Part shown: piece by piece, positions 1 to 64,000 of the stretch
How positions within the stretch are numbered: the first letter of the stretch is position 1
Layout of the letters: every line of letters begins with the position of its first letter
NCBI GenBank assembly: GCA_019096195.1
Contig: JAGTXK010000239.1
Span: forward strand, 310,001-374,000
Source of the DNA: Boletus sp. NGJ
Taxonomy: Eukaryota > Basidiomycota > Agaricomycetes > Boletales > Boletaceae
DNA length: 64,000 nt
Direction of reading: 5' to 3'
Made by a program: the position numbers and the translations under genes
Notes under the pieces: model-generated
Database searches by the model: none
The model's input: only the letters and a program-made list of their open reading frames with translations
What the model was told of the DNA's origin: nothing

Positions 1-2295
1 GGCCCTCTCACGCAACTCCCGTCGTAGAATCTTACCCGAAGCACTAAAAACCACAAAACCAACCCATCAACAACAATCAAATCAAACATTCCCCATTTAC
101 CTTTTCGGGATCCGGCCCACAGTGATGACACCACCCCGTAGTTTTTTGTGCGCTGCAACCCGACCAGCGATCCACGCTTGAACTTGGAGTGCAAATTTAG
201 CGTTCTCGTGCGGTGCGATAGGGCGTGTGGGTACGATGTATGCCCTGTGTACCCAAATATCGGAGCGTGTTTCAGGGGAATGGAAGATGTGTAAAGGGTA
301 TTCGGCGTACCTGGGCAACTCGGTAACTTCATGTTTGCTATATATGCCGACGACAGCGGCATCCGCGACGTCTGGATGCTGAAGAAGCAGCGCCTCGAGC
401 TCCGCAGGTGGTACTGCACCATATTCGACTGGTCCATCAGCAAAAACGACGCGCGAACGATATTCAAATCGACTTGCCTTGGAAGCCCTATCGAGAGGGA
501 AGAATACAAAGAATGCAGAGGGGTAAGTACCACGAAAGTTGCGACTGACGGGTGCGGGAATGCACCCACCTTGTACTTGATCAACTCTTTCCGTCTGTCG
601 ATGATCGTGAGGAATCCCTCAGCGTCGCTGGTAGCGATATCCCCCGTCTTGAACCACCCATCAGGCGTGATCGTCGATGCTGTCGCACTGGGATTTTTCA
701 AGTACCCCTTATAGTGACTCCAGTATGAGCAACCTGCAACGAACGAACCAACACCCAAAACACACACCTTCATCACTGTCGGTCCTCGGATCCACATCTC
801 ACCGGCGCCATCAAGATCGGTAATGACCTATATTACCACATGCCAGGTACGTATCAGTGATCGACGTAGCACAAATTTCAGCCACTCGCCTCTCCCACGT
901 CTTCGCGAACCAGTCGAATTTCAAGGTTGGGTAGCACGCGCCCGATGGATCCGATGTGCTTGTTGGCGTCGTCGATTTGTAACACCGTGGCCGTCGGGGA
1001 GGTCTCTGTGAGACCGTATGCTAACATCACGGGAAGAAAGTGGGTCAGTGCGATGGGTGGAATAGCAGATTGATGGACGCACCCTGAGAGACAACAACGT
1101 CGGCACCGACTTTTTGGAGACGATTTCTTATGGCCGCTACAAGGTCTGCCCCCAACGGAGCAGCGCCAGAGTACATAACACGTATTGAAGTCATATCGTA
1201 CTTTTCAACGGCTGTCAACGGAGTAATCAGCCCGTGAAATCGGTCATATGAGTTTGGCTTATAGATAAAGTTGCAAAGAAAAAACCGACACATACCCTCA
1301 TGGCGAGCAAGCACGACCAACATGGGTGGGACGACGAACACAATCGTCGCTCTGTATCGGTCCACAGCCTCACAAAACCGCATTGGGTCGAAACCGGCCA
1401 TGACCACCGCAGGCGTACCCAGCGAGACAGGGAAGAGCAACAACTTGATTGCGCCATAAATATGGTAATACGGCAACGATCCAAAAAGCACGTCCGGCTG
1501 TGGACCCTTGGAGTCCCCGGGCAACGACGGTGTCAGACACGGAGTCGTCCTCGGCCACACCGGTCTGAGAATCTCGATGAGCGAGGTGAGATTGTAGTGG
1601 GTCGTTTCGACGCCTTTGGGTTTTCCGGTCGTCCCAGAGGAGTAGCAGAGGTACAAGGTCTCGTTCGACCGCTCCCCATCAAAGCAGACCTCATGGGGAA
1701 GCACACCCCGCCCCAGAAAGGCGTCCAGTCGCACAAGGTGTGCGAACTCTGTTGATCCACGGTCAGGCACGCCGGTGAGCCAATGTGACGTTATCAGGAT
1801 GACTCTAGAGCGGATGTCGGATTCGGTGCAGCCCATAGATTTGAGGGCGTCCTGGACGATGTGCACGAGTGTCGGGTGGGTAAAGACGAGGTGGGCACCG
1901 GCGTCGACATATTGGTACGTCAACTCGGTAGAGGTGTAGGCACTGTTGGCGAGCGTGGCACGGAAACCGGCGGCAGCGACGCCATGCAAGAGGACAGGCC
2001 AGACGATGTTGTTGGGGGAGAAGATGAGAACTGTTGGTGGGGAGGTGGGACGGGATGGGTGTGCGAGGGGTGCGGGGAGGTTTTGGAGGGAACGGGCGAA
2101 TTGGAGTGCGTATGAACGAAGGGCGGCGCGGGTGAGGACTGTCCCTGTAGCTGCATCAACGAAAGCGGGCGAGGTAGCGGGAAAGCCGCCGACGAGCCCT
2201 GGGGCATCTGGGGTGGTGCCCAAGAGATGGGTGAAGATGGACCTGCGAAACAAGGGCACGTTTGGGTGCGGTGAGTTCAAAACGACTTGGGACAT
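1..2295 (-). CDS. 4-coumarate-CoA-ligase-like acyl-CoA synthetase (ANL superfamily), 3' end cut by window edge
   Basis: Adenylate-forming enzyme expected to activate a carboxylic acid (aryl or fatty) through an acyl-AMP to its CoA thioester. ATG at 2295. The AMP-binding P-loop reads [13 protein letters not shown]. The next exons (about 1083-1211, then from 1020) restore [11 protein letters not shown], the adenylation motif. Further exons give GWFKTGDIA and [12 protein letters not shown] (hinge), then the C-terminal lid. The last intron (about 48-90) joins IPK to [15 protein letters not shown], the A10 catalytic-lysine motif, at bases 1-47, so only the extreme C-terminus lies outside. A peroxisomal signal could be there and cannot be judged. 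Substrate is not determined by what I can see. Divergent from the kinase gene at 2603, with 307 bp between start codons. Confidence 0.88.
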
Positions 2296-2602
2296 GGCAG
2301 TGCGAAAAAGCGAGAGTCGATGATTTCAACCGACAATAAGCACTATGAATGAGTGATTAGAATGTTTGTTTCCAACACCACTCATTTTTAGAGCGTCGAA
2401 ATGGGTCATACGGTCACGTCGAAAGCAGGACCTTGAACGTTGGTGTAATCTGACAAGGACACGTAGCAGCCGAGACTGTAAATGTATCGCTGCGTCCATG
2501 GTCGGCTATCTGTTCATATTCGGTGTCCTTACCGAATCTGCCAGCGAGTGGCCCCGAGCTCTTTTATCTCGCATCACCACCAGCACCGTACCACCAACAC
2601 AA

Positions 2603-3745
2603 ATGTCCTTCTTCCTCTGCGTAGACTGCGGTGGATCCAAGACCTCCGCCGTCATCACCAATCACGATGGCGACATCGTCGGCCGCGCTCTTGGTGGCCC
2701 ATCCAATTTTTCTTACATGTCCGCAACAGACTTTCAAGACGCTGTCCGCACAGCCGTCTCCAACGCACTCAAGACATGTCTCTCCCCGCCCTCGACCGAT
2801 CCAGTACCCCTACCCGTCGCACCAGGCGTATTCGCGTCCGCCTGGTTCGGCATCTCTGGCGTTGACTCCCCCGCAGCAGCGCGCAACGCCGCAATCGCTG
2901 TCGCCCCGCTCCTCAACCTCCCCTTGGGCCCACACCTCACCGTCGCCAACGACACCCATCTTCTCGCTGCCCCACTTCGACTCCGCCACGACATTTCTCA
3001 CGCCGTGACTGTCATCGCTGGCACTGGCTCTTGCGTCGTCTCCTTCACCCAAGACGTATCCGGCTCCTTGGTCGAACTCGCGCGGACAGGTGGATGGGGT
3101 TGGATTCTTGGTGACGAGGGTGGTGGTTTTCACGTCGGTCGCGAGACGATCCGGCTAATGATGCATGACCTCGCGCGCTACTCGTTGGGGATGACGCCAG
3201 CACCAAGGAGCAAGCTTAAAGAAATCGTTCTCGCGCGGTTTGGCATCAGCGGAGAGGAGAACACGGCCGAGATGCTCCCCGTGATACATATCCCCGAGCC
3301 ACATCCCCAGAGCTCTGACGTGTCTCCCTCCGCGTCTGCGCCAGATATACTCCCATTCCAGCAGGTCGCGCGCGAGAAACGCCTCTCGCAGCTTAGTCCA
3401 TTGGTATTTGACGCGGCATTCGAAGAGAACGACGAGTTTGCGTGGAGGGTGCTAAGAAACTGTGCTGGCGGGCTCGCGGATCAGATTGCGATGCTATGTC
3501 TGACACCGGGCGAGGACGTCACGCTGAAACCGAGGGGCGTCAAGCCGGAGGAGGCGATTTTGTGTTTCGGGGGCAGTCTGGTGGGGGTCGAGGCGTACAG
3601 GGAACTCGTGTTGGATGAGCTCAGGAAACGAGGGTGCGTCTTTCGGTACGTCGAGTTTATCGACGACGCAGCGGCTGTTGGAGCAGTTGGTTTGGCGGCG
3701 TCCGGGGCGTCACGTGAACAAGTTGTCTACGATTATGTACTCTAA
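2603..3745 (+). CDS. N-acetylglucosamine kinase-like protein (BadF/BadG/BcrA/BcrD ATPase family)
   Basis: Single-exon, 380 aa, sugar-kinase/actin fold. Eukaryotic relatives phosphorylate free GlcNAc to GlcNAc-6-phosphate, which salvages amino sugar from chitin or glycan turnover. The N-terminus reads FLCVDCGGSKTSAVI (phosphate-1 motif, about residue 5). Other landmarks are GISGVDSP near 93, the VANDTH segment with its Asp, then VIAGTGSCVVSF and GGWGWILGDEGGG (phosphate-2/glycine-rich, about 140-180) and a late ILCFGGSLV (adenosine motif). The ATG at 2603 was chosen because the family domain starts directly after it; the reading frame stays open upstream but without another convincing start. 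Slightly longer than the usual ~345 aa because of a Ser/Pro-rich loop at about residues 235-260. Confidence 0.85.
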   Translation: MSFFLCVDCGGSKTSAVITNHDGDIVGRALGGPSNFSYMSATDFQDAVRTAVSNALKTCLSPPSTDPVPLPVAPGVFASAWFGISGVDSPAAARNAAIAVAPLLNLPLGPHLTVANDTHLLAAPLRLRHDISHAVTVIAGTGSCVVSFTQDVSGSLVELARTGGWGWILGDEGGGFHVGRETIRLMMHDLARYSLGMTPAPRSKLKEIVLARFGISGEENTAEMLPVIHIPEPHPQSSDVSPSASAPDILPFQQVAREKRLSQLSPLVFDAAFEENDEFAWRVLRNCAGGLADQIAMLCLTPGEDVTLKPRGVKPEEAILCFGGSLVGVEAYRELVLDELRKRGCVFRYVEFIDDAAAVGAVGLAASGASREQVVYDYVL

Positions 3746-4138
3746 CTGGAAGGAAATTCATTGATCGCCTGCCCTAGTGTGACATTCCCACGCCGTTTCC
3801 TGTGAAAAGCAAACAAAACTCGCCATCTCTCCCTTTCGTTTTGTGCGGCGACACGGCCAAACTTTTCCCCATGTTGCTCATGGCTGCGCAGTATTCACGC
3901 GGTTGTTCGAGTGTCAGGCCGTGTTCCGAGCAATTTGGACGTCCTAGCACCCATTCATCGCGTCTTCGAGTCCTTCGGGAACAAGAAGAGGGGTCGGGTC
4001 GGTGGTTCCGTACATGACACCCATTCTCTCATCCTTGTTTGCTTTTCTGATAGCGACTTCCTTATATCCAGTGTTGTTGAAACTGTATCTAGCATCAGTG
4101 CCGTATCTGGCCACATTGACCGAACACGGAATATACAA
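3746..4138. other. intergenic, no gene recognised
   Basis: Spacer between the GlcNAc-kinase-like gene and the FunK1 pseudogene. Only short overlapping reading frames without recognisable protein character are present. Confidence 0.5.
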
Positions 4139-6290
4139 GATGCCTCGTGCGTTGATGGATGACGTGGCATGTCCTTTTCTCGGAGACTGAAAAGAGTACG
4201 TTCAATTCGTCGAATCTACAAGGCGTTTCGCCCACGAACACATGCTCGCTTGGCGGGCGGACACGTAGCCAAAGAAAAAGCACTCCATCATCATGGATCC
4301 CGGTGGCGCCGCGAGCATCCTTGACAACGCCGAATTCCAGGCTTGCCTGGAGAACAGTAACCCAAAGGGCCTTGCATCAGCCGATTACACGTGGTTGGAG
4401 AAGTACGCTCATCTCGAATGCGAATTTTCGAGCTTTCCCGTATGAAGAGGGTAACCTTGGGATTCCCTTGCGAGGGATGTCTCTTTGTCTGGTTGGTAGG
4501 AAGCAAGATATCGACGGGAACGAACCAGACGGAGAGGACATGCGACCAGTTAGTTGCCCATCGAAGCGTTCACAGATGGCTTCAAGACCGTCCATCCGAG
4601 ATATGTAAACTTCACAGCTTTGCGGCTCTTCGGGGAGTCGAAGAACAAGATCCTGGCGGCGGGGGTTGACGGATGCAACGGTGCGCACGTGGGTTGAAAC
4701 GGGCGCAGCCGTGGATGTATTATGCTTCGGGATGACGATCGCAAAGCACAAGGCTGTTTCCTTGCGCGGCGAGGTAGTGGGACAGAACGTCTCGAGCTAA
4801 TGCTTGCGGATGGTCGTGGGTGCATCAAGTTCATACGGATCCTGCTTGGTCTTGCATTGGTGGACAAGGTAAACCTAGGTCGCTATCCGGACTTGGTGCT
4901 GAAAGGAAAGAACAAGCCTGCGCGGCCGAAAACGTCAGTTGCAACCTCAGAAGCTACCTCCCGTTGGACTAAGAAAGGTCAAGCGTATTCGGTCCCAACT
5001 CCCCTTTCACGAGTGACAGCTTCCCTGGCCTCTTCCCGCCCCAGAAGTACTTCAGCTGCTGTCTGCCAGCGCACAATCGTGTCCTCAAAGAGGGTTCACT
5101 CCGAAATCGCGGATGACGGCGACGAGGGGACGCAATCGAAAAAACGCAGAATTGACGAGAACACCATCGTCGAAGTAAATCGCGTCGTTTTCTTCCCCGT
5201 CGTTGTGTATGGTTACGAATGCTTGGGGATTTTGTTCAAGGGCAGCTCGATTCGTGGAAGGGGAACGACGGTATTCTGCGTCGTGGATCTCAAGGGCAAA
5301 GACAACCTGCTGGCATTTAAAACGGCATGGCAAGATCTCGCGCGTGGGTAGAACAGGTTGCAGTCACGGAAAAACTGATGAGTAAACAAATCGTGCCGCT
5401 CAGGTATGCTACCCTACTTGGTGTGGAGATGGGCTACTGACGCGTATTTAGAACGTTGAAAGTAGAGAGGAACGGCAAGACGTGCACGACGGTTGGCGCA
5501 ATCAGGGGCTTTGGCGACGACCAGATCGGGAATCTACACGTTAAGAACCGTGTGCTGACGGTCTCTGTGTCCGACTTGAAGCACCCGACGGTGCAATACT
5601 TCCGGGGCGTGCATGGCTTTGTGCGAGAATTATGCGGCCCATTGTTAGGTATGTTTCGTTCTTGCGCCGTCATAATTGAAACAAGATGTTGATATGATGG
5701 CATACAAGGGCGCGAATATCTTACAAAGATCGATAATGCACCGCGACATCAGCGAGAAGAGCATCGTTCTCGGTCTTCGCCCCGGAGACGAGCGAGGATA
5801 TCTGATTGACCTCGATATAGCGATCCTGCCGAAAGCCAAAGAACATACACTAGATATACCTCGTGACACATTTCTCCGACGCTGCACAGAAGTCTTCCGC
5901 TCCTGCTCAACCGAACACCAAGATACTAGAGGGCTACGAACCGTATGTACTCCAATCTCCTATCATTTTCGATTAACTCGTATGCCAGCGAACATTTCCT
6001 ACACCGTCCTGGGGCAGTCCTTCCTCTACGTGCTTTTGCTGTCCTTTTCTTATGCAGGGCCACTTTGCGATATGGAGTTGCGCAAGGCAGACGAGGCTGG
6101 GTTTGTTCAGTCCACGACCCGATATGCGTTTTGATTGAAGATTCTTTCACCGTAATCTGGAACAGCAGTTACAGTACGTGTACAGCTGCCAGGGTGTCAC
6201 GAACAAAAGTTTCACACACTGGACAAGTGGTTGGACAAGTAAGCTTATCTGGAAGACCAGTTTTCGAACTGCCCTTCAAGTAATGTATGT
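4139..6290 (+). pseudogene. decayed FunK1-type fungal protein kinase
   Basis: Degenerate paralogue of the FunK1 gene at 50.1-53.2 kb. Matching blocks occur in the right order but in different frames: ALMDDVACPF (4150s; intact copy LMDDLADHVF), EPDGEDMRP (4528), LLPIEAFTDGFKTV (about 4552), ARGLKRAQPW (about 4686), GMTIAKHKAVSLRGE (about 4729), then GSGTERLELMLADGRG in yet another frame (from about 4770). The C-lobe has MHRDISEKSIVLG (catalytic loop, about 5737) and GYLIDLDIA (DFD-like, about 5800), then SFLYVLLLSFSYAGP near 6030. At least four frame changes fall in stretches with no intron, and the loop before FLYV is about 10 residues shorter than in the intact copy. No single translation restores the kinase, so this is a pseudogene unless assembly errors are responsible. 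Confidence 0.8.
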
Positions 6291-7178
6291 GCAAGGGTTT
6301 CCTCCTCCATGGGATATCAGGTTTTTTCTTCATCAAGAAGAGAGTCGTCGTGGTTGATTCCAGGATAGATAGGTTATTCAAAGTGTCCTTCTGATGTGTC
6401 AATTGCCGTCTTTCGGAACGTGGACATTAAGAGGTGTCTGCTGCCACCGTCCCATTGTGTGACACTTGTTCTACCATGATTTTCCACTTTGGCTTGGCTT
6501 GGTTCGTAACGTATGGAGGAATGACACGTCACATCTGTTAAGCTCAGACCCTAAGTTACGTACATAGCGCATCACCGCAATGTACCGGTATCGTGAGGCA
6601 TATTAAAACAAACCTTGGAACTTTAACCACTGGCACATGAACACGAGCCCTGATCCAAGAGAGACAGGAAGGTGCGATAGTGGCAGAGACAAAGGTTATC
6701 GCAGACACATTGGTTCATCGCCGATCCGTCTGATATGCTTGAAGACCTAACAGAGAAACATAGGTATGGCATAGATCAGTGGTCGTTTCATACACCTATA
6801 TCAGGTGAGTGTGATATCGATATCTACCTTACGAGCGCCTGAGGTGGACGAGTATTTCCTCAATTAGTTTAGCGGTTAGCCGTGCTGTGCTAGATACTGT
6901 CATAAGATAGCGCCACTGAGTGACACGAGATGGTTGTACGGGCACGGTTCTCGGACAGTAACACTGAGCGATCCATGCGAAAGTTCTGCAGGATGGATGG
7001 ATACATTGGATACTAGTGACTAGTTGGCTAGTGAAAAGGTCTCAAGCACGTGACACGTAAGAGGTCGCAACGTGTGACCGACTCCCGCACATTATTAGGA
7101 TCCACTGGCACTACTACGATTTGTTCTGCATATGGCGGTATGTGGCACGCCTTTTTTTCCCTTCAAGTCTCACACTCA
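6291..7178. other. intergenic, no gene recognised
   Basis: About 0.9 kb with frequent stops on both strands. It presumably includes the promoter of the SAP/ankyrin-like gene. I see no repeat or RNA gene. Confidence 0.4.
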
Positions 7179-8423
7179 ATGGAATTGCTCTATCAGAGTT
7201 ATGAAAGACCCCTAAGCATCGTGTACAACGCTTACGCCAAACTCACCCACCAAGAGTTGGTCCTCTTCCTCAAAGCTCGCAACTTGCCCACGTCTGGTTC
7301 AGATTCAGAGCTCGTATCACGATTAGCAAAACATGACTTCCACACATATCACTTCCCAACCGCATCAATGGAAAGTCTGTTCTCTTCCGATTCTTTCGAC
7401 GACGTAAAACCGGGCTCGGAGTCGCTCCAATCACGCACACCAGATCTTCCAATCGAGATTTTGGCAGACATTCTAGATCACCTAGGCAACTGGCCACTCT
7501 GTCGTGCCATCGGGGTGCCCACTTCTTTGCCAGTACCCCATGAGTGGAGCACCGCATGTGCCACCGATCTCGCCATGCTCTCCGGTTCCGTGCCTCTCAT
7601 CCGGGCCTCCGATCCTTCTCTCAACCCACCCACGCGACTCGGTGCTGCTGCCGCCGTTCGCTTTGGGTACGTTAACGTGCTCGAATTCCTACTCACGCAA
7701 CATCGGCCCATCTTTTTTTCTGTCTTCCGGGACGACTTGATTCCGATTACAGCGTCCAAGCACGGCCGCACCGCCGTGCTTGCGTGGTGGAAGCATGGCT
7801 TCGAGCAACACCCCGAGTTAGTACTCCCTCCAAAGGAAGGCACTATCGCCGAGGCTGTAGACACCGCCTCGCAGAATGGAAAAATTGCTTCTCTCGATTG
7901 GTGGGCTGCTTCTGGTCTCCCCCTTGAATATACCGAAGCTGCTCTGGAGCATGCGAGTTCAAAGAACCACATCGCCGTCCTTGACTGGTGGAAGCGACAC
8001 CATCTGCAGAACGGCTTGCCTCTCAAGATTGGTCGTGTCATGGACATGGCGAGTGCGGCTGGGCATGTCAGTGTCCTCGAATGGTGGGCGACGTCACAGC
8101 TCGAGTACCAATATGACCGCCACGTGATGCAACATGCGAGTTGTCTTGGGAAGGTTGATGTTTTGGAATGGTGGTTGGGGAGTGGATTGCAGGTTGTTTT
8201 CGACGGAGAGGCGCTTACCGGAGCGACGCGTCATAACCGCAGCGAAGTTCTTGAGTGGTGGGATAAAACTGGGCTCCCTATTCAGTATCGGATGTGCGAC
8301 ATCGAGGAAGCTTTGGAGGATGCTATTGGAGGTGGGGACAAGGTGAGGCAATGGTGGAAAAAGAAGGGAGTTGACTTCACCGCGAATGACAAGGAATGGA
8401 TGAAGCTTCAGAATTTGAACTAA
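7179..8423 (+). CDS. SAP-domain protein with F-box-like segment and ankyrin-like WW repeats
   Basis: 414 aa from the ATG at 7179; an upstream in-frame extension has no ATG. Residues about 18-45 (LTHQELVLFLKARNLPTSGS...LVSRLAKH) fit a SAP motif, a small DNA/RNA-binding helix-turn-helix. LPIEILADILDHLG at about 90 looks like the start of an F-box. Residues about 160-405 hold some seven repeats of roughly 30 residues, each with a V/SLxWW signature followed by SGLP (LAWW, LDWW, LDWW, LEWW, LEWW, LEWW, QWW). These are ankyrin-like helical pairs known mainly as lineage-specific expansions in basidiomycetes. The likely role is protein interaction, perhaps as a substrate receptor, but that is inference. 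Single exon, no signal peptide or membrane segment. Confidence 0.7.
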   Translation: MELLYQSYERPLSIVYNAYAKLTHQELVLFLKARNLPTSGSDSELVSRLAKHDFHTYHFPTASMESLFSSDSFDDVKPGSESLQSRTPDLPIEILADILDHLGNWPLCRAIGVPTSLPVPHEWSTACATDLAMLSGSVPLIRASDPSLNPPTRLGAAAAVRFGYVNVLEFLLTQHRPIFFSVFRDDLIPITASKHGRTAVLAWWKHGFEQHPELVLPPKEGTIAEAVDTASQNGKIASLDWWAASGLPLEYTEAALEHASSKNHIAVLDWWKRHHLQNGLPLKIGRVMDMASAAGHVSVLEWWATSQLEYQYDRHVMQHASCLGKVDVLEWWLGSGLQVVFDGEALTGATRHNRSEVLEWWDKTGLPIQYRMCDIEEALEDAIGGGDKVRQWWKKKGVDFTANDKEWMKLQNLN

Positions 8424-8680
8424 AAATCGACCTTATTCATTTCCCGAGCAGACACTACAGACCATCGGTATCCAGCAACTAGCTACCCTCGTAAAATATC
8501 CATACATTCAACACCAGTGCCGCTAGGGTTTAGTCTCGCGATGTATATTACGGGATAATACAGTGAATGTGGGTACATTTTGTTCTTGAACGATCCCCGT
8601 AGAGGGTGGAGACATGCAGAACGCCCAATGAAACAAGCAAATGATACCTAGCAGATTTAGATCGTACAATTTCGCTGCCA

Positions 8681-9620
8681 TTACTCCTCGTGAAGGTGCC
8701 TGCCGAAGAAAGTAAGCGAGAAGATCGTCGTTGGCAGGAAGCCTACGTACTGTCCCAGTACTTTGTTCATCCGGAACATGTCGATCTTGTCTACAGCAAA
8801 GACAGCACGGAGTGCATCGTCACAGATAATCTCTTTCCTGTTCGAAGGGTTTTGAAGCTCGTGCTGACGGATATATTCCCACAGCTTCTTGACGACTTGT
8901 GGGCGAGAGAGCTTCTCCACCTCAATCACTGCGGACAGTGGAACACTAAACGAAAACAATTACACAGTCAGACACCACGCGCCGAGTGCAAAACGGTATG
9001 TCGCGTCACCTGAGCGTGTATTCTTTTGCGAACCCGCCCTTGGCAACACTCCGCTTCTTCGGCTTTGCCTCCCCATCCTCGTCGTCCTCTTCCCCGGAAT
9101 CGACCGTCTCAGCGCTCTTCTTCGGCTTTCGCTTTGGCTTCCGCGGGCTCGATGCGCCAGCGGCCAACACGGCACCCCGCCGCGACCGGCTGTTGATTTC
9201 CGTCGACAACTTGCGCGCCAACGCCGCATCGCTCTCCTCCACACTCCTCTTCCCCTTTTTCTTCTTCGGCGGCTTCGTGTCCTCGACCTCTTCCACGTCC
9301 TCACTCGGCTCAGTAGGCAGCTGCTCGTCTCCCTCGCCCGCTCCATCAACCCCGTCCTCTTCGTCCTCTTCCTTCCATTTGCGCTTCGATCCCCCACTCG
9401 TCGCAGCCTGATTGACGAGTTCGAATATCCGAGAAATGACTTGATCGACGTCCGCGCGCCGCGTTTTGAGTAGCTCGGGTGTCAATCGGAGGAAGGCGTA
9501 TTGCGGGTCTCCGAGGAGCGCTTTGCGGACGCGCCTCGCGCTAATTGTGGAGAGATCCGTACCGGGTGCGGTGAGAATACGTGTGATGGGCTCTTCGAGC
9601 GCTTCTAGGTTGAGGCTCAT
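8681..9620 (-). CDS. DEK-C and SWIB/MDM2 domain protein (UAF30/TRI1-like chromatin factor)
   Basis: Three exons, 9010-9620, 8751-8945 and 8681-8699, give 274 aa. The joins are supported by continuity: KEYTL|SVPL across intron 1 and MNKVLGQ|HLHEE across intron 2. The latter removes a 51-nt intron that otherwise gives a false C-terminus. Residues about 4-65 are a DEK C-terminal-like helical domain (LEEPITRIL...LKTRRADVDQVISRIFELV). A long acidic/basic linker follows with PKKKKGKR and several KPKKK clusters, likely nuclear signals. The last ~75 residues are a SWIB domain (LSRPQVVKKLWEYI, DMFRMNKVLGQHL). Yeast relatives act in RNA polymerase I upstream activation or associate with chromatin. Nuclear role inferred. 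Confidence 0.88.
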
Positions 9621-9925
9621 CGTGTCTCGTGTGTAGAAAACGCGGGCAGGTTCGGGCACGCTTGGGTAGTGTGTAGGTTGACAGCACGAATAAATGTTAT
9701 GCTAGGCTTCGGGATGACGTGGGTGCAGACTTTTGCCTGAAGCGGAGCGTATGAACACCAGCAAGTACGTGAAGCAGGTCAGCGTCGTCGTCGTCGAGCA
9801 CCACACAAGCGTCGACGGTGCTGCCATCAAAACGAACCAACGTTGCCAGCTCACTGACAAGCAAGACCAAACAAGGCTGATAGGGTAAACTGGGAAATAT
9901 ACATTTCAACTGTCGCCCCATCCCA

Positions 9926-12900
9926 TCATCGCCAAATCAACCAGTCTTGTCGTGCGGGGTCACCAGGTGGAGGAAACACCCCGAGATTCTGCTGCTGCTG
10001 CTCTCCGGGTTGTCGTTGTTCCTGTTCTCGCCGCGCACGCTCCACAATCCGAGTCCGGATGTAGATCAGGATCGCAACGACCGCACACAGACCCACAATT
10101 AACATCGTCTCCGCGAACTCGTCCGCAACCTCTTCGCCCCGATGTCCACCCCGCAACGCAGCATCAAAGTAGTCTTCGGGGCCAAAATCACCCTCCCGCT
10201 CGTTCTCGGCGTTCCTCCTGTCCCTTGCCCACTGAAATGAACACGAACCTGATCAGCCAATATCCGCGCGACACGCATTCAACAGACCTGGACGGGATCC
10301 TCTTCTTCGCGACGGGCTTCAGCTGTCCGACGTCTGTGAAACTCTTCTCTGGCTTTCCCGATATACCATGAGCCGTCATCCCGGAATTCGTCCGCCAGTT
10401 CCTCGGCGGTGGATATAACTTGTTCATCCTTAGGATCGGGTTGTGCCGGAGAAGCAGCATCAATTTCCCGTTCCAAGGTCGCCCTCTCTGGGATGGATAC
10501 TATGTGTGTACGTTTGTCAGTGCTAGGAACGGTGAAGTAGCTGAAACGAAACGGTACATTTATCTTCGTCGTATCCCCAGAGAGAGAGACCATTTTTCCC
10601 ACCCTGTAGCGTATACCAAACACTTTTGGCATACAGTTTAATCAATGATAGCAACACGGGAAGGTACGCTTCGCTATTCGTTTCCAACGCTTGATCATAA
10701 TGTCGCTTTGCGAGATGGAAATCCTGCCGAGAAGATCGATATGAATCTGGCTTGGACCTCCCACGTCATCACTCACCTGAGGTACACCCACGCCGTTTTC
10801 GTACATCCATCCCAGGTTCCACATCGCGAGCGCGCTCATCTGAGTATCCGCTGCACTCTGGTAATATTTAGCCGCCTTTTCCCAACGAACCGATTCTGGT
10901 TCGTCTGGGACACCAAGGCCATGGTAATAGTAGTCTCCAACTTTGACCAATGAATCGATGTTACGCTGCGCAGCGGAGCGCGTCCACTGAGTCAGCGCGA
11001 GTCGTGCAGTGTCGTTGGAGGCCTCGATGGGAGCGAAGCGCGTCAGACGCAAGATACTTCTGTCTGTAAAGTACAGACAATACGTCAGTTCCGACGCATG
11101 GCCAATGGACCAATTGTTGATCTGACCTTGGTCCAAGACATACGCGAGGTTGTTTTGGGCCACTTCTGAACCTCTCTCGGCTGCGATCCACCATTTGAGA
11201 ATAGCCATTTCTTTACCGCGCGCGGTACCGCTGTTCCAGGCAAACTCGGCATCATCGACGAGGTCCTCATCCCAAACCCCACGTTCCGCGACAAGCTTGT
11301 AAAACGAAACAGCGTTTGCGCACGAACCGGCCGCATAACCCTGGGGAAGACCAGCAGTGTGCATATTTAGCGTGTGGATCTTTGCAAGGTAAAAGTGAGC
11401 CTCCAGCGGAGACCCATAACTAATGGCTGCCTCAAAGCAAGCCCCTGCCAGCTTGATCTCGCCCCTGCCTTAATTCGACCATGAGATCATTCAACGAGAA
11501 ATATCTCGCGTGCACGTACCATAGTGGTGTTTCCCGAGGTTGACAAGCGCTTCCGCCAATTCTAGCCCCGCCGCATGCGAAAAGTACTCCATCGCCTTGC
11601 CAAGATCTTGGCGTCCTTTAACCAAGCCGTCTCGCCACATGATGCCCAATCCATTATAACACTCGCGATCACCATACTCCGCTCCGCGCTCAAACCACAT
11701 CATCGCCGTCTCATAGTCCCGCTTCACACCCTCTCCACGCAGGTACATCCTCCCCAAGTAAGCAGCACTTTTCGCTGCCCAACCGGGTTTGGTGACGCCC
11801 TCAACCTTGTCATCCACGGCATTGTGCTGGAGCGGATTGAGTGGATCGCGAGGCCAAACTTGACGCGCAATCTTGAGAAAGTATGATCGAGCAAGATTGA
11901 AATCTTGACCGATGCGCCCAACGCCTTCGGAACCAGAGCCTATCCCGCCAGAGGTCGCATAGATACTCCCTTGATAGAAGATCTTGCCAAGCTTGTACGC
12001 AAAGTCCATTTCGCCGCGATCGGCATTAAACTGGAGAAGACAATGTGGTTTGACTAGGTGCCATGGCACGAAAAACCTTACCATGTAGTACTCGAGAAGA
12101 TCCTCCCATGTTTCACCCGCAGCCTGAGCAAACCCTGCTTTTACAGCGGGCTTCACGACATTGAGCCCTGTCGATGCAACGCTGGCACCTGGTCCATACG
12201 CTCCGCCGTCCAAGTCGGAGACCCGTGTATGTGTGTAGGGTAAGGTATGACCCCCAGGAGGTCCTGACAAGAACATCCCCATGGCTGTTAACACATGTCA
12301 ATGGATCGTACGAACCACACGATACACGTCGAATGTTTACCGGTATCAGCAGCTGCTTCGTACCATTCCACAGCCCGAGAGCAGGCTTCCAACGTACTAA
12401 TACCACTCCAGTAACGGTATGCGAGTGCCATTTGCGCACCTTTGTGTCCTCCCTGTGCAGCAAAAGTGTAATACAACATAGCTTTGGCCTGATCCACCGG
12501 TACCGTGTCTGCGTACCCTGTGGCGTAGAAGAACGCAAGAACTGCTTGCGAGGACGCATTTCCAGTCAAGGACGCATGTGTAGAAAAATACGAGTACGCG
12601 AGCTTGGGGTCAGACGTAAAGTAGACATTTGGGGGAAACTGTGAAAGAATGGTTCCTCAATCGAAAGCACAACACGAAATCTAGCCAAAAAAAAAAAGAG
12701 AACGTACGAGGGATAGACGAGCGAGAGTGTACAGTGCATCCGTGTTTCCAAGTTCTGCGGAATACTGGAGCAAATCAATCACCTTGATCGCTTTGCCACG
12801 TATCTCTTCGTCTCGTTTTCGTGCGGCTGCAGCAGAACTATCCGTCCAGAAGAAAACCCGAAAAGGAGAGAATTTTTGACGAAGTTTGATTGCTATACGG

Positions 12901-13463
12901 ATTGCACGACCGATAGGTCCTTGACCCTGAGCGCTGGGCAGATAGGATGAGAGGAACGAGGTTGCTTGTGAGATACTTGATCGTGAAAATGGATCGTGGT
13001 CATAGGGTGGTGGATGTGCGGTGAGATTGGAAAGGGTTATCGTTGCAAGCTTAAAGGCCTGAGTAGCTATTCGAATGTTAACCGTCGCGTGCAACTCCAG
13101 GGAACAGGGATCAAACCTTCGGTTGCCTGTTCAGCATCCGCCAGTGCACGTCGAGGTGTCTGCAATGAAAGTGGTGTGGTCAATGACTGTTCACTTCCAA
13201 GTACAACCAACTTGGATGTGAAGGTAATACAGTTGGACTTACGGGTGCCTCACGAGCATTATGGGTACCGAATTCAGGCGTGGGGTTGGGTTGTACCTAA
13301 CAGAACAGTGGTCAGGAAGACAACGAACATTGAGCGCTTGTCTTACACTCTGAACAGAGAACGATGCATCTGGTTGTGCAGAGACAGAGAATGCAGCTAG
13401 CGCGACGAGCCCAAAGGCCAACCATGCAGCGCGACGTGTTCGTGTTTTACGACACGCATTCAT
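9926..13463 (-). CDS. HRD3: HRD3/SEL1L-like ER-associated degradation adaptor
   Basis: Multi-exon gene (a dozen or so short introns). The ATG at 13463 starts a basic stretch and hydrophobic core (AAWLAFGLVALAAFSVSA), an ER signal peptide. The luminal body is Sel1-like (TPR-type) repeats: LAYRYWSGIS, AYLGRMYLRGEGVKRDYETA, YNGLGIMWRDGLVKG, VKVGDYYYHGLGVPD, NLGWMYENGVGVPQDFHLAK. The HYDQALETNSEAYLPV segment after the last repeat is typical of Hrd3. Near the C-terminus, ETMLIVGLCAVVAILIYI (about 10090-10110) is the single transmembrane segment, followed by a short charged, Gln-rich cytosolic tail ending at 9926. The family recruits misfolded luminal proteins to the Hrd1 ubiquitin ligase. Domain order matches full-length fungal Hrd3 and no frameshift was seen. 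Confidence 0.88.
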
Positions 13464-13878
13464 GATGAAAGATATGTACCACCAAAATGCCATCCAACGC
13501 CTGAACGGCCTTCCGGAGGACGAAATATGTGGGTTGTAAAGGTCAGAGGGCGTCGTAGACGACAGAAAAGTGACTGACACAGTCAAGGAATAAGGTCGTG
13601 GTGGCGAAGCCGCCAGCTGTACTTTTGCACTGCCACATTGACAGCCTACTGAATGCCGACGAATGGGCCACGTTTGCACTTACAGCGACAATATTATCTG
13701 ATTACAACTGGCATATGACTATCAATGGGACTCATCGCAAATCAGATGCAGTTAAATACGATATCTAACTGTTGTAATTAACTTAATTGAAGGGAACATC
13801 AAGGTTCAAATGTCAAAGCGCTAGCAATGAACTACATATCTGTCATTGCCGGATCGAATTGAGTACATGCTACGGGTC

Positions 13879-14388
13879 TTACCAAAGGCAGGTAAGAGCG
13901 CTAGTCAATCCCAAACCATCGTTCAGGGAGCTCTCCGCCATTCCAGCCTGAGCCTGAGCCGGTCCTTCCGACATCTCCAATGTTTGCTCCGAGACCAAGT
14001 GTATAACAGCGTCAGCGCCATGACACTCATCGCTCAACTTAATATGTCAACGCACATAGTCATGACGTGCAAAGACCATATCACAGCTCGAACAGCACCA
14101 CTTGATATCCAGATGCTTGGCAATGTGTCGCTGCAGACTGCTGACCTTGAGTTTCTCTAGACAGCCACCCCACTTGCAGTGACACCAGATACTATAGAGT
14201 CCCTTTAAGCCATGGGCTGTACGGACATGTGACCAGACCTCCTTGCTTCCTCCTTCAATCCATTCTCCACATGGTTGTTTCTCGACTACCTCCCAGTCGC
14301 ACTGATACCGCGGAGGTATCGGAAGCGTTCGTGATGTCTCGTAACCATGCAGACCCGAGTTCGTACAGGTTTGTACAGGATACCGCAT
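13879..14388 (-). pseudogene. C2H2-type zinc-finger protein interrupted by in-frame TGA in the third finger
   Basis: ATG at 14388 opens 113 codons to a TGA at 14047-14049. Cys/His pairs are visible: YQCDW...CGEW then HVRTAH (finger 1), WCHCKWGGC...SLQRHIAKH (finger 2), CCSSCDMVFARHDYVR (start of finger 3). The TGA sits exactly where the Arg before the first zinc-binding His of finger 3 is expected. The same frame stays open after it for 55 codons beginning HIKLSDECHGA, the natural continuation of the finger. An Arg CGA to TGA change, a CpG transition, would explain it. A truncated functional protein, or missing upstream exons (about 14407-14640), cannot be excluded. Probable DNA-binding factor; target unknown. 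Confidence 0.6.
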
Positions 14389-15543
14389 GCTGAGCAGATG
14401 GTAATATTACAGGCGCCTGTATATTGGCGGACGTAGATGCAAAAGGCAAATTTGACACCGAGATTGGACCAGATGACGATGTGGGCGTTTCAATCGGGTC
14501 GTGAAAAAGCGATGATCACTGAGTGATCGCAATGGTTGACTCGTAGTGCGCTCGTCAGCTGGTTCAGAGATATGGCAGTAGGGCCCGATACGTCCATGAA
14601 AATGACGCAAGTCGAGTTCAGCTGCTTTCCCGTCCGCCATACGTGGCTGGATCCCAAGCCTCTGGGTCAGAGACCTCAGGAACTGAAGCGCGTGCGGAGC
14701 TTCCCTAGAGAGGGTTGACGTTGTTTCAAACTTCAATTATGAGTTGCACATACCCCTGTTGAACGGACGACGAGCAATCGCATCGATAGTTGCCGTCCAT
14801 TATGGTGCTCGCCTCTCCGGAGAAGAAATCGTCAAGAGAGAATTCTGGATGAGAAAAGTAGGTCAGGCGGGGAAGTCTTGCCATGCATTGCGCGATGAGC
14901 CAAGTGTCCATGGCCAGGATGAGTAGGCTAAGAATGGGGATATGGCGCGCGAGTTAGCCGGAGATATACTGGAAGTCGAGGCGCTGTAGTATTTTAAGGC
15001 GCTCTGGAGCTCGCATGTATGTTGTCATTTGGTACCGTGCGGCGGCAGGGGCTGCGACTGTCAGACATTGCAGAAGTGTGGGGGACGGGCAAGAAAGCTA
15101 TGGCAAGCGTTTGTAGTTACCGGCCCATCATGAAATGCTAGTTCCGGCTGACCGGAATTGGGTGATTGCGACTTGACTCGAACAGAGTGCGCGCTGGTCG
15201 GGCTTGGCTCCTCCTACCTGGTGGCAGGTCTAGAGTTTGGCCACATTAACGTGCATTGCGAAATGGCTAGACGGTGGTATTCTGGCCAGCCTGTTCTGAA
15301 TCTTTCCCTCAATAGCATGTTAGTCACGTGACTCTAAGTTGGTCAAAGGTGTTGAAATTTCCGAACATCTAGGCGGTTACTGACCCATCCTATGAAAAGC
15401 AATCGGTACCGCGAAACCAGCCGTGCTCCGCTGTGCCAATATGTAGCCAAAGTGTGCCGCCAGCTCGCCATGTAACCAACTAAAAGGCATTTTTCGCTAC
15501 ATACATAATGTGGCTTACTTGAACGAAACATCCTTCTTTCCAT
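14389..15543. other. intergenic, no firm gene
   Basis: About 1.15 kb. The minus-strand frames at 14407-14736 could hold 5' exons of the zinc-finger gene but have no recognisable domain. The rest shows nothing beyond short random frames. Confidence 0.35.
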
Positions 15544-17194
15544 CTATAATCTGTGCAGGGTTGGAAATACTTCGGACATGGACGGCGAGAGACGTACGTA
15601 TACAGTTGAGCTTGAGACCCCTTTGAGCTTCTGGCATTCCTCTATCACGTTGCGTCCCAGAGTGGTGTTCAGCGTGCCAGCGTCACGATGCTGCCGGAGA
15701 TACCTTCGGAGCACGATCAACGAGTCCAGCGGCACAAGAAAATGAGTCATAGGCACCAGGCATACTCACCGGAGGCATACTTCTTCTTTAAAGTCTTGAT
15801 AAATCTTGCGATTACTTTTGCGCTTCAAGAGGCAAATAACCAATGCACGTCAGATGAGGCGTCACGGCTAACAGAAGGAACCGCGTACCTCGAGTCTGCG
15901 TGCGGCTTCTTCATACGGATGACTTTGGTGAACCAAGAAATGATCCGCAAGGACAAGAAATGACATTCCGGAGAGATACATTTCATACAAACAGGCTGCC
16001 TTGTTTCCCCCATATCCCACGAAGCGCTCATCGCACCTATAGTGTGAAAACAAGCGTGGTAGGCAGCAGCCCAATCACTGAATTCTACGTACCAAGGCGG
16101 TCCCTCTTTCTTGAAGATAGCGTATGGCTCGTATGCGGACTGGTACTGCTTGATCCTATACACATCTCCCGGAGCAGCGGCATAAAACCTTGGGTAATCA
16201 CTGCTGTTATGTCCTGGAGCCCAAGATTTATGAAACATGTCGATTTTCCCCGCTTCTACCAGCTCCAGGAGGACCTGAAATGGATGGATTTATCGTGATT
16301 GAGATAGAGCTAAGAGCCAAAGAACCTTTTTGTCACTTGGAAAAGTATCTGGATCGGCGCCATCTTGTTGATTGAGGTATTCGAACGCTGGGACTACTAA
16401 TGCCGCGTGGCCATCTCGAAGGCTACGTCCGACGTCAGTGTCCAGGCCGGCTCGGATATGACTTCGAAAGTCGGTACAAACAGCGAAATCGACGTCCAGC
16501 ATCATGATAAATTCTGTACGTGCGAATAAACGGGCGGCATTGCGCCATGTATTCAATTGGCGAGCGAATGGGGAGAGAACGAGGTGTACATCAACGAAAC
16601 TGGACATTCCTGGGGTGGATGTATACAGGTCGTGCAATGCATTGAGAACAAGATGGGAATCGCTGGGTACCACATGAACGGCGGCGGATATGGGACCTAC
16701 GCACATTGCATAAATAAACAGCTCCAAGAGGCTAGTCTCGCACCTCTATACCGCTTGGTCAGCTCCCCAAATACCTTGAATCGATTGAAAGTCACGAGAG
16801 TAGTGATGGTAATGTCGTCGTCTTTGAAGGTTGCTGAACCTTTGTAGTAGAACGGAATGATTTTGCACGGGTGCATGCTTTGGGAGAAAGCTTTCGAGAG
16901 GAACAACGATTCTCTCATAGCGACTTCGCTACTGTGGAGGTCATGCTCGTCGTTACTAGATGTGGCTGGCCAATACAATGTCTCTTCAGGAAGGTTCGAC
17001 GGGATCAAGGCGTGCTTGAAGTTTCGCAATTTTACACTGTCCCTCGGCCCGGTCGAGATGGTATGCGCGAACCATCCTTTTGTCCTCAGCGTGGCGGTCC
17101 GTAACAGAGAATGCGACGAGTAGACGATAGCACTGGTTACGTAGATGGTAAAGAGGACATGGACGAACCTCCTAGCCATGGCAGAATCTAACAT
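15544..17194 (-). CDS. GT49-type glycosyltransferase (LARGE/B4GAT1-like), type II membrane protein
   Basis: ATG at 17194 (alternative 17179) precedes a signal anchor (VHVLFTIYVTSAIVY). The exons assemble cleanly: TKRYR|GPISAAVHV across an intron at about 16706-16750, and FPSDKK|VLLELVEAGKIDMF across about 16275-16325. The catalytic part carries RNAARLFARTEFIMMLDVDF, with a DxD-type LDVDF metal/nucleotide-sugar site. It continues through QSAYEPYAIFKK and, after another intron, DERFVGYGGNKAACLYEM and FLVLADHFLVHQSHPY, a typical GT49 C-terminal block. The end runs through NRKIYQDFKEEVCLR to a stop at 15544, with the last joins less certain. It probably acts in the Golgi or ER lumen; donor and acceptor are unknown. 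Divergent from the PTAR1-like gene, 238 bp between starts. Confidence 0.8.
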
Positions 17195-17432
17195 GGCCTG
17201 GTGCTGAATGGTACTGGGCACAGAACCTGTCACCAGGGAGACGGCGGAGAGAAATTGGCCGAGCTGGAATGTACATTGGCATCCTCCTGTTAGGGGACAA
17301 TTACAGCTCTGCACCCTTGTGGAAACTGCGAAAGAAAGAATCGCGTTTATTTGTCCCGCTGGCAAGGGCACAGCTGATCTGGGTCCAGGTTCAAGTTATA
17401 GATGTCCGACGCACAGCGTCACGCTATCAGGT

Positions 17433-18708
17433 ATGATTCCTTCCAGCGCTACCTCAACCTCGGAAGCTTATGAACTCCTTATTTCACTCCTAACCAAGTG
17501 TCCGTGAGTGATCCCTATGATACAGAACATATACACGAAACGCATGTTTCTCAGTCAGACAATTGAGATCCTTCCTGGCGATGGCTCCGTTTGGATGCAC
17601 ACACAGAACCCAGATAACGTCGAGGAACCGTCCTTTGCCCCATTCCTTTTCGTCGAGGGCAACCTCGGCATCCCACAAAAGATCCTTTACAAGGTCTATC
17701 TTTACGCTGTCGGCGTCTTCAAGTCCGCTCGCAGCTGCGTACCAACACGACCGACAGTAAAGAACCAACGGAATCGTGACCTCGACCCCCCTCTAGTCCG
17801 GGTTTTGACCGCGTCATCGTCCATTCTGGTACTCGCCAACCCATCCCACCAAACAGCACTCAATTCCAGAAAGCATCTCGTTCAAATGCACCTGATCGAC
17901 CCGCACGCTGAGCTACGTTTCATCGCATCGCTTCTTTCTTCACAGCACTGCGCCAAACACGCCGAGTTGTGGTACCACAGGCGATGGCTTCTCAGTGCCA
18001 CCTGCGATACGCAATTCTCAGATGGTACTGCCGGCGTCGATTCCCATTGCCACCTTCGTTTCGCGTCACAAGCAGCACTCCAACAAGAACTCGATTTAGT
18101 ATCACGAGCGTGCGAGCTCTATCCGCGAAATTACTTCGCGTGGACACACCGTCTGATGTGTATGCGGAGTCTTCTCTTGGACTTTCTCTCTGGTACGGGT
18201 ATTGTCAACTTTGCTCCAATTTTCCGCAACGAAATCGCAGGAGTAAAGGGATGGATCGACCGTCATGTGTCGGATTACAGCGCGATCCATTCCATTCTCA
18301 CACTCTCTCAAGCCGCTCTCCGGAGCGGAGATTCGTCCTTGGTGCAGATGGTCATCCAGGAGGATTTGCTGGCTCATGCCCTTTCCCTGGTGCAAGAATA
18401 TCCTGCTCACGAGGCTCTCTGGATCTATATCCGAACAGCCCTTTCTATCTCAGACTTGTGGCAAACACACCAAACCCAACAATTCATAGATCATTTTGTT
18501 CAACCTCTAGCATATCTGCAACAAACAAAGATTGGTACAATGGATGATCTTGTTAGGGCATCACAATGTGCCAAACAGTTTTTGGATAGAAGAGTGTGTT
18601 ACAAATTCACTCCAGGTCAGTATGCACAAGACTCAGTAGGCTTTCATGATCACTGATGATTTCTGCCCTCATGATATGCTATGCTAATGTTCTACAGGAT
18701 GTGACTGA
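17433..18708 (+). CDS. protein prenyltransferase alpha-subunit repeat protein (PTAR1-like)
   Basis: Three exons: 17433-17503, 17555-18615 and 18698-18708, 380 aa. Exon 1 is required because LLTKCP joins QTIEILPGDGSVW in frame. The last exon adds only a Cys-Asp end after FTPG. PPTA repeats are clear: KHAELWYHRRWLL (about residue 160), LYPRNYFAWTHRLMCM (about 215) and DYSAIHSIL (about 265). They match the tetratricopeptide-like alpha subunits of farnesyl/geranylgeranyl transferases, and the length and repeat spacing best fit PTAR1. PTAR1-type proteins pair with a Rab geranylgeranyl transferase beta subunit. The last ~280 bases, final intron and last exon lie inside the CpG-depleted island. The stop is 24 nt from the stop of the convergent DUF1917 gene. 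Confidence 0.82.
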
Positions 18709-18732
18709 ACAAATTGATGGGGAAATGCTAGT

Positions 18733-20299
18733 CTAGATTTTCTTCCTCTTAACTGAGGATTTATTATGACCTCCCTCACTTTCATCCTCCTGGACCTTTC
18801 TCTTCCCGCTTATATCAGCCAACTTTCCACTCTTGGGATCAGTCTCATCATCAGATGCAAAAGGATCTTCTGCAACCCTCTTTTTAACAAGGAGTTTAGA
18901 CTTTCCTGCAGCTGCCTTGAAGTCCTTGGATGAACCTGCAGGGGGAGTTGCTGTAGCTTTGGAAGCAGACAGCTCAGTGTAATATGCCTCCTTCAGCTCC
19001 TATATAACCATCTCAATTACATCCTGAGCTATCAACTGGACTCATACCTTTATCTCAGAATCCTTCAGCAATGACACATTCTTCCAAACCTACTAGACTT
19101 TCAAGTGGTATGCTACAAGAGGATTAGAAGCTACCTACAGTGGAAGGTATGCCACTAGGATGTTTGCTGTCCAAGCCTTGCAATCAAAGTTGGTGAGGGA
19201 TGTACTGCATGTATAGAAGGCAAACAAACTATACCTATGATTGTGTATAGATCAGACTTGACTCCACTGAGATTGAGCCTGTGCTGTCTCAAAAGCACTT
19301 TTATAACCTATTGAGAGCTTAGTATAAAAGAGTGAACCTTGATGAAACATACTGCAGTGATATCTTCCTTGTCATAGACATTAGGAATGTATACACATAT
19401 GACATGCTGGTGCCCAGGAACAGCATTCTCAGGTGATGTAGCAACCTTTGCACAAGAGGCGGATGTGGAAGAGAGGGGACCAGAGATCAGGGAAGCTATT
19501 GGGAAGATATTAGCCATGAGACAGCTATAAATGTAATATCTCACAGGCTATCTTGCTCCAAATTATATCCACCTTGTCTGACAGAGCAAAAATCAACCTA
19601 ATAAACAAAAATGATGGGCAATCAAAACAGATTCCTAGGAACATACCACTTCCCATTCATGAAACCATACTTCTGGAATATATCCTTTAGCTTGCCAGCA
19701 GCATTGGCTTGTGCCTACATGAGACTGAGCTCCACAGAACCCAAGTGGCAGAGTGAATTATTGACCTGCTCTTGAACCTTCTTTTTACTCTGTGTGTCTT
19801 CTTTTTTATTACCATGCACAGGGATTGACATGTCATTCTGATTGAATGACCAATGAGTGACAGTGCCACAAGTCACCCATCACTCTTACCTTGATCTGCT
19901 CGACCCTTTCAGTCACTTGCTGCACTTCAGACAACTTCAGTCTCGTGTATATGAAAAAGGCGAAGTGCTCACAAAGGGCCACAGCTTCCATGACAGCAAC
20001 TGCTTCATTCTTGACTGATGATGATTCAGCTATTTTTTCCTGTCTCACCCATAACCACTAGAACAGTTATGTCAACACTGTTTCATTTACCAAACCTGAC
20101 ATGACCTTACAGGCTTGGCTCCATCATTTTGAACCATAGATGGCTTATACTGTATGTGTGTGAGATGCGAACCGTGTTGCAGGACCTTTGTACCCACCTT
20201 TGCAGCAAAGTCTTCTACAGAGAGTGTAGTGCTGGGTGACCAAGAATACTGATAACCTGTGGGGATTGTATCATCTGAGCATGCTGTGCTTGTTGACAT
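18733..20299 (-). CDS. DUF1917 / UPF0696 (C11orf68-like) family protein
   Basis: Multi-exon gene starting at ATG 20299 and ending with a Lys-rich tail (SSVKRKKI, TAG at 18733). Exons give LSVEDFAAKVGTKVL near the N-terminus, KPWLWVRQEK across the first intron (GT at about 20114), then a long helix (AVALCEHFAFFIYTRLKL). GKW|LIFALSDKVDIIWSKIA|SLISGPLS follows across two introns, and CAKVATSPEN, HVICVYIPNVYDKEDI, VLLRQHRLNLSGVKSDLYT and GLDSKHPSGIPSTV complete the domain. That order (KWLIF, KVATSPE, HVICVYIPxxxD, DLYTxxG) is the family's eIF4E-like fold, of unknown function. A charged tail (DPFASDDETDPKSGK) is probably disordered. The coding sequence is nearly free of CpG, unlike its neighbours, yet splice sites and frame are intact, so it is probably expressed. 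Confidence 0.68.
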
Positions 20300-23081
20300 G
20301 CTATTTTAGACGTGGGTTGATTAGATTGAATGGGCGAAAAAGAGGGAGATAATCCAAACACTCCACACATCACCTCTGATGCAGCATATACTGTATCACG
20401 TGACTAATATTTTACGTTGAGCCTTGACAGAATTTACCAACATGTCATGGCGTGCCTGTCCATGGCACAGATCAGTGCTGATGCAAAGGGTCTCCAGGCC
20501 AGGCCTATCCCAATCACCATGTCCAATCAAACGTGATGAGAGCAGGGCACTCACTCTCTGTAGATTTTTCTTGTTTCAATAATGTCTGTCGGAACAACTC
20601 AAGGAATGACCCCCTTTGATCCCCAGAGATAAACATGTCTCCGCAGTAGCTGCACACAGTGATAGCACAAGGTCTCTAATTGGCAGTAGTATGTTACCTC
20701 CAGTTTGTGGTGGGAATGAACTTTGGGCTGACCCTGAAATGTGAAAGAATCTTCAAAAGAAAATAAGGTGACTTCCCTTGGTATCTCACACACCTAACAT
20801 CAATCATATGCAGAAAGGATAGTGTACTGAGTCTATGGGCAATGTTATGATTCTCAGTTCTACCCTACAGCAACCCATTTCTTCCCATGATGAATTCTTT
20901 CTGAGAAAAACTGTATTCCATGGGGCTGCACTAAAATAAAAACTAGACTTGCAGATATCAGACCATACCACTCACCTCCTGCATACATTTTCAAGGCATG
21001 TCAGCACAGGAATTGCTAACCAGCTTATCTTCATATCTGAGCCAAGGCATGACAGCCCGGCATCCCCAACAAACACACCATGAGTTTCATCAACAGCATC
21101 AATACTAGTATGGGCAACTTCTATATGGTCCCATTGAATGCACACAGGGAAGAGAGAGGTCAGTACCATCCTCTGCAAATTTCCTGCACAACAATTGCTT
21201 TTGAGGCACCAACTGAAGGCTGTGAAGCTATTTAGGCATCAAGGGTCAAGTGGCCAAGCATCCTACTCTGCATAGTATTGCAGCCTTGCGGATATTCTGT
21301 GTTGACCTGCATTAAACTCGTTTCATATACAGTCAGAAGCTAGGACCCAAATAGAATTAATTCTACCACTTGCAGCAGTTATAATATTCCAATACTCTAA
21401 GGCCCTATGACCCTTAGTATGACCCAGTAACCCTGCAATTCTTAGAATATTCCACCAAGAAACCAAGAAGAAATTAATGTTTTTCTCCAACACATAGCTC
21501 TGTTACTATCTACAAGTACATAGCTAATAGAACTGTAAATAAAATGTATATAGCCAAGTGCCAGTGAGAGAACATGATCATGTGACCATGAGCTATACAG
21601 CCTTGTATCACCTGACTGAACATTCCATGGAGTTCTATGACATTCTTTGAAGTTCTATGCTTTAGTCAGCAAAAGCTTGGCATTTGTAATAAACCTCTTG
21701 GCATTAGTAAGCAGCCAACCCTTCTGATTGGCTAGCCAAGCCCATGTATTTATCTATAAAAGGAGAGCCATTTAGGCCACCAAGAGAGCAGATCACCCCT
21801 CATACAGGGCATCTCAATCAGAGAAGTTCTCTCAAGGAGAACAATTCTCACCTCTACTCGGAGTACCACTCACAGGCAACCCACAGAGGACCTTGAGGAG
21901 GACATTCTCCATTGTTTAGACAGCTAGTTAGATTGTTAGGAGTAAACTCTTGTAGCCAATAGTGCACAAGAAATATAGGACACCTTTTGGAAGAAAACCC
22001 TAAATAGGGCAACAAAAGGGAATAGATTCCCAACAGTTTAATTCTACTAGACCCTAAACATCCCTGCTACTCTGCTAACTGCCCACCTAAGAGGATAAGT
22101 GATAGTACAGCCAAACAAGCACTGAATTGCACTCTCCTTAGCAAACAATAAGATTGAGTTACTACAACCTATCTGAGTGACCTAAGTGTAGTGTAAACCT
22201 ATTCCAGTCTTATCTGGAACATCTCAACATCTCAACAATCCAGCATATCTGCAGATTACCAGCCACAAAGTCATTGCCTTTTAAAGCAATTAACTCATTT
22301 GACTTTCTAAAAAAGCCTACTAACTAAAAGTCTAGCAACCTAGTAGTGTTGACTAGCATACCTTTAGATGTGTTTACAGTTGTTTACACTATTATCTAGA
22401 CTACAGTTGAAACTATTTCAATTCCAATTCTTTAATACTTGTTGGAAATTGGTGAACAACCCATGCACTTAGCTATACTAAGTACTCAACTGACTCAACC
22501 TAGCAAACCTAGAGATTGTTTCATCTAGGAGGTAAACTTTCCCCTAGCTTATAGTGTTCTAACCATGGGAGGCAAAGCAAGCATCTGGAGAAACCTATTG
22601 TTAGATAAAGTTTCCTTTGCTTTTGCCTGCATAGAAGTCAGCATAGTGTTGCAACCTTGTGGATATTGACCTGGGTAAGTGCAAGAAGTTGGTGCAGCAT
22701 GGATGATTGAAAGATCACCTAGCAGAGTTCATGATAGGACTGTGAAATACTAGAGATGTTTTTGTTGATCAGCTCCCCATGGACCTAACCGAAGCTAAAC
22801 ATAACACACTTCCATATCCCAAAGCTTCAGTATCAAGACAGTGGCTACTGACCCACAGAAGATAACTGCCCTACATGTTAGCACTCTATTTGACTAGAGA
22901 AATTGTTCAGGGTATCGAGTGGATGTGGGGTGTTCATCCATAACTTCACCCAAATCGAATGTGGCCGACCTGGCCCCAGCATGGCTGCACTTAAAAGCTA
23001 TGCTACACCAACAACTTGAGCATCAGTGAATCTCTCTGTGGTATCATACCACATTGTGTGTTAACACTGCCGAGAAGATGG
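20300..23081. mobile_element. non-coding part of the CpG-poor island, probable transposon remnant
   Basis: No reading frame with protein character. A core-promoter-like TATAAAAGG lies near 21758, followed by paired GTTCTC/GAGAAC inverted repeats (about 21827-21845). Two imperfect copies of a short motif (GCATAGT, TTGCA, CCTTG, GGATATT, GACCTG) occur at about 21277-21330 and 22631-22670. This arrangement suggests a decayed LTR-type or non-autonomous element, but I found no intact terminal repeats, primer site or polymerase. Confidence 0.35.
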
Positions 23082-23324
23082 CATCAGTACATTTACATGC
23101 ATCTTATTCTGTCTTATTCAGCTTATTGACTTGCACAACATTTCCAAATCTGACATGGGGACAAATTCTAACCCTCATTTTGTTGAAATATAGATCAGCT
23201 TGGTTGTTGTTGATGTTTCTGATGTTCTGGGATGCATTATCATGGTAATGAATACATTTTGTAATTTGACAAGCAGAATTAGCTAGAATAAGCCAGATTA
23301 AGATGCATGTAAATTTACTGATGA
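23082..23324. mobile_element. foldback / MITE-like element with ~40-bp terminal inverted repeats
   Basis: The left end (23082-23123, beginning CATCAGTACATTTACATGCA) is the reverse complement of the right end (about 23281-23324) over about 40 bases with five or so mismatches. The shared core is TTTACATGCATCTTA. The total is about 243 bp with no coding potential. TA dinucleotides near both ends could be a Tc1/mariner-type target duplication, but this is not certain. It marks the right edge of the CpG-poor island. Confidence 0.6.
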
Positions 23325-24829
23325 CTGCCACGGCACGAGATCACGAAGACTGCTTGGAGTACCGATACTTCCAATGATCACTGATCACTCGCATGGTCTG
23401 TAGAGAGCATCCACACCAACCAAGGGGAGCTTTCACCACGCTACCCTCGTTTCGTTCCGTTTCCTCCACCACCCTTTTTTAAACCTTCTTCTGTCAGAGA
23501 GGAAACACTTTCTGCGTCGTTCATCCACCCCGGCCCAGATCGACCCTGTCCAGGGTTCCTCAGCACACCAAGTGGATCGATCTTTCACAGCAGATTTCCT
23601 TCTTTCACTCTCCAGTCGCGTTTTTCCCTTGCTTCTCGCGCCTTTATCTCCTTCCTTGATCTGTCGCGGCTGGATCCTGTGGACCCGTTCTTTCTGGGTC
23701 TCTCTCGTTCTCATACACACACCCACACATAGGAAACGAACGTGGCAGTGTTCAAGTTCCTCACCACGAGGCCGTGAAGGGCTCATGCTCGGAGCTTGGG
23801 CTCGTGTGGGCAACTGCAGTGTGATAAGGTGTGTCCATTGAGGTGGCGTGATTCGCCCAAATACCATCTTTTTGCATCACATACAGGCGTCGATAATGAA
23901 TCCCTAGCCAGTCTCCTATCAGGTATCCAATCCCAATCCAACGTTGCACTATCCCAACAATACTGGATTCGACCCTTCGGGGTGCGGTACGGAATGCCTT
24001 TCGCCGCATTTTTTTCTCACAGGAAATGCACACACAATATTTGTTCGCTGCCACTGTCGACGATGAGTGACCACACGTGATGGTTCTTAAAGGGAGGCTA
24101 TATGGTATGTATCGTATGTTCTGGGGTTTACTGAACGTGTTGCGGCGACGAGGATAGTGCATGCTCGAATAAATGAGCATGTTCTAAGTAGGGAATGTTT
24201 CAAGTATGACATGGCCGTCAATTAAGCTTTAGCCCAAGCGCGGGCCCAGGAACACCGGCAGGTGATGTGGAGATAGAAGGGAACGGGGAATACGAAATGG
24301 ATTAAAGCGCAGACATCATTGCAAGGAAAAATAAAATAAAATAAAATAAACAGTACTACCTGCCATACGCTCCGCCTTTGCGTCCTGTATAATTTTTACA
24401 CGAGCACAGCCCAGCTCAAATAACATCAACGACTCTCCCGGCACGCTCCTGTCCACGTCTCCGTGCGTCTCCCTCGTAAAATTGCTCATGTCATGCTTTA
24501 CTTCAGTCGTGCCTCCCCCGCATCCCCTTCCGACGATCGAACACCCGGTGGCAACTCGGGCACCAAATTAGCAATCGACAGACTCGCTGGTGATCCAGCC
24601 GCTACGAACAATGCGTGATACGTATATCAGCCAGCGCATGAAGTGAAGGGGAAAACCGGGGCAGTGAGGAACTTAGAAACAAGGGGAAGTGTTTGAATTG
24701 GGGCCACTGGTAACACGTAACACCCTGCATCCACAAGACACCCGCGGCGGTGGCGTTCGCACGATTACTTCAGTTGGCAGCAGCTATTGTGAGTACGTTA
24801 CATCTTTCAAAGTTAAATGTACGCCGTGG
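23325..24829. other. intergenic, pyrimidine-rich stretch, no gene recognised
   Basis: CpG-rich DNA again. 23455-23745 is strongly C/T-rich on the + strand, like a fungal promoter or 5' leader, but no convincing coding exon follows. Short frames at 23433-24180 on both strands lack domain character. Confidence 0.4.
24327..24350. repeat. (AAAAT)n microsatellite
   Basis: Nearly five tandem AAAAT/ATAAA units in an otherwise unremarkable intergenic stretch. Confidence 0.85.
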
Positions 24830-26600
24830 TTAATCAGACGCACCCTTGAGGGTGTGCATCGTGGGGGACATACGTCGCTGAGTTTTACCTCTTCCAGAAG
24901 AGACAAGCGGCTGACATCCGGCGCAGAAATATTTGGCTACTATAGTGGGCCATTGCAACGTCACTGACGCCGCGAAGCCTCCATAAGTTAGGATACTGCC
25001 AGGGTCGTGTTTCAGTGAGACAAGGATACGCAGTCCCATGCCTATCCGTATTAGTAAGTAAAAGGTGAGAAAGGCATGATGCATCACAACACGGAACAAC
25101 CAACATACGACAGTACTTGAAGTTGAAAACGCGATCCAACTCGAATCTCGTCTTGACTTTGGCAACGATATCATCATCCGAATCCCCAATCACGCCATTG
25201 AAAAGAAAGGACATACACGTACCATATTCACGACCAGTGGCTGGGGCCTGAGGTCTGACGTGCGGCGGCCGTATAGACCGACCGGGAGGCACAAGGGGTA
25301 GCGTCAAGCAGTGAGTATTTAATTTGCTATACGGTTGGCAAGCGTGGAATGGGATAGACAGACAACTTGGGTCACGAACGCTATGCTTCTCCTAATCCAT
25401 TAAGATGCGGTGTTTCGATACCTTCCGGAGTCGGAGAAGGGATTAAACGAAGTGCTGACGAGATCTCCGATTCAGACGTGGTGACTCGAAAGCATTCAAA
25501 AAAAGTGCGAGTGAAAGATTACGCGATCCGGAAAGGATGGCGATCAACCGAAGTGCTCAAATACCGACCATGAAACAAGCCGTATACAGAACGCTCACCT
25601 GGCATGACGGCGTTAATTGAACTACTGGTATACGTGGCACCGCCGTGAATGTAAGACCAACCTGCAGGTTTCAAGTTTCGCTTGCCTTCATTGGAGAAAC
25701 TTGAAGTCGCGAGTGCAATTGGTAGCCTGAGCTTATGCCAACTGCCAATTGTCTTCATATATCTATAGGTGCAACGTCGTACTTGCTTTCACCCACACGC
25801 TTCAAGTTGAAAAATCAAGTCCTGGGCCCGTCAATAGACACCATATAGGGATTAGACCATCAATCGTCCCGAATCCGTCCTGTCCCGCAGACCATATTTG
25901 CCGACCGGTGTAGCTCCTGCCCTTCTCCGCCGGTTTTCTCTGGTGAATGTGAGCCCAAATGGTCTTTCATGAAATGATAGTAACGCGTGAACTGACTCGG
26001 ATGATGTGTCGCTCGGCTATCAAAGCCGACCACGGTCCGTATCCAAGGTGAACACCTGGATGATTCTATCTTATAATAGATAGCACTCGCAGACCTTGTA
26101 CTTGTGTGGTTTCCCCATTCGTTCCGACGAATGAGGTCCAAATAGAGAAAACCGCTGAGACACACTTGACTCGAACTGACTCGACGCGGACCGCAACTAC
26201 CAGCGCCGTACTTCCGCAACTTTTTCTGGGGAACCCAATGGGTCAGTTCCAATGGAGCGGGAATAACAATTTGTTCGCGTTGGACGGTGGCTGAGAACCA
26301 CGCGATCGGCTGAGAAAAACAACAGTAGGTTCACCGTCCCGAATCAAGGAAGTCCCCATGTACCTCTTAGCATGGTTTCCGACTCCATGGGGATGCTGGG
26401 TTCACGATCCTGGGCCCGAGTCTGGAGATGCTACCGTCCTGTTTCATCTCGAACAAAGTTTGGAAATCAGATTTCGTTGAATACGACCGTCGTAGCCCTC
26501 ACAACCATCAGGGGTGTCTTCTGAGGCGTTTTCAGTGGTCTTGCGTGGTCAGGGATGTTCTCGTGAAGTTCTCAGCAAAGTCCCCATCCGTGATAGTCCG
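24830..26600 (-). CDS. unrecognised multi-exon gene or gene remnant
   Basis: Several minus-strand blocks look like coding exons because they end at good GT donors and keep protein-like composition: EGYDGRIQRNLISKLCS (about 26440-26510), QDGSISRLGPRIVNPASPW, LRLPIALATSSFSNEGKRN and KPAGWSYIHGGATYTSSSIN (about 25610-25760, GT at 25604). TLPLVPPGRSIRPPHVRP (about 25225-25305) and SDDDIVAKVKTRFELDRVF (about 25120-25185) come next. Then, in another frame, GLRILVSLKHDPGSILTYGG runs on to a stop at 24830. I cannot assign a family, signal peptide or catalytic motif. Boundaries are approximate, and some exons between 25860 and 26250 are unclear. It may be a lineage-specific gene or a decaying one. Confidence 0.3.
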
Positions 26601-27243
26601 ATGTTCTTACTTGCACCGTAGGCGAGTAAAGCAACCCTATTCGCCCCAGATAGAAGAGAAGTTCGCAGCATTTCCCAGTTCAATTCTAGGGCGTGAGATA
26701 AAATACAAATTGAAAACATGGTCGGTAATCTTTGGACGTCGCTCTGTATGCGGGGAGATGAGGGTGCATTGCATGTAACTAAAGTGTACAGGCAACGAGA
26801 CTACTGCTAGGAGGGACGGACAGAGGGGCAAGAGGTTGGGGGAAAAGCGCATAGTGCTTTCCGACCCGGAATGGAAGCCGGTACCTGCCGGGTAGGACAT
26901 GAGCTGCGAGGGCGGGTGGGACCGCCTCGCAGGATGCCGCCGGAAGGGGGAGGGTTTGAGGCTAGAGGTGGGTGCAACGAGCGGCGAGGGCGAGCGGGAC
27001 GAGGACAAGCGATAGGTGGTGACACGGAGGAAAGAAAAGTGCCGCTTGGTGTCGCTTGTCCGAAGACCTTGCGCTGTGGCTTCGCTCGTGCCTCGCTGCG
27101 TCAGTGTGACAAGGATAAGTACTACTGGGACACAACGCGAACAAATTTAAAGCCATGTATGTATGTGTATGTACACTGAGCGCTGTTGGAAACGAGCTTA
27201 GCCGCAATTCGCATGAACCGGTTATGGGTTGCCCGTCGTCTAC
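26601..27243. other. intergenic, no gene recognised
   Basis: Short overlapping frames on both strands, including a Ser/Pro-rich minus frame, with no domain and no convincing splice sites. Confidence 0.4.
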
Positions 27244-27971
27244 TCAGTGTACAACGGGACCCATATGTACGGTACACCAATCCAGTTTGGTGTTCTCCGC
27301 TGGGCTGGTACATACTTCCACCACGTCCGATTCTTCAAGAAGCCAGTCCTCCCCACGGCTAAACATGTCCCTGTCCGGAAATATTTCCAAGATTTCCGTC
27401 TGTAAACCCTCGGTTTCAAGCATGTACGTCCGGCGTAGCTCGCGCTTTCCCCTAACGGTTGGCGTCTCGACGTTGAGGAGACTAAACCGCGGGTTACGAC
27501 GTAGCTGCCGAAAAGTTTGTCCGATGGGAAACTTGTCGTCCAAAAAGAGACGCTCGCTTTCAGGGGAGGTGATCGTGACAATGGACGTCGCGACGCAGAC
27601 GACACGGCTGGCGCACAAGAGGTGTACCTGACGCGATTGTGTGATGGGATGTTCTGGTGAAGCAGGGCGTAGACGGGGGGACGTATGCGCATAGATACGT
27701 TTCACGTGAATGGGCCGTCCAAAGAATGTACTATCAGATATGATTAGCAAATAAAAATAGCGTGTCGAGAGTGTTGGTACCTTAGCAAACGTTGCAGGTC
27801 ACCCTGTGCGGCGAGCATGATGCGCTCGAGGCCGGTCATGTTGTCGGGAAGACAGGAAAGCTTTTTGGGGTATGTGAGGGTATGGTTCTCGCTGAACGCA
27901 GACGGCTCACTTTCACGCTCGTGGATGCAGTGTTGTACGTGTCTTGTGTGAGCATGTCGACGAGGTTTCAA
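27244..27971 (-). CDS. chorismate-lyase-fold-like (DUF98-like) hypothetical protein
   Basis: Two exons are clear: an upstream one with DNMTGLERIMLAAQGDLQRLL, then an intron (about 27732-27778), then STFFGRPIHVKRIYAH continuing to a stop at 27244. The order of a GLERIML...GDLQRLLS..F N-terminus, basic strands with VCVATSIVTI, PIGQTFRQLRRNPRFSLLNV, then RRTYMLETEGLQTEILEIFPDR resembles chorismate lyase/UbiC-like alpha+beta domains (DUF98). There the central R/PIGxxxR region binds an aromatic acid. This assignment rests on pattern memory and needs a profile search. The start codon is uncertain: the in-frame upstream part lacks a clear ATG, and a 5' exon may be missing. Confidence 0.5.
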
Positions 27972-29073
27972 AGGGATGCTGAGAACGACTGTTCAAGTCT
28001 ACTAGGTATGGGCTCTGTCGAGTGGGCGGTATGCTCTACGCCTCGTGTTCCGCCTGGTTTTATGGGCTGGTGAAATCGTGAGCCTGTTCGGAATCTATAC
28101 AGGGGAAGAAGTTCTTCGCCCCAAATCCACATCCGCATCAGAAAAAGAAAAGCGAGAAACCCACTTCCGTTATCTTATAACGATAAACATATGGTCCTCG
28201 AGCTATATTAGGGTTGTCGTCTTGATTGCTCCAATGTCCCTGAATTCGGCTATAATCATGATGGTAGTCGGTCTCACGTTATCCATGGGCTCATTCACTC
28301 CTATTGGGCTGATAACTCCGACTACGCCAACCGTTGGGAACGACAAGATTGTTAAAAGGCAAATTTTTCCTGGAAATGGGTATCCTGCCGTCATGTTCAA
28401 GAGACGGAATGTGCTTAGAGTGACGCGGAATGTGGTAATGTGGTCGCCTATCGTGTTCATCAGCAACCAAAAGAGCTGTATGGAAACCATACCCCACTGA
28501 GACCGTGTCACTGCGTAATCATTGGCCCGTTCTCACCAGGTTGATACACTCAGCTACTCGTTTGAGTTTACCGAAGTACACAGTTACACTCGCTCCTCGT
28601 GACGACCGACATAGAAAACACCCTGGAATGGTTTCAGTGTTATTGTACCAAGAGTGAGGAATTGAACATCGCCTATTAGAGGGGCAATCAAAGGAATAGA
28701 TCATTCTCGCAGCAAAGAAGACAACAACCGAGTCCTTGGGAACTTTTGGAGTGCCACTGATTCCACAAGCCAGGCAAGATCCTCTCACATGAAGCCACGC
28801 ACAAGCAAGCAGAAGAGGCAAGGGCATAAGGGAGCTTCCAGAAATAGTTTCGAAAGACAGAAACCATTTTAAACGACAAACTTTCAAGTCCAAACTTGTG
28901 AGTATGATGAAGGTAGAATTGTCCGAAAATAGTTATTTATAATTAATTTTCAGGTAACCAAAATGGAAAACTCCTTGGCAGGCAGACCGACTAGCACTGC
29001 ACTGCTCATCTTGGACTTCATCCCGCCCGGTGGAGCAGGTAATTTGCATCGAACGGACCCACTGAATCAGACT
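27972..29073. other. intergenic, no gene recognised
   Basis: Overlapping frames at 28203-28511 (-) and 28045-28500 (+) are hydrophobic in one strand, but neither has splice support or a recognisable domain. The rest shows nothing. It includes the promoter of FCF1. Confidence 0.4.
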
Positions 29074-29921
29074 ATGGTATGTCAAGTGGCGCAGCTCTCT
29101 GTTCCAAGTTATAGATGAGTCACATGCTTTGCAGGGGAGAGCCAAAAAGACACGCAAATTCGCAACGGTCAAGCGACTACTGAGTCCTAATGATGCCCGT
29201 TTGTATGACGCTTCCTTTCCTGCCTCAGCAGGCGAGGCATCTTACTATGTCTTCACAGGAAGGAGAACCAATTGAAGCAAAAGAAAAAGGAGGAAGAGGA
29301 GAAAGCAAAGGCAGTCCGTCGGGTGTACGTGGTCGTAACATACCGTTCCGCAGTGATCCACTATGCCGTCTTTAGCCCGCAAACCGCGTCTTCCCTCTTT
29401 CTCGCACACAATACGGAACTTGTACCACCGTATCGCGTTCTCATCGACACCAATTTCATCAATTTTAGCCTTCAAAACAAGCTGGAGCTCCTTAATGGCA
29501 TGATGGATTGCCTCTACGCCAAATGTGCGTTCTGCTTCGTTTCAGTAACATAACCCTGACTTTGATGGGAAGGTATACCATGCGTGACTGATTGTGTCAT
29601 GGCTGAGCTGGAGAAATTGGGCCATCGTTACCGCGTAGCTCTGAGGTGAGTGTCCGTTTTCATCCGATTCCTCCGGGGCTGAAGGGTCTGCCAAGAGTGG
29701 CTCGTGATCCTCGATTTGAGCGCCTCCGTTGCAGTCATACCGGCACGTATGCCGACGATTGCTTGGTACAGCGTGTGACAGCACACAAGTGCTATATCGT
29801 CGCAACGTGCGATCGTGAACTGCGGCGACGAATACGGAAAATACCAGGAGTTCCACTCATGTATATCGTTGCAAGGCGATACGCAATCGAGCGCCTGCCT
29901 GATCAAGGAGCACCCATCTAA
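29074..29921 (+). CDS. FCF1: FCF1/UTP24 rRNA-processing PIN-domain endonuclease
   Basis: Six exons: 29074-29076 (ATG only), 29135-29202, 29259-29324, 29376-29524, 29573-29645 and 29696-29921. They give 194 aa, close to the usual ~190. The start is [17 protein letters not shown], the conserved basic N-terminus. The PIN domain carries [15 protein letters not shown] (first catalytic Asp), [13 protein letters not shown] (Glu), [10 protein letters not shown] (Asp pair) and [20 protein letters not shown] (last Asp). It ends [16 protein letters not shown]1 is a nucleolar component of the small-subunit processome that cuts pre-rRNA at sites A1 and A2. A first exon consisting only of the ATG is unusual but gives exact family continuity. 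All catalytic acidic residues are present. Confidence 0.93.
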
Positions 29922-32826
29922 TTAAATACAAGATTAGGGCCCGATATCTCGCCTTGTGATGCATTCATGAGATTTTTTCACGTTCTGGACCAAGTCGCAT
30001 TGATACGTACCTGAGGATATGGATAGGTTGTCGGGGTGGAGATCTACTTCACTCTCCTTCCTTGTATGGAGTGGAAACGTAACCTACGTGGCCGCATCAA
30101 TCCTTTCGTTGCTAGGACGCGATCAGTACTGCAAGCGTTGTCTGAATGTTTGCTACTAGTAGCCAAAAAATGTAGGAAGAGATATTGTGTATCAGAGTTC
30201 TATATTCTCTCCCAATACCAGACGACATGACCACAGCTGGTTGGATGATACGATGACGGTGACTCGTTATGACAAGACACGATGATAACGAAACACAGCA
30301 CGGAATTCCATTCAACAGAAATACGGTGCTCTCACATTGCCCATGAACCCAGACGACATCTGTTCTTGAATTTACCACGAATACCTTCGCGTATCAAATG
30401 CAAACGTTACATCAGGCCTGGGGGGGTCGCGCTGGCTGGTTGATGCTTTATGACGGTCCGTGGGGCACAATTGCCGATTCCTGCTGGCTACCTCTTCCCA
30501 CCCTCTCGTCCGCGTGTGTTACTGCCCCGATTCGCGAGTACCCAGGTGACTTCGTGGGTGTGAAGAGGCCAAGATATGTACTTTGCTTCTGGTCCCGCGC
30601 AGATTATATGCCAAGCCGCCTCGCGTTTCGGCTGACTTGCAGCTCGCGAGCCCTTTCCAAGACCAGTTTAGTTCCAAAACCTTGAGGGATTGAACACGTA
30701 CCTCGACGCGTTGGTGCCGGCCCGGGATATTTTGAAGCGGTCATATCAGTTTCCCACGGAGCTTGGGAGCGTCGTTCAGCGCGAAATGGGTGGATCAGGT
30801 GGTATAGTGCGCGCCCTGGAACAGAACCATATGTCTCCAAGGTGGTGAGGGTGATTCTGGAGTTTCTTTCATCACGATGGGATCTCAAATAGGACAAGAC
30901 ATGCATGACTTGGGGGAGATAAGAAACGATATTCGCATGCCCTGTCGACAGTGGGTGAATGAGATTCACCGATTTGTGACAGTTTCCGTAGGTGTGTATA
31001 GTGGCGGGCGTGTGTCTGATAAGATTGGGTGACAAAGTAGAACGGCGTTCCCACCGACCATCCGAGGATTGCTCGTGCTACATCGTGTGTAGGAGACATT
31101 CTCTATCGTGACTGTTTCACCAAAAGGCGAGTACTGTGATGTCGATCGCGATATCTGTGCGGGAAATAGTTCGACAGGCACATAATGAAAGGTCATCTTC
31201 TGTAACAAAGTCATACCTAGTTTTCTTTTAATCTAGCACTGTTCAAAGCAGTGCTGTGGACCCTCGTCTACAAGCCTGTAAAAGAATGTCAATAAATCGG
31301 CACGGGAATTAAGAGAGGAAGTTGAAGTAGATAACTTACGATGCTGTCACGAGTCGTCACGCGCGGCAAGCACGTGTCACAAGGTATCTAGCAATAGTGA
31401 AAGTACCAGTAGCAGAAACGGTAGTCTAAAAGGATTAGGATTACTAGCTGTTCCTTTCACTTTCTTGAACACAGTGTATAGATAATTTATGTCAATGGAA
31501 TAATAGCCCATCTGGTATCGTAGCTGAAAGATAGTCCAGCCCTTTCCAAGTTTTACAAATTCATTTTCTGGACATCCCGCAGCGATGGCAACGCTCTGAC
31601 TCAGAGCTGTTCTTTGTCGAAAAGTTTCGGACCGCTAGAACGTTTCTGGCTGTACATCTTCATTCGCTGGCGGACTTTGAATCGTCCCGCGAGTACTCTC
31701 CGGCATGTATGTTATCTGCGGTTGCACAGGTGTGTTTGCCTCGAAATGATCTGCCCATTAACGCATTGCACAAATCCTGTGAATTCCAGCAAGGAGATCC
31801 ACTCAGACCTCTCGCCACTTGCTGTTGCGCTTTCCATTTCACCATTCAAAGGGTGCGCATATACTATTGAGATGTGTTGTCGCGTGCTCTACAGGTGATT
31901 TTGCATATGGCAGACCGCTTCTATTAAGAAAATTGTGCTTCCATGCTCGAACTAATGTCAGTTACTTGGCTGTAGAGTACATCAAACAAAGTACACACTG
32001 GCATGCTTTAATTTTAACTTTGTGAGTGGCGAAGCTTCGAGCCTGCCAAGCGCGTGGACTACAGTAATCACCGGGAGGGATATCCAGCGTTTCACGCACA
32101 GCTATTACGAAGAAATGTCAATCTCGACACGAGATGCCGCGGATCGCGCGAGAGGAGATGTGTCAACACGCTTAGCAGAAGAGGTCGCCGGAGCCGCGTT
32201 CAGTTGCGAAGACACCGGGGGGGGGGAGTTGCAGGGCCGTGATCTGGATAGTAGATCAAGCGCCCATAAAGCGAGTTACTTTGGCAGTGCTGCACGTGTG
32301 TCGAGCCTCGTAAATACTGTATCAACGTCGTAATTGCGTTCGGGAAGAGGATCGGGTGAGATTCGCGTCCACTCAATGTGCGTACACAGTCAAGTCTCGG
32401 ATGAATGGAACGTGTCGAGGTGGACAGAGAAAGAGGACGGGCCGACGGCGGTGCTGAAGCTGAAGCGTGGTGTTTGAGCTGTCAAGAGTGCTGTGTCGAA
32501 GCGGTGGAGCACATTGCATCTAAAATATTGTGTGAGGGGGCTGTCCTAATACAGCTTCTGGAGGGGTCACTGGGGGGGTTGCGACGGATAGCCGGGGGGT
32601 TGAAACTGAGCACCTAAAAGTGGCAATCAAGTTGATCTCGATGGATCTGAGATGCGACTACGTCAGATTATGTTTTTTTTTTTTTTTTTTTCTCTTTTTT
32701 TTTTTTTCTCTCTCTCTGTCTCGACTTTCGGTCATGGTATTGAAGCGGGCGGATCATTCGAGGGGGTAATCGAATCGAATATAAGAGAGAGCGAACGAGC
32801 TCCCTTCTCTTCCCCAACACACCAAC
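29922..32826. other. intergenic, no gene recognised; polypyrimidine tract before PAL
   Basis: About 2.9 kb. Minus-strand frames at 30604-31035 and plus frames at 32022-32333 show no domain or reliable splicing. 32671-32717 is a T-rich/CT-repeat tract, and a TATA-like TATAAG lies at 32780-32785, about 45 bases before the PAL ATG. These are likely core promoter elements of PAL. Confidence 0.45.
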
Positions 32827-35629
32827 ATGTCCTCTCTCATCGTCCACTACAGCGCACACATCCGCGAGCTTGACGACTGCCTGTGCGTCCCTCTCCTCCT
32901 CATCCCCGCTCACACTGACCACACCCAGCTCTGGAACGCCCGTCACCCTTACCGGTAACGGCCTCTCTCTCGCCCAGATCGCCGCCATTGCCCGCCACAT
33001 CCCCTCTTCTGCGCCCCCTCTCCGCCTCTCTCCCTGCGAGCACCTCCGCGCTGCACACGATGCTTCCCGTCACGTCATCGCTTCCAAGGTCGAAGCTGGT
33101 CTTTCCATCTACGGCGTCTCCACGGGCTTCGGTGGTAGCGCAGACACCCGTACCGACGACCCCATCGCACTCGGTGCCGCCCTTCTCCAGCACCAGCACG
33201 CAGGCGTGTTGACCCCCTCCTCTGTTTCTCGCGATGCCTTCTCGTCTGGTATGCCCTGTTCCTGCTTCCCATCTCTCGTCCCACTCATCCCCAGCAGCAC
33301 TCTTGCCTCTCTCGGATCCCGCTTACTCAACCACGATGCCCCCAGCCTGGACTCGTGCCGCCATGCTTGTCCGCACCAACTCCCTCCTACGTGGCCACTC
33401 TGGTGTACGATGGCAACTCGTCGAAAAGATGGCCGAGGCTCTCACAAAGGGCCTCGTACCACTCGTACCCCTCCGTGGGAGTATCTCTGCCAGTGGTGGT
33501 CAGTATATTTATTCAGTTCCCCCCACTCGTCATTCTATCTCGCTCATCTCTACCATGTAGACCTTTCCTCTCTTTCATACATTGCTGGCATGCTCATCGG
33601 AAACCCTGCCATCCGTGTATGGCTACTCGCTTCCCCTATTCCTCCGTCCCTCCCAATACAGCCGGCTCCTTCAAAGGTCCCCGCGCTACGTTTCCCAGTC
33701 TCTGCCGCCTCGTCTACCTTTGCCTCTGGTACCGCTACCCCAGCCACCGAATCTGGTGGCGTATCTCCCATTTCCCCAAGCACTCCAGCTTCCTCTATCC
33801 CAGACGATGGTTTTACCAAGGCTCACTTTGCCCAATCAGCCTTCTCCTACTCGCCTCTCGCTTCTTCCTCGACAACATATACTGCTTCCAATGCCCTCGC
33901 ACTCACAAATACGTCCCCTCTCCCTCTGGCATCCAAGGAACACCTTGGCATCTTGAACGGCACCGCCTTTAGTGCAGGCTTGGCTGCTCTCGTCGTCAAT
34001 GATGCCCAGGACGTCGCCGTTCTTGGAGCTGTAAGTGGCAACATTCTCCCGCAGGTTGAAATATCATCTCAACCTTCGACAGGTCTTGACCGCGCTGTCC
34101 ATAGAAGCCATGTTGGGTTCTCGTGGCTCGTTTGATCCATTTGTCGGTCATGCTCGCCCTCACCCCGGTCAAATCGAATCAGCTCATCTCATCTGGTCTC
34201 TCCTCTCCGAATCCAAGTTCGCTCAAGGTGAAGAGGTCGAAGTCAGCATTGAGGAGGACCACGGTGTGCTCAGGCAAGATCGTTATTCTCTCCGTACCGC
34301 TCCACAGTGGTTGGGACCACAGTTTGAGGATATCAAGAGAGTCGAGGAAACCATTCGCATCGAAGTCAACTCGACGACCGATAACCCGCTTGTGGAGCCC
34401 CCACGCGAGGCTAATGGGAAAGGTGCGTATTCGTCATACCCCAATGTTTAACCCGACTCACATGTCCCAGGTAAAATTCATCATGCTGGAAACTTCCAGG
34501 CATTATCCGTGACCAACGCCATGGACCACCTTCGACTCTCCCTCTCGCATATCGGCCGACTCATGTTTGTACAAGTCACCGAGTTGGTCAATCCCGCTAT
34601 GAACCGGGGTTTACCCGGGAACCTCTCCAGTGGCGAGAGCGCTCTGGATTTCGGCTGTAAAGGTCTCGACATTGCTGCCGCATCGTATATTGGTGAACTC
34701 AATGCGCTTGGGGGAATGAATGTGGGTGTGGGAAATGTTAGTGCTGAGATGCACAATCAAAGTGTCAAGTCCGTGAATTTTCTCTTGGAAAGCTCTCGAT
34801 GTTGACAATGTATTTCACTAGCTCCCTTGCGCTCATCTCGGCTCGGTATGCACTGACGGCTCTTGAGGTATCTCAGTTACTTGCGGCAACACACCTGTTT
34901 GTTGTTTGCCAAGCCCTCGATGCGCGTGCACTATATGTCGAAATGAGGCAGTTGTGTGCCCAGGTTGTGCGCGACCTTGTGCGCGAAGCATTTTCTCTCT
35001 CGGGTGCGGACCAACTCGTGGACAAGATCGCGCGTAAAGTGATACCCCAGGTGTACGACGCCCTCGACCGCACGACTAGCATGGACACGGCACCGCGGAT
35101 GGCCAAGGTGGCGAGCGAGGCAGTATCTCCGCTCCTCGAGGCGCTCACATGGCTCGATCTTTCTACGCTCGACCTGGGCAAGATGGCTGCGTTCCGTGCG
35201 ACCTTGGCAGACAGCCTTGCGGCGCTCCTGACGGAGCTCCGGTGTGCGTATTTGGGGGTGTCGTTGGCGGACGTGCGGAGGGGATGCATGGGGTCGACGT
35301 TAACGTCCACGGGGACGCCGATCTTTGACATCGCTCCACGTGGCCGAACGCCCGCATCGACCTTTTTGGCGCCGCGCACGCGAGTGGTGTATGAGTTTGT
35401 CCGGGAGGAACTGGGGATCCAGATGCACGGCGCAGACAACCTAAAGGGGAGCGTATTTGGCATGCACGAAGGGGGGTTGCCTGGACTGGAGGTGGAGGAC
35501 GTGATGGCGTCGTTGGGAGGGTCGGTGGATACGACGGTTGGGGACAAGGTGTCGATCATCGTCGAGGCGATCAGGGATGGACGGATGGCACGGGTGTTGG
35601 TGCGGGCGTGTGCAGGTGTGGATGAGTGA
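32827..35629 (+). CDS. PAL: phenylalanine ammonia-lyase
   Basis: Seven exons: 32827-32882, 32929-33248, 33295-33498, 33561-34030, 34083-34422, 34471-34768 and 34822-35629, 831 aa. It deaminates L-Phe to trans-cinnamate and ammonia with an MIO prosthetic group. The first intron (46 nt, GTGCGT...CCCAG) puts the ATG in frame with [16 protein letters not shown]. Motifs include [44 protein letters not shown] (MIO-forming Ala-Ser-Gly spanning intron 3), [28 protein letters not shown] and [13 protein letters not shown]. The last depends on a GTCCGT donor at 34769. The final ~270 residues are the eukaryotic shielding region. It is about 100 aa longer than most basidiomycete PALs because of a Ser/Thr/Pro-rich insert in exon 4. 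Confidence 0.93.
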
Positions 35630-35883
35630 GACAGGGACGGGACGTGTCGGACAGAAGTTCAACATGTATATATCCCGCAATTTTTCTCGTTTTACATTAT
35701 ATCGTGTATACACTAGATACTTATTTGTTTGTTTGTAACGAGTAGATGACACGGATGTATTTTGCATTCAAGGGCAATAAAGATATCAATTTTGGATACA
35801 CCAATCAGAGATGGCCCGTCTAGACCACGTTCAGCGTCGACGCCAGAACGAAAACGCAATGAGGCGTACCATGTGTTGTTTCC

Positions 35884-36573
35884 CTACGTCGATGTCGGGA
35901 TCGCGGAGCACCTCACCCGCAGGCCGTTCGACGCAACCTGTTGCATTCATATCAGGGATCCGAGTAAGCAGAGCAACGGCAAGTGAGAAGAAAGCGGACC
36001 ATGGGCGGCTGCGTGTGTCCGTTGACGCTAGAGTCCGTCGCCGGATCCGGTGCCGATGCTGAAACGGTTGTCTCAGTCTCGGGCTCCGCCTCGTTCTCGT
36101 ATTCTTCCGCATCGCGTTCATAACCGCGGCTGATCCACGGCGTCTCGAGTCCACGTCCATGTCCAGGCGAGTGAGATGAAGGGGCTGGGCCCGGGAGGGT
36201 CTCGCCCCCTGTCCCAGTCCCCATCCAGAGTATGCCCGGGATACGACACGCGGTGGGTTCGGTGGTGCATCCTGCCATGCCGGGGTCGTATGCCGCGTAG
36301 GGGTCGTCGCCCGCGCCTGTGAGAAAGGCAGGAGCGGGGCAGAGTATGGGCATCGTCATGGAGTCGGGGTCAGATAGACGCGGGACTAGAGAAGAACCTG
36401 GGTAGCGCCCTCCAAAGTCTCCAGGGAGGTGCTCGTGCTCGCCCTCGAGTTCCTCTGCGCCGGGTTCGCTTTCAGAGACGATATTGGCGCTTTGATAGTA
36501 GCGATAGTCGTCTTGTACAAGGTTGGGTTATCGTGTCCGTATCGTTGGGAAAACAAGGCTCACCGCGGGACAT
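35884..36573 (-). CDS. small hypothetical acidic/Pro-rich protein
   Basis: The ATG at 36573 encodes Met-Ser-Arg before an intron (GTGAGC donor at 36563), then DDYRYYQSANIVSESEPGAEEL and a long, low-complexity, acidic and Gly/Pro-rich exon (MGTGTGGETLPGPAPSSHSP, EEYENEAEPETETTVSASAP). Without a last intron it stops at 35952; with a GTCCGC...CAG intron it stops at 35884. No domain or signal peptide. A hydrophobic stretch (SAFFSLAVALLTRI) lies in another frame across the possible intron and could be a membrane segment in a different isoform. Function unknown. Divergent from the flavin oxidase, 149 bp between start codons; convergent with PAL. Confidence 0.45.
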
Positions 36574-36722
36574 GGTAAGTAAGAGACGGCGTATTTTGCT
36601 TGAGGAGGGACGTACGGTGACATCAAGAGAGGGGCTCGTGCACGTGCCTGCAAGTCACGGTTCATCTCCTTGATCAATTCCACCGCCCATTGCCAGCTTA
36701 CACTTCCATTATTATTCACAAC

Positions 36723-39700
36723 ATGTCTTCCTCATTCACTCAGAGTCGTCTTCAACCTAGTCCCTCTCCCACCTCACTCACGACAGCCTCGCAGATCGTC
36801 ATTGTTGGTGCTGGCACCTTTGGTCTTTCCACAGCTTTTCACCTTCTCGGGCGGGGTTACACAAATGTGACGGTTCTTGATCGGGCGAGGGAGTTACCTG
36901 CTGTCGACGCTGCGAGCACGGATATCAACAAAGGCGCGTGCTGACACCGATCGGATTTAACAACAAGGATTAACATACTGACAGCATCTTGAAACAGTGG
37001 TCAGGTCGTGCTATAGCGACATATTTTACACCAAACTGGCGAGAGAAGCAATGGACGCATGGAAGCAGCCCATGTGGCAAGGCTGTTATCACGAGTGCGT
37101 CTCGGTTTATCTGGTTCGTGTCATCGTCGCTCAATAACGCGCGGTAGCTAGATGCGGCGTGATCAACGTTGGCAGCGGTAAGTTCGACGATAGATTGAGG
37201 GAGAACGATCGGCAATTTGGTGCACCCATCGAAGACCTCCTGGACGCCAAGGCTGTCCGGACCAAACTTTTATCCTCTCTCCGTTCCTCCACCAACTCTT
37301 CCACCACCCCGACGCGCTTGGATTCCGACTCGAATGCACAGCGCGTTGGTCCATTCACGAATTACAGTGGCTACTTCAATTTCGAAGGAGGTTGGGCAGA
37401 GGCAGCGCGGGCAGTGGGGATCCTTCTCTCATACGTGAGGGAAATGGGTGGGAGGGTGATCGAGAACAAGGAGGTCGTCGGGCTCGTGAAAGATGAGAAT
37501 GGGCGGACGACAGGCGTAAAGTGTAGAGATGGCAGACGTTTCGAGGGTGACAGGATTATACTCACCATTGGATCGTGGACTGCGTCAACGTTTCCTGAGT
37601 TGGAGCTCGACTCTAAATGCTTAGCAACTGGGTAAGCGGGCTTTACTGATCATGTGGTAATGTAGATGTATTGCTGACCCCCTTTCCAGCCAGACCGTGG
37701 CAATGATACAGCTCAGCACAGAAGAGAAGGAGCAATATAATGGGTGCCATGTATACCTGGATTTTGAGAGTGGATTCTACACTTTTCCGGTGAGCCCTTT
37801 TTTTTTCCTTTTTTTTTTGTTTATTCGAATCTAAGTTCGGCATCGCATCTGTTGGTACGCCAATGGATAAATTTTTTTCTTTTTTCTTTTGGCCCTAGCT
37901 TTCATCTCCATTTTTTCTTCTGGCTCCCGTGCGGTTACAAACCTGTGGGCTTGCCCTTAGCTGCGGATGGCTTCCAGCGGAAGCTAATCAAAGCATTCCC
38001 TATCGCATGACCACGCGCCCACTAGCCCATCTTCATATGCGGCGCCAAACAAAGAATTGGCAGGTTTTCGGGGAAAGGACGAGCATAAAAGATGCCACGG
38101 AAGAGATCCGTCCGGCCATTCTCACCTTGCTATCTCCTATACATTTGCACGTCATGCTTCGAATCAGGGGGCGCTCTAGCTTGCGATCGGCGTGCAACAT
38201 TTGATGACACACCGCCATATCCGCTTGCCGGTTGACTTGGGCCGCCGCTTCTGCATATTTACACGTTCAAAAATGTTGATTGGCGGCGGTTCATTCGCGT
38301 TTGGTTGGTCTCATCATACAATTGGTTTCCCGTTTGTTCCTCGTCCATTCAGGTGGCCATGGAGTCTGCTCTTCCTTGACCGATTTTCTCATTGCTTTCC
38401 GCACACTTGTAAGTTATTATAGTTGCACTTCTCTGCTTCCTCATCCTTACAAGCTACCCGCCTGATTGAGCCATGTTCAATATTGTAATCGGCTAAGCTC
38501 CATCCGACGTCGCTTGGGCGGGGACCTGTTATCATCTTCGATCCTTTCTGTTGCACACTTCAAGTATGGTTTCCTCTACCGTGTTTACTTCAGAGTTTTG
38601 ATGCCGTTTTGGTCTGATTATGCCTATCACTTCACATGTGCACTGATTTATCCATCTCCTGATGCGCCTAATTGACGCACTCCTGCTGTGCTGACTGGTC
38701 TCACTTCACCGTTAGCCGACCGAAGATGGAATCGTCAAGCTTGCTGTACACACGGCTGGACACACCCACATAATCTCCCCCAGACAGGTAACCGGTGATG
38801 TTGATCACCGCCCGGTCCGGAAAATATCGACACCGCGAACAATTACGAGTCACCCTGTTTCAGGCGATGGCTTGCGCGTCCCACGATCAGGACTGCAGGC
38901 ATTAAGGGATCAGCTTAGAAAAGTGTATCCTGAGCTGGCGGAGAGGTCGTGGGTCGAGACCCGGATGTGTTGGTGAGTAGGTTTCGTTTCTGGTTGTTTT
39001 TGTTATTCTCCTTCGCTCGGTTGCTTCGTTTCTCCGCCTGGTGCGTACGATGCCCAGGATAAGATCCCAAACTCCATTTGAACATGCGCCGCGAACGTGC
39101 GATCGTACGCACGGGCATTACCCCTTATCGTGTCCTCTTCTGGTGGCACTGTGACCGGTGCACTGGACGGAAGATGACCCTGGTCATTTGATTTTGATTA
39201 CCGTCTTGAAGGATAGGATAACAACCGCACTCCTGGAGATAAGTTCGGTTGCTACATCAACTCCTGATATCTTCCACATGGCGAGATCTTCATCTTCAGC
39301 ATTTCCCACCAAATGACATGTGCAGCTAACGATAGAGTTAACGAGGGGCGTGAACGGCCGAGACCAAGCTGGATAAGATCCTTCCGTCGGTGCGGGTCTT
39401 GCCAGCTCTTGTCCTCTCACGCGAGATTCTGTTGCCCTGAATTCCCTGTGTCATGTTGTGATATATCGTTGGACTGAGATGATAGATGATTGGCTGACCT
39501 GTTTGCGGGGGTGCCTAAGACCCTCATTGTTGGCCTTAGTCGCAGCAGCGTCATAGGAACCATTCAATCCGTCAAACCTTACGAAATGGACGGATTTCAT
39601 GCCTTTTCTTTCTGCTGCATCTTTCTATTCGTGCATGCCGATCATGGTCACGTCCGAACTGAGACCGACCGATCGTTCAGGACCCCCCTTCGTTTTGAAT

Positions 39701-40240
39701 TTCTTGCTTCACATTTTCTGAGTTTCGTATTTCTTTTTGCTGTTCTTTCATTTTCCTTTGGCGGAACATTGTTTGTGACTTTCAGGAACTTACGCCATCA
39801 CTGCAGGTACGCCGACTCGCCCGACGGAAACTGGGTCATCGGACCCTTTCCAGGAGATCCTACGTTATTCTTGGCTACGTCTGGTAGTGGGCATGGATTC
39901 AAGGTACGACTACTTACTAGATTTGTTGAATCTCGACGGCATTAAGCATCGCTGGATTGCCAAAAGCACCTTTTTATTTGGCGAATCAGACACACATATA
40001 AATCCATTGCTGACTTGTTCATCTCCTCTCCTCTCCTTTCTTTGTCTGTCGCAGTTTCTCCCGAACGTGGGTCGTCTCATCGTAGATTCCTTCGAAGGCA
40101 CACTCGACGCTGCGACGGCGGCACGGTTCGCGGTCGACCGGGACGTCGCGGGTGCAAAGAATGGCGAGCGCGCGTCACACGTCACGCGGGAACTGGACAT
40201 AGGGGAGCTCTGTGGACCGGAGGATTTAAGGTTATGGTGA
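36723..40240 (+). CDS. FAD-dependent oxidase, DAO family (fructosyl-amino-acid-oxidase/amadoriase type)
   Basis: Seven exons: 36723-36933, 36998-37094, 37152-37631, 37690-37789, 38716-38972, 39807-39903 and 40055-40240, 475 aa. It oxidises a secondary amine such as a fructosyl amino acid with O2, releasing H2O2. QIVIVGAGTFGLSTAFHLL (about 25-45) is the Rossmann GxGxxG FAD site. VVRSCYSDIFYTKLAREAM is the typical block after the first loop. RMCWYADSPDGNWVIGPFP, built across intron 5, carries the Cys expected to hold FAD covalently. GSGHGFK|FLPNVGRL is the C-terminal flavin-binding motif. Intron 1 uses a GC donor. Introns 4 (926 nt) and 5 (834 nt) are about fifteen times longer than normal here. 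No secretion signal; a peroxisomal or cytosolic site is likely. Confidence 0.85.
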
Positions 40241-41513
40241 CCATGTGAACGTGTTCAAATTCACGGTAGGCAGAGTGCATTGATGATCCTCACTAGCACC
40301 ATTCGTTCCGTCGGTCGATATGCAGGGGTGCCAGGTGAACCAAAGTCGAGACTTGCTAGTGATAACTTGTCGTGTGGTGTGTTATGCGTGCTTGTATGTT
40401 ACTGATCACCGAGCCAGGCTGGCAATCACTTAGTAGCGCCGGTGAATACTCGATGGATATTTGAAGGTGTTCCCAACAGGACAGGTTAACCATTTTGCAA
40501 ATTAATTTCTTTGATCTAAACAGGACACACTTGGAAACCCGTCCTGAAGCATTCTGGACCAAGCAACAACATCCATGCATTCTAGTTCCCAGTCTTGTTT
40601 GCGTGTCTTGCGGCGGTTAGACATCAGATGATTTGTCTTGTGGCTAGCTTCCGGTGCCATCTATCAAGCCCAAATAGCCACTGACTCTGGCATGGTTGAG
40701 ACGTCCCCGAGCGACATTAATATTCATTCAGTGTTCAGCACGAGCGGTCTGCTTCTCTGGCATACCGTGGATCATGATGGACGATGCTGACCCACTATTA
40801 GTCTCACCGCGGACCGAACACTGGCCTGCGTATCGGAAGGTGGCGCACAGGAGAAAAAGAACGCAGCGCTATATAATGCGATGTTTCTGGTGCCGCATCA
40901 ACTGCCCCGCTGAACAATCCACACCTCGTTATGGAGCCGTCAGTGTCCGTCTTGTGTCGCGAACCGCGATGCGAACGGCTTCTTGACATTTTGCGCATAC
41001 CCAACAATTATGGTCTCGGAATACCCGCAGGGTGCCTTGAATTCAATGGTGGCCTCATCGCCTCTGACGGGTCTCGAATGACAATAACATGTCTGGGCGT
41101 ATACTAGTCTGATTGCGGACGGAACAAACCAGTTTTCGTCGCTTTACGCAACTGTGTGTTGGATGGTAGCACACAAAGGGAAAAAAGCATGTAATGTTTT
41201 CAATGCGATATTTCTGATGGCCCGCATCAACCGCCCCACAGAGCAATTGTCTGACACTTCGGAAATCGACACAGTCGCAGTGTGAGTAGTGCAAAATATT
41301 AATGGTATCGGTCTCATTGCTGACATGGGTTCTCTTGGTTGCGGTGATACCTCTTGGTCAGGTACTTCCGAAGTCAAAACGCGAATGCTTGTCGACTGCC
41401 AGCAAGCGATATACATTGACAAAATCATACAAGTTCCCACCCAGCTCACCTCAAACAACCCACCGCAAAGACGACCCACGCCAGCATTCCACGCTCGAAT
41501 CGATAGCTCATGC
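40241..41513. other. intergenic with a diverged ~310-bp tandem duplication
   Basis: Two related segments, about 40790-41030 and 41100-41330, share GCGGAC(C/G)GAACA near the start and AATGCGAT, TTTCTG and CCGCATCAAC further in, in the same order. No open frame spans either copy. Confidence 0.4.
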
Positions 41514-44500
41514 TCACGCCCTCCTCCCCACAAATTCCCTCCAGCTCTTCACCTCGCTCGGCACGTTCCCTTCCTCATAGCCCAACGATCCCCTCCCATT
41601 CACCCCCATCTTCCGCCTCAACGCCTCCACCCACAACGCCGCACACTTGGCATTGTTCAACAGCGGCAACCCGAAATCCACTGCGTTCCGACGGGCAACG
41701 TAGTCCTCGTCTTCCCGTCCCTTGCCGCGTCCCTGAGCGAGATTGATCACCGACTGGATCTCGTACTCATCAAAGACTTCGCGTAGACGACGTTTGTCTG
41801 ACGTGGGGAAGAATATACGTTTGCAAGTTACGTGGGGGATGGCGGTCAAGGCGGCCTCGATGACAGGCGAGGAAACATAGAGCTTGAAACCGAGCGAGTG
41901 GAGTGTTTTGGCGATGAAAGGAAGCTCGGGCGTGTTGGGCGAGCCACCGATGAGGACGCCGGAACGTGGGCGGGGAGGCTTGAAGCCAGTAGTGGAAAGT
42001 AGGGAAGCCCAGTACGCTTCGTAAACGTCGGAACCGAAGGAAGCAACTTCACCCGTGCTCGCCATTTCTAAGCGCATCATTATTAGCCAAGAGAACATGG
42101 AAGGAACAAAGGAAAGGGTACACACCAACTCCAAGGAAGGGATCGGCACCACCGAGTCGTGTCCAAGAAAATTGGGCAACCTTGATACTCGTGTAGTCTC
42201 GCTTCTCCTTCATCAAATCAACAGGCTCGGGCACATTGACACCGGTGATCGCAGCTGCCGCTGTCTCGATAAAGTTGTGTCCCAGCACCTTGGAGACGAA
42301 GGGGAACGAACGCGATGCACGCAGGTTGCATTCGATTACCTTGAGCTCGTCCACCTCACCGGTCTTGGAGGCGGGCTTCTTGATCACCTGCATGTTGAAA
42401 GGTCCGGAAATCTCGAATGCTTGTGCAACTCGCGACGCAATGTCCTTCAACCTGTCGAGGTCGCGCTCGCTCAATGTGTAAGGAGGAAGCACAAGGGTGG
42501 CATCCCCAGAATGGACACCGGCGTTCTCGACGTGTTCACTGACAGCGTGTACGAGGAGCCGGCCTTTGTAAGCGACGGCATCAACATCGATCTCCTGCGC
42601 GTTGGAGATGAATTTGGTGATGACGACGGGGTGGAGAGGAGAAACCGAGGATGCGGCGGTTAGGGTGTGCGAGAGCGCAGATTCTTCGTGCACAATGTTC
42701 ATTGCGGCTCCTGAAAGAACGTACGAAGGCCGGACGAGGACCGGGTAGCTGTATACGTTATGTCAGCATTCTACTCTGACAATGGCATGAGTTACCATAT
42801 ACTAACCTAACACGGTTCGCAAATTCCTTGGCAGCTTCCAACGATGTGACTTCAGTCCACTCGGGTTGATCAACACCAATGGTGTCAAGGACGCTTGAGA
42901 ATTTGTGACGATCCTCTGCGTTGTCGATCTGTGAGGGGTCCGTGCCGAGAACATTCACACCGCTTTCCTTGAGCCGAAGCGCGATGTTTTGCGGGAGCTG
43001 ACCTATTAGAGTGGGACGTATAATTGGTTCTGCGCCAACAAAGTAAGAAATAACTGACCTCCGACACTGACGATAACACCCTTCGCGCCTTCCAACTCGT
43101 AGATATCCATCACGCGCTCCCAACCCAACTCCTCAAAGTACAACCTGTCCGCCTCGTCAAAGTCCGTGCTGACAGTCTCTGGGTTGTAGTTGACCATGAT
43201 TGTTTTGCCGCCAACGCTCTTCCCGTCCTCGCCCACAGTATCGCCAATCTCCCGCAACCTGCGCGCACAGGTTACTGCGCACCAGTCAAACTCGACACTG
43301 CTACCGATACGGTAGACACCACTGCCGAGTACCATGGTACCGTGATCATCGAAAGTGACGTCGTGAGCGGATGCGTTGTATGTCGTATAGAGATAGTTGG
43401 TGTGGGCAGGATACTCAGCTGCCAACGTGTCGATCCGTTTCACGAAAGGAAGGATGGGCGGGTCCTGTGATTTACGGAAGTTGCGTACATCACCTTCCGT
43501 GGTGTCCAGCAGCGATGAGATCTGGGAGTCGGAGAATCCTTGTCGCTTTGCAGTTAAGATGAGAGAAGGGGGAACGGCCGAGAGATTGCCGAGGGAGGCA
43601 AGGGCCCGAGACGTGTTGACAATGTTTTCGATCTTGTAGAGGAACCACTAGCGGGAAAACGACCATTAACATGGGGAATTAGCGAAGATGTGTATAACAT
43701 ACCTTGTCGATCTTCGTCAAGTCGTGAATCTCTTGTACATTATACTTGTCATTGTACATCGCATACGCGATTGCGAAAAGCCGCATGTCCGTGGGGCGCT
43801 TGAGGGCTCGCTCCAACTCGCTTGCATCCTCCAATTTATTCAACCCACCCACCACTTCGAACCCTCGCCATCTGGGATCAACCATACGCACGGCTTTTTG
43901 CAAGCTCTCTTCGAACGTCCTGCCGATGGCCATGACTTCGCCGACACTCTTCATAGCGCTACCGACTTCACGGTTCACCTCGTTACTGAATTTGGCGAGA
44001 TCCCACTTAGGAATCTTGGTCACGATGTAGTCGAGAGACGGTTCGAAGCACGCAGTAGTCGTTTTCGTGACGGCGTTAGGCAACTCTGGAAGGGTGTATC
44101 CCAGGGCGATCTTGGCAGCCGTGTAGGCGAGGGGGTATCCCGTCGCCTTGGACGCCAAGGCAGATGAGCGACTCAATCTGGCATGATACATAAGCAATTG
44201 TCAATTGTGCCTATGCCTACACGTACCGTGCATTGACTTCGATCACGCAATATTCTCTCGACTCGGGATTGAGGGCATACTGGATATTACACTCCCCAAC
44301 GACACCGAGATGCCGAATCACCTTGATCGCGGCGCTTCGCAACATGTGGTACTCGTCGTCATTCAGCGTTTGACTGGGGGCGACGACGATCGAATCACCG
44401 GTGTGGGTTCCCAAGGGATCAAAGTTTTCCATGTTGCAACAGATGATGGTGTTGTCGGCACCATCACGAACGACTTCGTACTCAAGCTCTTTCCAGCCTT

Positions 44501-45437
44501 TCATACTACGTTCGATGAGAACTTGAGGAGAAAGCGAAAGGGATTTGGCGGAGAGATCCCGCATCTCGACGGGGTTGTTGGCGAAGCCAGATCCCAGGCC
44601 ACCCAGAGTAAAAGCGGAACGAAGAATGACTGGGTAACCAATTTTCTCTGCAGCTTCGAGGGCTGCATCGACGCTCGAGACAGCCGTCGACTGAGCGACT
44701 GGTATGTCGATTTCTGACGCGCAGTCACGTGAGTGTCTGGTTATAAGCAGGGGAAGGGAATACAAACCTTTGAGAGCTTGTACGAAGAGGTCACGATCTT
44801 CGGAAACCTCGAGCGTCCTGATGGGTGTTCCGAGAACCCTGACGCCGAGGCGATCAAGAATGCCCATCTTATCAAGGGCAATCCCAACGTTCAAGGCGCT
44901 CTGACCCCCGAAGGTGAGCAAAATGCCATCTGGCCGTTCCTTTTCCAAAACGTATGCAACATAGTCTACGGTGATGGGCAGGAAGTAGACTTCCGAGGCG
45001 AGCTGGTGACTAGTCTGCCATGTGGCTATGTTTGGATTGATCAATACAGCGTCGACGCCTTCTTCGCGGAGGGCTTTCATAGCTTGTGAACCAGAGTAGT
45101 CGAACTCTCCAGCTTGGCCAATAGAAAGGCCACCACTGCCTACAACAACGACCTTTTTAACTTTTGGACGGTCGAGTTGTGGGAGGACTTTGGCAGATAA
45201 TTTTCGGGCAAGCTCTGAGGGGGAGTTGAGGACATGCTCGCCATCCTTTGGTGCGTATGAACCGACAGCCGGTGCGGCAATCGCACGTAGAGGGTTGGTG
45301 GATGCGATACGAGAGCGGAGTTGTGTCGTGGAGAAAAGACGGGTGGAGGGGAGACGAACACGGGGAAGGTTGTCCAGAGAGAGAGAGGATAGCACGCGCG
45401 CTGTGGTTGGAATCCGGGAGACGGTTGCAGTGAACAT
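41514..45437 (-). CDS. CPA2: carbamoyl-phosphate synthase, arginine-specific, large subunit
   Basis: Makes carbamoyl phosphate from bicarbonate, glutamine-derived ammonia and 2 ATP for arginine synthesis. It is a single CPS large subunit without fused CAD domains, which supports the arginine-specific enzyme. ATG at 45437 starts an Arg/Ser-rich, acid-free presequence (about 50 aa, [18 protein letters not shown]), probably mitochondrial. The first half has [40 protein letters not shown] and [12 protein letters not shown], then ATP-grasp motifs (VIEVNARYV at an exon end near 44225). The second ATP-grasp half follows ([25 protein letters not shown]). The C-terminal MGS-like regulatory domain runs to 41514. 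About five short introns (for example 44717-44766) and roughly 1170 aa, as expected. Confidence 0.93.
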
Positions 45438-46614
45438 GGTAAAGGGCCTTTGCAAGGCTTATTTCCGATTACGGGCGGAGAGAGAAGACGAGGTCACTGA
45501 GATAACTGTTTGTTCGATAGATCAAGATATCAACGACTGCAAGAAAGAAAAGAAGGGTATCGACTGACTCGTCGCGTGTGTTCTGAGTGAAAATCATATA
45601 CGAGCTGAAAGCTCTCCTTGGTACTTTTGAAGGTCAACCGCTAGAGAGGCCAGTGCGGACTTGATGCGCGCAAATTTTCGCTTTTTATTCGCGCGCCTCC
45701 TCGAGTCCACGTGCTAATGTCGTGGCTCCGTCTTTTCCCATTTCCACTTGCGCGCAATCCCCGAGAGATTGCGAACGTCGCTCAATTTTCGTCATTGTAA
45801 CGGTACATGCTGTTCATCGCGTATAGATGCAAACGGCACACCGACAATCAACTTTTCCTAGCAGATACTACTACGGCCACGCTCAGTCTTGTGAAGAATG
45901 ACCCTTCGCCTCTGATCCAAGGTCACCACCACTGTTCTGAGTGTGTGAGTCATTCAGGGTGTATCCTTACCCAGCGCACGTTTAACCCGTCCGTCAATTG
46001 TACTACCTCGGTTTTCCCGTCACTTCAGGCAAACAATGATGCGAATACTATCATCTGGTAAGCGTCGAACGATGGATAAGTGAATCGTACGAGATGGGTG
46101 CGATTCCAAATCAATGAAAATCATCCAGGGTCATGACGCACACAGTGAGCCGAGATCTGGCACCCCTCCTCCACGGCGAACCTCGTTATAGGCATCTATC
46201 GTTGGGTGTGAGGTCGTACATGGGAGCTACCTTTGAAGCTGATTCCCCTGGATTTCTTGTCGAGGACGTGCCATCCTCTCATGTAGTTCCACAATGTATT
46301 TTCCTATATTCCGCCAGGCAGGATTCAACCCAACAAAGTCGGCCGCAGTAAATAATCCCCCTGTTTATTATCCTATGCTAGGTTTCCATAGAATGCAGCA
46401 CGCGTGTAAAGGAAGTCAACTACCAACAGCTCGAGATAAGTTAGCAATAGCTGCCAATCTAGCAGTGGCCCTGTGTGCTCGTAATGACAGAACTTTGAAA
46501 ATGAGGAAGATAAAGTTAAGAATCTATAATTTATGTAGATTCCGGAGATTAGGAAATAATGGAGGATAGCTATGGGTGCCACCGGTCAACAGCGTCTATC
46601 TATATACAGTGGCA
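45438..46614. other. intergenic, no gene recognised
   Basis: About 1.2 kb upstream of CPA2 and downstream of the phosphatase-like gene. Only short random frames; slightly AT-richer around 46300-46560. Confidence 0.45.
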
Positions 46615-48151
46615 CTAGTCAACACCGTGGAGGAATGGATCATTGCTGAAGTTGAAAACAGAACATCCACGGAGGAGAGTCTGGTTGCAAGAGAAGCACC
46701 AGTTGATGGTGGAGTTGATGGTAGTCGACTAGGGAAAGGAGTTCACAATGTAAAATACGGCAAAACGAAGACGATGGGAACTTACGTCGAGAGCCTTGAT
46801 CATGTTAGGGAGAGTGAGATTGTTCTGGCCAGATATTGTCAAAGGCTTGAACGCCTCGTCATTCGTCCCATTCTTGAACTTCATAGCAACTACATATTCG
46901 CCTGCAGTATTCTGGGATAGCTCGAAAGCAACAGCGGAGGCATAGTCGGCTGTTTATACAATTGTATGAGTAAAAGGCAGAAGAGTGAGGGATCATTCTC
47001 ACCAATTCCAGATATCTCAGGGTTGGTCACTGTAGCATTGGTGACGTTGAACAGACTGATGAAGGGTTTGTAGTCGACCTCCGTCAATGCAAGTTTGACT
47101 GTGTTGTTAGGTAAAGTCATGTTGCCCAACGACCAGAAAATCTCGGGCCAAAGGGTTCGGATGGCGACTATGAACTATCAGTTAGACCATGGTATAACAC
47201 CACCGAGCCACCCACTTTGGCCAATTCCATTTGGGACACTGTCCGTGAAGACATTTTGCTCGTGAATGTTGGCGAAGTAGCGAGCTTGCTGCAACAGAGT
47301 TTCAGGGAATGACTTGTAGAAGGTTGCGTTGTGGGTATACTGGACGTTTAGGTAGTCATAGATCTTGAAATTGTGAACATTTCAGATGAAACCCAATGAC
47401 TATCGCTCTTTATCACCCACATTCCACTTCAAAGCAAGTCAGAACACAACCAGCAGAGGAATGGACGCCGACATACAATATTAAGGAAACTGCCATTCAT
47501 GCCATTGAGGTAGGGTTGAACAGCTTGAAGGAAAGGAGCGGCCTGCGTAGCTGCCTCTGAAAATACAGCCCCGCTGTTCAAACGAATCAAGTGGTCTTGG
47601 AAATACTAGAAAAGCTGGATTGGTATCATAACTTAACCTGCTCTCAAGTACTCACCCCGCACTCCATCCAACTTGTAAGAGAAGGAGCCTGCCAGAACTC
47701 GAGAGACTCCACTGGGATGTATTGGTACCCTCCCAACGGAGCCTGAACCGTCTGACCATTGGCGAGGGTTGAGTTGGACGCCGTCGTTGGTGGATAAAGA
47801 CCTTGAAGTAGAGCATAAGCAGAATCGAGTATGACATTCCCTCCTCCCGCGTCTGCGCGAACAAAGAATTGATTAACATCGGCGATATCGGTCTTGATGC
47901 CTTGGATGTAAGATGGAGATGCCGGATTGAGATAGGTCTGCCTCAGGTAGTAACCCAGGTTATATTCTTGGCTCTGCGAGAACCTTAGTACTACACAAAA
48001 CACTCAATACTGGACATACCGCTCCATACGGCGTCAAGTATCCTTGTGTCGAGTCATAGGTTGTGTAGTTCTGAAAAAGTGCACCAGAACGATCGCCATG
48101 ACGAGCCAGTAAGACAACGCCGATGAGACCCGCGCTGGTAGTGTTCACCAT
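46615..48151 (-). CDS. histidine-phosphatase (HAP) superfamily protein, acid-phosphatase-like
   Basis: Multi-exon; ATG at 48151. GVVLLARHGDRSG at about residue 10-23 is the phospho-acceptor RHGxR motif. TPYGA|SQEYNLGYYLRQTYLNP across intron 1, VNQFFVRADAGGGNVI (partner-arginine region) and SAYALLQGLYPP are standard HAP landmarks. Later exons give ANIHEQNVFTDSVPNGIGQ, VDYKPFISLFNVT, DYASAVAFELSQNTAGEY and a Cys-containing end (CFSCNQTLLRGCSVF, stop at 46615), with many N-glycosylation sequons (NTT, NMT, NNT, NAT, NST). The sequons suggest a secreted protein, yet no signal peptide precedes RHG from this ATG, so an upstream start may exist. I do not see the usual His-Asp proton-donor motif; activity is uncertain. 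Confidence 0.75.
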
Positions 48152-50070
48152 TCTGAAGCTCAGAAAAGAAGAAATGTTGGTAGCGCAAACAAAAACCAAA
48201 ATCTTCCAATTTATATCGCCGCTGGGGCTCAGCAACTTGGGAACTGGCAGTGAGGATAGTAATCACTGCCTTTAGCTTATTACGCACTAGTGCGTCCGCG
48301 CCTGTTCAATGTTGCGCCACGTCGGTACTGGGGTCATTGAGTCCCTGCTGATGCGAAACACCGGAACTGAGATCTTGAGTAGCACGTAAGAGGCAGCGCA
48401 TCACTTACTTATCACAGTTGGCATGACGGCCATGTTTCTGGGCTGTGATCAACTCAGGGCTGTGATCAACCTGAGCTTACCAAAAAACCAATACTTCTAT
48501 TTTTGAAGTGGATCAAAAGGTGGGGAGAAATAAATGCCTTTGCTTAGTGTGGGTCTACCTGCAGGAAGACATCGAACTTGGCTAACCTGAGATTCACCTT
48601 GCAAGAGACTCCCAACGAAAATTGCACGTCCCTGATTATCATTACCACCACTTACGTAATCAAAGGTTTGTCTTGATCAGCGGGTCCGTGTCAATCAGGT
48701 CCAACTTCTCCAAGTGCTCGGATTAAGCCTTGGATTAAATATCACAAAGCGAGTATAGACTGCTCAATAACTACCCTATGCTTTTCATATTTTCTTGTTT
48801 CCGCAGTGAATATTAATTAATGCAGGGTGACTTTCGCCTGCCCGCCATCCACCAGATAAACCAACGGAACCACCAGCGGACATACTGCGACCATCAAGCC
48901 CTCGTAGTTATTGACGACGGCACATGCTTTATGTCATTGTACGCCGGCGCCAAGGGTCACAGCTCCGCAGAATAAGTAAGCAGTCAGACAATTTAAAGTA
49001 AAGTCCACAGATTTCGAACGATCTTATCCTCGTACGTCTCGTTCGCCGCGCAAAGATTGTACGTGATATTTTGCGTATTATGCCTCCGAACCAATATTTG
49101 CTGCTGAAGTCAATTTTGGAGAGACAATGTGCATAGTAGCACACGTTGCCTGTAGTAAACAGTTACTATGTAAGGAGGCTGTTTGACTAGATGCCCTTGT
49201 TTCGAGGGTTCGTCTGGACGCCGGAGATGGTGGCGACATTACTAACTGCGGTCTCCCACAGCATCGGGCACAGCTACGCACAGGCGAGGGTACTTGCGAG
49301 TCAGATAGGAGCTGTTGACCTTGTAGCTGGTCTTCCAAGAGAATGACAGGTGGGCCTTTGACAACCGCTCCCAGAAATACAAATAATTGGCGTATTTTTC
49401 TCTAAATCGCAAAACCTCCAACAAGCCGGTGCTACTTGGACTCATCAATGATTTGGATGACCTAAGTCCATACTGTTCCATCAGGCGGCGTGAACCTCCT
49501 GCCCGCCGTCACCCCTATGGGCGACGCAATGCGATTGCCAACGAACAATCAACTCTGTCAGGCACATGTAGAGATATCTGGGGACACGGGCATGCGAGTT
49601 GGGTACCGCCATAGACTTGGTCTGCGACCCGTTGTCGACAGACGGAACTCGGGTCAGAGGGACTATGGGTACGGTCGCTGCCAGTGATGAATTGTCTTCG
49701 AGTTGTTGGTTCAATCTGTCACGTCAAACAGATGTGTGGACGAGTCGATGCTGGAGGGAGAACGAAATAGCATCTTGACCATCGCACGTATGAGAAATGC
49801 TAAGGGATGCAGCACCTCATTACCACGCTCGCGCTCAAATCACGTATGTCGTTGAGATATCACGTTCAACTTGTCAACGATCCAAAAGTTCAGCGTGACT
49901 TCCAAGGGGGAGCGAACGATGGAGACGGCGATGGCCACGTGACCATTGGCGCTAATGCATTGGATAGTTATTATGAATCCTTCGTGTCCACACGACCGTT
50001 CTATTTTGTTTTCCTACAAAGAACGAATAAAAATCCGGTGAGCAGACGACGCGATCCACGAGAGAGAAAT
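48152..50070. other. intergenic, no firm gene
   Basis: Minus-strand frames between 49078 and 49714 (for example VPIVPLTRVPSVDNGS) look mildly protein-like but do not join into a recognisable product. Otherwise empty. Confidence 0.35.
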
Positions 50071-53000
50071 CTAAACCAACCTGGCATAGGCCTTGAAGTC
50101 TGGGCAATTCGAATATTCTTGTTCAAGTGCCGAGTAAGTTATCAACCACTTGTCTAGTATGTTGATAAACTGCGCATGCGAAAGTTCTGTGCGTCCTCCC
50201 ACGGTTGCGCCTCCCTTCATGGTCTTCCTGAACGCTTTCAAGGTAGACTGTAATAGAGAGCGAATAGGACGATGCAAAGCCTCCGGCCAGTTGTTCCGTA
50301 GACAATCCTTGATTTCGGCGCTCTCGACTCAGATCCGCTGCACCGTGAGGATTCCAGATATCGAAAAGGCTTTCGAGCTGCGCTATGACCTGCGGATCTC
50401 CATCTGCCCAATTCAGCATACTTTCTTCGGCCAATTCCTCATGTGGAACAGCCGCCCAGACCCGATAGGTTGAACAAAGCCTTTTTCGTGAGCATCCTCC
50501 AGCTGCGATGTGGGAAGGGGTCCTGCATAAGAGAAAAAGAACAAGAAGAGCACATAAAGGAACGACTCCACATCATCGAAATGTGTATGTCTTGCGCCCA
50601 ACAGGACATTGAAAGAAATATAAGGAAATGTACCCTTGCGATCACATCAATGGAAGATGATACGACATTGACGAATACACTCACCGTTCGCAGCCCTTTG
50701 ACGCGCTTCTTCTCATCCGGTGTGGCAGCCTTGGGAGAGCTCTTCTCAGAAACTTCAGAAGATTCGTCATCGGATTCGGTCGATGAATTCGAAATGGGTG
50801 TAGGGTCCTCGGCATCCTGCAAGATGGCCATGTCGAAGTCGATTAAATATCCTCTCTCTTCCCATGGATAAACCCCAAGAACGATGTTGTTCTCGCTGAC
50901 GTCGCGGTGTAGGATACCGATGCTCGTAAGGAACTCGTGCCCTTTCATGCCATTGTGTCAGCGTGTAATCTCAATCAATACATTCACGAAACCAACACAT
51001 ACCCAATAGTGCGCCGCGCAACCCTCGCACAAAGTCATGCAAACCCCAGAAGTATTTCACTGGCCGCTTCAACTCGGACATGGAAATCCTGAGCATCCGG
51101 TTTTCGACGTGCAAACAGTCGATCTCTTCGTCAAGAAACCCTCTAATCCCGCCGAGGGTCGTGCATGTCTTCCCCTTCCTATGTGCGTTGAATGTCCTGA
51201 GAACATGTCAGTGAGCCTTTCCTAGCTCAGGCGAGACCACATACTTGAGTGGCACGATCACATTAGGATGCGGGTCGTGTTCCGCCAATCTTGTCATAAC
51301 TGCATCTTGGTCCGTCACCCGCTCAAGATCTTGCCAGAACATCTTCAAAGCCAACCTCGTTTCGGCGTCGTCGAGATCAAGCACACAGAATACGGTCGTT
51401 CCACGTCCACGAATCGAGCTGGACGTAAACAGGATTCCAAGGCATGTATGACCGTACACGCGTACAGGGTAAAACACCATGCGTTCCTCTTTCTCGACTG
51501 CAGGTTTGACAATCTTCCGTTTCTTTGTTCGTCGCTCCTCTTGATTGCCTTCCGCGATCTCGGAGTGGACTCGCTTCGAAGATGTCGAAGATGCAGTAAT
51601 TGCTTGCTGGAGGAGAGTAGCTGAACCTTCGTGAGTGCGCGAAGAGTTGGGAATCTTGATTGCAGCCGAAGCGCTGCGCGTGCGGGAAGACACAGGAGGT
51701 GCCTTGGAACTCGGGGTGCGAGAAGAGATTGGAAGCACCTGGGATGCAGCCGACGTATTGCGGACGCGAGAAGTGACGGAACGTGTCTTATATGTAGCCG
51801 AGCCACTGTGGGTGCGAGAAGAACCGGGAAACGCCTTTGAGGAGGAAATGTCGCAAGACGATATTGCAGCTGAATCCACATCAGTTGCCCTTGTCGCACA
51901 AGAGGTAGTTGGTACGTTCGACGGGGTGTTGACCCCACGCATGCATGATTCGCCCTTGAGTTCGACGTCTGGGTTGTGGCCCAGGTCGACCTCGTCCGCC
52001 AGTGCGAGGCCAAGCAGGATCCGAATGAATTCGATGCAACCACGACCATCCGCGAGTATCAGCTCCAGACGTTCCGTGCCGCTACCCTCTCCACGCAAGA
52101 ATATCGCCTTGTCCTTTGTGATCGTCATCGCGAGTACATAGTGCACCCACGGTTGTGCGCGTTTCAATCCCCGCGCGTACCGCTGCACCTGCTCGAGGCC
52201 TGCAGCCAGGTCCTTGTTCTTTGCCTCGCCCACCAAGCGCGAGGCCGTAAAGTTGATATATCTCGCATCGACGGTCTTGAAGCTATCTAGGAATGCGTCC
52301 CGGGGCAACAGAACGAAGTCCGGTCGCATGTCTTCTCCGTCTGGCTCATACGATAGCGCCATAGCATGCCTCTTGTCCTTGGGGGCCGCGAACCGATGAC
52401 GCAACTCCGGGTGCGTTTCAGTGAGCTGGGGCTTTGCGAAAGCGAAGGCATGATCAGTGATCTCATTGAGGAACGAGACGAGTCTGTCTTCGTTGATGGG
52501 CTCCGCGGGGAAAGTGCACCATTTGAATGAGTATGTCTTTACTTTCTGCTTTTCCTTCCTCTTCGTACCGGCTTGCTTCGCCTTCCCCTTGCTATCCGTG
52601 GACGATGACTCTGGCTCCGCGCCCTTACTGTCGGTATCCGGTCGAACGCAGTCATGCTCGTCAGCGTCTTCAAACGCTTGCTGAATAGCACGTTGAACAT
52701 CATCGGATTTAGGATCGATGGCAACCTTGTCATCGTGGTTGTAACGAGGAGCCGCCCCTTCGAACACTTGAACGATCCCGTCATCGATGAATTGGTGCAG
52801 GATATCTTTCGCCAACTCGGTCGACACAATGTGGCCAAATACATGGTCTGCGAGATCGTCCATGAGATACCGTGCCTTCGCCAGTTCATGGTTAATCGCT
52901 TCGTCCACGGTGGTGCGCGTGTGCGATTGGCCTGGCTGTCGGTTGGAGGCAGCCTGTTTCATAGGAGAGGGGTGAGTCTCGGTACGGACGGGCACGACAA

Positions 53001-53165
53001 CGTTTCCATGATCGCGTAGTTTGAGAAAATTCATGTTACGCTGAGGGTACAGTCAGATAATGGTTGGACGATGTAACAAGGAATGAAACGTACAAGCACG
53101 CGAACTATTTTCGCTGTGGCAGCATTGGTGGAATTAGCAGTCGTCGTCGACGTTTTAGTGACCAT
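50071..53165 (-). CDS. FunK1-type fungal protein kinase, C-terminus possibly frameshifted
   Basis: FunK1 kinases are a fungus-specific, expanded eukaryotic-like kinase family of unknown substrates. ATG at 53165 encodes 24 residues, an intron joins VRVL to RNMNFLKLRD, and a long exon (to about 51208) carries the conserved N-terminal region: DGEDMRPDFVLLPRDAF, ARYINFTASRLVGEAKNKDL, YARGLKRAQPWVHYVLAM, GSGTERLELILADGRGC. A Ser/Thr-rich variable insert with repeated SSRT segments follows, then LGILFTSSSIRGRGTTVF and the C-lobe: ILHRDVSENNIVLG (catalytic HRD), YLIDFDMA (DFD metal site) and GTFPYISFNVLLG (activation segment end). After HMRNWPKK the frame hits TGA at about 50413, while ADGDPQVIAQLESLFDIW continues in another frame. 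Either the C-lobe is truncated or there is a recent frameshift. Confidence 0.75.
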
Positions 53166-54123
53166 CGCGCAAAATGAGAGAACACAAGGTGAGAACGATG
53201 AGTGTCAATGAGTGGCGGTTGAGAAAAGTTGGATCTTACTGTCAGAAGGGCAGGTTCAGCCGGTTATTACACCAAACGAACACGGTGGAGCGTGAACCTG
53301 CTCGTCGGGACTGGTTGTCCTTGATGGATGGACAATAAACAATGTGGTGCAGAATGAGTCCACTGTCACGACGTGTCCACAACCATGTTACTTGATTAGG
53401 CAATTACCTAGCCGACTAGAAGTCTACTGCATTGAAAGCGTACTTACTAGTACTGCTTGCGTGAGTTAATTGGCAGTGCCAACAAGCAGAAAAGGATTGT
53501 GGTTCCCAAGTCGATGATAAGAGGAGCACTGGCACTTATTTTTGATATGATTAGATTCAGTATGTGTCGGAACTCCAAGCTTATGAATTTGGCCTCTGAG
53601 ACTCTAATTTGTTTTTGAAAGAATGTCTGAACGACTTACGAGTTATATTAATTGGCTGAACTCCCATCTCCAACCACTCCAATTGGAGTAGAGAACTTAC
53701 AACGTCAAGCTCAAGAGGATCTGAATCGGCAACAGACAACCGCCCCTTTCGACGGCGTCCCCAAAGTAACATAGCATTCTGCTCTCTCATCTTCATCTCC
53801 CCGCCCCCGTTCTAGTACAGCTACGCAAGGTACGTAAGAAAAAAGGACATGCAACGATGCAGTCGGTGGATGTGTTAGATACTACATACACACGCCAAGC
53901 GTTCTGAATGGCCGAGTGGGGAGAGGGGAGAAAATCCCATTTGTACTGTTAACTGAAAGGCAGAGCACAGAATAGAAACGATAACAACAAATAGAAAAAT
54001 CGAGACCAAGACAACAGAGCTGTCGATTTTTTTTGTCCACACGAAAGACTTGGATTGCTTCTAGCCCGAATGTCGGATGTCAGAAGAGTGGCGATGTGAA
54101 AGATAAGATGGGTCGTGCACCAA
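53166..54123. other. intergenic, no firm gene
   Basis: A minus frame starting at ATG 53796 (RRRKGRLSVADSDPLELDV then a GTAAGT donor) might be a first exon, but no downstream exon is recognisable. Otherwise nothing seen. Confidence 0.35.
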
Positions 54124-56438
54124 TTAAGCGGCGATAGGAACGGCGGGTTTGGTCTCATTCTTTTTCCCAGCCGCCGCTTCCGCATCTTGAACAGCTTTCT
54201 TCGTAGCCTCCAGCTCCTTGATTTGCTTTTCCAGTTTCTCCTTCACATTATCTGGGGTGCCCGCTCCCTTATTTGGGACATGAAATGTCATACTCCGATT
54301 CACGCTTCCACCCATGCTCCCCGTCTCCGGGGTTGGCACGTTTACCAACGGCCCATTGGTAGATAAGCCGCGGTGGAACGATGTCGGCAATACGCGGCCC
54401 TCCGGGTGTTGGAATGGACACGCAGCGCGGGTACATGCAGCGCCGAACCGACACTGTTGGTTAAAGTGGGTGTTGGTGGGACGTGGCGGGTGTGAATATG
54501 TGCAGTTAGGGCGGGTACAGGTGGCACCGAACCGGCATGGAGTTGAATTGGAAGGTGTGCTAGAGTAAGCTAGCGCAGTAGGGGGATGTGGGTGCGTTGA
54601 AGGCGGCTTTTGAAGCTCAGCACCTACGGGACCAAAGTAAGCAGGAAAAATAAGCAGGAAAAAGGTTGCTGCATACCAGGCACGTTCACGGCCGGACTAA
54701 CATGTGACTTAATACAATCCTTATCTTTACACTCTTTGCCTTTCTCACATGCATCCGTGCTCAGCACCACGCCGCTCTCAGCCGTGGCTACCGGTGAAGG
54801 ATGTGAGTACCTACACTGTGAGTTCGTGCATTTGGTGCCAAACTTGCACAATGTTGGGGATTGAGGACGCTCCGGCAGCGCATAGGGTATCTGTTGCTGC
54901 TGAGCTGGGGGTAGCTGTTGTGTAGAGGCTGGGATAGGTGTTGGAGCGACTATGGGCACGGAAGGTTCGACAGGTAGAATCGCATTGGTTTCGGATGGGG
55001 GCTGAAGCTGCACTTGCGTCTGCGTGGGGGTGGGCGACTCGGAGGTTGGTGCGGGTGATGCTCCAATATGTCCACCTCGTCCTGGTCCTCCTCCACGGCC
55101 CCTTCCACCCCTTCCACCACCTCTTCCCCGTCCATTCACGCCCTGCGCCGGTGCTTGCCCTTGGCTGATTGTGCCCCCTCCTTGATAGACACCCATGTCT
55201 CCTTGTTGCATCCCTGGAAAGCCGCCGCCCATCATCTGGCCCGTAGCAGGATTGAGCATCCCCATCGAGGTGGCCATCTGGGCCATGAGTGCCATCTGGT
55301 TCATCATCATCTCCTGCAGCATCATCGTGTTCGCGTTCACATTGGCCGCAGTCATGTCCATCCCGACACCGTTTTGGAAACCCATCATCATACCTGGGTC
55401 AGGTGTCGCCCCACCGGGAGGAACGCCACCGTTTGTGACAGCATCGATGCGAGCTTGTATCTCATCTCCACGCACGTATGGTGGATGTGCACTGTTTCGT
55501 CCGCCTACACGGTCTAAGAGACTCCTTCCACTCGCACCCGTACCAGCCTCACCTCTTGAGCCGCTACTTTGCATCGCGCGGGGGCCGGTTGGAACGTCCA
55601 CACGACGCGTTTTCGATGGGCCATGCCCTGTGGGCGAGGGAGACCGTACAGATGCTGTTCGTTTCTGCCCATGACCAAGCGTCGAAGAGAGCGCTTGCTG
55701 ATAGAGCGGAGTACCACTGGGCGCTCCAGCGCGAGGATTAAGTGGTCGTCGGTGATCAGTTATTGAGGACGAAGGAGAGTGAGCGGGAATTTCAGATGTG
55801 GCTTGAGGTTTCGACGCGGTTGCTGGCGTGAGGGATGGGATGGTAGACGGTAATATTAGTGGTATTTCTGACTCTGGAGCACCTTTAGCTGCTTCGACAA
55901 ACAACCAATCGGTGAAGCTGGGATCTGTTGAAAGTTGAAGACTGTCAGTAATGACAGAAATTACACCGAAATAGGGAGTTGTGAGGAAGGACACACGAAC
56001 CAAAGTCGGCCCCAATTACTACAACAAGTAAGGGCTGGTTAGCTGGGCGTGAAAAGGTCAGAGAAGTATATAGTGCTTACAATCCTCAAGTTCGGAGGTT
56101 ATTTGGGCTGTAGTGGCAGAAAATGTCAGTACTGATCTTACTAATGCCGGGAGAAGGAGCTTCTACGTACCGGCAGTCTTGTTATTTATGATCATGATAG
56201 TGATATATTCCGCCATGACCGGGTCTGCATAACCCCTTGTATAAGCGTTCGAGGGCATGGAAGTGGTTCCGGAGGACTGACCAGCATCGGGACTGAAGCC
56301 CCGCTTCGTGAGCTCGTCCTGTACCGCATTCTGTGAAAAAAGCGCCAAGTCAGCTGAAAAGTGCACAAAAAATGGGTGTCTCGTACGCACTTGAAGAGAA
56401 TTAGCGCGTTCAGTTCCAATTGTTAGGCCAAAAGGCAT
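54124..56438 (-). CDS. NAB2: NAB2-like nuclear poly(A)-binding CCCH zinc-finger protein
   Basis: Nab2 binds poly(A), limits tail length and aids mRNA export. ATG at 56438. The N-terminal exons (LTIGTERANSLQ, NAVQDELTKRGFSP, MAEYITIMIINNKTA, then after introns AQITSELEDLIG and DPSFTDWLFVEAAKG) form the helical PWI-like Nab2 N-terminal domain. The centre is a Ser/Pro linker, a Met/Gln-rich stretch (MMLQEMMMNQMALMAQMA) and an RGG region (GRGRGGGRGGRGRGG) for RNA and importin contact. The C-terminal part has four C-x5-C-x4-C-x3-H fingers: CKFGTKCTNSQCRYSH, CEKGKECKDKDCIKSH, CRFGATCTRPNCTYSH and CRFGAACTRAACPFQH. A terminal coiled-coil (VKEKLEKQIKELEATKK) ends at 54124. The finger introns join NVPG to AELQKPP. 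Confidence 0.9.
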
Positions 56439-56662
56439 CGTGTGTGGAAGGTGAACAGCGGAGGTCGACGACGGTGATTGACAAGAAGGAGCGAATCAAC
56501 GTTGGCAGGGCGCGGGAGTGCGTATGACTAATATGTTAAGTACTCAATAAATTAATAAATACTTTTGCTATACAAAATTATGACTCAGAGCGACTACCAC
56601 CGAGTATGGTGCCAGAGTACATTAAATTAACCCAGGTTAATTTGGAACTAATCACGACAGGT

Positions 56663-58181
56663 CTACGGAGATGGCGCAGGGATTGAGATCGTCTCAACGC
56701 TGTTCTCAAACGATATCGTCAGAGGCTCCCTGATGTCGCTTTCGTCCGCTGACGGGAGGTCTGAATCGGCAAACCTCGAACCCTCACCCAAACTACGCGC
56801 ATCGGATTCGTCACCTGAACATTCTCTGGAGTCACCCAGCATTTCTCTTCTCCACAGAGCTTCGAGCTGACGTTGCTCAGCTTGTTGCTTCGAAATAATT
56901 GCCTCTCTCTTCTGCTTCAACTGCTTCAACTGCTCCGGTGACGGCGTTGGTTTCCGCGCAGGAACGGGTGTGGCTCTAAGGAAACCATATTAGCATTGAA
57001 CATATTCACCTGCTTCGCGGCACGTCACTTACGGTCGTGCGTGTCCACCCAAATTTTGAGCTCCCTGAGCATGTTGACGAGTGGGAACAGTTGGTGGTCC
57101 AGCAGGTCTGCGTCAAGATTCTTTATTCGACACGCCTATCGCACGAAAAGGTCATGGCACTCACCCATCTAACTCCTTGAGTTGTATCTTGTAATCCGGA
57201 ACCATCTTTTCTCCATACAGCCATTTTCTGTGCCACGTCGGTTCGATCTCTTGCCAATACCGAAAGTAGGCTTCCATCCGCTCTCTCCGTCCGCTCTCCG
57301 CCCTCACAAGGTCCCGAACGTCCCTTGCTCTCTTGCTCAGCTTTGCAGCGGTTTCGCGCACACCCGTCACTTCATTCAGAAGGGTGACATCCTTTGCAGA
57401 AATTTCTTGCATGATCGTGACACAACGTTCAAGGTCTTTGACATTTGCAGCAGGAGGCGTGCCCGAGCGCGACGAGATGGGCGTGGCGAAATCGAGTTGT
57501 TCCTCTTCAGTCATCTCGGATTCGGTACCGCTAAAAAGATCCCGGTCATATGGGAGCACGGTGGGTGTTTTGTGCGCTGGGGGTGTCGATCGTGGGACTG
57601 ATGGCCCAGCCTCCGGCGATTGAGAATCTATATAATCGGCGTGGGGTGGGATGTTGGAGTGGAGTCCTGGACGCTCGGCGCATGTCTGGACTGGTGTACC
57701 TTGGGTAGGTTGGGAATCTAGAAGCGCTACTTGGCTCTCGGGCGTGGATGAGATTGGAACTTTTCCCGACGCAGCCTCCCTCTTAAATCTCTTTCGCGAT
57801 GGTCCTTTGTCAGGGTCATCGTCAGCGGGTCTACATCGTACGGCGTCAACGCTCCATTTCAATGACATTCAACTCCCCTTGCTTACCTTGTTCTCTTAGC
57901 TATCCGGAGGCTCGACAATCGTTGAATAATTAATTCGCTCTTCATGTTCGCTTTTACTTTGTGGGCCTGCGCGTCGTTAGGAGGAGCCTCGTGGTACGAA
58001 GACGTGCAACACCCACCATGGCGAGTTTCTGAAGCTCAGCACGAGGGAGTTTTTGAAGGGCTTCTTCACTCAGGTTCAAATTATCTGATGCTGTGGACGG
58101 TGGTGGGATCGTTGGTCCCTTTTTCAAGGCAGCTCTAGGAGCGGCGGATCTCGCTTTAGACCTGGACCGGAGGTTCACCAT
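56663..58181 (-). CDS. SAP-domain, coiled-coil hypothetical protein (left member of divergent pair)
   Basis: ATG at 58181 (MVNLRSRSKARSAAPRAALK), a basic, Ala-rich start suited to nucleic-acid contact. Residues about 40-85 form a SAP domain: LQKLPRAELQKLAM|AHKVKANMKSELIIQRL, split by an intron at the bar. A disordered region (NIPPHADYIDSQSPEAGP, DLFSGTESEMTEEEQLDF) leads to a predicted coiled-coil (about 57180-57460: LLNEVTGVRETAAKLSKRAR, EAYFRYWQEIEPTWHRKWLY). A C-terminal Glu/Gln-rich helix (KQKREAIISKQQAEQRQLEA) ends at 56663. Nuclear, DNA- or RNA-associated by inference; no catalytic motif. Its head-to-head neighbour at 58973 has the same layout and the same intron position. Confidence 0.65.
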
Positions 58182-58677
58182 GGCGTATGTCTTGCAGTCC
58201 AAATTTCGAGATGTTCGATGGTCTGAAATATTCGCTCACTGATGTGAACGGGAACGGGGAGAAGGAAATTTATTTTAAATCGCACAGGTGTGTATTTTAT
58301 ATAAGTCAAGTCTTATTACGGTGGACCATCCACGAGAACAATACTGCCATCACTTGGACCTACAGCAGGCGTATAAGCGATCAACTTGGGTCCCGTTCTG
58401 ACAAGATGTCAAAGCAACTCGGCATTTCTGTCAGTCGATGACAGACGCAGCAACCGTCAGTAGCTATATGATTTTATTTGGGTTCCTGAACTTGGACCCG
58501 ACGGTGAGCTCTGTCAGAGACCGCTTCAACGAACTCCAGCACGAAACTGTCTTTTTTATCTTGATCTTGTATTTAGGACAGTGAGATGTATACGGAAGGC
58601 CCGTCTATCGGTAATGCGCACTAGCATCCTGTGGTGAGGCAGGTGCCTTGTCAGAAGCGATACAGCTACCCAAGCCG

Positions 58678-58812
58678 GTGGAACTCCAAATCAGACCACA
58701 ATGAAAAGTGAGACATGACATCCGCGACTCTGCAACCGTTGAAACGGCCGACAATAGCAGAGTCGGCGGATGTCGTGTCTCATTTTTCATTGTTGTCGAG
58801 TTTAGGTTCCAC
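58678..58812. repeat. 135-bp imperfect palindrome (foldback element) between divergent genes
   Basis: The left arm starts GTGGAAC and runs through ACAATGAAAA, TGAGACA and GACATCCGC to GACTCTGC. The right arm is its inverse with a few mismatches and one-base indels, ending GTTCCAC at 58812. The two arms meet at CCGTT/AACGG around a tiny loop, so almost the whole element can fold into one hairpin. No coding potential and no clear target-site duplication. Confidence 0.7.
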
Positions 58813-58972
58813 TTTCGTCCACACTCGCCAATCGAACCCCTGTGGACGTACCGCGAAGAAGAACCTTAAAGCTGACGCTGAGACTTGCTTGCCATAAACA
58901 CGTTTGAGAAACCCCGCTTCAACCTTTCCCCGACATCAGCATTGATCTCCCCATCACGAAGTGGCACTCACA

Positions 58973-60444
58973 ATGGACAGCCCAAAGCTTCGCGAGCTCA
59001 CTCGCATTCAACTTCAGTCTCTTGCCAAGGTATGAACTCGCTCCAGCCAAGGCCCCTCATACGGTCACTAACAATTGTGTCTCGCAGCGAGAAGTCGTCC
59101 GCGCCGTCGGAAAGACCGAAGATATCATCCGTAGGCTCATGCGAAAGCATCCCAGAGGCGTGCCAGTACCCGAGTACGTGTCCTCCCGCATCCTCGTACG
59201 CGAGTCCGTGTACTCACCAAACTGGACCTCAGAGGCCCCGACAACCACCCATCTGCCTCCTCGGCACCCCCGAAACGAAACGTGCTAAAGAAATCTCGCA
59301 AGGGTACACTCTCACCCTCACCGATACCAGAAACCTCCGGAGCCTGTACGGATCCCAAAGGTGCATATACATCCTGTCTTCGGACCCTACGTCAGCAGTC
59401 ATCACTCACCACTTGATCGTACTTACTAGGTAAAGGCAAACTAGTCCCCGAGGTGGCTTCCTCCTCCTCTCTCAGCTCCACGGAAGCTCTGGAACAGCTT
59501 CTGTATGTTGAAGGTAAATTCAATTATCGCCCTCGAGGTCATAACTCACCCCTTGCTGCGTTGGTCAGATGAACCTGTGGCCGGCCCGTCCAATACGAAC
59601 CTCGGAAGTATCTCCTTGCCTCACCTCGAGGCGACCGAGGCTGAGGCGCTACCAGACCACCGCACAGCCCAGCTCGTTCCCTTACCCGAAATACTATCCC
59701 CCGTTCCGCCATCGGAACACCCGTCTCGCGAAGCCCAACACGAGGACGAAAACACACGCAGCGCTGCTCCGCCTCCCGAGGTTCTAAACCCCGACCTGCA
59801 AGCAGATGAAGGAGAAGAACTCGACGACGTCTACGATGGCGATGTCTACCCCAAAGGCGCGCCAACCCGCTATATGGTCGTCGATACCCTTCGCCAATTC
59901 ACTACCCTCGTCAACACCATCCCGGCTATGAAGACGCGTATCGCCGAAAGTCGATGCATTCTCCAACGTACGGAGAGCCTCCTTGAGAAAGCGACGCCAG
60001 ACGCACGCGAGTTGACTGTGACGCGTGAATATCTCGAGACATTCTTGTTGGCCAAGATGAAGAAAAAGCGGGAGCTCTGGGACGGGACGGGCAAGATGGA
60101 GAAAAAGGCCCGCAAGTTTCGGATGGAATGGCTACGTGCGGAACGCAAGGCAGAAAACGTAAAGAGGTGGAAGGAAGCCAACGAGTTGAATAGACAGCAT
60201 GGTCTCAAGCCAGAGCCATTTTCAGCATTTGCGTACGTGCGCAGCTGTCGAAGCGGTGAGACATGGAACTAACCCACTCCGTAGATCGGAAAGCGACGAG
60301 GAGGTTATTGAAAGTTTGCAAAGCACCCCTGCGAGCAGCAGCAGCGGAAGTTCCAAGAGATCAAGGGAGGAAAGCGTCGACGCAGGATCGGGTGGAGATG
60401 TCGATGCCGATGATGAAAGTCAGCGAAAAAGAGCCCGCTCGTGA
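58973..60444 (+). CDS. SAP-like domain, coiled-coil hypothetical protein (right member of divergent pair)
   Basis: ATG at 58973. Exon 1 is 58973-59029, and exon 2 begins at 59088. Together they read LRELTRIQLQSLAK|REVVRAVGKTEDIIRRLM, a SAP-like helix-turn-helix with an intron at the bar. Later exons give APPKRNVLKKSRK, ASSSSLSSTEALEQLLYVE|DEPVAGPSNT (intron about 59514-59569) and an acidic stretch. A long helical segment (about 59875-60235: VDTLRQFTTLVNTIPAMKTR, LLAKMKKKRELWDGTGKMEK) probably forms a coiled-coil. The last exon (from about 60285) is Ser-rich and ends with SQRKRARS, a nuclear-type basic motif. Function unknown; chromatin or RNA association is inferred from SAP. A paralogue-like partner lies head-to-head. 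Confidence 0.65.
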
Positions 60445-63400
60445 TTCCCCGGTCCCCCCGTGTATACCCGTGTCTGTCGTACCGTATCGTACTGCACGAT
60501 ACATTGGTTACAAGCGACATGGCATGTCAGAGGAGAACACGTCAGATCAGCACTGCCCACCGGGAAAAATAGCATAGGTTATCGATTCATTGACTGGAAT
60601 ATTGTCGCATGCAATACTTACAACGTACCTCGCGGTGCTCAGCAGCTCGTGCCCGCTTTCACCTGTCAGCGCTTGCGCACTGCGCAGTGAACAGGTCCGT
60701 GTTTATGGGAAATCTGAATCAGGCGCTTGAATGCTATGCTGATTTGATGGACGACAGCGCCACTGCAACCATTACTCAAGTGGACGTACATAAGCATGAT
60801 TTCAAAGCTCTCCACCCGCCGCCCACCGCTCACGACTGCGTGCTGCGTGCGTTCCGCGAGCAATGAGCGCTGTCTGAGCCCGGCCGAACGCCATAGTGCT
60901 GTACACGCATTGCACCCACTCCTGATCACTCCGATATGTAACTAAGCAACCCTACGTACACCCACCAGCCTTCTGGGAAGATTTTCAGCCAGGTCAGTCA
61001 GCAAGTTTACCGGCGTTTTGGACAGAGTAAACCAGTTTGCATCCAGGTCATCACAAAGGACGACTCGGACATGTAGTGACTCAAGAAGTGAATTGACAAT
61101 AGGCGGTGGGCAACGGTATACGCTACATTCAAGCTTGCTGCTCTTTGTGAATTGAAATGTTTCATGAAGATGATGTCAGTCATAATAATGGACATTCGAT
61201 GGAATGTACTCTTGGAGAGGTACTACGGCCTCTAACACGGAGATTACCTCTACCAAAAAGAGACCATCACCTACGCGTCTAAACAACAGTGACTCCGGTA
61301 CTCGTCATGTGCAAGTGCTCAGAAATCAAGTGAAGAGCGAACGAATGTGGTGCATACCTCCAGCAACCCATGCCCCTACCTGTCGCTGATGCTGTACTCA
61401 AATCGTCATCATCGTTCCTCAATTATCAAGTATGAGCGAAACTAGCACAAGGTGGCCGATTCTGTCGCGTTCCCTAGAGCGACGTTCTCCGTCAGCTCAG
61501 TGCCAAATCAAAGATAGACAACGTCATGCTAATAGAGCAAACCACAACTCACCGAATCCACAGTCTAAGGGCTGATCCATATGCACGCATGATAGGTGAA
61601 CACTGCCCACAACACCAGGCTGCCGGAGATGGATCTTCTCAGATCAGTTCCCTGAAGAGACCAAGTTGCGAGTCCTCATTGAACTCATATTTCGAATGCG
61701 TTTCCGAAACGCCGACGAAAGAGTGCAGAGGTATGACGAAATCTAGACATGCTGCGGTATTGGACATGATCGAATGCAGACCTTCCAGGGTGTGTCGTCA
61801 CTCTATCCTTCTGTTCGGAAAACATGTCAGCGCAATTGTCTTGCAGTGAAAGGAAAACCCTGGGCGCAACGGGTGAGATAATAGCCAACCACACGGTAGG
61901 CCCTTAATGATCTCTCGATCACTCAGCTCCCTTCCATCCATCAAGATGTTCCGCCCGGGGAGTGAATGCTGCTTCGCCATGGAGTCTATTCTGTGACCTT
62001 CCGCGTGAGTTGGTTTGAAGGCTGGAGTCATGCCTCGAAAACCGCATTCTCGACCTGAGGCACTGTATTCATTGTTGTTCAAGGTTCTTGATTTGGGGTG
62101 CAGGAAGCATGTTCACTTGCCTAACCCAGACCCTCAGTCCTCCCGCACTACGTTAGGCATGGTGCACAGCCCACGAGGGAGACGCGAGAGTGTGAACAAA
62201 TAAGGGTCCTCGCGGGCATGACCCAAGGAGAAATTTGACAGTAGTTGACAGCCCCAGAGCAGCAGAGAGCTCGGTGCATTATCTGCACACACCGCGACTG
62301 CGATCGTATCGCCACCGCACCGACAACGTTTGCCCCACAAGACAACTCGGAAAGCGATGCGCCTGAGTTACTCAGTTACCTTGTAGCTGCATTCAACACC
62401 TTGCACTTTCACGTCACGTTGTTGAGCAAAGGATGCCGCTTCAGGAAGCGCTGTTCTGGCAACCTGTGCTGCGGAAAAAGGGATGGGAGCAAGGAGGCTG
62501 CCTATTCCAGTACATCTTCATGATTGAATCAATGCAGGAAACGAGAAGGCAAACACGACCAGCATGGGTCGAAACCCACCTCGTACGTCCAGACCTATCG
62601 AGAATAGTCATTCACCACGGTGTAAAAAGGAGATGAGAACGTGTGATCGGAGATAGGCTTTTCTTTGACCATCTCGGTTCAAGAAGGTTCCCTGTTGCCA
62701 TTCTTTCACGGAAAGGCGACGTGTTACCAGCACGAACTGGTGCGACTCGGCGGAGAAAGTAGTGGGCATGTACCACACTTTTAACGATCCGTCACTGGCT
62801 TGCCCGTAGACAGATGATGATCAACCTCGTCCTTGTTTGCAGGAGTGAGAAAATAAAATCTGTTTATACTAATCTGAGAGCGGTGGCCCACATCTCTTTC
62901 CGAGTGGCCGCCACTAGCTGAACGTATGTACTGTAACAAGGCGATGTTTGCACACGCCTTCCATTCTGTCCATTGACAAAACCGTCACTCCATATCTCAC
63001 CTCCGTGCGGATCACATTTGATGTCTTCAAATGCCGTCCAACCTCGACGCACATCTGATAGTAGGGATCACGCAATCCCTTGTCGATAAGGCTACGATAC
63101 TCCGTTCTCCAGTCGCCGTGCCGTGATAGGGTTGCTTCTCGACGTTTGAACGTTCAACGTCCATCTGGCATCCATATCTCGCAATATTACATGTATATCG
63201 CATTGGACCCTATGCGGACGATTTCCGTGCGGCCTTCTCGTCCGATATTGATCGCAGAACATGCTTATCCTCGCACTGGCCCAAAGGACCCAGGTGCGCT
63301 CCGAACCCACCGCCTCTCGTCGGATCAACCATGCTCGGACGGCCATGTGATACCCCTCTTTGCACGACAAGGCATCAAACGTTTCTTTCAACGGAACCGC

Positions 63401-64000
63401 TTGCGCTCGTACCCCAGAACGTGGTTGCATTCGGTTAGACAAGATTGTCGTGATGCGGCCCGTGGCACGATGGCGCAAAAAGGACAGAAAAATAAATAAC
63501 GGCACTCCTTGACGGTATCTGCCACCGCTTCCCTCGTGACTTTGAGCGGACAAGGGCTGGTGCATAATTGCCTTTCCACGTTTGTATTACCATTGCCATC
63601 AAACCCTGTTGCCTCGAGGCGTGCCACCTTTTTGCTTTTTCGGACGCCGCAAGCGCGCCACATGCAGGACGGAGACTGAAGAGTTCTCCTCTCCATTCAT
63701 GTTCGTACATGTTCCGCATGGCATAACCGTTCGCTGATAGGCTCAATGTGGAGACAAAGGACCTAGAATGATGCCCCTTTGATTATTTTTAGGGGCAAGT
63801 TTGCACCACCTTGGTCTGGTCTGCAATGCCAAGATAAGCGCGTGAACCAGCGCGTTCTGACAACGAGCAAAATCACAGTGACAACGCATACGGTGCTTGG
63901 ACGGCGCGGGGATGTCGAGTAAACGAAGAATGATAAGATAACAGAGTCAAGTTAAACCTCGATCGCCCATCTGCCTCCGCGGGATCGAAGCACAACTTCA
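60445..64000. other. gene-poor right end, no gene recognised
   Basis: About 3.5 kb of short frames. The only mildly coding-like stretch is on the minus strand at about 62995-63120 (DWRTEYRSLIDKGLRDPYY then VEVGRHLKTSNVIRTE, ending at a GTGAGA donor), which could be one exon of an unidentified gene. I found no domain, repeat or RNA gene. Confidence 0.35.

Follow-up and report, generated by a model that had tools for sequence, protein, structure and literature searches.

A CpG desert in a Boletus genome that may mark a methylated domain around a conserved gene

Introduction

Decay of transposons by CpG-biased C-to-T change has been described in the Basidiomycota (PMC4352252), and studies of Pleurotus and Laccaria have reported transposon-associated repression of adjoining genes, with methylation also found in gene bodies and 1-kb flanks and correlating negatively with expression (PMC4905642, PMC5974365). 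CpG decay in fungal transposons and the association of methylated transposons with repression of their neighbours are, in short, already known. In Drosophila, the heterochromatin genes light and rolled reside in silent-type chromatin. They offer an analogy only, that of a functional gene in such chromatin; no homology is involved, and the locus described here is known from its sequence. Our literature search returned no account joining a basidiomycete, CpG depletion, DNA methylation and transposable elements.

Here, we describe a CpG desert in a 64,000-nt stretch of a Boletus sp. NGJ contig (the window). Like the decaying transposons of PMC4352252, it belongs to a genome that has cytosine methyltransferases, and near its repeats CpG has given way to TpG/CpA; unlike them, as far as that account describes them, the block is mostly single-copy and carries a conserved gene that bears the mark of purifying selection. 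As in Pleurotus and Laccaria, transposons that would here be methylated adjoin genes, but those reports deal with effects on expression and methylation (PMC4905642, PMC5974365), whereas the window shows near-total CpG loss across an intact gene.

Results

The preliminary description of this DNA had noted about 24 CpGs between dense flanks, with sharp edges, and both observations were borne out. Positions 18434-23327 (4.9 kb, GC 41.6%) contain exactly 24 CpGs, an observed/expected ratio (o/e) of 0.114, against 1.05 in the left flank (GC 52.4%) and 1.01 in the right (GC 51.4%). On the left, the last dense CpG lies at 18432 and the next at 18807; on the right, a CpG at 23071 is followed by dense CpGs from 23331. 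The best single fit to a low-CpG segment was 18336-23330 (26 CpGs, log-likelihood gain 247), and a scan of the whole window found no 500-bp window outside it with o/e <0.45. No desert occurred in five further 10-kb stretches of the 32.8-Mb genome (lowest 500-bp o/e 0.5). No tRNAs were found. The step in CpG is accompanied by an excess of TpG (o/e 1.46) and CpA (1.34) relative to the flanks (~1.12), while GpC is unchanged (1.06). The features of the locus are as follows.

17508-18433, plus strand: CpG-rich portion of the open frame of the PTAR1-like gene (protein prenyltransferase alpha-subunit repeats); PPTA and 6j74 matches
18434-18656, plus strand: CpG-free candidate continuation of the PTAR1-like frame, open across the edge
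18733-20299, minus strand: BLES03-family gene, complete, with 10 exons encoding 354 aa; gene model, PF08939, 1ztp
19901-20642: 5' end and promoter side of the BLES03-family gene
21270-21296: imperfect 27-bp direct repeat on the left of the LTR, sharing 24 of its 27 bases with 22641-22667
21300-22643, plus strand: LTR-like repeat (solo LTR, the internal region missing) bounded by TG...CA, 2 CpGs; family alignment
22641-22667: partner of the repeat at 21270-21296, 27 bp, located at the LTR's right end; aligned by BLAST over 30 bp at 86.7%
22644-23081: unique DNA that has partly lost its CpGs (o/e 0.23), matching only itself
23082-23323: MITE-like element, 242 bp, no CpG; inverted repeats, its end forming the right edge

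The LTR-like repeat, whose borders were taken from the family alignment, runs from TGTTGACC to GTCAGCA and has 45 matching pieces elsewhere in the genome. All 29 copies that were fetched have 0-6 CpGs and o/e <=0.11, and o/e was <0.45 in 56 of the 57 measurable 250-bp flanks; CpG loss therefore accompanies the family and extends into the adjoining DNA. A reverse transcriptase (PF00078, 2e-19) is encoded at the locus of one copy (L008), and gag-like frames without a Pfam match are present at two others (L003, L016). Target-site duplications of LTR retrotransposons are short, about 5 bp. At the window copy there is no clean short duplication, a 5-bp match at the ends being absent. The MITE-like element has 38-bp inverted repeat arms that are 92% complementary, at least 39 other copies in the genome, and almost no CpG wherever the family is found. 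Among 22 copies examined, which include a pair that are duplicates of each other (L057 and L058), a 2-bp target-site duplication was present in 15 of the 19 with a readable core; it is absent at the window copy and likewise at three others.

An alignment of 27 LTR sequences showed 13 dinucleotide sites with TG in some copies and CA in others, compared with 3 in the mirrored GpC control. Because TpG and CpA are in excess and the same CpGs have become TG or CA across repeat copies, the deficit in 18434-23327 looks like methyl-CpG decay, as the preliminary description had proposed. The genome holds pieces of cytosine methyltransferase genes (PF00145) on three contigs (C45, C102 and C22), with a BAH domain above cut-off on an ORF of C45 (2.9e-10); C22 carries a further BAH match that falls short of the cut-off. 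Argonaute/Piwi gene pieces are present on five contigs.

The spliced gene reported earlier within the block is indeed complete as a gene model, with ten exons, nine GT-AG introns and 354 residues plus a stop. Decay into a pseudogene, as a TAG in exon 3 would have indicated, is ruled out, since a 51-bp GT-AG intron removes the TAG with the letters unchanged. The product matches PF08939 over residues 53-220 (E 5.5e-17; 62.9 bits vs. a curated cut-off of 23.1) and the solved structure 1ztp by phmmer (E 7.3e-4). Its kinship with the BLES03 family is underlined by K128, K159, Y175 and K204, which are identical in the phmmer alignment to 1ztp and correspond to the four active-site residues named for human BLES03, a protein with a predicted lyase activity (PMC4159009). 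Unlike the family, the window protein is Lys-rich with an acidic C-terminal tail, and its CDS has not one CGN codon; Lys makes up 11.6% and Arg 2.3% of residues, vs. 3.6% and 6.2% in CpG-normal ORFs. CpG o/e is 0.13 in the CDS, and the 502 bp of introns have zero CpGs. A protein search of the genome, with a query carrying X at the TAG of an earlier exon 3 reading, found no second copy; a PF08939 search of the same genome returned no match and missed the window gene itself too. No relatives were found in viral contigs.

CpG losses in this gene were mainly synonymous, and the neutral expectation was reached in 0 of 2000 bootstraps. The test first used nine CpG-normal ORFs as reference; the second run used eight, namely PTAR1 and those seven of the eight others whose Pfam match reached E <=0.01 (one of these below its curated cut-off), and the bootstrap resampled genes. 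ORFs 2366+ and 7050+ were excluded from the pool at the outset as doubtful frames. The gene thus seems to have been kept under purifying selection while its CpGs were lost. Of the 24 residual CpGs in the block, 13 lie in 19901-20642 (scan p 0.0006, or 0.0008 with conditioning on CG/TG/CA sites).

Beyond the left edge, the PTAR1-like gene (CpG o/e 1.13) matches PPTA (E 5.4e-20) and human PTAR1 6j74 (E 3.1e-16), significantly up to residue 269 (18314) and then weakly but co-linearly as far as residue 309-311 (18434-18440). The genome has no other PTAR1-like copy, and viral contigs yielded no relatives. Within 18434-18656 the PTAR1 frame is the only open one of six, which has a 4.4% chance of occurring at random. 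The segment was scored non-coding by a model trained on the BLES03 CDS, which is ill suited to PTAR1, and by a model of CpG-decayed window ORFs, in which another frame beat the reading frame. It had no relevant solved-structure match and no NCBIfam match, its fit to the human PTAR1 C-terminal motif gave p 0.20, and a search right of the block with that 28-aa motif, a weak test, did not find the C-terminus. The left edge, lying within the open frame, may reflect either spread or rearrangement.

Discussion

The block had been taken for a methylated insertion. This stands for the LTR-like repeat and the inverted-repeat element, ~1.58 of 4.89 kb or about one third of the block, but not for 18434-21290, which makes up most of the remainder, is single-copy and contains the BLES03-family gene. 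Neither repeat has a clean target-site duplication here, and there is no sign of insertion as one unit. A single 4.9-kb transposon is ruled out, as 18434-21290 in a DNA search of the genome and the gene in a protein search match only themselves. Since the gene is conserved, single-copy and bears a signature of selection, the block is not simply a methylated insertion; judged from sequence, it resembles a methylated domain whose conserved gene remained under selection. We therefore consider, with a probability of about 58%, that the desert is the footprint of a long-lived CpG-methylated, silent-type domain rather than of one methylated insertion.

Such a domain would contain the solo LTR and the minus-strand BLES03-family gene. 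On its right side, CpG loss would fade across the ~440 bp past the LTR, where the loss in 22644-23081 is probably spread from the LTR, and end in the 242-bp MITE, these last 242 bp being CpG-free because the family has almost no CpG anywhere; this side fits an LTR, a short spread and a CpG-free element. On its left, the domain would span the entire gene and stop within or at the end of the PTAR1-like gene. Methylated CpGs would have become TpG or CpA, and mainly synonymous outcomes would have passed selection within the gene, so that the protein stayed intact and the gene presumably active. Lighter methylation of the promoter would explain why more CpGs have survived there, and this bears on how a gene might keep working in silent-type chromatin. 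Four observations count against the domain. Its left arm measures 2.9 kb, while at other LTR copies whose flanks recover within the fetched 1.5 kb, recovery falls mostly within 250-750 bp; of the CpG deficit of 311, only about half (163) is recovered as TpG/CpA excess; 18434-18656 does not score as coding; and the young terminal branch of the window LTR (0.025 substitutions per non-CpG site) demands rapid decay. By arithmetic, had this LTR been the seed, CpG decay must have outpaced change at other sites ~80-fold, whereas the family points to a factor of a few tens.

In a rearrangement, repeat-rich chromatin that was already methylated and contained the BLES03-family gene could have been joined to the PTAR1-like gene, whose 3' end might have been lost, and both sharp edges would be breakpoints. 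We regard this as unlikely, if worth keeping in mind: the sequence past 18434 is unsupported as coding, the right-edge MITE lacks the 2-bp duplication of most readable copies, and the LTR is accompanied by an imperfect direct repeat of 27 bp in place of a short clean duplication, but the frame stays open across the left edge, the PTAR1 end did not turn up right of the block in the weak motif test, the BLES03-family gene has no donor copy elsewhere in the genome, CpG loss fades gradually before the MITE, and the duplication is missing from three further MITE copies as well. Another reading is an origin of methylation in the gene itself, predating an LTR that settled later in silent chromatin. 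The LTR copy seems young for the amount of loss, the left CpG minimum (2 CpGs in 18434-19789) lies at convergent 3' ends, and the less depleted promoter stands between this minimum and the LTR; the trigger might lie in the gene or in its convergence, tail to tail, with PTAR1, through double-stranded RNA and small RNAs, and Argonaute/Piwi gene pieces are present. Convergent neighbours are common in fungi, though, and the window has no other desert, leaving both this order of events and its trigger improbable.

Active, RIP-like CpG mutation leaking from the LTR into single-copy neighbours would also account for very high loss at a young LTR, and CpG-biased C-to-T change is on record for basidiomycete transposons (PMC4352252). 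The retained promoter CpGs and selection during the loss suit slow decay better, however, and the left arm is long for leakage, so that we give this mechanism very little credence. Equally far-fetched is foreign or intrinsically CpG-poor DNA free of methylation, such as a horizontally acquired gene. The missing second copy, the Lys and Arg contents and the GC of the block (41.6%) would agree with it, but the gene, its introns, unique DNA and the LTR all share low CpG, TpG/CpA is in excess with GpC normal, and 29 of 29 fetched LTR copies elsewhere are just as CpG-poor.

The methylated domain that we favour would make this a single-copy conserved gene long resident in a region where nearly all CpGs have gone and the protein has remained under selection. 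One locus thereby raises two testable questions: how a gene works in silent-type chromatin, and what halts methylation at the border. On the latter, the MITE might act as a barrier to spreading DNA methylation, here and at other domains with functional genes inside, an idea that we put forward with considerable doubt. Of the 8 titles listed out of 10 matching papers, none was on MITE borders in fungi. If the association holds in further copies, the element would be a candidate barrier in fungi. Sharp CpG steps occur at 8 of the 22 examined copies, against a background of 1-11%, and two copies (L050, L055) sit in CpG-normal DNA, which rules out the MITE as the seed of deserts.

CpG depletion and composition of the block

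The preliminary description reported a CpG desert with sharp edges, and this was borne out as a real step: positions 18434-23327 hold 24 CpGs at an observed/expected ratio (o/e) of 0.114, vs. 1.05 in the left and 1.01 in the right flank. The windowed o/e and TpG/CpA checks that it proposed showed the step together with raised TpG (1.46) and CpA (1.34) and normal GpC. A likelihood scan placed the low-CpG segment at 18336-23330; window-wide, no 500-bp window beyond that segment fell below o/e 0.45, and a further five 10-kb stretches sampled elsewhere in the genome contained no desert. From left to right, the block and its left neighbour comprise the following features.

CpG-rich up to the left edge, + strand: PTAR1-like gene (PPTA, 5.4e-20; human PTAR1 structure, 3.1e-16)
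18434-18656, + strand: CpG-free open frame of 223 bp, adjoining the CpG-rich part, in which the PTAR1-like frame continues
20299-18733, - strand: complete BLES03-family gene, ten exons
From the gene to 21299: unique stretch containing an 88-aa frame
21300-22643, + strand: LTR-like repeat, 1.34 kb, with matching pieces elsewhere
Between LTR and MITE: unique DNA, about 440 bp, o/e 0.23
23082-23323: MITE-like element, 242 bp; the CpGs of the normal right flank begin 8 bp past its end

Searches of the 32.8-Mb assembly (141 contigs) found at least 45 pieces matching the LTR-like repeat (48 rows minus the window itself and two MITE arms, some rows being fragments of a single copy; scoring covered 40 of 127 candidates) and, among the matches listed, at least 39 other MITE copies (40 of 50 candidates scored); 18434-21290 matched only itself. 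The earlier reading of the block as a methylated insertion was upheld for its methylation-type footprint and two repeats, but not for 18434-21290, which is single-copy with a conserved, selected gene. We read the block as a mixed domain, two repeats plus this gene, bearing a footprint of methylation type. The 88-aa frame (20972-21238, - strand) had no Pfam match and no second genomic copy. The BLES03-family gene runs towards the PTAR1-like frame, tail to tail, with 76 bp (18657-18732) separating the two stops.

The BLES03-family gene and the left edge

The gene model encodes 354 residues without an internal stop, has nine GT-AG introns, and matches Pfam BLES03 (PF08939, 5.5e-17, residues 53-220) and human BLES03 (1ztp, 7.3e-4). 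PMC4159009 reports the family in Dikarya and matches K128, K159, Y175 and K204 to phosphothreonine-lyase active-site residues; counted along the 1ztp alignment, all four are identical here. A protein search of the genome found no second copy. The coding sequence retains 7 CpGs and no CGN codons, and the introns have no CpG in 502 bp. Thirteen of the 24 desert CpGs lie within 742 bp (19901-20642) covering the 5′ end of the gene and its promoter side (p 0.0006, or 0.0008 when conditioned on CG/TG/CA sites), a clustering that a less methylated promoter would produce.

Under unconstrained decay, CpG losses that span codon positions 2-3 or 3-1 should be synonymous half of the time, and those that span 1-2 non-synonymous. 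Relative to nine CpG-normal window ORFs, the gene's synonymous-product excess was 0.090 per codon (neutral expectation 0.082), and its non-synonymous-product excess was 0.022 ± 0.025 against a neutral 0.133 that was reached in 0 of 2000 bootstraps, in a test that presumes an ancestor resembling the ORF pool and whose effect size may be off because the protein is Lys-rich and Arg-poor. The result holds with eight Pfam-supported ORFs and whole genes resampled (0.020 ± 0.027 vs. 0.130; 0 of 2000). The PTAR1 tail, the CpG-free frame at 18434-18656, gave the opposite (0.115 ± 0.055 vs. neutral 0.129), as unconstrained or non-coding DNA would.

Significant PTAR1 homology stops at residue 269 (18314), and a weak co-linear stretch, alone not significant (i-Evalue 54-72), extends as far as the CpG edge, at residue 309-311 (18434-18440). 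Of the six frames past this edge, only the PTAR1-like one stays open (chance probability 4.4%). Models trained on the BLES03-family coding sequence and on CpG-decayed window ORFs both spoke against coding in the tail (for the latter, 0.5% of 210 held-out coding scores were this low, and 20% of 116 chunks of non-coding sequence reached the tail's score), and the human PTAR1 C-terminal motif had no significant fit there (p 0.20). The left edge may reflect spread of methylation into an exon, or a breakpoint.

Origin and reach of the depletion

Across 27 sequences (the window's LTR plus 26 copies), 13 dinucleotide sites occur both as TG and as CA (3 in the mirrored GpC control), which indicates that the same CpGs were lost independently, on one strand or the other. 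The 29 LTR copies analysed carry 0-6 CpGs each (o/e ≤0.11); the LTR's low CpG is mostly common to the family and was therefore inherited, not lost at the window site. Their 250-bp flanks fall below o/e 0.45 in 56 of 57 measurable cases. Cytosine methyltransferase pieces lie on three contigs, with a BAH domain above cut-off in one ORF, and another piece presumably resembles DNMT5. Contig C45 carries a pair of almost identical methyltransferase segments ~28 kb apart in opposite orientation, one ORF having a BAH domain. According to PMC7862722, basidiomycetes typically have DNMT1 and DNMT5, with CG methylation.

In 250-bp profiles of 10 of the 29 LTR copies, chosen for profile change, flanks returned towards normal in about 250-750 bp at four loci (L004, L015, L020, L021) and after about 1 kb at a fifth (L009); several flanks showed no recovery within the 1.5 kb covered. 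The right side of the block is in line with these flanks; the 2.9-kb left arm is long. The window LTR has a terminal branch length of 0.025 substitutions per non-CpG site. Over that period, the left part of the block could have reached its o/e of 0.129 only with a CpG decay rate ~80-fold that of other sites. A five-copy LTR clade keeps CpG in 9 of 27 readable cells at six once-CpG sites (one of the six in the window copy), which suggests a rate a few tens of times that of other sites. Either the window copy lies at the upper limit of its possible age, or the domain was already there before this LTR copy.

The right edge and repeat copies elsewhere

The MITE has 0 or 1 CpG in each of 22 copies examined (of 40 listed), and was ruled out as maker of the desert, since two close copies (L050, L055) sit within CpG-normal DNA. 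A 2-bp duplication flanks 15 of 19 readable copies; the window copy lacks it, and the LTR has a 27-bp imperfect repeat in place of a short duplication, which together leave room for rearrangement.

Eight of the 22 copies (L057/L058 and L064/L065 being duplicates) sit on sharp CpG steps, six left and two right, when 300-bp flanks are required to have o/e <0.45 on one side and >0.8 on the other; seven are low on both sides, two high on both and five intermediate. The count is 7 of 22 with 500-bp and 6 of 22 with 900-bp flanks. Background positions satisfy the 300-bp rule at 0.8% in the window, 0.4% in the five other stretches, 1.3% at LTR loci but 10.8% in the DNA flanking eleven MITE loci themselves; in contrast to MITE copies, only 1 of 57 LTR flanks exceeds 0.8. 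The pattern was noticed post hoc and its thresholds were set afterwards, and a tendency of the element to insert close to genes at the borders of repeats could produce it; we regard the association as a lead, not a result. The step-bearing copies are the window's own (23082-23323), L051, L056, L060, L063, L068, L069 and L070.

On contig C79, LTR matches form equal-scoring pairs on opposite strands (L018/L019, L028/L029), which suggests either that a large segment is duplicated in inverted orientation or that the assembly folds back on itself. Five LTR copies (L003, L004, L011, L012, L027) lie <3 kb from a contig start, as repeats do where an assembly breaks or a chromosome ends. Long open frames occupy CpG-poor tracts adjoining four others (L010, L017, L022, L030); that at L017 matches a Tc3-type transposase helix-turn-helix (PF01498, 8.3e-13), and by eye the other three look similar.
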